Source of the DNA: a virus
IMG/VR virus record: IMGVR_UViG_3300025030_000306
Span: 1 to 33,694 of that record
DNA: 33,694 nucleotides
Strand: one strand, 5' to 3'
This document shows positions 1 to 33,694 of this stretch, in pieces; position 1 is the stretch's first letter; each line of letters starts with the position of its first letter. Below the pieces are notes generated by a model. It had not been told where the DNA came from. It ran no database searches and worked only from the letters and a program-made list of their open reading frames with translations. Made by a program: the position numbers and the translations under genes.

Positions 1-148
1 TAGCACTATGCTTGATCTGGCCGCTGTTGAAAAGTCCAACGCTACCCTCGGCATGAAGGAAGTGTTTGGTAAGGAAGTGCTTACGTTCCGTGGCATCCCA
101 ATCAAGGAATGTGATGCTCTGCTCGAGACTGAAGACGTATTGACCTAA
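1..148 (+). CDS. Major capsid protein, C-terminal end (partial)
   Basis: The open frame enters from the left edge (first full codon at base 2) and stops at TAA 146-148, leaving 48 residues. The tail contains TFRGIPIKECDALLETE, which resembles the C-terminal signature (FRGIPIR..DAIL.TEA) of a common family of phage major capsid proteins that form the icosahedral shell. The next gene is a Bbp16-type capsid cement protein, which usually follows the capsid gene directly, so context agrees. Codons are mostly C- or G-ending, as expected of the most highly expressed virion gene. Only the end of the protein can be read, so the fold family is inferred. Confidence 0.72.
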   Translation, partial: STMLDLAAVEKSNATLGMKEVFGKEVLTFRGIPIKECDALLETEDVLT

Positions 149-181
149 TTAGTTACTTAACCCCTGAAAAGGAGTATTACA

Positions 182-538
182 ATGATTATTGACGCTTTGA
201 ATCTGTGGTATGACGACGCAGCGTACGACGCTTCCGTCACTGTTCTGGACCTGGGCACGACTCGCCCTGGTCCCGGTGAGCCCTATCGGTGTTTTATCAC
301 CTGCGCTAATGCTGATATGGCCGGCCTTACGGCTCTTACCGTTACCGATGGTGCAACCAATGCGGCAGCTGATGGCCACAAAGTTTATACCCTTTTGGCG
401 GCTACCTTGAACCTTGGCACGTTCTTCTTCGAACTATCTCCGGACACTGCTCGGTACGTAAAACTGGCTCTCACTGGCGCCAGCGCTGGTACGGGTATCA
501 CTGCTGGTCTCGTCACCGGCCAGCAGACTAACCGGTAA
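182..538 (+). CDS. Bbp16-family capsid cement (decoration) protein
   Basis: A 118-residue protein beginning MIIDALNLWYDDAAYDASVT, then VLDLGTTRPGPGEPYR, with alternating small and hydrophobic residues and Thr/Ala/Gly-rich strands typical of a small beta-sandwich. It resembles the Bbp16 cement protein of Bordetella phage BPP-1, which binds the capsid exterior and stabilises the expanded shell. The start has a good ribosome binding site (AAGGAG, 171-176). It lies 33 bases after the capsid gene, the usual position, and shares its GC-rich optimal codons, implying strong expression. A strong hairpin follows at 551-576. Assignment rests on recalled family features and position. Confidence 0.75.
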   Translation: MIIDALNLWYDDAAYDASVTVLDLGTTRPGPGEPYRCFITCANADMAGLTALTVTDGATNAAADGHKVYTLLAATLNLGTFFFELSPDTARYVKLALTGASAGTGITAGLVTGQQTNR

Positions 539-550
539 TAAAACTAACCG

Positions 551-576
551 AGGAGGGGGATTAAGTTCCCCCTCCT
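551..576 (+). terminator. Strong 10-bp hairpin after the cement gene
   Basis: AGGAGGGGGA (551-560) pairs perfectly with TCCCCCTCCT (567-576) around a 6-base loop. Only three T residues follow before the next gene's ribosome binding site at 579-583, so this may be an attenuating (leaky) terminator or an mRNA-stabilising 3' hairpin that sets high expression of capsid and cement apart from the downstream genes. Confidence 0.6.
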
Positions 577-588
577 TTGGAGGATAAA

Positions 589-969
589 ATGGCTGAACCA
601 GGAACAAAAGAAGCGCCTAAGGCGCTAGTAGCAATTAAAGTACCGCCAGTAAAACAGTACGTATGTACTCGTGATTGTTTTATGAAGCATGAGACAGAAC
701 GCGCAGTACGCTATAAACCCGGTCAGGTAGCTAATTTCAAAGAGGCTCCTAAATTTCATTTCTCAGCTGTGAGTGAGATTGAGGTTGATTTTGCTACAGC
801 CTCTGAAGAAGTGCTTACTGCAAGTACTTCTTGGACCCATGATGACCTTGTAGCATTCGCTAAGGAGACCTACAATATTAACCTTGCGAAATCAGCGAGT
901 AAAGAGACTCTTATCAAAGAGTTCATTGACGCTCGATTCCGTAACGTGGATATAAAGCATGGCCGCTAA
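589..969 (+). CDS. Head-completion region protein of unknown function with C-terminal HeH/LEM-like helices
   Basis: A 126-residue protein. ATG 589 is preceded by GGAGG at 579-583; an in-frame TTG at 577 lacks such spacing and is rejected. The first ~25 residues are Ala/Lys/Pro rich and flexible. The middle has a small beta-type segment (YVCTRDCFMKHETERAVRYK) common in phage proteins sited between capsid and tail genes. The last ~40 residues (THDDLVAFAKETYNINLAKS and onward, then LIKEFIDARF) look like a helix-extension-helix (HeH/LEM) unit. It may help head-tail joining, as position suggests, but no specific role can be assigned. It overlaps the next gene by 11 bases. Confidence 0.6.
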   Translation: MAEPGTKEAPKALVAIKVPPVKQYVCTRDCFMKHETERAVRYKPGQVANFKEAPKFHFSAVSEIEVDFATASEEVLTASTSWTHDDLVAFAKETYNINLAKSASKETLIKEFIDARFRNVDIKHGR

Positions 970-1555
970 CAGCGATATAAGAATGTGCAATATGGCCCTA
1001 GCTAAGCTAGGTGGGGCCCTCATTACTGATTTTGATGAGGGCACTAAAGCCTCCAGATTGTGCAAAGTATTGTACCCGATGCTCCGGGATGAACTCATCT
1101 CGGAGCACTCGTGGTCTTGTATGCGCAAAGTAGCTGTGTTGAGTCTTCTTGACGCTGAGAGCGACATAGGCACATACGTGTATCAGTTGCCCGCGGACTG
1201 TATACTGCCTATAGACCTCCTCCCATTGGGCAGTGTAGACGCCTGGCACTTGGTTGGTAGCACAGTAGTAACCAATGTAGCCGATGCATCTCTTATTTAT
1301 ACCTATAGTAACACGAACCCTGAGACTTTTAACTGGCCTTTTATGCGGGCTTTAATAAGCAGACTCATCGTGTACTTGGCTCCTGGCATAAAAGGTGATT
1401 CTGAGTCCGTTGAGAAACTTACTAAAGAAGCTGAGGCTAGAGTAGCCTTAGCTAAAACAGACGATGCTAACATCGGTAGTGAATATACTTATGCCGATAA
1501 CGATGCTAACAATGACACATTTGTGAACCCAGATGGCTCAGTTACATCGGCTTAA
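959..1555 (+). CDS. Tail tubular protein A (gp11-like head-tail adaptor/gatekeeper)
   Basis: A 198-residue protein with the family's usual opening: MAANSDIRMCNMALAKLGGA, then an acidic turn (DFDEGTKASRLCKVLYPMLR) and a DELISEHSWSCMRK segment. This pattern (N.AL..lG...I.s.de.s..a..c...Y...rd..L..~~W.fa) belongs to T7 gp11/P22 gp4-type tail adaptors, which form a dodecameric ring beneath the portal and hold packaged DNA in. Length is normal. It lies immediately before tail tubular protein B, with a 23-base overlap, the standard podovirus order. Confidence 0.82.
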   Translation: MAANSDIRMCNMALAKLGGALITDFDEGTKASRLCKVLYPMLRDELISEHSWSCMRKVAVLSLLDAESDIGTYVYQLPADCILPIDLLPLGSVDAWHLVGSTVVTNVADASLIYTYSNTNPETFNWPFMRALISRLIVYLAPGIKGDSESVEKLTKEAEARVALAKTDDANIGSEYTYADNDANNDTFVNPDGSVTSA

Positions 1556-4028
1556 ACAAAATTTTACAGCTGGAGTTCTATCCCCGTCATTGGGACTCCG
1601 TACTGATTTAGATCGGTATAAGAATGGCTGTAAAACTCTCACAAATATGTATGTTAAGTCCCAGGGGCCTGCTGTACGGCGCCCAGGACTCGAGTTTATA
1701 TACGACCTTGGTGAATATGATTCAATTAGTTGGACTAGGCGCCCAAGGATAGTTCCCTTTGTATTTGGTACTAATGAGGCCTTCGTACTAGTATTTGTAC
1801 CTAAACTTGGTGAAGCTTACTACACAATATATGTAGCCAACTCTGAGGGTTTAGTAACAGACTCCGAGGGAGACCCTGTTTTAGTTATTCCTGAGTCAGA
1901 TAAGGCCGCCACTTGGGCGGTAGGCACTGCTTACACTCTATCAGATTATGTAGTACCAATTACCACAAATGGCTATTATTATAAATGTGTAGATGCAGGC
2001 ACTTCTCATGCAACTACTGAACCTACATGGCCAACGGGGACAGGATCAAGAGTAACTGATAACGGAGCTATTTGGTTGAATATGGGAGCAGTTACAGCCC
2101 CTATTGACTCTAATGAGCCCGGACTTCAGTATACACAAGTTGGAGACATAATCTATGTAGCTTTTGCAAGTGGATCTAGGTCCCCTATAGAAATAAAAAG
2201 GAAAAACACGGCCGGCACTGTTTGGGAGTACTTAGAAGTTCCTTTTGACAATTACCCTCAGCAGCCCGGAGGCATATTTACCACTTCATGTTCTGGAGTT
2301 ACTCCAGCTAACCAAGCTAAATGCGAAAAATACGAGGGCACCTGGGTAACTGGAGGAACTTGTGCCAGTTATGTGATTGAAGACTCAGCCGATTGCACAA
2401 CTGCAGATGGCATCTGGATAGCTGAATGCAGGAACTACAGGATATTTGACGAGTTATCATGTAATGAAGCGGGTGGTCGTTGGGTAGCCCAGCCTATTTC
2501 TACACAGTTTCCATACGGCGGAGACTGTAGAGGAGAGATAATTCCTAGCGAAACTCTTTGCGAGAATATGATTTATTTAGGCCAGTGGTACGAGGCCTGT
2601 GAAGCATTTAAAATTGATAACCAAAGCGACTGTGAGACTCTTACAGGAACCTGGACAGCTAGTACCCCTTATTGTCAAACCTGGAAGATTAGGACTAAAA
2701 CTGACTGCCTGAAAGAAGGCGGTACTTGGGACCCTAAAGGTTCTAAGCCTTGGTGGGGATCAAATTTAGGCTGGCCTACTACTGTGTCTGCATACCAGCA
2801 ACGACTAGCATTCGGCAGTACATGGAAACGGCCTCAGACTATATGGCTCTCTGCGATTCAGGACTTGTATAACTTTAACACTAGCCCTGGAGATAACGGG
2901 TTAGTAGCAGACCAGGCTATGGCGTTCACCTTAGCTAGTGAAGACCAGAATGCTATTAGGTGGATGAAAGCTACCCGTTCACTTCTGGTAGGCACCTATG
3001 GTGATGAATGGACTATTGACGGGGGCATTAGCAACGCTATTACTCCTACAAATATTATGGCTCTCCGCCATACTAATCAAGGGAGTGAGAGGGTCCAACC
3101 CTTACTTATCGGGCCTGCTGTATTGTTCGTTGAGCGTCTTGGTCGTATTGTCAATGAGCTTGTATACGACTATAATTACCAGAGTTATAAAGTTAATGAT
3201 ATGACGGTATTAGCTCCTCATCTTACCGAGGAGAACTCTATAGTTGATTGGGCCTTTCAGCAGACGCCTAATTCAATTGTATGGGCGATACGTGACGATG
3301 GTACGTTACTAGGACTTACTTACCAGAGAGAACAAAAAGTTGTAGCCTGGCATAATCATAATACCGCAGGATACTTCATGTCTATCGGGGCTACTCCAGG
3401 AAAGAATAGGGAAACTGATATCTGGGTAGTAGTAGCCAGGCTGAGTGGAATAGAAGGAAATGGCTCTTGGTGCCTAGAAAAATTGCAGACTGAGTTCCGA
3501 GGAACAGACACTATGGATAGCCTGTTCTTAGACAGCCACACCATAGTTTTAAATCCAGAGTCATTAACGTTCACGGAGACTCGATTCGCTGGTAAGACTG
3601 TTCATGCTATTTGTGACGGTATAGTTCACGCGCCAGTAGTGGCGGATAGCTCGGGTGTATTTACATTAAGCTTTGGCACAAGTAAGGTTGTGTATGGCTT
3701 ACAGTACATATCTGAACTTATACCTGAGCTGCTGGAACAAGAATTACGAGATGGCACTTCCATGGGCCGTACTCAACGTATAGTTGATGTGAATGTATTA
3801 TTCAGTAATTCTGTAGGTATGAAGATAGGTGATGGTACTTACTATGAGGATGTGCAGGCTAGAGATGCTTCACAAGATGTGAATACACAGCCTACAACGT
3901 TCTCAGGATACCATACAATTAATTTTCCTGAAGGGTATGATTCAGACCCAAGTATAAGCATTATTCAAGAAAAACCACTGCCTCTTACCGTAATAGGCCT
4001 AGTAGATACCGTGGAGGTAAATAAATAA
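1533..4028 (+). CDS. Tail tubular protein B (tail nozzle, T7 gp12-like) with Cys-rich repeat insertion
   Basis: An 831-residue protein. The N-terminus carries the nozzle family signature: QNFTAGVLSPSLGLRTDLDR, then KNGCKTLTNMYVKSQGPAVR and RRPGLEFI. The nozzle closes the end of the short tail and carries the fibres. Residues ~127-190 resemble a small carbohydrate-binding module (WAVGTAYTLSDYV, YYYKC). Residues ~253-403 form an unusual block of six cysteine-rich repeats (about C-x8-10-C-x4-5-G-x-W-x3-9-C), after which the typical nozzle core resumes with WPTTVSAYQQRLAFGST. The remaining C-terminal part is normal for the family. It starts inside the preceding gene and shares one base with the next start (TAATG). 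Confidence 0.88.
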   Translation: MAQLHRLKQNFTAGVLSPSLGLRTDLDRYKNGCKTLTNMYVKSQGPAVRRPGLEFIYDLGEYDSISWTRRPRIVPFVFGTNEAFVLVFVPKLGEAYYTIYVANSEGLVTDSEGDPVLVIPESDKAATWAVGTAYTLSDYVVPITTNGYYYKCVDAGTSHATTEPTWPTGTGSRVTDNGAIWLNMGAVTAPIDSNEPGLQYTQVGDIIYVAFASGSRSPIEIKRKNTAGTVWEYLEVPFDNYPQQPGGIFTTSCSGVTPANQAKCEKYEGTWVTGGTCASYVIEDSADCTTADGIWIAECRNYRIFDELSCNEAGGRWVAQPISTQFPYGGDCRGEIIPSETLCENMIYLGQWYEACEAFKIDNQSDCETLTGTWTASTPYCQTWKIRTKTDCLKEGGTWDPKGSKPWWGSNLGWPTTVSAYQQRLAFGSTWKRPQTIWLSAIQDLYNFNTSPGDNGLVADQAMAFTLASEDQNAIRWMKATRSLLVGTYGDEWTIDGGISNAITPTNIMALRHTNQGSERVQPLLIGPAVLFVERLGRIVNELVYDYNYQSYKVNDMTVLAPHLTEENSIVDWAFQQTPNSIVWAIRDDGTLLGLTYQREQKVVAWHNHNTAGYFMSIGATPGKNRETDIWVVVARLSGIEGNGSWCLEKLQTEFRGTDTMDSLFLDSHTIVLNPESLTFTETRFAGKTVHAICDGIVHAPVVADSSGVFTLSFGTSKVVYGLQYISELIPELLEQELRDGTSMGRTQRIVDVNVLFSNSVGMKIGDGTYYEDVQARDASQDVNTQPTTFSGYHTINFPEGYDSDPSISIIQEKPLPLTVIGLVDTVEVNK
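2289..2743 (+). repeat. Six coding cysteine-rich repeats within the nozzle gene
   Basis: Protein residues ~253-403 contain six degenerate units of 22-30 residues. Cores include AKCEKYEGTWVTGGTC, ADCTTADGIWIAEC, LSCNEAGGRWVAQ, TLCENMIYLGQWYEAC, SDCETLTGTWTASTPYC and TDCLKEGGTWDPKG. The conserved residues are paired Cys plus Gly-x-Trp, suggesting small disulfide- or metal-stabilised loops. DNA-level identity between units is low, so the repeat is old or under protein-level selection. Confidence 0.75.
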
Positions 4029-4969
4029 TGGCTTGGCCTCTTGTAATAATGGCTGCAAGCGCTATATACAGCGGGATATCCTCATATTCTCAAGGGCGGG
4101 CTAATTCCAGGGCAGCCCAGGCTTACGCTGATTGGAATGCCACAAATTTAATGGTATTTGGTACTTGGCAGGCTGACGCGATAACCAAGTTCTCTAGGTT
4201 TAATGCCGAGTTAACTTTAAGAGGTGCGGCTGCTAACGCAGGGAATGCTTTAGCAGTGGCCCAGTACAACGCGGACTTACAAGACCTCGTAGCCGAACAT
4301 AACTCCACATTGTTATTGGATGAAGCCACTGGTGTATGGAAAGCCGAAAAACTGGATGAAAAAATCCTCGATCAAAAAATTGCACAGATAGCCGGGGAAC
4401 AGATAGCTGGATTCGCGGCTTCCAATGTTATAACAAATGAGGGCACTCCTCTTGAAGCCGTCCTTGACACTAAAACTCAAGGAGAATTTGAACGGCACAT
4501 CATGAGGTATAACGCCGATGAGCAAGCTCGTACTCTTCTTAATGCCGCAACTCAAGGAGAGTGGGAGGCAGACTTAGCTGGAAGTCAGATGGTCTACGAA
4601 GCTGAGATGGCTGGAATGAATGCCATGAATAGCGCAAGAGTAACCGCAGCTGGCATGCTAGCCCAGGGTAAATATGACGCCATTATGGCGAAGTACGGGG
4701 CTTCTCAAAATGCCCAAAAAGTAGGTATTGAGGGCTCTTTTCAGGCTAGTCAGTATTCTAGAGCTGGTAGTCAGGCTCTGGTATCCAGTTTATTTAATGC
4801 CGCTTCTACAGTAGTTAGCGCATCTGGAAGGTCATATGTTCCTAGTACTAGCGGGTTATCGGGTTCTGGATCCAGTTACAACTATAACCCCGTGGCCTCT
4901 AATACCAGTAATTTTATGTCTAATTACAGTTTTTATAACACCAACTATGGTTCGTTGCTTACTAACTAG
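4028..4969 (+). CDS. Internal virion protein (T7 gp14-like)
   Basis: A 313-residue protein with a hydrophobic N-terminus (MAWPLVIMAASAIYSGISSY) followed by a long Ala/Asn/Gln-rich helical region with recurring RAAQAYADWNATN and AQYNADLQDL type heptads. The C-terminus is Ser/Gly/Asn/Tyr rich and probably disordered. This layout matches T7 gp14-type core proteins, which are packaged inside the capsid and ejected into the host envelope to extend the DNA channel. It follows the nozzle gene and precedes two larger internal proteins, the same order as T7 gp12-gp14-gp15-gp16. Stop and start codons overlap by TAATG at 4026-4030. Confidence 0.75.
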   Translation: MAWPLVIMAASAIYSGISSYSQGRANSRAAQAYADWNATNLMVFGTWQADAITKFSRFNAELTLRGAAANAGNALAVAQYNADLQDLVAEHNSTLLLDEATGVWKAEKLDEKILDQKIAQIAGEQIAGFAASNVITNEGTPLEAVLDTKTQGEFERHIMRYNADEQARTLLNAATQGEWEADLAGSQMVYEAEMAGMNAMNSARVTAAGMLAQGKYDAIMAKYGASQNAQKVGIEGSFQASQYSRAGSQALVSSLFNAASTVVSASGRSYVPSTSGLSGSGSSYNYNPVASNTSNFMSNYSFYNTNYGSLLTN

Positions 4970-4971
4970 TT

Positions 4972-6756
4972 ATGCCTAAGATACCCGACAGTTATGCCGC
5001 GAGTTCTAGAGCGGTAGTAGTAGGCCAAAGGCCATTACAAGCTCGTCTACTCCAGCATTCTGGTGGCATGGATGTAGGCGGTGGTCACCTTAATCCTCGT
5101 ATAGGGGCTCATAATCCCATACAACTTGATGCCCCTATAGACAGGACTGATCCTACCGAGATAGGTCGAGCGGTAGGCGCCTTAGGCGAAACCTTATTTG
5201 ACACGTCCTTAAAGATGGCGGAAATGGATGCCGTCACTGAGGCTAAACGAGGAGAGATAGAATTACGGACTAAAATTAATGAGGTAATGTATGAGCGAGA
5301 AAACGCTCTGTTTACTAAGTCTGGTAAGGGCTTTATTGATTCAGTTGACGCAGCGAAAACTGAAATAGACCAGTACTGGAACCAAATAAAAGACTCTATG
5401 GGTGACAGAGCTAAGTCTCACTTCGTCCTTGAGGGCTTAGAAACCCGTAATACTGCTTTCGCCAGTATAGCTCATAGCTCAGTAGGGCATCGTAGGCAGT
5501 ATATTGAGGACACCTACGAGGCTTATAACGCCCAAGCACTGACCGAGATCGGCAATAGCTTTAGAGACCCCAAGAGGACTGTTGAGTTAATTAATAAGTA
5601 CTCTGATAAAATAGCTACTGAATTCCCCGGCCCTGATGGCCGCTTAAAGCAAGCCAAGTTCCAGAATCAAGCTTTTGAAGCCCTAATGAACCAGGCTGTT
5701 GTAGACGAAGAATTTGAGTTAGCTGATACTTACTTACAGTATGGCAAGGACGTCGTAAAGTTAGCCTCAGAGCATCCTGAAGAAGCTATTGGTCTATCCA
5801 TTGAGACCTTGACTAAGATGGAACAGACAGTAATTAGTGGCATGCGGGCTGCAAATGATCGGGCTGAGGTCATGGAGAACAGAGCTCAAGAGAACGCTAG
5901 AGAATCTAGGACTCAAGCGTACCTTGGGGCTGTTAGGGCTTTTTACACAGCCACTCCTGAAAAACGGGCATTAATGGAGGCTGGGGTTAAAGCACAATTA
6001 GCTACAGCTTCTACTAACCCACACAGTGCTGCACCTAACGTAGATACACTTATTGATACACTGTCATCTTTTAATACCATAAACAACCAAGATGGCGTGG
6101 ATGAGTCTTCTTCAGTATCCGCGGAGTATAAGGCTAATTGGGAAACATATGCTGGTAGACCTTACACCTATATGAAGGACCCGAGGCTCAAGCCAAAGGA
6201 TGTGGAAGAGATTGTTTCTTATATGAATACCCGCAAAGACGCGGAAACTAAAGAACTTGAGGGCCAAGCCAAGAGTACCATAGTAGCAGCCTTGCAAGTA
6301 AAAGGTCAATTTGATGACCAAGATACTGCTCAGAATTACGCCCTAGAAAAAGTTATGGCTATATACCGGGCTAAAATGCAGTCTGGTCTAGAAAAACTTA
6401 GGGCTAGTAATGTGCCTGAAGAAGCCAAACCGGCAACTATACGTGCTCTTCACTCACAAGTATTAAGTTCTGTATCTGAGCAGTTTGTGCCTTCTATTCC
6501 TGCGTCATCTAACGGCGAATTCCTGCCCGCCCTGGTTAATGGCTGGAAGTTTTCAGAAGAAGAAAAAGCAAACCCTGAGGCTCTTCAAGCCAAGGCTGAT
6601 GCGATGACTAGGGCCATAATATTCTCTGTAGACTCTGGTAATATGGATAGAGAAGAAGGTAACGCCCAGTTAGATATCTTAAACTTACATATTAAAACGT
6701 ACTCACAGGGCGTTTCTTCTGGGTATCTTAAAAATATTACTAAGGGCAAAAAGTAA
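4972..6756 (+). CDS. Internal virion/ejection protein (T7 gp15-position)
   Basis: A 594-residue soluble, mainly alpha-helical protein without signal peptide. The first ~75 residues are loop-like (RPLQARLLQHSGGMDVGGGH), then EIGRAVGALGETLFDTSLKM starts a long helical region rich in Glu, Lys and Gln. Similar proteins with an early GxAxxxLG.t stretch followed by helices are common in podoviruses between the gp14-like and the giant gp16-like genes and are thought to be ejected with the DNA. No enzymatic motif is visible. It begins two bases after the preceding stop and shares TAATG with the next gene. Confidence 0.65.
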   Translation: MPKIPDSYAASSRAVVVGQRPLQARLLQHSGGMDVGGGHLNPRIGAHNPIQLDAPIDRTDPTEIGRAVGALGETLFDTSLKMAEMDAVTEAKRGEIELRTKINEVMYERENALFTKSGKGFIDSVDAAKTEIDQYWNQIKDSMGDRAKSHFVLEGLETRNTAFASIAHSSVGHRRQYIEDTYEAYNAQALTEIGNSFRDPKRTVELINKYSDKIATEFPGPDGRLKQAKFQNQAFEALMNQAVVDEEFELADTYLQYGKDVVKLASEHPEEAIGLSIETLTKMEQTVISGMRAANDRAEVMENRAQENARESRTQAYLGAVRAFYTATPEKRALMEAGVKAQLATASTNPHSAAPNVDTLIDTLSSFNTINNQDGVDESSSVSAEYKANWETYAGRPYTYMKDPRLKPKDVEEIVSYMNTRKDAETKELEGQAKSTIVAALQVKGQFDDQDTAQNYALEKVMAIYRAKMQSGLEKLRASNVPEEAKPATIRALHSQVLSSVSEQFVPSIPASSNGEFLPALVNGWKFSEEEKANPEALQAKADAMTRAIIFSVDSGNMDREEGNAQLDILNLHIKTYSQGVSSGYLKNITKGKK

Positions 6757-9700
6757 TGGACGCTATTGAAATAGCCCGTCAAAGACTAGCTGAGAAAGAT
6801 GCTCAGCAAATGCCTATAGCCCCAGGAACACAAGAGGCCGCTCCGACTTCTACTCCGGCTACCCCTGTGCCAGCCCCTACAGGAGCTCCTGCATCTACTC
6901 CTACTGATAGTATGGACCAAGGATTAGACGCCTTGTACGCCCAGGATTATATGTACCAGAGGTACAGAAAAGAACTAGGCCTTACTCCACTTAACGCCAT
7001 TTCCAAGGTCGAGGAGGAGAAGAAGGCCGGAGTTGCTAGTGATAAGCCCTTAGAGTTCGCTACAGGCCCTGTAGAGATAGCCACAGCAGTATACGGCGGT
7101 AGTTCGGCATTCGGCTTAGGGACTAAAATGTTCTCTAAGCAGTTCCCTTCGTGGATGGCCCAGTTTGCCAAGTCATTTATTACGCCAAGTCGAGCTAAAA
7201 TGATTTCTACACTGACTGGCACTGCGACAAATACCTTCATTGCGTCGTACACAGATGAAATAGCAAAAGACCACCCCTGGGCAGCCTTTGGCGCAGACAT
7301 CGTTCTCAGTGCAGTATCCGGGGCTACTCTGGAAAGGGCGATCAATAAAACTCTATTCAATGCGGCTCGAGTAGCCGATGTAGAAGGGGATAAAGTTGCG
7401 TCAACATTGAAGCAGAGTTTCAAGACAATATACGGTAATCTTAAAGCCGGGAAATTTGAAGACCCTAATGTCCGAGAAGCCTTAAAGTACGCCATCACTG
7501 ATATAGAATCAAGTATACGTACAGGCAAAGTAAAACTTACTGATAAGAATATTGAAGCCCTTAACTTCCTTAAGACTCAAGTTCTTCGTACTGATGTAGT
7601 ACAGAGCATGGCTAAGTTTACTGGCATTTCTCCTACTGATGTTGAAAAACTTTTGCCTTCAGCACAAGGACAACCTTCCATAATAGGGGACGGTACGCCT
7701 AAAAGCACGGGGTCTATAGCTATAAAAAATGTGCCAGAGCCTGCATTTATAAGCCCGGCAAAAGTAAAAGAAGTATATAATTCTAATCCTGCAGAGGCTA
7801 CCAAGTACGTAGAAGAGTCTTTGCGTACTTTGTACAAGCAATCTGTGGCCGCTACTATAGGTGCTCAGCCTATAGTAGGCTTGACTCCTCAGCAAAACCT
7901 TAAAACTGGGGAGACCTTTATTCCTAAAATGGTTGAGGACGACTATCTCAAAGCTGCAGAGTACTTTGGGCACGTTGTAGATAACACTGTATCTCGTACA
8001 GACCAGCTAGATAATGCGGCTAAGTTCTTAACTGAGAAACTCGGTACTGGGTATTCTAAACATGCTCGGGCAGTAGTACATTACATGGGCACCCTTGAAG
8101 GCCTTGTTAAAAAGTATGATGGCACTCCTGATAGTGGTTTCTACAAGCGCCTGTACGAGAAGGCTAAAGTAATGCTGGTCGAGGGCGGTAAACAACGAAC
8201 ACAAGCCCAGAAAACCAATACAGATACTGGCACTAAGGTAATCACTAAGCTAGACCAGGCTGTAGAAAAGATTAATGGTTCCTTCCCGGATAACTTTAAG
8301 ATTAAAACTGCTGAAGGCCGAATATCCAATGTAAAAGCTACTGGTGGCAATACTGACCGAGTAATTGGAGAGTACGTTGATGATGTCTTAGGACAAAAAG
8401 TAACTGCATACCTCAATAACAAGGACAGCATAAAAGCAGAAACAATAGAGTGGTCAAAAACAGCCAAAGAGCTTATCCCTAAGTTAGCAGCTGAACTTAA
8501 AGCCGCTGACGGCAAATTCACTGAAAAGCATGTAGATAAGTGGCTAAACCAATTTAATGGTACTCCAGTTACTATGCCGGCAGGCAAAGAGGTTGTACCA
8601 GCTGTTTCTAAAGCAGAACCCAAACAGACTGCTGATTTACCATATCGCCAGGCCGATCCTGATATGCCCGAAGACTTCATGATGGTTAGTATCAGGCAAG
8701 ACCCTAATGTACGGCCTTTAGCTCGCACAGACACAGAATCTAGGGTACTGAGTGACGGGTCTAAAGTAGACCTGATTGATAATACCACTACTCGAGACAG
8801 ACAGGGAGCCATTGGTAAGACGTATGCTAGCGCCACAGATCCTAGTGACTTTACCGACGATAGATGGATTCCTCTGGAAAGGCAGCATTTTGTAGTCGAA
8901 CCTAAAGCCTTACCAGATGCAGTACCTCAGTTATTTGATCCAGCTATTAAAAGTATGGCTGATGCTACCAATACTTACACTACAGTACTTGAGAAAAATA
9001 AAAAGAACTTATCCTCCTTTTTTAACTTCTATGTAAACTGGGTACAGAAAGAAGGTCGAAAGAAAAAGGTTCCTCAGTTGACTAACCACTCATTAATGCG
9101 GTTAGCTGAGATAATGGGGCATCAAGATACTACAGACTTGACCTGGACGGCTCGTAAAACTGAAGCCATTGAGATTATTAAAAATAGACTTGGGTTATCT
9201 AATCCGGATAGTGACCTTAAATGGCTAACTAAGAATGAACAAGACTTAGCAATTATACTCCTTAAAACTCTCGATGATTTTGTTTACGAGGCCAAACGCC
9301 TTCAGTTAACGCCTTATAAAGCCGCAGCTAATGACCTAGTGCTATCTGTTCGTGGAGAGATAGAAGGAAAAGATTACGTAGGTAACAGATACCACGCGGA
9401 AAAAGCTCGTAGGGAAATGGGTCAATACGAGCCCACTGATGAATGGGACTCTAATGCCAATATAAACCGTGAAGAGGGCTACGGAGGCCCCCAGGGTATA
9501 GTGGGTCGGCCTAAGGAAGACGAACCACAATTTGGAGAAGAAGGGGCCAGCAGTGACAAGCGAGACCCATACTACAAAGTGGCCGATGAGTTAGATGAAG
9601 GAGTTGGCGGGTTCCAGGACGCTGAAGCTTCAGATGTGGCATCTAGTATAGAAAGAGAACTCGATGTTGTGGAACTTGTTCGTCTTGGTAAGTCACTTGA

Positions 9701-10415
9701 GAATGATTTACCCCGTCTCGAGGGCAACTGGAGACAGCCTCTCATATATGATAATGAGGCAGGAACGAGAGTTATCAACCAACTGAAAATCAATAGTATT
9801 GACGAAGTTGATACAGCTCTTCGTACCTGGACTCTGAGAGAGAAGAGTGCTTATAGGAGTAATGCAGATAGAGACTTAGTATCCAAACGTATGGAGCTAA
9901 CCCCAAGTACGTCTTTTAAGATAAACATCTTGAATCAGTATTCTGATATGTTGGAGTCTAGCATAGAGAATACTGTTAAGATTGCAAATAGGATTGCTGA
10001 AGACGGAACAGTAGTAGACGCCTTGGCTCTCAGGAAACAGCTGATGATATCAGATATCATCGCTAATACTATAGAAGGTAAGGCCACTGACGGATATGCC
10101 CAAGAACTCGCCAACTTATCATTTGGTGAGGTGACATCAGACCTAGAGTTGCATGGTAAAGTCCTAGAGACTATCCAGCGAGAGTACCAAGCTCTGTTCC
10201 AAGAGTTCGGTGATGGGGCTATGGATATAGACCGTAATATGGCTCATGTAATTAAAGCCATCGGTAATGAACCTAAAGTAATTAGACGGCTTACTAAGGG
10301 CTTTTTAGAGATACAGAATAATCCTACTTACAGGAAAGTAAAACAGGAATTGACAGATGTCAGTGAACCAACTTATAAAGATATTGCAGAACAACTGCGC
10401 CACGCCTGTAGCTAG
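6756..10415 (+). CDS. Giant internal virion / large polyvalent protein, N-terminal part
   Basis: A 1219-residue protein. After a short helix (MDAIEIARQRLAEKDAQQMP) comes a Pro/Thr/Ala linker to about residue 50, then a YRKELGLTP segment and a moderately hydrophobic region near residues 110-200 that may be membrane-active. The remainder is long, charged and helical with acidic spacers. It occupies the gp16 position of podoviruses and looks like a large polyvalent ejection protein; no clear transglycosylase catalytic motif was found. Its last 59 bases overlap the next gene in another frame. In related phages these parts may be one chain, so the pair could be a split gene or a frameshift product. 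Confidence 0.6.
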   Translation: MDAIEIARQRLAEKDAQQMPIAPGTQEAAPTSTPATPVPAPTGAPASTPTDSMDQGLDALYAQDYMYQRYRKELGLTPLNAISKVEEEKKAGVASDKPLEFATGPVEIATAVYGGSSAFGLGTKMFSKQFPSWMAQFAKSFITPSRAKMISTLTGTATNTFIASYTDEIAKDHPWAAFGADIVLSAVSGATLERAINKTLFNAARVADVEGDKVASTLKQSFKTIYGNLKAGKFEDPNVREALKYAITDIESSIRTGKVKLTDKNIEALNFLKTQVLRTDVVQSMAKFTGISPTDVEKLLPSAQGQPSIIGDGTPKSTGSIAIKNVPEPAFISPAKVKEVYNSNPAEATKYVEESLRTLYKQSVAATIGAQPIVGLTPQQNLKTGETFIPKMVEDDYLKAAEYFGHVVDNTVSRTDQLDNAAKFLTEKLGTGYSKHARAVVHYMGTLEGLVKKYDGTPDSGFYKRLYEKAKVMLVEGGKQRTQAQKTNTDTGTKVITKLDQAVEKINGSFPDNFKIKTAEGRISNVKATGGNTDRVIGEYVDDVLGQKVTAYLNNKDSIKAETIEWSKTAKELIPKLAAELKAADGKFTEKHVDKWLNQFNGTPVTMPAGKEVVPAVSKAEPKQTADLPYRQADPDMPEDFMMVSIRQDPNVRPLARTDTESRVLSDGSKVDLIDNTTTRDRQGAIGKTYASATDPSDFTDDRWIPLERQHFVVEPKALPDAVPQLFDPAIKSMADATNTYTTVLEKNKKNLSSFFNFYVNWVQKEGRKKKVPQLTNHSLMRLAEIMGHQDTTDLTWTARKTEAIEIIKNRLGLSNPDSDLKWLTKNEQDLAIILLKTLDDFVYEAKRLQLTPYKAAANDLVLSVRGEIEGKDYVGNRYHAEKARREMGQYEPTDEWDSNANINREEGYGGPQGIVGRPKEDEPQFGEEGASSDKRDPYYKVADELDEGVGGFQDAEASDVASSIERELDVVELVRLGKSLENDLPRLEGNWRQPLIYDNEAGTRVINQLKINSIDEVDTALRTWTLREKSAYRSNADRDLVSKRMELTPSTSFKINILNQYSDMLESSIENTVKIANRIAEDGTVVDALALRKQLMISDIIANTIEGKATDGYAQELANLSFGEVTSDLELHGKVLETIQREYQALFQEFGDGAMDIDRNMAHVIKAIGNEPKVIRRLTKGFLEIQNNPTYRKVKQELTDVSEPTYKDIAEQLRHACS

Positions 10416-12438
10416 AAATCCTCAGAATCAGCAAAGACTTAACCAGCTGATTTCAGCTACTAATGCCGTAGGTCAAGCCTTAAACAAAACTGGCGGCATG
10501 GTTTACGAGGTAACGGTTAACGGTTGGCTGTCTAACCCTTTAACTCATGTTCGCAATGTCATTTATAACGGAGGCACTTATGCCTACAGGTTCGCTGAAA
10601 CAGCTTCTAAAATCCCTATGGCCAAAACTTGGGCGCTAGCCGGTGGAGAAGACCTGACTGCTATGTACAGGGCCCAATTAACTACAGAGGTGTCGAGTCA
10701 AGTTAACGCTGTAAGAGAGGCATTCCTAGTAGCCTCTAAGTTCGGCCAGCCCCTGGAAAACTCATTACGGCAATTCGGTCTGCCAGCTGAGTTAGCGGCT
10801 GCGGATAAAGCTGGCATGACCAGGAGGTCTTGGCAGTTCCAACAGAATAACGCTTTGGCTTCTGTTATGAATATCCTTGGTAAGGTGGTAAACTTGCCGA
10901 GTACCTTCCTGAATCATGAAGACATATTTTTTAAAATACTCGCTTATAGGTCTGAACAGTATAAAATAGTTGCTGAGCGGGCTTTTGAAGTATACCGTCG
11001 TAACCCAAATATGACTAGTGCAGACATCGCTAACCTGTATAGTACTCTTACAACCCGACAGTTTAAGTCTGACCAAGAACGAGCTATACGGTCTGCTGAA
11101 GAGTCGACGTTTACCGGGCGCCAGCCATTTAAGTCTTTCTGGTCAAAAGGAGAGACTATGGCTCGGCAGCATCCATGGCTTAGGCCGATGATACCTTTTA
11201 CACGTGCACCTGTCAACGTCTTCAGGTGGAACTTAGAAAGGATGCCGGTTATAGGCCTTCTTATGCCCCGCAATGTCGAAGGATTTAAAGCAACAGTTAC
11301 AACCGGCAATCCTAAACCTACCTTTGATGCCCTGGGTAGGAATGCTCCGGCTGCAGTGCTTACAGGCGCGGCTGCAGCGACTATGGCGTATATGTGGGAT
11401 GAATGGGGCGTAGACTTAGACGGCCCTGGGCCTAGAAATGGCAAACAAATGGCTCTCTGGAAAGCCAACGGGCACCAAGAATGGACTGTTAAAGTCGGTG
11501 GAAAACGCATATCCTTTAAAGCCTTAGGCCCTATGGAAATTCCATTTCGTATGCTGGCCTTGTGGAAAACACATATGGCCCATGTCGATCTGGAAGACGA
11601 AGAAGGCCAGAAGGCCTATGAAGCCGGAGCATCATTAGTTATGGCCGGCATGCTTAACTTCGTGTCCGAGTCCACCTGGTTAGATAGTGCTCTAACATTC
11701 TCGGCCGCAATTGATGATGTAAACCGCCGTGATGACTTTGATAGACTTAACATCTGGCTTACACAGACTGGGTCAAGTGCTATAACTCCGTACTCTGGGC
11801 TGCTCGGGTTTATGACCAAGACTCTGGACCCGTCAGTAAAAGATATTAGGTCGTTTACGGATGCACTTAAAAGCCGGGTACCTATGCTGGCAGAAGAGCT
11901 ATCCATAAAACGAGATATGTACGGCGAGCCCCTTCACTACGAGAATGACTTGCGTAAAATGCTGGAGTTCTTTAACCCTGAACTCCGCAGCAAGTACTAC
12001 AATATCTTTGGAGAGCAGATTGATTTCTTGGACGTCGTGGGCTCTGATGTTGGGAATGTTGCCTGGTCTCCCAATCCTGACAAAGTAGATAAAGAGCTAG
12101 AGTCTATAGGCTTTCAGGTAATGCGTGTACGCCGAAGTTTTGAAAGCGTAGACCTGAGTCCTCAGGAATACGAAGTATTTCAATTGCTTGCTGCCCAACC
12201 ACCCGACTGGCCATCCTTAAAAGACCGGTTTAAAATGATAATGGGTAGACCTGACTATAATAAGTGGTCAGAACACCGTAAGACTGAGAAGTTCAGGGAA
12301 GTAACACGTAAGTACCGGGATCATGCAAAAGAGCTTATGCTTAAGAACCCAGACCTGGATGTTCGTCGTCGTTGGGAAGAGAAACAGGCTGAGCATAAAA
12401 CTTTACATAAACCGACGTTTATGGAGGCTAATCAATGA
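10357..12438 (+). CDS. Large polyvalent protein C-terminal part (LPD38-like), ejection protein
   Basis: A 693-residue protein whose residues ~45-90 contain GGMVYEVTVNGWLSNPLTHV followed by RNVIYNGG. This resembles the LPD38-type domain found at the C-terminus of phage large polyvalent proteins (N.lLS.P.THv.N...N). Further on, FNHEDIFFKILAYR, PFTRAPVNVFRWN and a hydrophobic stretch AAVLTGAAAATMAYMW agree with that type of membrane-interacting module. It starts at ATG 10357, with an AGGA ribosome site about 10 bases upstream, inside the end of the previous gene and in the +1 frame relative to it. It ends by ATGA overlap with the tail fibre gene. Confidence 0.65.
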   Translation: MSVNQLIKILQNNCATPVARNPQNQQRLNQLISATNAVGQALNKTGGMVYEVTVNGWLSNPLTHVRNVIYNGGTYAYRFAETASKIPMAKTWALAGGEDLTAMYRAQLTTEVSSQVNAVREAFLVASKFGQPLENSLRQFGLPAELAAADKAGMTRRSWQFQQNNALASVMNILGKVVNLPSTFLNHEDIFFKILAYRSEQYKIVAERAFEVYRRNPNMTSADIANLYSTLTTRQFKSDQERAIRSAEESTFTGRQPFKSFWSKGETMARQHPWLRPMIPFTRAPVNVFRWNLERMPVIGLLMPRNVEGFKATVTTGNPKPTFDALGRNAPAAVLTGAAAATMAYMWDEWGVDLDGPGPRNGKQMALWKANGHQEWTVKVGGKRISFKALGPMEIPFRMLALWKTHMAHVDLEDEEGQKAYEAGASLVMAGMLNFVSESTWLDSALTFSAAIDDVNRRDDFDRLNIWLTQTGSSAITPYSGLLGFMTKTLDPSVKDIRSFTDALKSRVPMLAEELSIKRDMYGEPLHYENDLRKMLEFFNPELRSKYYNIFGEQIDFLDVVGSDVGNVAWSPNPDKVDKELESIGFQVMRVRRSFESVDLSPQEYEVFQLLAAQPPDWPSLKDRFKMIMGRPDYNKWSEHRKTEKFREVTRKYRDHAKELMLKNPDLDVRRRWEEKQAEHKTLHKPTFMEANQ

Positions 12439-14288
12439 CAGTAGCACTAACCACGGCTAGCACTAACCTAGTGTACTCAGGGGAAGGCGATTATGACTTC
12501 CAGTTCCAAGTATATGATCCAGACACAGATTTAGAGGTTACTCATATTGCCGCTGATGGAGTAACTGAGACGCCGCTCACATACGGGGTTTCTGAAGACC
12601 CAGGGTATACCGCCGTAATTGACCAATCATACAATGGCACGGTTACTGTAGTTGATACTGGAAGCACTCTTGGGGCAACGGGGTACCTACGAATTGAGAG
12701 GAATACCACTCGTACTCAGTTAGTAGACTGGCTTAATGCCGGGCCTATGAACATGGATACGCTTGAGAGGTGTTTTGACAAGCTTACCATGATATGCCAA
12801 GAACTGCAGGACAGCCTGGACAACTTTACAATGTCCCTGAAAAACCAGGGAGACTGGGCTGCAGGTACTGAGTATGAAATAGGGGACCTAGTTATTTATG
12901 GAGGAGTCTACTACGTATGTATGGTAGCCCATACAGCTGGTACCTGGACCGCTAGTTATTGGGCGGAGTTTTTTGACCCGTCTCACACACACGCGGCCCC
13001 AGCAGCTAGTGCTGTGTCTTATGATAATGGGACTTCAGGGTTAACTGCTGATGATGTACAGGAAGCCCTAAATGAAGTAGCTGCGTTAGTCACTGGCCAG
13101 CCTGAAAGGTATCGAGGACTCTTTGATGCGTCTGGTGGAGTAGTTCCTGCGTGGGCTGATTTAACCGCCGGAGACTATGGGTATATCTCTGTATATGGCG
13201 TAATTGATGCCGTCACCTTCAGTGTTGGTGACCGGATTATTTACAATGGAACTACCTGGGATAGAATTCTTGCCATTCCTGGAACAGGTAAAAATTTGTT
13301 CCGTAACCCTAATTTTATACTTGATGCAACGGGCCAATTAGATCGAGGTCTAACAAGTAGTGCTATCGAAATCCCACTTACATCTGGGTGGTATAGGCCC
13401 ACTTCTTCAGTATACAATGATACTCCAGATTACTTGTGTGAACGGTCATCCTTAAAAGGTACTAGAGGATCAGCCGGTTATTACAGTATTAAAGCTGTAG
13501 CAGTTACAGGGGCTTATCATAGGGGCCATATGGCCCAGGTCTTAGAAACATCTTTAACAGACCTTGAGGGCAAGACTGTAACAGTATCTTCTGATATACA
13601 GCAAGGGAGCCTACGGGTATACGCAATACCTAAAACAGTAGGAACAAGGTATAATATAGTTAGCCTGGCCAGTATAGCGACCTATCTACTCGGCACTTTA
13701 ACTACTACTAACATGTCAGTTACAGGAGTATTTCCAGCCCCTCCTGGAACTGAAGATGGGTACTTAATGCTGCTTGTAGACACGAAAACAGATTACACGG
13801 ATGACGTCACATATGCCTGCCGATTCTCGTATTTAAAGTGCGAGTTAGGAGATAAACCCACAGCTTTTATAACCCCGTCTATAAATGAAGAAATCCAGAA
13901 TACTGAGCAGTATGCTGAGTCCTCTTTAGAAACAGGGTCTTGGGACGCTGATAATTTTTATACTCAAGCAGCCGCCTCCGGATGGACTGGGGCTGAAAAT
14001 CTCATCTTGGCTAAAGCCGTAGGGACTGGCACTGGGCCAATAGGATTTAGCGTTAAATATAGAACGGCGAAGCGTGGGACTTTAATCACTGTAGGTACAA
14101 AAACTCCGCCAGTAATTAGTTCTATTGCTGGCAGTACTATGGCGATTACAGCTGCTGCTGTAAATAGAACAGTATCTGCTATATATACAAACCGTAATAG
14201 CTTTCAACTGAAGAATATGTCTGGGGTAACTCTTACTGACCAAAGTCAGGTGGGCTATCACTGGTATGTACTTTACGAACTTCTTTAA
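12435..14288 (+). CDS. Tail fibre protein with T7 gp17-like N-terminal attachment domain
   Basis: A 617-residue protein. Residues 1-~135 match the T7 tail fibre N-terminal domain that docks the fibre to the tail: TTASTNLVYSGEGDYDFQFQ, then LRIERNTTRTQLVDWLNAGP and NMDTLERCFDKLTMICQEL. Residues ~138-172 (GDWAAGTEYEIGDLVIYGGV, YYVCMVAHTAGTW) look like a small chitin/carbohydrate-binding type 5/12 module. A coiled linker (TSGLTADDVQEALNEVAALV) follows, then a beta-rich distal part likely to touch the receptor. GGAGG at 12423-12427 precedes the start. Confidence 0.85.
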   Translation: MTVALTTASTNLVYSGEGDYDFQFQVYDPDTDLEVTHIAADGVTETPLTYGVSEDPGYTAVIDQSYNGTVTVVDTGSTLGATGYLRIERNTTRTQLVDWLNAGPMNMDTLERCFDKLTMICQELQDSLDNFTMSLKNQGDWAAGTEYEIGDLVIYGGVYYVCMVAHTAGTWTASYWAEFFDPSHTHAAPAASAVSYDNGTSGLTADDVQEALNEVAALVTGQPERYRGLFDASGGVVPAWADLTAGDYGYISVYGVIDAVTFSVGDRIIYNGTTWDRILAIPGTGKNLFRNPNFILDATGQLDRGLTSSAIEIPLTSGWYRPTSSVYNDTPDYLCERSSLKGTRGSAGYYSIKAVAVTGAYHRGHMAQVLETSLTDLEGKTVTVSSDIQQGSLRVYAIPKTVGTRYNIVSLASIATYLLGTLTTTNMSVTGVFPAPPGTEDGYLMLLVDTKTDYTDDVTYACRFSYLKCELGDKPTAFITPSINEEIQNTEQYAESSLETGSWDADNFYTQAAASGWTGAENLILAKAVGTGTGPIGFSVKYRTAKRGTLITVGTKTPPVISSIAGSTMAITAAAVNRTVSAIYTNRNSFQLKNMSGVTLTDQSQVGYHWYVLYELL

Positions 14289-14299
14289 GGAGAAAAACA

Positions 14300-14572
14300 A
14301 TGGCAGCTTTAGAAGAAACTTACACTAATGAGACGGGTACTGGAACAGCTGGTGCACTTCCTCAGGGTATCAATGAGTTCGTGGTAGGTGGAACTTTTAC
14401 AGGATACGTGCACCTTAAAATCCAAGACCCGAATGGTGATTACCGAGTTCTGGTTAGGACTAACAGGCCCCTGGTTAACTGTTTGTTTTACGTGGCCGAC
14501 CCTACCAGACTTTATCGTATTGACGCAGATCGTATTGTTGGAGAGGCCAAGGCTTACGCTGGGAGTGAATAA
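14300..14572 (+). CDS. Small fibre-region protein, unknown function
   Basis: A 90-residue protein with a good ribosome site (AAGGAG at 14288-14293). It opens with MAALEETYTNETGTGTAGAL and carries beta-strand-like stretches (FVVGGTFTGYVHLKIQDPNG, DYRVLVRTNRPLVNC). It lies between the tail fibre and the lectin-like protein and shares TAATG with the latter, so the two are probably co-translated. It could be a small fibre connector or chaperone, but the sequence supports no firm function. Confidence 0.6.
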   Translation: MAALEETYTNETGTGTAGALPQGINEFVVGGTFTGYVHLKIQDPNGDYRVLVRTNRPLVNCLFYVADPTRLYRIDADRIVGEAKAYAGSE

Positions 14573-16245
14573 TGTTACTTAGTCCTGACAGAGTATATTC
14601 TCGTACTATGCTTAAAGTGTATAGTCGAGAACGTGTGCATGCTATAGCTATGACTACTAGCAGTAATATGAATGATATCGGTGTTCCTAATGGCCCAGGG
14701 TTTGGCGTCGGTATCTGTCCCGCGCTCCCCGCTAATTTTTCGCTGATAACTGGCACCACCGATTCGACGCGACTGCATGACAACTACGGCAACTACCAGT
14801 ATGCGGACGGTTCAATTATGGTCTGGGTTCCGGCGTTTTATTACCGGATCGGCCACGCCTCCAACCCGACCTATGCTACATACGGGGTCAACTCGGTTGA
14901 TGTAAAGCCCTACTCATATTTTGCTGACGTGACCGCTGCCAACGCGGCCGGGTACGCCTTGCATAGGGCTTTTCATGACGGCGGGGCGATCAAGCGCGGG
15001 TTTATGGTGGACAAGTATCTGTGCTCGCGCAATGCCTGGGGTACCGGATATATCGCCAGCTCGGTAAAAAACGGCAACCCGCTCTCTGCGCACGCAGATC
15101 ACAACCCGATGACTGGCCTCACTGCCTGCGCGGCCAATGCCTATTACGAGGCGTTCAACGCGGCGCACGCCCGAGACGGCGTGAATGGGGCGGTCAATGC
15201 CAGCTCGATATTTTTCCCCGGATCCAGGTTCATCATCAGCGCTCTGGCCCTGCTGGCTACGGCGCACGGGCAGGTGGCCAGCTCGACCAACAACTGCTCC
15301 TGGTACAGCGCCACCACCAACTTTCCCAAAGGCTGCAACAACAACGCCCTGGCCGACGCCAATGATACGGCGGTCAAATGGGAGTCGGACGGGTACAGCC
15401 AGTGCGGCAAGACCGGCAGCGCAGGGTACGGCGGCGGGGCGGGCAACGTCTTTGCCAAGTCCACACACAACGGGCAAAACTGCGGCATCGCGGACCTTAA
15501 CGGCCTGATGTGGGAGATCAGCCCCGGCATCTCCAGTATTGCCGCAACGGTGGCCATTGCCGGGATGACCCGCGCGAACCCCTGCGCGGTCACCTGGACA
15601 GCGCACGGGCTGACCACCGGCGCGGTGGTGATGGTCGGCGGCGACACGGATATCACTCAAGCCGGCTGGACCGCGCTGAACGATAAGCTGTTCGCCATCA
15701 CCAGAATCGACGACAACAGTTTTTCCCTGGCCGGCGTCGACTCCAGCGGGTTTGCCGCAGATTATGATCCGGTTGCAGACCCCGGCACGATCACCAAGGC
15801 CACGTTCTACACGGCCAAGGAGACGGTGGCCATGCGGACGTTCACCGGCGGCAACAGTGCAGCAACCGATCACTGGGGCGCCACCGGCATCGCGGCGACG
15901 ATGGACGCATTTTCCCCGGCCTTCGAGACCACCTATCCAAACAATGGCAACGTGATGCGCTTCGGCGACGGGGCCGGCCAGGTGCTGTCCGAAGCAACCA
16001 GCGGTGCGGGGTGGCTGAAGTCTGGCCTTGGTTTCCCTGTTTCCTTGTCTGGCATCTCTGCCGCCGGGACAAACCTGTTCGGCGCAGACTACTATTACCA
16101 GTGGCTGCGAGGTGACCTGGGCCTGCTGTCCGGCGCGGGTTGGAGCAACGTTGCGTATGCCGGGGTTTGGGCGGCCTATTGGAGTGGCCGTCGGGCGACT
16201 TCGGGCGGCGACGTGGGCTTTCGGCTCGCCTGTTACCCTGTCTAA
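14572..16245 (+). CDS. Receptor-binding C-type-lectin/FGE-fold tail protein resembling DGR variable proteins
   Basis: A 557-residue protein. The first ~40 residues use the AT-rich phage codons; from ~14,690 the gene is markedly GC-rich. From residue ~43 it reads like phage tail adhesins of the formylglycine-generating-enzyme/C-type-lectin fold: GNYQYADGSIMVWVPAFYYR, AGYALHRAFHDGG and DLNGLMWEISPG. The C-terminus (GWSNVAYAGVWAAYWSGRRA, then GGDVGFRLACYPV) resembles the variable region of diversity-generating retroelement target proteins, where surface codons are diversified. Residues ~321-409 look like an inserted FCCH-type beta domain (AHGLTTGAVVMVGG, NSFSLAGVDSSGF). No reverse transcriptase or template repeat is seen in this window. 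It is probably the distal host-recognition protein. Confidence 0.75.
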   Translation: MLLSPDRVYSRTMLKVYSRERVHAIAMTTSSNMNDIGVPNGPGFGVGICPALPANFSLITGTTDSTRLHDNYGNYQYADGSIMVWVPAFYYRIGHASNPTYATYGVNSVDVKPYSYFADVTAANAAGYALHRAFHDGGAIKRGFMVDKYLCSRNAWGTGYIASSVKNGNPLSAHADHNPMTGLTACAANAYYEAFNAAHARDGVNGAVNASSIFFPGSRFIISALALLATAHGQVASSTNNCSWYSATTNFPKGCNNNALADANDTAVKWESDGYSQCGKTGSAGYGGGAGNVFAKSTHNGQNCGIADLNGLMWEISPGISSIAATVAIAGMTRANPCAVTWTAHGLTTGAVVMVGGDTDITQAGWTALNDKLFAITRIDDNSFSLAGVDSSGFAADYDPVADPGTITKATFYTAKETVAMRTFTGGNSAATDHWGATGIAATMDAFSPAFETTYPNNGNVMRFGDGAGQVLSEATSGAGWLKSGLGFPVSLSGISAAGTNLFGADYYYQWLRGDLGLLSGAGWSNVAYAGVWAAYWSGRRATSGGDVGFRLACYPV

Positions 16246-16303
16246 GCGAGCGATAGCGAGTGGTTATGAGCGCTGATTCAGAATCAATCTCGGGAGGGGT
16301 GTA

Positions 16304-16477
16304 ATGAATGATATAACTTATAGTCCAATTGACAGGGTTTTTAATAGAGTTCTTCAAAAAGAATTCGAGGACCCTAGCGGCTTTATTTCTATAAATACTC
16401 TCGTTACTACTGGAGTAATAGAAATAGATGGAACTACTATTGAAGTAGACGGAACTACTATTGAGGTAGATAAATGA
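16304..16477 (+). CDS. 57-residue protein with a short internal repeat, unknown function
   Basis: ATG 16304 follows GGGAGGGG (16292-16299). The protein starts MNDITYSPIDRVFNRVLQKE and ends in a duplicated strand, IEIDGTTIEVDGTTIEVDK. Its TGA overlaps the next start (ATGA at 16474-16477), so it is coupled to the first exported protein. AT-rich codons match the phage backbone rather than the GC-rich gene before it. The repetitive beta-like end suggests a structural peptide, but no function is recognised. Confidence 0.6.
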   Translation: MNDITYSPIDRVFNRVLQKEFEDPSGFISINTLVTTGVIEIDGTTIEVDGTTIEVDK

Positions 16478-17496
16478 AGAAATATTTAATAGCTTTAAGT
16501 TTGCTTCTTGGTCAGTTTCTGCTTGTAGGGTATACTGAACTAACCCCTCTTAACGCTCCGACTTTAGGAACTCCGGCTACAGCTACTGATGCCCTTAGGA
16601 CTCTTGACTCTAGCGGGGCGACCGGAAGTATATTTTCTCAACTAAAATTTTCAGGAGACGCCGGACAATGCTTATCAGGAACCGCCACCTGGTTAGCTTT
16701 CCAGGGGTATGATACTGACCTCGATCTTTATGCCGGAATTACTCCCGGAGCCTTTGTACAGACCTTCCTTGACGACGAGGACCAGGCCACATTTCAGGGT
16801 ACACTCAAGGCATTATTTCCAGTGACTCAAGCTGCTACCGTTGCTAACGCCGGAACACTGACACCGACTGCTGGATATAAAGAAATCGACATCGCCCTTA
16901 CCTGCTCCAATGATCCCTCAGCGATCACGTTGGCCGAGGCTGGCGCGATAGCCAATGCTGTGATCAGGGTGACGAACGTAGCGGCAAACACCTGCACAGT
17001 TGCCTATGCTGCGTCAAACTTCGAGCATAAAGGGGGGACGGGCACCTCGCTTACCCTGGAAACCGGGGATTCTTTCATTGCTCAATTCCAAACGGATAGG
17101 TGGCGGGTTCTGGTCAACAACTCCTCGACTCAATATTTTTCCTACCTGCAGGTACCAACTAAAACTCTTGACCCCGTGGTAGGTGATCCAGACAGCACGA
17201 CTTTCACCACGGCTAGTACAAACCTATATGGCCAGCGATTTATTGCCACCGCCACAGGAACCTACGCGCATTCTGGTGTGGTCAGCACGGGAGAAAACTG
17301 GGTGATAGAATCACAGACTGCTACGGCTGTAGCTGTGACCGTAAATGCATCTGATACCTACTGGCTGAATGGGGTGAGCTGTACAGCCAGCGTGGGCCTG
17401 ACCTCCGACAGTTCCGTTGACGCCTTCGTTGCCTGCCAGTATCAGGCAGCAAACACTGTAACTTGCAGGGGGACATCATTCACATGTACGCCTTAA
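16474..17496 (+). CDS. Secreted fibre-like protein with Sec signal peptide
   Basis: A 340-residue protein with a classical signal peptide: basic MKKY, then hydrophobic LIALSLLLGQFLLVGY, no lipobox cysteine. Residues ~75-115 (TDLDLYAGITPGAFVQTFLD, DEDQATFQGTLKALF) look like the spacer repeats of phage tail fibres. Residues ~120-220 and ~230-340 are two beta-rich Thr/Ala/Ser domains, the last with four cysteines that could form disulfides outside the cytoplasm. Base composition changes inside the gene: AT-rich up to ~16,850, then GC-richer, as if a new domain had been recombined in. An export signal on a fibre-like phage protein is unusual. It overlaps the next gene by 13 bases. Confidence 0.68.
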   Translation: MKKYLIALSLLLGQFLLVGYTELTPLNAPTLGTPATATDALRTLDSSGATGSIFSQLKFSGDAGQCLSGTATWLAFQGYDTDLDLYAGITPGAFVQTFLDDEDQATFQGTLKALFPVTQAATVANAGTLTPTAGYKEIDIALTCSNDPSAITLAEAGAIANAVIRVTNVAANTCTVAYAASNFEHKGGTGTSLTLETGDSFIAQFQTDRWRVLVNNSSTQYFSYLQVPTKTLDPVVGDPDSTTFTTASTNLYGQRFIATATGTYAHSGVVSTGENWVIESQTATAVAVTVNASDTYWLNGVSCTASVGLTSDSSVDAFVACQYQAANTVTCRGTSFTCTP

Positions 17497-18062
17497 TCAA
17501 TACCTTAACCCTGCTTCTGCTGATTTCCTCACCAGTACAAGCAACCTGGATAGATGACCAGTTTGCAGCTATTGCTGCGATACAGGAGAATATCCCTGCT
17601 GGCTGCGCTGAGAAAGACTCAGAAGCCGGAGGGACGGCCGGAAACGAAAATGCCTTCAGGTATGCCACGTCTGATTATTGGGCAACTACTTTCACACCTA
17701 CGGCCTCATATACAGTTTGCCAAATAGACATGCCATCTGGCGTAATCGGTACGCCAACGATGAATGTTACGGCTTGCATATATGATTATGCAGGAGGAAC
17801 ACCAACAACTGTTATCGACTGCTCTACAGCAATAGCAGCCGGTGCTAACTTGAGTTTTACAGACGGTCTCGCTGCCCCTGTTACCAGCGGAACTACATAT
17901 GCACTCGTTGTTTACGCTGATGCAGTGAATGCTGATAATTATGTCTATTTCCCTTATGTGGCCACTGCCTCGAATATCGATTACTACGATGATGATGGGG
18001 CAGGAACGTGGACAGCACAAGCTGGAGATAGACACATGAAGTACACGGTGTATGGACAATGA
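17484..18062 (+). CDS. Secreted beta-rich protein with Sec signal peptide
   Basis: A 192-residue protein. ATG 17484 lies after GGGGG (17468-17472); an in-frame TTG at 17463 is less likely because the signal peptide begins at the ATG. The signal peptide is MYALINTLTLLLLISSPVQA with likely cleavage after VQA. The mature part is a single beta-sandwich-like domain (DYWATTFTPTASYTVCQIDM, YVYFPYVATASNIDYYDDDG) with paired cysteines; such jelly-roll-like modules occur in bacterial surface proteins and may bind carbohydrate. It is linked to the next gene by ATGA. No enzyme motif is recognised. Confidence 0.65.
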   Translation: MYALINTLTLLLLISSPVQATWIDDQFAAIAAIQENIPAGCAEKDSEAGGTAGNENAFRYATSDYWATTFTPTASYTVCQIDMPSGVIGTPTMNVTACIYDYAGGTPTTVIDCSTAIAAGANLSFTDGLAAPVTSGTTYALVVYADAVNADNYVYFPYVATASNIDYYDDDGAGTWTAQAGDRHMKYTVYGQ

Positions 18063-19858
18063 AATACTTAATACCTTTATTTCTTTTACTGATGTTTCCA
18101 ACCTCGCTCTGGTCAGCATGTGGAGGGAGTTCTCCGACCTGGACGGCGGCAAGCGCGAGCCAAACAGATGTTGCTGAGTGTATCACGGGGGCGACTGACG
18201 GGGATACGGTCAATGTCCCTAGCGGAACCGGCACGGGAACAGGCAGGACGAATATAACCAAAACAATCATCCTCACCGGAGCCGGGATTGCTAGTACCTC
18301 TATCAATTACGGATTCTATATTACCACTGGTGGTGATGATACCGTTATCTCTGGGATACGGTTTACCGGAGCAGCTCCCATCAAGATAACCAGCGGCACT
18401 GATTACAGCGGGACTCCTATCCCTGGGTTAAGAATAACTGGATGCCAGTTTGATTCAACTACTAATGGTGTAATTAGTTTCCACAATGGGTCTACAGGAC
18501 TAGTAGATAATTGCACATTTCCGACATTCAACGGAACTGATGCTGCAATTTACACTTATGGGCGGGATGGCACAGATTGGTCAAATGCTTCAGATTGGGG
18601 CGGGGCGGGGAGATATGTTTTTATTGAAGACAACCTTTTTCAAGGAACCTTTAACCATGCCGTTCTTGGCTCATGGGGTGCGTCCTATGTAGCCCGATGC
18701 AACAAGACCATAGGCGGTGGTGATACCTTTGATGTTCATGGCTATGGGCATGGAACTAATAGGCATGGTGGCAGAGCTGTCGAGATTTACGGGAACAGTA
18801 TAAACAACCAGAGGTGGACACGGACAATGCAGTTTCGTGGCGGGTCTGGGAGGATATTTACTAACCGCTGGAGCGTCTGCGGAGCTGCTTGTCAAAGCTC
18901 AACCTTTGGCGCAGCAGGTGCCGGAATCTCGCTCTTTGATAATCGGATGCCTGGGTCAGCAAACAACCTCGCAATGGCCTACCCTGCTGACGGTGCCGAC
19001 TGTACATCTGCATCAAGCTCTACCTGCACGACTGCAAACCAAAGTACCTGCTGTTCCGGTACTGAAGGCTATCCCTGTTGCGGCCAAGTTGGGCGAGGGC
19101 AGTCTGGAAGTGGTGACAACAACCAAACACTGGACCCCTTGTACTTGTGGGATAACACAGATGTATCGGGCAACGCGGTAGGCACTTCTGTACAGACTGG
19201 TGCCGAGGCGTATTTCACACTTAATACCGATTACTACGCCAGCAGTTCTCCTGAAGCATTCCCAGTGGGGTACACTCCATACACCTACCCGCACCCTGAC
19301 AGGGGCATTGCCGCAACTACTACTTGCCTTACTGGAGTTGACTCGCAGGCTGATACAGCTATTAAGTTCTGGGGAACGGCAGGAGCTGTCTCTGGGACAA
19401 TCACTTCTTTCGCCATGACTGAGTCTACATTGGTCAGTGGTGGAGCTACGCTAGACATCACTATCTACAATGACACCCTGGAGGCCAATATAAACGCCTA
19501 CCATGCTGAGTTCATTGCGGGGTGTTTATCAAAGATTGGCGCGGCGACCTTGCCAAACGGATGGAACGCTGAGATAGTGGCGGACGAAGTTGTCACAGCA
19601 ATCACTAGGGTGAATGATACACTACTCCGTTGGACGCTTTCTGCAAACGCCGCGTATGCTATTGACCGGAACGATGGCCTCATCGCCTGTTATATCCCGC
19701 ATGAGATGCTGGTGATGGCAACTGAAGACATTGTCCCCACACCCGCATTTTTTATAAGTAACGAAACGCCGATACAACCGCGACCAATCGGAACTCATTC
19801 TGCGACTGGCCAGATGGGACAGAATTCTACTAGTGGCGCAAGGATAGTGAGTCCATGA
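18059..19858 (+). CDS. Secreted right-handed beta-helix protein with Sec signal peptide
   Basis: A 599-residue protein. The signal peptide is MKYLIPLFLLLMFPTSLWSA, with probable cleavage just before the Cys-Gly-Gly. Residues ~30-250 are a parallel beta-helix of the pectate-lyase type: DGDTVNVPSGTGTGTGRTNI, then coil-like ISGIRFTGAAPIKITSG, LRITGCQFDSTTNGVISFHN and LVDNCTFPTF. Residues ~310-345 form a dense Cys cluster (STCTTANQSTCCSG, YPCCGQ). The C-terminal ~170 residues are another beta domain. The fold is typical of tailspikes or polysaccharide lyases, but export by Sec is typical of bacterial enzymes. It could be a secreted depolymerase or a host-surface modifier; catalytic residues cannot be assigned. 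Confidence 0.68.
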   Translation: MKYLIPLFLLLMFPTSLWSACGGSSPTWTAASASQTDVAECITGATDGDTVNVPSGTGTGTGRTNITKTIILTGAGIASTSINYGFYITTGGDDTVISGIRFTGAAPIKITSGTDYSGTPIPGLRITGCQFDSTTNGVISFHNGSTGLVDNCTFPTFNGTDAAIYTYGRDGTDWSNASDWGGAGRYVFIEDNLFQGTFNHAVLGSWGASYVARCNKTIGGGDTFDVHGYGHGTNRHGGRAVEIYGNSINNQRWTRTMQFRGGSGRIFTNRWSVCGAACQSSTFGAAGAGISLFDNRMPGSANNLAMAYPADGADCTSASSSTCTTANQSTCCSGTEGYPCCGQVGRGQSGSGDNNQTLDPLYLWDNTDVSGNAVGTSVQTGAEAYFTLNTDYYASSSPEAFPVGYTPYTYPHPDRGIAATTTCLTGVDSQADTAIKFWGTAGAVSGTITSFAMTESTLVSGGATLDITIYNDTLEANINAYHAEFIAGCLSKIGAATLPNGWNAEIVADEVVTAITRVNDTLLRWTLSANAAYAIDRNDGLIACYIPHEMLVMATEDIVPTPAFFISNETPIQPRPIGTHSATGQMGQNSTSGARIVSP

Positions 19859-19977
19859 CAACCATTGTCTTATTTTTAGAAATCGTGGCGCTGGCGATAA
19901 TCGCCGGTACACTGGTGTACGACGAGATAGACTACCAAAGGAGGGTACGGAAATGGAAAAATTACGGATCATGTTGA
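19855..19977 (+). CDS. Small single-pass membrane protein (40 aa)
   Basis: ATG 19855 overlaps the preceding TGA (ATGA). The peptide MTTIVLFLEIVALAIIAGTL is a complete transmembrane helix, followed by VYDEIDYQRRVRKWKNYGSC and a final Cys, a charged tail that should stay in the cytoplasm or periplasm depending on topology. Its 3' end overlaps the start of the following lipoprotein gene in another frame by 25 bases. A role in lysis (holin- or inner spanin-like) is possible but it is shorter than known spanins. Confidence 0.5.
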   Translation: MTTIVLFLEIVALAIIAGTLVYDEIDYQRRVRKWKNYGSC

Positions 19978-20210
19978 TTGTCCTGGCCCTGGTCGGGCTG
20001 GGCGGGTGTGCCAGGTACTCGGCCGAGGCGTATGTGGAAATCTATCAGCTTGGAGCTGAAGGTGGGTACGGCCTGTTCGGAGACGTAGTTGCCGGCGGAT
20101 GCTTGATGTATTCCAAGGGCGCCCTCGATGGGATTCACTTCGCTTACGAAAGCGATAAGTGCAATGTCGAGATCAACCCTGAACCTCTGCCGATGTCAGG
20201 AGATTTATAA
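19953..20210 (+). CDS. Phage-encoded lipoprotein (lipobox)
   Basis: An 85-residue protein. The N-terminus MEKLRIMLIVLALVGLGGCA is a type II signal peptide: basic start, hydrophobic core and lipobox LGGC with Cys19 as lipidation site. The mature part (~67 residues) is Gly/Tyr rich with two more cysteines (GGC, DKC). A strong ribosome site AAAGGAGG (19937-19944) precedes it. It overlaps a small membrane protein gene, an arrangement resembling inner/outer spanin pairs, but it is not proline-rich like most outer spanins. A surface lipoprotein for superinfection exclusion is another option. Confidence 0.65.
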   Translation: MEKLRIMLIVLALVGLGGCARYSAEAYVEIYQLGAEGGYGLFGDVVAGGCLMYSKGALDGIHFAYESDKCNVEINPEPLPMSGDL

Positions 20211-20689
20211 TGTACGAAGTCAAGCTCTCACTGGTCAATGCAAAATTGGCGGACTTGGGCATTAAGATTGTTGCCGATACCGCCCCGGCCCCAGGGCCGA
20301 CTCCTCCCGGCCCTACGCCGCCCCCTCCTACTCCTCCGCCGGCTGACGGAATTATCGATGTCAACTACAAGGACATCCTCCACCATTACAACCCGGTGAG
20401 CCTACAGAAAGAACACCCGCCGAACGGATGGGGTGTGTCCCTGATCTTTTGCGTCGGGGACGCCTACGAGTCGGTCACCTTCAATGGTGTGTCGTTTCGG
20501 TGTCAGAATCGAAACGATGAGGGTCGGGAGTGGTGGACCAACATTGATTTCAAAAAACAGCAGCCAACCCACATGTCAGGAACGGTCCTCGCTAAAAACC
20601 GAAACGGGAAGACTTATCGGTTCACAATCCCCGCAGGCGGCAAGAGCTACCTGGATTACAAGGGGAATTGTTTTGGCAAGAAGCGATGA
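20210..20689 (+). CDS. Proline-rich-linker protein, unknown function
   Basis: A 159-residue protein with GGAG (20200-20203) and a TAATG junction to the lipoprotein gene. Residues 1-25 form a short beta unit, residues ~26-45 are an extended proline linker (PAPGPTPPGPTPPPPTPPPA), and the rest is a compact domain with several Trp and two Cys (NGWGVSLIFCVGDAYESVTF, then EGREWWTNIDF). A spike-like or surface-binding role is possible; no family is recognised. Codons are GC-rich like the neighbouring 19.9-20.8 kb genes. Confidence 0.6.
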   Translation: MYEVKLSLVNAKLADLGIKIVADTAPAPGPTPPGPTPPPPTPPPADGIIDVNYKDILHHYNPVSLQKEHPPNGWGVSLIFCVGDAYESVTFNGVSFRCQNRNDEGREWWTNIDFKKQQPTHMSGTVLAKNRNGKTYRFTIPAGGKSYLDYKGNCFGKKR

Positions 20690-20847
20690 GCGAAACTCGA
20701 GAACTGGCGCTGGACCTGCTGCGGGTAATCATGGACTGGCACTCCGACCCGTCATCGGTAGATTACCGACGCTGTGATATCTCGCCGTGTCCATGGTGCA
20801 AAGAGGCGTCTGAGGTTATTGCAAAACATCAATTTGGTAAGCACTAA
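20686..20847 (+). CDS. 53-residue protein with CxxxxCxxC motif, unknown
   Basis: ATG 20686 overlaps the preceding stop (ATGA) and its TAA overlaps the next ATG (TAATG), which supports it as a real gene. The peptide starts MSETRELALDLLRVIMDWHS, then contains CDISPCPWCKEASE, a cluster that could bind zinc, next to a short amphipathic helix. GC-rich codons tie it to the upstream genes. Function unknown. Confidence 0.55.
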   Translation: MSETRELALDLLRVIMDWHSDPSSVDYRRCDISPCPWCKEASEVIAKHQFGKH

Positions 20848-21275
20848 TGGATAAAGTCGTTGAGTACCGTAAGAAGTACAATTACATAACTAATCGAGCG
20901 CATACTTACCAGACTAATATTAACCCGCCTAAAGATATACTTACTGAGTATGTTAAGCTGTATACCAGTGGCGTCCTCTGGTTAGCTTCGGGCTATGCTT
21001 GGAACGGCGCAGATGTGGCTACTGATACAGAAACTAATATGAGGGCTAGTCTTATTCATGATGCCCTAGTATGCTTAATTCAAGATGACTTACTTGACAA
21101 AGGATTTAAATCTGAAGTGGACTGGGAGTATTATCGTACATGCCGAGAAGATGGCATGAGTCTACCCAGAGCTATAATGCACTTATGGGGTGTGCAGTAC
21201 AACAAGTGGGAAAGTCACAATTATAGAAAAGTTTACGTGTCGCCGAGGGGGCGTACTAACAATGGAATGTCCTAG
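20847..21275 (+). CDS. DUF1353-like protein preceding the lysis genes
   Basis: A 142-residue protein. Residues ~45-80 contain WLASGYAWNGADVATDTETN followed by MRASLIHDALVCLIQDD, which is like the (W.G.......R.a.liHDALY) signature of DUF1353 proteins often found near phage endolysins. Its biochemical function is unknown. Codon use returns to the AT-rich phage style here, marking the end of the accessory island. It overlaps the holin candidate by 14 bases. Confidence 0.68.
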   Translation: MDKVVEYRKKYNYITNRAHTYQTNINPPKDILTEYVKLYTSGVLWLASGYAWNGADVATDTETNMRASLIHDALVCLIQDDLLDKGFKSEVDWEYYRTCREDGMSLPRAIMHLWGVQYNKWESHNYRKVYVSPRGRTNNGMS

Positions 21276-21615
21276 AGAAGGGTGCGCAACTGTGCAGGTA
21301 TTAGCTTCGCAACTAGAGGAATCTGTCGAGCAGGCCACACAGTGCTTGAATGACATGACTAAGGCTAATAAGGACTTCTTAGTTATTATTACTGAAGCTA
21401 AGACTCTCGCATCTGAGCAATCAAAACAACTAGCTCATATAGTCAATACAATTGCGCAACTAAGTACTGTAGTAGTCACACATGGTGAGGCTATTGCTGT
21501 GCTGAAAAGTCAGGAGAATAAAGGGGCCTCCACGGCTACGGCGTCAACTATATCGTCTACACTAGCTGGGGTACTCATACTGTTATTCGAATGGTTACGG
21601 GGGAACGGCCAATGA
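21262..21615 (+). CDS. XhlA-like holin candidate
   Basis: A 117-residue protein. ATG 21262 (MECPREGCATVQVLASQLEE) is preceded by GAGGGGG (21245-21251); an upstream in-frame ATG at 21190 lies deep in the previous gene and is rejected. Residues ~12-88 form a coiled coil with heptads (LEESVEQATQCLNDMTKANK and onward). Residues ~93-112 are one C-terminal transmembrane helix (STISSTLAGVLILLFEWL). This order, coiled coil then C-terminal membrane helix, is that of haemolysin XhlA-type phage proteins, which act with or as holins. Position directly before the endolysin, with an ATGA junction, supports a lysis role. Confidence 0.7.
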   Translation: MECPREGCATVQVLASQLEESVEQATQCLNDMTKANKDFLVIITEAKTLASEQSKQLAHIVNTIAQLSTVVVTHGEAIAVLKSQENKGASTATASTISSTLAGVLILLFEWLRGNGQ

Positions 21616-21956
21616 CGTTATCTGAAGCTCAGGTCCTATTCACTAGTTTAATTGCCGCCCATGTTAACTGGATTAATAATGAGCACGGATTAGGACTAGG
21701 AGTTAATGTCGCATTTGACGAGGTGGCTGAAAATATAACTACTAAGGACCCTACGTCAGATCACATGAAGAATAGTAATCACCATCGTAGGCTAGCCGCA
21801 GATTTACTTATGTTCATAAATGGGGTTTACCAAGAAGACTCAGAGGCTCATGAAGAGTCCGCAGCAATATGGCTTACCCGCCATCCCCTCTGTCGTAATG
21901 GTATTGGCTGGGGGGATGGCGGGCACTATTCAATCGAGTGGGGCGGGGTTTCTTGA
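21612..21956 (+). CDS. Endolysin, M15-family peptidase (peptidoglycan L,D/D,D-peptidase)
   Basis: A 114-residue protein. The start at 21612 makes an ATGA overlap with the holin candidate; an upstream ATG at 21591 is less likely. The zinc motifs of M15 (VanY/ L-alanyl-D-glutamate peptidase) enzymes are visible: S55-N-H57 then A62-A-D64 (SNHHRRLAADLLMF), and H105-YSI-E109 (GGHYSIEWGG). His57, Asp64 and His105 would bind zinc with Glu109 as catalytic base. Only the catalytic domain is present. No signal peptide is visible, so it probably needs the holin for release. Its last 27 bases overlap the convergent minus-strand gene. Confidence 0.8.
   Translation: MTLSEAQVLFTSLIAAHVNWINNEHGLGLGVNVAFDEVAENITTKDPTSDHMKNSNHHRRLAADLLMFINGVYQEDSEAHEESAAIWLTRHPLCRNGIGWGDGGHYSIEWGGVS
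21877..21923. repeat. Perfect 12-bp inverted repeat at the end of the endolysin gene
   Basis: CCCGCCATCCCC (21877-21888) is repeated inverted as GGGGATGGCGGG (21912-21923) with a 23-base loop. It sits just inside the convergent 3' ends. It lacks a T-run on either strand, so it is not a classical terminator, but the GC-rich stem could slow transcription from both sides or protect 3' ends. Confidence 0.6.
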
Positions 21957-22169
21957 GAACACTTTATCACAGAAGTTTTGGGCCATTGGGTAGAAGTAAT
22001 CTTCCATATGCCTAGCCAGAATCATATGAGGCCGTTTACCCGGTTCCTTGATAAGGTCAGTGACTGGTATGCGGATAGCATTCCTGAGCTTCTTGTCCCC
22101 ATAGGTAACCGTTATTTCTACCATCACTTCATGGTCTACTGTTTGCCACTGCATTTCATTCTCAGCCAT
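21930..22169 (-). CDS. Hypothetical protein at the end of the replication block
   Basis: A 79-residue acidic protein (MAENEMQWQTVDHEVMVEIT). A good ribosome site (AAGGAG) lies just upstream. The sequence shows a beta-strand pair followed by a helix (RIPVTDLIKEPGK, ARHMEDYFYPMAQNF). It is the last gene of the minus-strand block and ends 27 bases inside the endolysin gene on the other strand. No family recognised. Confidence 0.55.
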   Translation of the reverse strand: MAENEMQWQTVDHEVMVEITVTYGDKKLRNAIRIPVTDLIKEPGKRPHMILARHMEDYFYPMAQNFCDKVFSRNPAPLD

Positions 22170-22371
22170 TGATATTCTCCTTTTTAAGAATCATTTCCAT
22201 AGCCTTAACCTCACTAGTACCTTGAGGCCCCTTCCATACCCAAATAGACGTGTACTTAGGAGTCCATGGCCCGTAAAAAACATCGACGACGCTAAACGTA
22301 TCTAAATTGGCTTTGCTTATCATCAGAGTCCTATACTCTACACCATCCGAACTAAACGTTACTTTTACCAT
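22162..22371 (-). CDS. Hypothetical protein, unknown
   Basis: A 69-residue protein (MVKVTFSSDGVEYRTLMISK) with AAGGAG before the start. It has Trp-rich beta-like segments (VVDVFYGPWTPKYTSIWVWK). It overlaps the helicase gene by 20 bases and the next gene by 8, so it is translationally coupled to both. Nothing in it points to a function. Confidence 0.55.
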   Translation of the reverse strand: MVKVTFSSDGVEYRTLMISKANLDTFSVVDVFYGPWTPKYTSIWVWKGPQGTSEVKAMEMILKKENING

Positions 22372-23746
22372 GTATATACTCCTTAAGGTAGTTTAATAAC
22401 TTTTGCTGACCAGATGCTTTAGCATCAATCGCGGCTTTAACAGCTTCATCAATCGTGTCTGTGGCTATCAAGTGATGAACTATTACAGGATACTTCTGCC
22501 CTTGTCTGGCTAGGCGCCCTGTAAGTTGTATGTATTGCTCTAGACTCCAAGTTAACCCATACCATATAAGTATATGTCCCCCATCTTGTAAGTTTACACC
22601 ATGAGAAATAGAAGCTGGATGGCATATAAGAAGAGGGATATTACCAGCATTCCAACTATCCATAATGCGAATTGCATCTTTGGCATCACATCCTCCTGCT
22701 ATTACTTCGGCTTTAGGAAAGGCTTGTTTAAGCATATCTAGTTCAAACCTAAACTGTATAGCACATAGTATAGACTTACCGGGATGGGCTTCTATCACCT
22801 CCTTAAGAGCTTCTAGTTTGGCTTCATGTAATATGTGGCACCCGGTTCTCTTTAATGTTATGTCATCATAAGTGTATATACCTCCTTGTATTACTTGTCT
22901 AAGCTTCATACTAAGAGACGCCGCATTCTCAGAAAATACTGCAGTTTGGTCATCCAGCTGTAAAGCCATTGCCTGTTCTAACTGATGGTACTTAACTGTA
23001 GCTTCGGCAGGTAATGCAATAGGTATAAAATTGTAGATCACTTCTGGTAAGTCTTTGTAATCCGCCGCGTCTAACCTAAAGGTTATAGGGGCTACAGCAT
23101 CATAGATTACCTGCTTATAAATCTCTGGAACTTTGTAGAGCGTAACAGGCATGCCAGGATAACTGAATGACTGACAGTACTGCTTTCTGAAAGCTGATAT
23201 ATTCTTACCAAGACACTGGCCCTTATCAAGCAGATAATACTGTGACCACAGGTCTATAAGACTCTGGGGTGCGGGCGTAGCAGACAGAGCCATACGACGA
23301 TTGGTAAGTAACATATCCATCTTCTTTAGCCAGTCAAACCGTTTAGTACTATGTGACTTAACGAAAGTTGCTTCGTCCAAAACGAGATTCATATTGACCC
23401 ATTTTAAGCCTTTCTGATTAGGGCTAGTCAAAGCACTAAAAAGCCATTTTAAACTCGAATAAGGGCAGAATATGGCCTTATAACTAGCTAAATTTTTGAG
23501 TATTCTTAACTTATCGTCCCCGTGAAGAGTAGCATAATTTATGTCGAACCCCCACTTCTTAATTTCATTAGGCCACGACGTCATGCAGACCCTTACGGGG
23601 GCAACTACTAGAGTCGGTCTGGATAGGGCTTGAATCCATTCCAGAGCGATACGTGTTTTACCCAACCCCATATCAATAGCCATATATGAAGCTGGGTGCT
23701 CTAAAGCAAACTGTAATGCACGCCTCTGATAGTCATGCATTGTCAT
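22352..23746 (-). CDS. SNF2-type superfamily 2 DNA helicase/translocase
   Basis: A 464-residue protein with the SF2 motifs in order: Q-like MHDYQRRALQFAL, motif I MGLGKT (Lys30), motif Ia VVAPVRVCMTSWPNE, motif II VLDEATFVK, motif III ALSATPAPQSL, then C-terminal HVVQ-like segments CHPASISHGVNLQDGGH and motif VI YIQLTGRLARQGQ. It is the minimal SNF2 form common in phages, where it couples ATP use to movement on double-stranded DNA; a role in replication, recombination or repair is likely. GGAGG lies 8 bases before the start, which overlaps the ligase stop as ATGA. Confidence 0.88.
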   Translation of the reverse strand: MTMHDYQRRALQFALEHPASYMAIDMGLGKTRIALEWIQALSRPTLVVAPVRVCMTSWPNEIKKWGFDINYATLHGDDKLRILKNLASYKAIFCPYSSLKWLFSALTSPNQKGLKWVNMNLVLDEATFVKSHSTKRFDWLKKMDMLLTNRRMALSATPAPQSLIDLWSQYYLLDKGQCLGKNISAFRKQYCQSFSYPGMPVTLYKVPEIYKQVIYDAVAPITFRLDAADYKDLPEVIYNFIPIALPAEATVKYHQLEQAMALQLDDQTAVFSENAASLSMKLRQVIQGGIYTYDDITLKRTGCHILHEAKLEALKEVIEAHPGKSILCAIQFRFELDMLKQAFPKAEVIAGGCDAKDAIRIMDSWNAGNIPLLICHPASISHGVNLQDGGHILIWYGLTWSLEQYIQLTGRLARQGQKYPVIVHHLIATDTIDEAVKAAIDAKASGQQKLLNYLKEYIHGKSNV

Positions 23747-24894
23747 TTGTCAAACCTCCATCTTAAAAACCTTGGGTGCCGAAGACTGCCATCAGGAGTC
23801 ACCTCATGATAAAGGACTTCGGCAATCCAGCCTGTGTACTTATCTCCTCCGTCCCAGATTTCTCGGCGTTCGTCATCTGAGAACCCTCCGCCTACTTTAA
23901 CCTGGACTCCATTACGGTTAACAATAATACCGCCAAGCATGCACATGTATTTTCCTTCACCTTCGAAGAGCCCCACCACTGGTAAGTCTTCAGACTCAAC
24001 TTGCTTCATTTTCATCCACGAGTAACTTCGCTTGTGTTCATAAGTGTAATGTAATGGCCGAACTACTAAACCTTCGTATGTTTGTTCAATAGCCCGTTGA
24101 TAATAAAACTGTAACTCTTCTATACTCCTAACTACCCAAGCTGGTACTTCTTGAATATACTCTTTTGTGTAGTCAGCGACTAATACCCGTTTTAGCCCGT
24201 ATTCACTTTCTTTGGATTCAGGCAAATCTAGTATGTACGCCGAGACATTAGGTACTTCAGTATAACTTCTTATCATACCTGAGCCTACTTGAAAACTAAC
24301 CCCTGGGACATATAACTCGAGGTCAAGTACAGGAGCGTTAATACTTACTAAGTGCTCTTTGAGCCGAGTCAAACCGTATAACTTTTTGCCATTACGAGTA
24401 TAAAATTCTCCGTCCCGGTATATACTGCGTATGCCATCAATCTTAAGGGTAGCCCAACAAGGAAACGTAACCCGCTTCTCGTCAAACTTGTGCGCAAGCA
24501 TTACGTCGTGGGTAGGAATTAGCCCTGGCCAGACTGAGTTAATAGTCTTGGTGGATATTCCGCACCTAAGGTCTTTGTTAAGTATGTGCCCAAACAGTAT
24601 TGAGTCTTCCAGAGTTAACTGTTTCATATACCTAATAACTACATGTTCAGCTTGATGTCCTGACAGAACACCTGAAGCCAGTTGGTCTAGGATTAGCCAG
24701 CCCTCTCTATCCAGCGGGCCTGTACCAGTGCCTAAGACTCCAGGGGCCGTTAGATGGTACATCTTAAATGGGTTATAGGTGTACTCCAATATAGTTTTAA
24801 GTTCAAGGCTATCCGAGTTCCTCAGTACCTGTTTCTTTGAGTTTGTTGAAGACTCCCTGGTTAGACGTGTGAGTACCTCGTATTCGTTGGTCAT
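23743..24894 (-). CDS. ATP-dependent DNA ligase
   Basis: A 383-residue protein. The nucleotidyltransferase motifs are present: motif I ATLKIDGIRS with the adenylated Lys151, motif III SAYILDLP, motif IV YEGLVVRP and motif V SWMKMKQVE. A C-terminal OB-like domain (residues ~290-380) follows. It seals nicks such as those between lagging-strand fragments, using ATP. Start ATG 24894 is chosen because GGAGGAG lies directly upstream; a start 12 codons earlier lacks one. The start is 86 bases inside the VRR-NUC gene, which suggests translational coupling. Confidence 0.9.
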   Translation of the reverse strand: MTNEYEVLTRLTRESSTNSKKQVLRNSDSLELKTILEYTYNPFKMYHLTAPGVLGTGTGPLDREGWLILDQLASGVLSGHQAEHVVIRYMKQLTLEDSILFGHILNKDLRCGISTKTINSVWPGLIPTHDVMLAHKFDEKRVTFPCWATLKIDGIRSIYRDGEFYTRNGKKLYGLTRLKEHLVSINAPVLDLELYVPGVSFQVGSGMIRSYTEVPNVSAYILDLPESKESEYGLKRVLVADYTKEYIQEVPAWVVRSIEELQFYYQRAIEQTYEGLVVRPLHYTYEHKRSYSWMKMKQVESEDLPVVGLFEGEGKYMCMLGGIIVNRNGVQVKVGGGFSDDERREIWDGGDKYTGWIAEVLYHEVTPDGSLRHPRFLRWRFDK

Positions 24895-25186
24895 TCTTAT
24901 CTCCTCCAGTAAGAGTATACCGTATAGCATCGACCTCTATTTTAGTTGACACTACCACCACTACTTGATTTAACTTCTGCAGTAAATTAATCTCGTGTAT
25001 TTGACCAAGAGATAACTTACCATCGGGAGCCTTACACTCCACAAATAACACTCCTCCGCCTGGAAATACACATATCCTGTCTGGCACACTGTTTCGTCCA
25101 GGACTCGTGAATTTGTAAGGTATTCCCCCAAGTTCTCGCACCATCTTGCATAGGTACTGCTCAACCTCATTCTCCTTTTGTCCCAT
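24809..25186 (-). CDS. VRR-NUC domain endonuclease
   Basis: A 125-residue protein. GGAGG upstream selects ATG 25186; an earlier in-frame ATG at 25258 lies in the previous gene. The core reads VPDRICVFPGGGVLFVECKA followed by GKLSLGQ: Asp36, Glu50-x-Lys52 and Gln62 form the PD-(D/E)XK active site of the stand-alone VRR-NUC family, phage nucleases linked to replication and recombination intermediates. Length fits small stand-alone members. It lies between the polymerase-linked small gene and ligase, as in many phages that also carry an SNF2 helicase. Confidence 0.88.
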   Translation of the reverse strand: MGQKENEVEQYLCKMVRELGGIPYKFTSPGRNSVPDRICVFPGGGVLFVECKAPDGKLSLGQIHEINLLQKLNQVVVVVSTKIEVDAIRYTLTGGDKNDQRIRGTHTSNQGVFNKLKETGTEELG

Positions 25187-25457
25187 GCTTAACCTCCACA
25201 GAGTTAGCCAATAATTGTTGCCACTGGGTGTATTGTATAAGACTACTGTATTTCGCATGTAAGTCCTTAATTATTCGTACTCGCTGCTTGTTAAAGTACT
25301 CTACCGCCAAAAGTTGTAGTATCCGATCTGCTGTGCCATAGTCTACCCGTATTCTAGCCCACATGGCATCTCTGTTACGAAGAACTGACATGTGGTCTTG
25401 AATCTCTTGGTTAGACATACCTGTATACTTCAGAGTTAAGTTATTGTAAAAGTCCAT
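25167..25457 (-). CDS. Small helical protein next to DNA polymerase, unknown
   Basis: A 96-residue protein (MDFYNNLTLKYTGMSNQEIQ). ATG 25457 shares its A with the polymerase TGA (TGATG); a GTG one codon earlier is an alternative. It is almost wholly helical with charged repeats (RNRDAMWARIRVDYGTADRI), with a short Q/W-rich segment near the end. A helix-turn-helix cannot be excluded. It is tightly coupled to the polymerase and VRR-NUC genes, so a role in replication is likely by context only. Confidence 0.6.
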   Translation of the reverse strand: MDFYNNLTLKYTGMSNQEIQDHMSVLRNRDAMWARIRVDYGTADRILQLLAVEYFNKQRVRIIKDLHAKYSSLIQYTQWQQLLANSVEVKHGTKGE

Positions 25458-27406
25458 CACTCTTTCTTAAACCTCTTGCCAATGTAACCACCTGCTTGTA
25501 ATGGGATGGGACGAGGTGTTTTAGCCCATTCTGGAAGGCTACACATAAGCCTTCGGAACTCATCAAACTTAACTTCGAGGTCTCCTTCTTCAGGAACCTC
25601 TGCTAAAATCTGGTCGTGGATAGACGCGATGACTTTGTACCCATTGTCAATCAGAGTTTGCTTACCGTGAACTAGTACATCCCTAGCCAGAGCTTGAATA
25701 ATGTTTTCAGTCATGCGTCCTGGAATAATGGATAACTTAGACCATTGCTTGGTTTTAGGATGAGTACCCATATGAACAATGAGAGTACCATCTATTTCTG
25801 GAGACATGTAGAATAACTTACGCCCTGAAGGTAACTGCAACGTGAGCCACTCAGTGCCCACTCTGTCTCGGACAACCTTGAAGGCGCACTGGTTAGAAGC
25901 AAATGCCTGGCCCTTGTTGGCTATGGCAGCCCTGGCTAGGTTCATCATTCGATACCAGTAAGATACCACGAGTTTATATTTAGCCCTGTATGCTGCAACA
26001 GCTGCATCAGCTTCCTCCAGGGTCATAAATACCCCGTAACCCTCAGCTGTAGCTTTAAGAGTCTTGCCTGACATGGCGTAACCACAGCCAAGGATGATGA
26101 TCTTGCCCACTTTTCGTAAGTGAGACATCTCTTTGACTTTGGCTTTATGTCCACTGATAATGTCTTCATATGGCACCTTATAAAGGAAAGCTGCCATATC
26201 ACTGTACTGACAAAACCCTCGACCAAAGTCATCAACAGTAAGCCAATCCTCTGCAACCCAAGCAAGAAGGATGTTCTCAATGCTTGTATAGTCAGAGTCA
26301 AAGAGTACATACCTAGGAGGAGCCATAAGCATTGATCGTACGAGACCCTTGGCTTCCGTCATAGGATTAGTATCTTCTGGCATAGACATAGGGTCTGCGA
26401 ACCAATTAAGTGCGACGTCTACATCTTCAGCTTGGGCCCTTGGCAAGTTATGCAACTGAAAACCCATACCTGACCAGCGACCAGTTGCCGCTCCATAGTA
26501 CCTAAAATTATCGTAGACACGGCCCTTATAAATCATAGAGTGTAAGGTCTTGTACTTCTTGACACTTGACTGCCCAAGCTCAGCTCGTATCTCAAGTACA
26601 GCCCGAGCATTAGGAGTTAAGTTATCTCTGGCTAGTAAGGTTTCTACTGTCTCAGCCTGAAGGTTAGGAACATCCACGCCCTCTCCTATAAGCCATTCTT
26701 TTATACGCTTAACCTGATTGGGAGTAGTAACTAGGCCTGATGTGATATCTGGTAAGGACTCGGTAACTACCGCGAAATACTGTGAAGTTACCTCATAGAT
26801 ATTCTTTGTCGATGCCGCGTCTACGGGCACCCCATACTCATTAAGGAGCACTGTCATTAGCCAAGCTTTATGCTCCGCTTCTGATAACTTGTTAGATGGC
26901 AAAGAGTTAATTATGCCAATCATAGTATCCACGTCATCATGACAGTAGGATATAAACTCGGCAAACTCAGCTTCTGTATACTGGAAAGGTGGGCAGCAAA
27001 TCTTTGCCATTAGGGCCTTTCCACGAGGGTTCTTCTTCACCAGGGTATTGAGAACTGACCCAGCCTTGTCTAAACTCTGTGGTATAGTATACCTACCACA
27101 TAAGGCCATTACATCTACAGTACTCTCAATCTTCCATTCTGGTAAGCCATATCGTTGGCGTATGTTGTTCCATATGCGCCAATCAAATATTGCATTAAAG
27201 GCATAAATTGTTGCACCATTCTCAACTGCCCAGATGAGATCGGCTGGCGGTGGACTAGGAGGTACCCACACTACTGTGGGCTTGTCGTTAATACGAAACC
27301 CGAGCATGACCATGTCAGTGCTCTGGTGTTCGGCATAACGCTTCCCTCCTAAATTTAAGTCCACTTCTGACTTTGTTTCGAAGTCGAGGTAGACGCTATC
27401 GGACAT
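25457..27406 (-). CDS. Family A DNA polymerase with 3'-5' exonuclease
   Basis: A 649-residue protein. The N-terminal proofreading domain shows Exo I VYLDFETK (Asp8, Glu10), Exo II AFNAIFDW (Asn71, Asp75) and Exo III YCHDDVDT. The polymerase domain shows motif A LFDSDYTSIE (Asp372), motif B HLRKVGKIIILGCGYAMS, and motif C SIHDQILAE with Asp598. The usual Glu after Asp598 is Gln599, an HDQ instead of HDE. It has no 5'-3' exonuclease domain, normal for phage replicative family A enzymes, and should be the replicase. AGGAGGG precedes ATG 27406. Confidence 0.92.
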   Translation of the reverse strand: MSDSVYLDFETKSEVDLNLGGKRYAEHQSTDMVMLGFRINDKPTVVWVPPSPPPADLIWAVENGATIYAFNAIFDWRIWNNIRQRYGLPEWKIESTVDVMALCGRYTIPQSLDKAGSVLNTLVKKNPRGKALMAKICCPPFQYTEAEFAEFISYCHDDVDTMIGIINSLPSNKLSEAEHKAWLMTVLLNEYGVPVDAASTKNIYEVTSQYFAVVTESLPDITSGLVTTPNQVKRIKEWLIGEGVDVPNLQAETVETLLARDNLTPNARAVLEIRAELGQSSVKKYKTLHSMIYKGRVYDNFRYYGAATGRWSGMGFQLHNLPRAQAEDVDVALNWFADPMSMPEDTNPMTEAKGLVRSMLMAPPRYVLFDSDYTSIENILLAWVAEDWLTVDDFGRGFCQYSDMAAFLYKVPYEDIISGHKAKVKEMSHLRKVGKIIILGCGYAMSGKTLKATAEGYGVFMTLEEADAAVAAYRAKYKLVVSYWYRMMNLARAAIANKGQAFASNQCAFKVVRDRVGTEWLTLQLPSGRKLFYMSPEIDGTLIVHMGTHPKTKQWSKLSIIPGRMTENIIQALARDVLVHGKQTLIDNGYKVIASIHDQILAEVPEEGDLEVKFDEFRRLMCSLPEWAKTPRPIPLQAGGYIGKRFKKE

Positions 27407-27543
27407 GTGAACCCTCCTGTTGTTATATCTATTGATACAGACAATACCTGTTGTTGAGCTTTCTCAGGTAGCTCCTTAAATCCATACTCGATGAGGAACA
27501 ACCCATATTGAAAAGCTTTGCCTTTAAGAAACTTTGTATTCAT
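27355..27543 (-). CDS. Small hypothetical protein overlapping the polymerase start
   Basis: A 62-residue protein (MNTKFLKGKAFQYGLFLIEY). AAGGGGG selects ATG 27543; an in-frame start at 27600 lies in the next gene. It overlaps the polymerase gene by 52 bases in another frame, so the two are probably coupled. A short helix (FKELPEKAQQQVLSVSID) is visible. The last ~25 residues are Ser/Thr rich and encoded by DNA that also codes for the polymerase N-terminus. Function unknown. Confidence 0.5.
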   Translation of the reverse strand: MNTKFLKGKAFQYGLFLIEYGFKELPEKAQQQVLSVSIDITTGGFTCPIASTSTSKQSQKWT

Positions 27544-27568
27544 TAGCCCCCTTAAAATGCAGCAAATA

Positions 27569-27793
27569 TTATGTGGATAGCTCTCTCGATATAGACTCAT
27601 CTACCACATCTATCATCTCGTCATTGGCAACCTTCGCCCACACGATAAACCTCGTGTGCGGCGCCATTGCTCCAAAGTGAGACCTCTCACCATTAGAGGT
27701 AATACTGAACACTACCGCCCCAGCTTTTTCCATCCCATTAGCAGTTCGCATCGCAACAAAATCATCTTCAGCGCTACGCATCATAATTTGCAT
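27569..27793 (-). CDS. Hypothetical protein beside the tRNA-like element
   Basis: A 74-residue protein (MQIMMRSAEDDFVAMRTANG). GGAGGA lies close before ATG 27793; the fourth and fifth codons are alternative ATGs. Beta-like segments (AGAVVFSITSNGERSHFGAM) resemble a small single-domain fold. It lies between the tRNA-like element and the polymerase. No family is recognised. Confidence 0.5.
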   Translation of the reverse strand: MQIMMRSAEDDFVAMRTANGMEKAGAVVFSITSNGERSHFGAMAPHTRFIVWAKVANDEMIDVVDESISRELST

Positions 27794-27810
27794 CCCATCC
27801 TCCTTTAAGT

Positions 27811-27919
27811 GTACGGCGGGCAGAGAATCGAACTCTGCATAATGTTTCTTCTATGGTCATCGCCACGTTTCGCGTCTCAGCGTCCGTCCGCTGCGTTACC
27901 CTTTCCGCCACCGCCGTAC
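27811..27919 (-). tRNA. tRNA-like element of the long-variable-arm (Leu/Ser) class with abnormal anticodon loop
   Basis: On the minus strand ACGGCGG pairs with CCGCCGT as a 7-bp acceptor stem, extended by GT/AC to 9 bp. GTGGCGGAAAGGGTAACGC has the D-arm pattern of bacterial tRNA-Leu, and CAGAG-TTCGATT-CTCTG is a perfect T-arm with the conserved TTCGA loop. Between them CAGCG and CGCTG enclose only six bases (GACGGA) where a 7-base loop with U33 is expected, and the following variable region is unusually long (~40 bases). No CCA is encoded. It is either a decayed or unusual tRNA, or a tRNA mimic; the anticodon cannot be assigned safely. Confidence 0.6.
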
Positions 27920-27929
27920 TATTTTTGTA

Positions 27930-28496
27930 TTAGGACAAATCAGAATCTGATTCAGTTTCTACAGCGAATCCTGCAAAAGCTTTATCAGCTGACTGCTTGC
28001 CATCAAGACGATCATCATCTTTAGCTTTCATTACATGGTTAAGCCAGAAAGCCACACCCTTATTACCGGCATTATTGTGGCCGTAAGGATTGGCATCTAC
28101 GTAGCCCCATGCTCCGCTGTAAATATCATCACGGTTCATGATGGGTTTGGCCTTGTCGTTAACAACACCTGGAGGATCCTTTTCCGCACAGTTTGCGTTC
28201 ACAAACATGTGGCCTTTAAACTCAGGCCCAAGTTCCTCACTCAGGTCTCCATCCCGAATGCCGTGCTTGAAGCTCGCGGCCTCAGTCTGAGCCTTGGTGA
28301 ACTTGCCATCGGCGATACCTTTCGTGATGGCTTTGAGGATGGCCGCTTCCACTTCATCCCGAACAGCCTTGTATTCAGGAGTCTTGGGAATAAGTATGCA
28401 CACCGAAAATTTCATGTCACCCGAGGGTGTTAGTGCAGCTTCAAATACGCGCAAATAGTTGAATCGAACAGGCAGTCCTTTTTTACCAATAATCAT
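27930..28496 (-). CDS. ssDNA-binding protein, DUF2815 / Enc34-SSB type
   Basis: A 188-residue protein. The start MIIGKKGLPVRFNYLRVFEA, the SVCILIPK-type strand, and the later GAWGYVDANPYGHNN and KGVAFWLNHVMKAKDDDRLD segments are characteristic of DUF2815, the family of the Enterobacter phage Enc34 single-stranded DNA-binding protein with an OB fold. The acidic, disordered C-terminal tip (VETESDSDLS) is as expected for SSBs that recruit partners. Codons are richer in C and G than in neighbouring genes, suggesting high expression, which suits an SSB. It lies upstream of the polymerase in the same block. Confidence 0.87.
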   Translation of the reverse strand: MIIGKKGLPVRFNYLRVFEAALTPSGDMKFSVCILIPKTPEYKAVRDEVEAAILKAITKGIADGKFTKAQTEAASFKHGIRDGDLSEELGPEFKGHMFVNANCAEKDPPGVVNDKAKPIMNRDDIYSGAWGYVDANPYGHNNAGNKGVAFWLNHVMKAKDDDRLDGKQSADKAFAGFAVETESDSDLS

Positions 28497-28526
28497 TGCA
28501 GTTCTCCTAAGTAGTTAATTTCAAGT

Positions 28527-28931
28527 TTAGTATTCAAAATCGTCAAACCCTTTTCCAGGCTCCTCAGGTCTGGAAAGCCCATTAGTGTGGTTATAACCAG
28601 AAGTAATTCTGGCGTAATTTTCCTCAAGTTTCTTCGTGAACTCCGCTTCAAGGTCCTCAGCAGTTATGTACATTGACCTAGCAATACCTACGAGAAAAAA
28701 TATACAGTCAATGATTTCAACCCGGGCATTAGGGATGTCAAAAGTTTGGTCTTTAACAGGCCTCCAAGGTTTCCATGGGGTTGAGTCTATGAGCTCTGCT
28801 ACTTCCATGAATAACCCCAAACTCATATTATTACGGTACTCTAAGAGTTCTTGAGCAGTCATTTTAGTAGTGTCATGCCCAAGAGTACACTGGTACTCAT
28901 TTATAGCCTGGTATATTTCTTTAAAGTCCAT
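28527..28931 (-). CDS. All-alpha NTP pyrophosphatase, dimeric dUTPase-like
   Basis: A 134-residue protein; AAGGAG selects ATG 28931 over an upstream in-frame ATG at 29021. The metal-binding pattern of MazG/dimeric dUTPase enzymes is present: FMEVAEL (Glu43-x-x-Glu46) followed by WKPWRP and VEIIDC (Glu72-x-x-Asp75). The WKPWR segment is that of dimeric dUTPases, which cut dUTP to dUMP and pyrophosphate. It would keep uracil out of DNA and feed dUMP to ThyX encoded just upstream, with which it overlaps by 11 bases. Confidence 0.8.
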   Translation of the reverse strand: MDFKEIYQAINEYQCTLGHDTTKMTAQELLEYRNNMSLGLFMEVAELIDSTPWKPWRPVKDQTFDIPNARVEIIDCIFFLVGIARSMYITAEDLEAEFTKKLEENYARITSGYNHTNGLSRPEEPGKGFDDFEY

Positions 28932-29601
28932 ACTCACTCCTTGGCCAGGGTTTACCACAAGACATCTTACCCTGAAGGCATACACCAAGACGATAGCACT
29001 CTGGACCGAGTACTCGAGCAAACTCTACCCAGATCATTTCCAGTTCATTTATCACATGACTTGCGAAGATTCGCATCTCTTCTACATTGCGTCTACAAGC
29101 TCTCTGAGATATAAAGTTAGACAATGACCTAGCATTAATAGTCCACAAGAGATTAACCTCGCAGGCATTGGGCAGAATCATCCTGGCCTCTTCTGGTTTA
29201 GTCTCATGTTGGTCTACCAAGTACTTATAGTTGTCTAAGGCTATTGTCAAACAAGACTCAGCAATCTCGTCATTTTTCATAGCCTCAGATACAACCATTG
29301 GGTAGTCTCGGTAGTCTTGGTAGTGCTGGCTAGATGATGTGTAACTAGCCATACGATGGCGAGTAATTTGAGCCAAGAAGGCCCTTGATACCCCTTTGAT
29401 ATCAAAGGTAAAACTTACATGCTCGATGATTGACCCGTGGTTAGCATTAATCAGAAATGCCAAGGTGTTAGAAGACACAACCCCGCTATTAGGGGCATCC
29501 TTTTTCATCGTCCTATTAAGAGCTTCTCTGACAAGCTCTCCCGGGTTTTCAGTATGCCTGATAATCTCAACAGACATCTGGTCATATGATCTTATATTCA
29601 T
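28921..29601 (-). CDS. thyX: Flavin-dependent thymidylate synthase ThyX
   Basis: A 226-residue protein of normal ThyX length. It carries the ThyX signature QITRHRMASYTSSSQHY (Arg81-His82-Arg83, then Ser86 and Ser91), plus EHVSFTFDIKGVSRAFLAQI before it and FISQRACRRN-type residues near 160-175. The enzyme makes dTMP from dUMP using FAD, NADPH and methylenetetrahydrofolate. AGGAG precedes the start; the start overlaps the upstream gene as ATGA. Together with the dUTPase-like gene next to it, it forms a thymidylate-supply pair for phage DNA synthesis. Confidence 0.94.
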   Translation of the reverse strand: MNIRSYDQMSVEIIRHTENPGELVREALNRTMKKDAPNSGVVSSNTLAFLINANHGSIIEHVSFTFDIKGVSRAFLAQITRHRMASYTSSSQHYQDYRDYPMVVSEAMKNDEIAESCLTIALDNYKYLVDQHETKPEEARMILPNACEVNLLWTINARSLSNFISQRACRRNVEEMRIFASHVINELEMIWVEFARVLGPECYRLGVCLQGKMSCGKPWPRSEYGL

Positions 29602-29798
29602 TTCTTGCTCCTCTCATGGGCATTATAACAACCCTCAGCCGCGTACCATTCAGTTTCTTTTTTAATGAGGTCCTCAAGAAAAGCATTAGCATCCTTGTAC
29701 ATATGCTTAAAGTCTTCCTCGGGTCCTTCAAGCTCAACGCCTACTTTGTAGTAGACATAAGGAGCCATCATTATCTGTCGTTGGATCATTATCTTCAT
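29598..29798 (-). CDS. Hypothetical protein upstream of thyX
   Basis: A 66-residue protein (MKIMIQRQIMMAPYVYYKVG) with a clear AAGGAG site. It has a beta strand followed by a long acidic helix (EGPEEDFKHMYKDANAFLED, LIKKETEWYAAEG). Its stop is fused to the thyX start by ATGA. No family is recognised. Confidence 0.6.
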   Translation of the reverse strand: MKIMIQRQIMMAPYVYYKVGVELEGPEEDFKHMYKDANAFLEDLIKKETEWYAAEGCYNAHERSKK

Positions 29799-29808
29799 GA
29801 CTTACTCC

Positions 29809-30081
29809 TTAGGTATCTAACCAATGGAGAAACATCGCATTACAGGCGAGGTGTGCTGCATGAGGTTTACCAGATTTTGGGTCGTTGACTTCGCCTTTAT
29901 GCAGAGCATTAAGATGCCTGTATGACGCCGCGATATACCGTTCCCGCTCGATCTGTTTCCAGTTATAATCTCCGTACTGCTCAGCTCCTTCAGTAAGAAC
30001 TTCTGCAGTATCCTCAAGGAACTGCGGGTCTAGGAGATCAAATCTAGGCTTATCGTTGTCAAATTTTTTACCTTTTGCCAT
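29809..30081 (-). CDS. dATP/dGTP diphosphohydrolase N-terminal-type domain (DUF5664)
   Basis: A 90-residue protein. The pattern KKFDNDKPRFDLLDPQFLED, then EVLTEGAEQYGDYNW, YRHLNALHKGE and HAAHLACNAMFLHWL matches the small all-alpha family annotated as dATP/dGTP diphosphohydrolase N-terminal (KfD..KPr.dLL...l...a.V...GA.kYg..NW). These hydrolyse (d)NTPs to monophosphates. Related enzymes occur in phages with 2-aminoadenine DNA, but also in many without it, and no PurZ is seen here. GGAG precedes the start. It is the first gene after the terminator at 30122-30151. Confidence 0.78.
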   Translation of the reverse strand: MAKGKKFDNDKPRFDLLDPQFLEDTAEVLTEGAEQYGDYNWKQIERERYIAASYRHLNALHKGEVNDPKSGKPHAAHLACNAMFLHWLDT

Positions 30082-30121
30082 ATTAACTCCTCCGTGAAAT
30101 TTTTACGAGAATGAGGCCAAA

Positions 30122-30151
30122 ATAAAGGGGCTTCCGGAGAAGCCCCTTTAT
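30122..30151 (-). terminator. Rho-independent terminator
   Basis: On the minus strand a perfect 13-bp stem, AAAGGGGCTTC with GAAGCCCCTTT at its core, closes a TCCG tetraloop and is followed by ATTTT. It ends the transcript of the wHTH-like gene, and the symmetrical A/T flanks let it work in both directions. Confidence 0.88.
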
Positions 30152-30153
30152 AA

Positions 30154-30591
30154 CTAACCGTTGATCGCGTCTTCAGCCTCAGTCACCTCAAGCTCGGCGA
30201 GCTCGGCTTCCACAGAGGCGCGCTTCCAGAGCAGCTCATTCTTGAGAGACGGATTCTTGTCATTCCGCGCCTCACAAGTCTGAACGGCCTTCTGAGCCCG
30301 AGACAGACGCTTGTTAGCATCCTCAAGGCGGGCTTCCGGAGACTTCTGAACAACCGGTTTACGATTGGCAGCCCGATCAGCCTGCTGCATGTCGTAGTCT
30401 TCCTTGGACATGATGCTGAATACACCAGTCTCAGCATCCTTCACCGGGAACAGGCCCCGGAGCCGCATGTAGTAGAACTGGCTCGCCAGTCCTTTCTGAT
30501 CAACCTCAAGCTCACCCATAAGGGTTGCCAGGGTTGCACCACCGGCCTTGATCAACTCTTCCGCACGATAATGCTTTGCTACCTGAGACAT
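30154..30591 (-). CDS. Abundant-looking winged-helix-like / coiled-coil protein, single-gene transcript
   Basis: A 145-residue protein; GGAGG 5 bases upstream selects ATG 30591 over one four codons earlier. Residues ~1-65 look like a winged helix unit: helix RAEELIKAGGATLATLMGEL, recognition-like KGLASQFYYMRLRG and a beta wing (FPVKDAETGVFSIMS). Residues ~85-140 are a coiled coil (ARLEDANKRLSRAQKAVQTC). Codons are clearly more C/G-ending than its neighbours, a sign of strong expression. It has its own promoter-like leader (30604-30713) and a strong terminator. A nucleoid-type or regulatory DNA-binding role fits, but is inference. Confidence 0.65.
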   Translation of the reverse strand: MSQVAKHYRAEELIKAGGATLATLMGELEVDQKGLASQFYYMRLRGLFPVKDAETGVFSIMSKEDYDMQQADRAANRKPVVQKSPEARLEDANKRLSRAQKAVQTCEARNDKNPSLKNELLWKRASVEAELAELEVTEAEDAING

Positions 30592-30603
30592 AATTTCCTC
30601 CAT

Positions 30604-30713
30604 AATAGGATGTTAAACTGTCCATGAACCACTCATGAACAACCTCTCACTTATACTAAATTATAACCTAAATAATGCAAAAAGTACATTAAAAAACGAC
30701 CAAAACTAAATTA
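30604..30713 (-). promoter_or_regulatory. Putative promoter and operator-like direct repeat
   Basis: The only long AT-rich gap on the minus strand. TATAAT (30665-30660, minus strand) is a perfect -10 hexamer; the -35 region is weak. Downstream of it GTTCATG occurs twice (30640-30634 and 30629-30623), 11 bp apart, one helical turn, as expected of a regulator site. The next gene's start follows at 30591. Confidence 0.42.
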
Positions 30714-31868
30714 TTATTCTAGTAAATCTGAAAAAGCTACTTCAGCACTGTTTGATGCTTGTATGGCCGATCTAGGATCTGTTTCTGGTACCATCGTTGG
30801 TTTACCATCAGTTTTAAGATACAGAGACTTAAACAAGTCATTCTTTTTTAAAGTTTTATAGGCCGTTTCAATCTGTGGAGGAGAGGCCAACTTGGCCGGG
30901 TACATAATTTCCGTGTCTACTCCCAAACTCTCAAGCTCCTCAGCAATCTGTACTTCTGGGTAGGCCCACTGACGAGAGGATCGACCAGCAACAAGTTTAA
31001 ACCCAGGAAAGGCTCCAGACTCTAATAACCTCGCCCGTGCATGAGCTCTTAAGGAAGCTACATAGCTTTCGTATTCATCAGCCTGCAGTATGACTTTAGC
31101 CAATTCTTCATCACTAACCAGATGGGCATCTGCTTTTACAGCTGTATATGCCTGAAATACCTCTGCTGCGATATTGTGGGCATTCTCAAATCGAGCTCTG
31201 CATACTGCTGCAGCTGGGCACCATCTACACTGCTTTTTCCCTGGAACGAGAGGAGCTGTTTCTATTCTGGCCGCTTCAACTCCTGGTCGAAGTGAGCCAT
31301 TTATCCACTCTTTGAGCTGCACTCCTGAAAGATGCCAGGTGGTGTAGTTATTAATCCTGGGCTGAACTACATGCAAAATAAAACGGTGGCTTTCTATCCA
31401 GGATGGTTCAGCATACCCTGCTGCGTAGGCCAACAACTGCTCATTATCGGTAGCGTATACAGGCACACCTTGACCAAATTTCCAATCCACAATGTGAATC
31501 AACTGCTCAGTGTGGTCGTGAGCGATTATGTCTACTGTGCCATACACTTCAGGGCAGTCATGCATCAGGCAATTCACAGCCTGTTCAATAAGTAAGCTGT
31601 ATGATTTGTCTCCCATACTGACCAGAAGCAACTTATAGTAATCAATACAGTCATCCACGGCATTTGCTTGTTCATTGGTAAGGTCTGCCTTAATCTCTCT
31701 AGGAGTTTTATCGTGGATAATGCAGGCTTTAGTTACCTCATGCAGCATAGTTCCTTCTTCTGCATAAGTTGAAGTTTTCTGTGTGATTCGTGATCCCAAG
31801 TGAACCGACCCGGGACACCGAAGTATCCGAGCTAGCCTACTCGGGGACATTTTTGAATGCTGGTCCAT
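30714..31868 (-). CDS. DUF2800 PD-(D/E)XK nuclease, Cas4/RecB-like with Fe-S type cysteines
   Basis: A 384-residue protein. The nuclease core shows GTVDIIAHD (Asp113), IVDWKFGQG (Asp128-x-Lys130) and NEQLLAYA (Gln144), the RecB/Cas4 motifs II, III and QxxxY. Four cysteines, Cys18 (LRCPGS) and Cys214/217/223 (QCRWCPAAAVC), are placed as in the iron-sulfur cluster of Cas4/AddB nucleases. DUF2800 members are phage exonucleases usually found with a DUF2815 SSB and family A polymerase, as here, and probably act in recombination or end processing. GGAGG precedes ATG 31868. Confidence 0.85.
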   Translation of the reverse strand: MDQHSKMSPSRLARILRCPGSVHLGSRITQKTSTYAEEGTMLHEVTKACIIHDKTPREIKADLTNEQANAVDDCIDYYKLLLVSMGDKSYSLLIEQAVNCLMHDCPEVYGTVDIIAHDHTEQLIHIVDWKFGQGVPVYATDNEQLLAYAAGYAEPSWIESHRFILHVVQPRINNYTTWHLSGVQLKEWINGSLRPGVEAARIETAPLVPGKKQCRWCPAAAVCRARFENAHNIAAEVFQAYTAVKADAHLVSDEELAKVILQADEYESYVASLRAHARARLLESGAFPGFKLVAGRSSRQWAYPEVQIAEELESLGVDTEIMYPAKLASPPQIETAYKTLKKNDLFKSLYLKTDGKPTMVPETDPRSAIQASNSAEVAFSDLLE

Positions 31869-31872
31869 TACT

Positions 31873-32082
31873 TTACCTCCATCCCCTTTTTAAATCTCTT
31901 AAATTTGTTTTAGCAGAAGTATAATCAGTATACCTATGCCACTCGTTATTACAATTATAGACGACCCATACAGCCTCTTTTATACTTTCACGGACTTCTT
32001 TAACAATACCATTTTCCCATTCATTAGACCCATAGTGCTCTGGCTGATAGTGTACTTTATCTCCAACTTTATATGACGTCAT
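31873..32082 (-). CDS. Small SH3-like beta protein, unknown
   Basis: A 69-residue protein (MTSYKVGDKVHYQPEHYGSN). ATG 32082 follows AGGAAG and overlaps the preceding stop as TAATG; a start at 32124 lies inside the upstream gene. The pattern KVGDKVHYQPE, GIVKEVRE and VWVVYNC resembles small Tudor/SH3-like beta barrels that occur in phage hypothetical proteins. It precedes the DUF2800 nuclease gene by 4 bases. Function unknown. Confidence 0.6.
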   Translation of the reverse strand: MTSYKVGDKVHYQPEHYGSNEWENGIVKEVRESIKEAVWVVYNCNNEWHRYTDYTSAKTNLRDLKRGWR

Positions 32083-32291
32083 TATTTTTCTTCCTTTTCC
32101 ATTGCTTGTTTTATCATTGCACAAACTTCTTCGTCATTTGTGTAGTGCTTATCCACTTTAACTGCTAGGGTTATGGACCCACATTTAAACTTCTGGATAG
32201 CTATAGTGGGACGTGTAAAATGGTAATTAATTCCTGCAGCCATACATGCAATAACAGCAAATATTACTGAAAAGATGACATGCTGTTTCAT
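32082..32291 (-). CDS. Small membrane-anchored protein, unknown
   Basis: A 69-residue protein. MKQHVIFSVIFAVIACMAAG is a hydrophobic segment that could be a signal anchor or uncleaved signal, followed by a ~45-residue domain with two cysteines and an acidic tail (DEEVCAMIKQAMEKEEK). GGAGG precedes the ATG, which abuts the upstream stop. It may place a small domain outside the inner membrane early in infection, but no function is known. Confidence 0.58.
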   Translation of the reverse strand: MKQHVIFSVIFAVIACMAAGINYHFTRPTIAIQKFKCGSITLAVKVDKHYTNDEEVCAMIKQAMEKEEK

Positions 32292-32486
32292 TTATGCCTC
32301 CACTTTTGTGTTGTTAAGCATATGCTGTGCCGTATCATAGGCATCTTGTTTGTCATCAGTAAAATAGTCTGAATGAGTCTGGTACACGCCTTTGATATAC
32401 AGTTTTACAGTGTACTCATTCCATTGATGACTGTAGTAAATCTGGACTTTAATATCGCCTTTAGTATCTACCAGGATTTTTCTCAT
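32292..32486 (-). CDS. Hypothetical small protein, unknown
   Basis: A 64-residue protein (MRKILVDTKGDIKVQIYYSH) predicted to form a beta meander plus helix (DAYDTAQHMLNNTK). Its start overlaps the upstream gene by ATGA (32483-32486), so it is translated in sequence with its neighbours. No family recognised. Confidence 0.55.
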   Translation of the reverse strand: MRKILVDTKGDIKVQIYYSHQWNEYTVKLYIKGVYQTHSDYFTDDKQDAYDTAQHMLNNTKVEA

Positions 32487-32668
32487 TTAGCCCTCCTTTT
32501 GGCCACTATGTGTTTATGACCCAGAATACTGCCGATGTGCCAGTGATCACAAGCAGAACACTTATACACATTTTTCTTACCAGAATCCTTCATCTTCTTA
32601 AGGACTCTGGCTGCGGCGTTCTGGGTGCCAAACTGAAACTTACCGAGGCATTCACAATCCCTATTCAT
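32483..32668 (-). CDS. Small zinc-ribbon-like protein
   Basis: A 61-residue basic protein. Two Cys pairs, CEC (residues 5 and 7) and CSAC (37 and 40) followed by DHWHIG, resemble the small phage zinc ribbons with C..C and WH(L/I)G endings. Lys/Arg-rich ends (KKMKDSGKKN, AKRRAK) suggest nucleic acid contact. It overlaps both neighbours by ATGA. Role unknown; perhaps binds host polymerase or nucleic acid. Confidence 0.62.
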   Translation of the reverse strand: MNRDCECLGKFQFGTQNAAARVLKKMKDSGKKNVYKCSACDHWHIGSILGHKHIVAKRRAK

Positions 32669-32922
32669 TGTTTTCCCCTATTAACAAGTTCATTTTCTAG
32701 AGCCTCTAACCTTCTTGAAGGGATCATATTATCTAGCTCGGCTTGTACGGCATCGGCCGCCATCTCCCCCGACCAGGGAGAATACGCATAGACCCATGCC
32801 TGGGTGAACTCGGCATGAGTAACCCAGCCTTTTCTCCTTAGCATAGCTATAGTATTTTTAAGATGACTAGTGGACATCTCACTCATCTCCATGACTCGCC
32901 CATCCTTACAAGTCCATTTCAT
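32665..32922 (-). CDS. Hypothetical protein, helical, unknown
   Basis: An 85-residue protein (MKWTCKDGRVMEMSEMSTSH) with short helices (LKNTIAMLRRKGW, MIPSRRLEALENELVNRG) around a Trp-rich loop. The MxTxHLxN.I.ML and C-terminal R..L..E...R segments resemble those of phage proteins of unknown function. It is coupled at both ends by ATGA overlaps. Confidence 0.58.
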   Translation of the reverse strand: MKWTCKDGRVMEMSEMSTSHLKNTIAMLRRKGWVTHAEFTQAWVYAYSPWSGEMAADAVQAELDNMIPSRRLEALENELVNRGKQ

Positions 32923-33107
32923 ATATCCTCCGGAAGGTATACTGTTCCTATTAGCTCTTTATTACCATCATACCAGGCTTCTTCAGACTCATTAACTAGT
33001 ACACTGTCGTCACTAATAGTAATTACCTGGCCAGACTTAAGAAATACAAAGTCTACCATTATGCCTCCACCAGTGTTACGAGTTTCTATCCTGTCAATAT
33101 GATTCAT
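32919..33107 (-). CDS. Hypothetical small protein, unknown
   Basis: A 62-residue protein (MNHIDRIETRNTGGGIMVDF) with alternating hydrophobic strands (FVFLKSGQVITISDDSVLVN) and an acidic C-terminus. An AGGAGG site about 9 bases upstream lies in the previous gene and its start overlaps that stop (ATGA). No family recognised. Confidence 0.55.
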   Translation of the reverse strand: MNHIDRIETRNTGGGIMVDFVFLKSGQVITISDDSVLVNESEEAWYDGNKELIGTVYLPEDI

Positions 33108-33283
33108 TTAAAGCCTCCTTTCTCATCAAGTTCTGCCAGTACATCTAACAGACGCCTAACTATCTGACCGAGACTATTGAGTTCTTGAGCAATCTGTATA
33201 GCCTCTAAAGTTGTCAAAGTCTTCTGGCCAGATGCCAGGTCTTCCGCATTATTCAAGGCGTTAACTAGTTGTTTGCTGAGCAT
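33104..33283 (-). CDS. Small helical protein, unknown
   Basis: A 59-residue protein, MLSKQLVNALNNAEDLASGQ followed by two amphipathic helices (TLEAIQIAQELNSLGQIVRR and onward). GGAGGT lies 11 bases before ATG 33283. It starts 19 bases inside the end of the pentapeptide gene and its TGA overlaps the next start, so it is part of the same chain of coupled genes. It looks like a coiled-coil dimer; function unknown. Confidence 0.55.
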   Translation of the reverse strand: MLSKQLVNALNNAEDLASGQKTLTTLEAIQIAQELNSLGQIVRRLLDVLAELDEKGGFK

Positions 33284-33694
33284 ATTGTTTTCTTACCTCC
33301 GCATTCATAGTATCTATGAAAGTTCTTTTCCATGAAAGTTATTTGTTCAGGTGTTGGCTGTAATTTAGAAACTGCAAATGCGTGGTATAACAACTGAGCA
33401 GAGATTTTATCACAAACTTTTATTGTAAGAGAAGTACACTGTAAAGGAATGCTTGAGTAGTCAATATCCGCCCCGAAGAGATTCGCCCCGGAGAGATTCG
33501 TCTCGGAGAGATCCGCCCCGGAGAGATCTGCCCCGAAGAGATTCGCCCTGGAGAGATTCGCCCTGGAGAGATCCGCCCTGGAGAGATTCGCCCTGGAGAG
33601 ATTCGCCCTGGAGAGATTCGCCCTGGAGAGATCCGCCCTGGAGAGATTCGCCCTGGAGAGATTCGCCCCGGAGAGATCCGCCCCGGAGAGATTC
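33265..33694 (-). CDS. Pentapeptide-repeat protein (partial, start lies beyond the right edge)
   Basis: The open frame enters from the right edge and stops at TAG (33267-33265), 142 residues in the window. It reads as A(D/N)LSR/G repeats (for example ADLSGANLSRANLS), a right-handed quadrilateral beta-helix, then a C-terminal domain: DIDYSSIPLQCTSLTIKVCD, KISAQLLYHAF and FHRYYECGGK. The same tail (W/P.C.S...K.D..I.AQL.YH ... FHR..ECG) is found on other phage pentapeptide proteins. Pentapeptide proteins can mimic DNA (as Qnr/MfpA do with gyrase), but no such role can be proven here. Confidence 0.82.
   Translation of the reverse strand, partial: NLSGADLSGANLSRANLSRADLSRANLSRANLSRANLSRADLSRANLSRANLFGADLSGADLSETNLSGANLFGADIDYSSIPLQCTSLTIKVCDKISAQLLYHAFAVSKLQPTPEQITFMEKNFHRYYECGGKKTICSANN
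33472..33694 (-). repeat. 15-bp tandem DNA repeat coding for pentapeptides
   Basis: About 15 copies of a 15-bp unit (plus-strand form GAGAGATTCGCCCTG with few variants such as ATCCGCC, CCCCGGA) run to the window edge. Near-perfect identity of the inner copies shows recent expansion by slippage or unequal crossing over; copies near the C-terminal end of the protein are more diverged. Confidence 0.88.

Follow-up and report, generated by a model that had tools for sequence, protein, structure and literature searches.

Diversity-generating retroelement (DGR) cassettes of the BPP-1 type, consisting of Mtd, avd, a template repeat (TR) and brt, and the lectin targets found in phages are among the described systems closest to the locus analyzed here. 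GRNA-loop elements located 4–34 bp past the variable region (VR) are required for retrohoming in BPP-1 (PMC3240598), and reconstituted DGRs work on a reporter target supplied separately (PMC12875486). Target genes without machinery are also known. Treponema denticola isolates having neither reverse transcriptase (RT) nor TR retain leftover DGR target genes (PMC4891356), and in cyanobacteria, which harbor variable proteins without a proximal RT such as all3226, it has been suggested that the machinery was removed once an optimal variant had arisen (PMC7517822). Because DGR surveys look for an RT adjoining the repeat, RT-less targets are invisible to them (PMC8144416).

Such a target is found in the window, that is, the whole 33,694-nucleotide stretch of the virus record IMGVR_UViG_3300025030_000306, in which a plus-strand ORF at 14572–16245 encodes a protein of 557 amino acids. 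Like the BPP-1-type systems, it has a C-terminal VR in a lectin-fold tail protein, adenine-specific rewriting and a GRNA-loop element right after the VR, and the cassettes of its relatives are arranged in the order VR, avd, TR and RT; unlike them, avd in the window is cut after about seven codons, and neither TR nor RT is present. The likeness to the T. denticola leftovers is that the target outlives the core DGR and that its VR differs from the TR of a relative in an adenine-specific way, whereas the genes there are bacterial and the window presents a phage tail gene, an avd scar and, among its relatives, many parallel losses with mapped breakpoints. The cyanobacterial cases are dispersed paralogues in one genome, in contrast to the loss in place in a phage.

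The ORF at 14572–16245 is a true DGR variable protein gene, since its close relatives carry TR/RT cassettes adjoining the homologous gene and its VR shows the adenine-specific pattern; the preliminary description, made from sequence alone, had called it only similar to such genes. The protein, a putative receptor-binding protein, ends in GWSNVAYAGVWAAYWSGRRATSGGDVGFRLACYPV, in which the same description saw a resemblance to DGR variable regions in the C-type-lectin/FGE fold, and the structural comparison agrees with this. The best PDB matches of its AlphaFold model (pLDDT 83.6) are three chains of TaqVP, the Thermus aquaticus DGR variable protein (PDB 5vf4; PMC6328139), with an E value of 7e-10, and the VR lies in the lectin-fold C-terminus. 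TaqVP matches over most of the model, but sequence identity is 14%, and the window protein has an additional domain inserted at about residues 322–427. This inserted domain resembles the phage major tail protein family phrog_584, and its fold is like that of the FCCH domain of ubiquitin E1 enzymes. A Pfam scan of the lectin protein gave no named domain.

The VR (16117–16231, plus strand) aligns with the TRs of two intact relatives, L003 and L001. As the window has no TR of its own, the foreign TR of L003 was used for comparison: the window VR differs from it at 20 of 28 adenines and at 5 of 79 other positions (Fisher p ~4e-11), a VR-like character far beyond chance. No such bias exists elsewhere in the gene, where 60/258 adenines and 218/1038 other bases differ, at about equal frequency. 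Several of the non-adenine differences from the L003 TR agree with the TR of L001, as would follow from a lost TR closely related to these two. Viewed by codon, the changes are found mainly in N codons (AAT/AAC) at residues 523–547. The 3′ end of the VR (16213–16231, plus strand), an IMH-like GTGGGCTTTCGGCTCGCCT with GCCT as in VRs where TRs have GACT, is the same as in intact L003 and L005 and one base off in L001. Judged from this pattern, the window VR was written by a DGR.

The region past the VR retains further marks of a target. The element GCGAGCGATAGCGAGTGG with a GATA (GRNA-type) loop at 16246–16263 (plus strand) occurs at an equal position and with near-identical sequence in the RT-positive relatives L001, L003, L004 and L005, and is the same in L004. 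The stem predicted for it is weak, at −1.3 kcal/mol, and does not surpass those of shuffled sequences, so that its function rests on conservation and the literature. The first 45 nt past the stop codon (TAAGCGAGCGATAGCGAGTGGTTATGAGCGCTGATTCAGAATCA) are identical to L001 at 40 positions. Beyond the GATA element, 22 of 27 nt are identical to L001, while the best chance match in other stretches of the window reaches 15–17 of 27. This is the start of avd: the ORF following the VR in L001 is bAvd according to Pfam, and codons 1–7 read MSADSES in the window and MSANSEA in L001. The homology stops at about 16287, leaving some seven avd codons (16266–16286) in a short plus-strand ORF, MSADSESISGGV (16266–16304), which runs as far as the following gene's start codon (16304). 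Thus, the machinery is missing at its usual place.

The remainder of a DGR was not found in this linear fragment. No PF00078 match to RT is present in the window, avd has no match anywhere in it and its remnant gives no protein-level match, general repeat finding detected short chance repeats only, and both strands, scanned specifically with tolerance for adenine mismatches, gave no TR. Its statement that neither RT nor an adenine-rich template is seen in the window therefore holds.

Relatives show what is missing. Fifty homologous loci were found among viral contigs, with RT in 31 of these first 50 records; in most RT-holding records the VR is followed by a TR about 570 nt downstream, and the VR mismatches are almost all at adenines. 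A larger census covers 105 loci out of 445 homologous stretches: 63 have RT and TR, 30 are without intact RT (a class that requires at least 1.5 kb of downstream sequence and includes the window), one has RT with no TR found, and 11 are unclassed. L177 has RT beside the lectin gene and no TR within 3 kb. A broken RT is kept in two of the 30 RT-less loci. L150 is an early stage of decay, with an intact TR and an RT (at about +650) interrupted by a stop codon. In L142, from about +34 past the VR, avd is in frame with the C-terminal half of RT in a 321-amino-acid open frame, and TR and the N-terminus of RT are missing. Among the loci nearest to the window, about one third are without intact RT; in a second sample centered on L170, only 3 of 32 determinable new loci are RT-less, and therefore the frequency varies. 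The genome-contig search gave two relatives only, RT-positive L071 and L072, which has no RT beside the gene.

Some of the losses can be followed to their breakpoints. L027 is 98.6% identical to L026 until 259 nt past the VR gene and resumes at the RT end; about 1.15 kb are lost and 8 nt overlap at the junction, so that an L026-like cassette has been cleanly deleted. Further pairs with mapped breakpoints are L018 and L025, L002 and L003, and L035 and L036. Remnants of avd and/or RT are found in L008, L017 and L019 and also in L011, L191, L183 and L167, the latter four having avd and RT remnants joined or an RT tail. In a maximum-likelihood tree built from the lectin gene outside the VR, the RT-less state requires 23 changes (18 of them forced by supported branches), compared with 25.2 when labels are shuffled, and the sister of the window is RT-positive L001 (SH-aLRT 99). 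On this tree the RT-less loci appear scattered almost at random and near the tips, pointing to many independent losses.

The window gene also stands out from the phage that carries it. A module of about 62% GC at 14650–16290 lies in a phage of 45% GC, with its right edge at the avd scar and its left edge near lectin codon 27, and, because of this difference, was probably imported. The window has phage genes for tail-tube-type and internal-virion proteins, DNA polymerase, helicase and ligase; the tail-tube and helicase queries gave only distant sibling phages with 31–44% protein identity, and 16 sibling phages checked have neither RT nor a full-length lectin homologue. From the GC step and these core-gene relatives, the module would have arrived cassette-less or have lost its cassette later; the data fit both. 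Directly upstream of the lectin gene, 12435–14288 encodes a tail-fiber-like protein with a CBM_5_12 carbohydrate-binding module, a candidate for a second receptor-binding protein. A Bbp16-type gene as in BPP-1 had been suggested as well, but no such family was recognized with Pfam and PHROGs among the left-end ORFs tested. At the other end, a 15-nt tandem repeat (33436–33694) corresponds to minus-strand pentapeptide repeats; the contig end falls inside it, which is probably why the assembly stopped.

Taken together, the gene at 14572–16245 is very probably an orphaned DGR target, which lost its cassette and kept its last VR as a fixed allele. A lectin-fold tail gene, presumably for receptor binding, would have been diversified by a DGR with the order VR, GATA element, avd, TR and RT, and a GC-rich module would then have brought it into this lineage of phages. 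Either in the course of import or through a later deletion, everything from about avd codon 8 on, namely the rest of avd, TR and RT, would have been lost, and the last DGR-written VR may have been kept as a fixed receptor-binding allele, so that the loss would have fixed the specificity and the gene would now be frozen. Of the three possibilities raised in the preliminary description, a decayed target is the best supported, with the GATA element and the avd start kept and then a break; diversification in trans is less supported, and an RT beyond the window is unlikely, given that almost all intact relatives have theirs 611–872 nt from the VR. Points against an orphan are that the avd scar is as short as seven codons, that a scan for siblings with the window's own junction found none, that part of the phage is unseen as the window is a linear fragment, and that the VRs of one RT-less pair of relatives diverge (see below). 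That the gene is an ordinary lectin-fold tail protein and never was a DGR target has next to no probability: the window is without RT and TR and the Pfam scan is without a named domain, as this would require, but the adenine-biased VR, the TaqVP match, the avd scar and the RT-positive sister are against it, and the comparison with the TR of a relative refuted it.

Whether such genes are frozen can be asked of pairs of relatives. The parent DGRs are active, since in many RT-positive pairs the flanks are identical (0/695) and 14–22 of about 117 VR positions differ; a few such pairs have identical VRs and may be one phage. TR adenines account for 17/17 and 17/18 of the VR differences in two RT-positive pairs, and for 12 of 13 between L026 and L027, the latter already cassette-less. 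The RT-less L137, L138 and L140 have 0–1 VR differences, as expected of frozen genes. RT-less L013 and L170 have a common junction (2 differences in the 300 nt downstream) and differ at 14 of 107 VR positions, an ungapped count preferred to the 10/125 of a gapped alignment because these VRs align without indels, and the amino-acid changes fall at DGR-type codons; further siblings of this pair were sought, and none was found. Diversification after cassette loss is thus possible in this pair. It favors the explanation that the window target, too, is still diversified in trans by RT, Avd and TR of a co-infecting phage, a prophage or a host with a matching TR, as do the action of reconstituted DGRs on a separate reporter (PMC12875486) and the 3′ end of the VR and the GATA element, which are kept as in active relatives and, being intact, could still serve as a trans target. 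However, the frozen appearance of the other RT-less trio and the position of RT-less loci at scattered tips rather than in persisting clades make it unlikely, and the divergence of L013 and L170 could also come from gene conversion confined to the VR, from parallel, repeated loss or from a remote RT beyond the fragment. A working DGR with RT and TR located elsewhere in the genome and acting from a distance is very unlikely: this linear fragment does end in a tandem repeat, and bacteria are known to have remote targets (PMC4891356; PMC7517822), but RT starts 611–872 nt past the VR end in all intact loci except one outlier at 18, the avd scar is exactly at the expected place of the cassette, and the records of other RT-less viral loci, some of 40–118 kb, show no RT elsewhere.

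Applied to the family, it is quite unlikely that cassette-less lectin genes in general stay diversified in trans, the phages shedding the mutator, keeping the target site and using the DGRs of others. If so, phages would use DGRs of other phages or hosts, and DGR activity would be a shared good in the community.

Orphan DGR targets were already known, and the more interesting part is the family-wide pattern of loss. Because many relatives lost it independently, loss of DGR machinery seems to be common among them, and the literature searched yielded no description of cassette loss recurring in the tail lectins of phages. The many independent losses near the tips suggest a cycle in which phages diversify the target, shed the mutator and persist briefly. 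Is deletion of the mutator a way for phages to fix a good receptor-binding allele, and does the cassette-less state prove a dead end? This question is testable, and near-identical pairs such as L026 and L027 are ready material for it.
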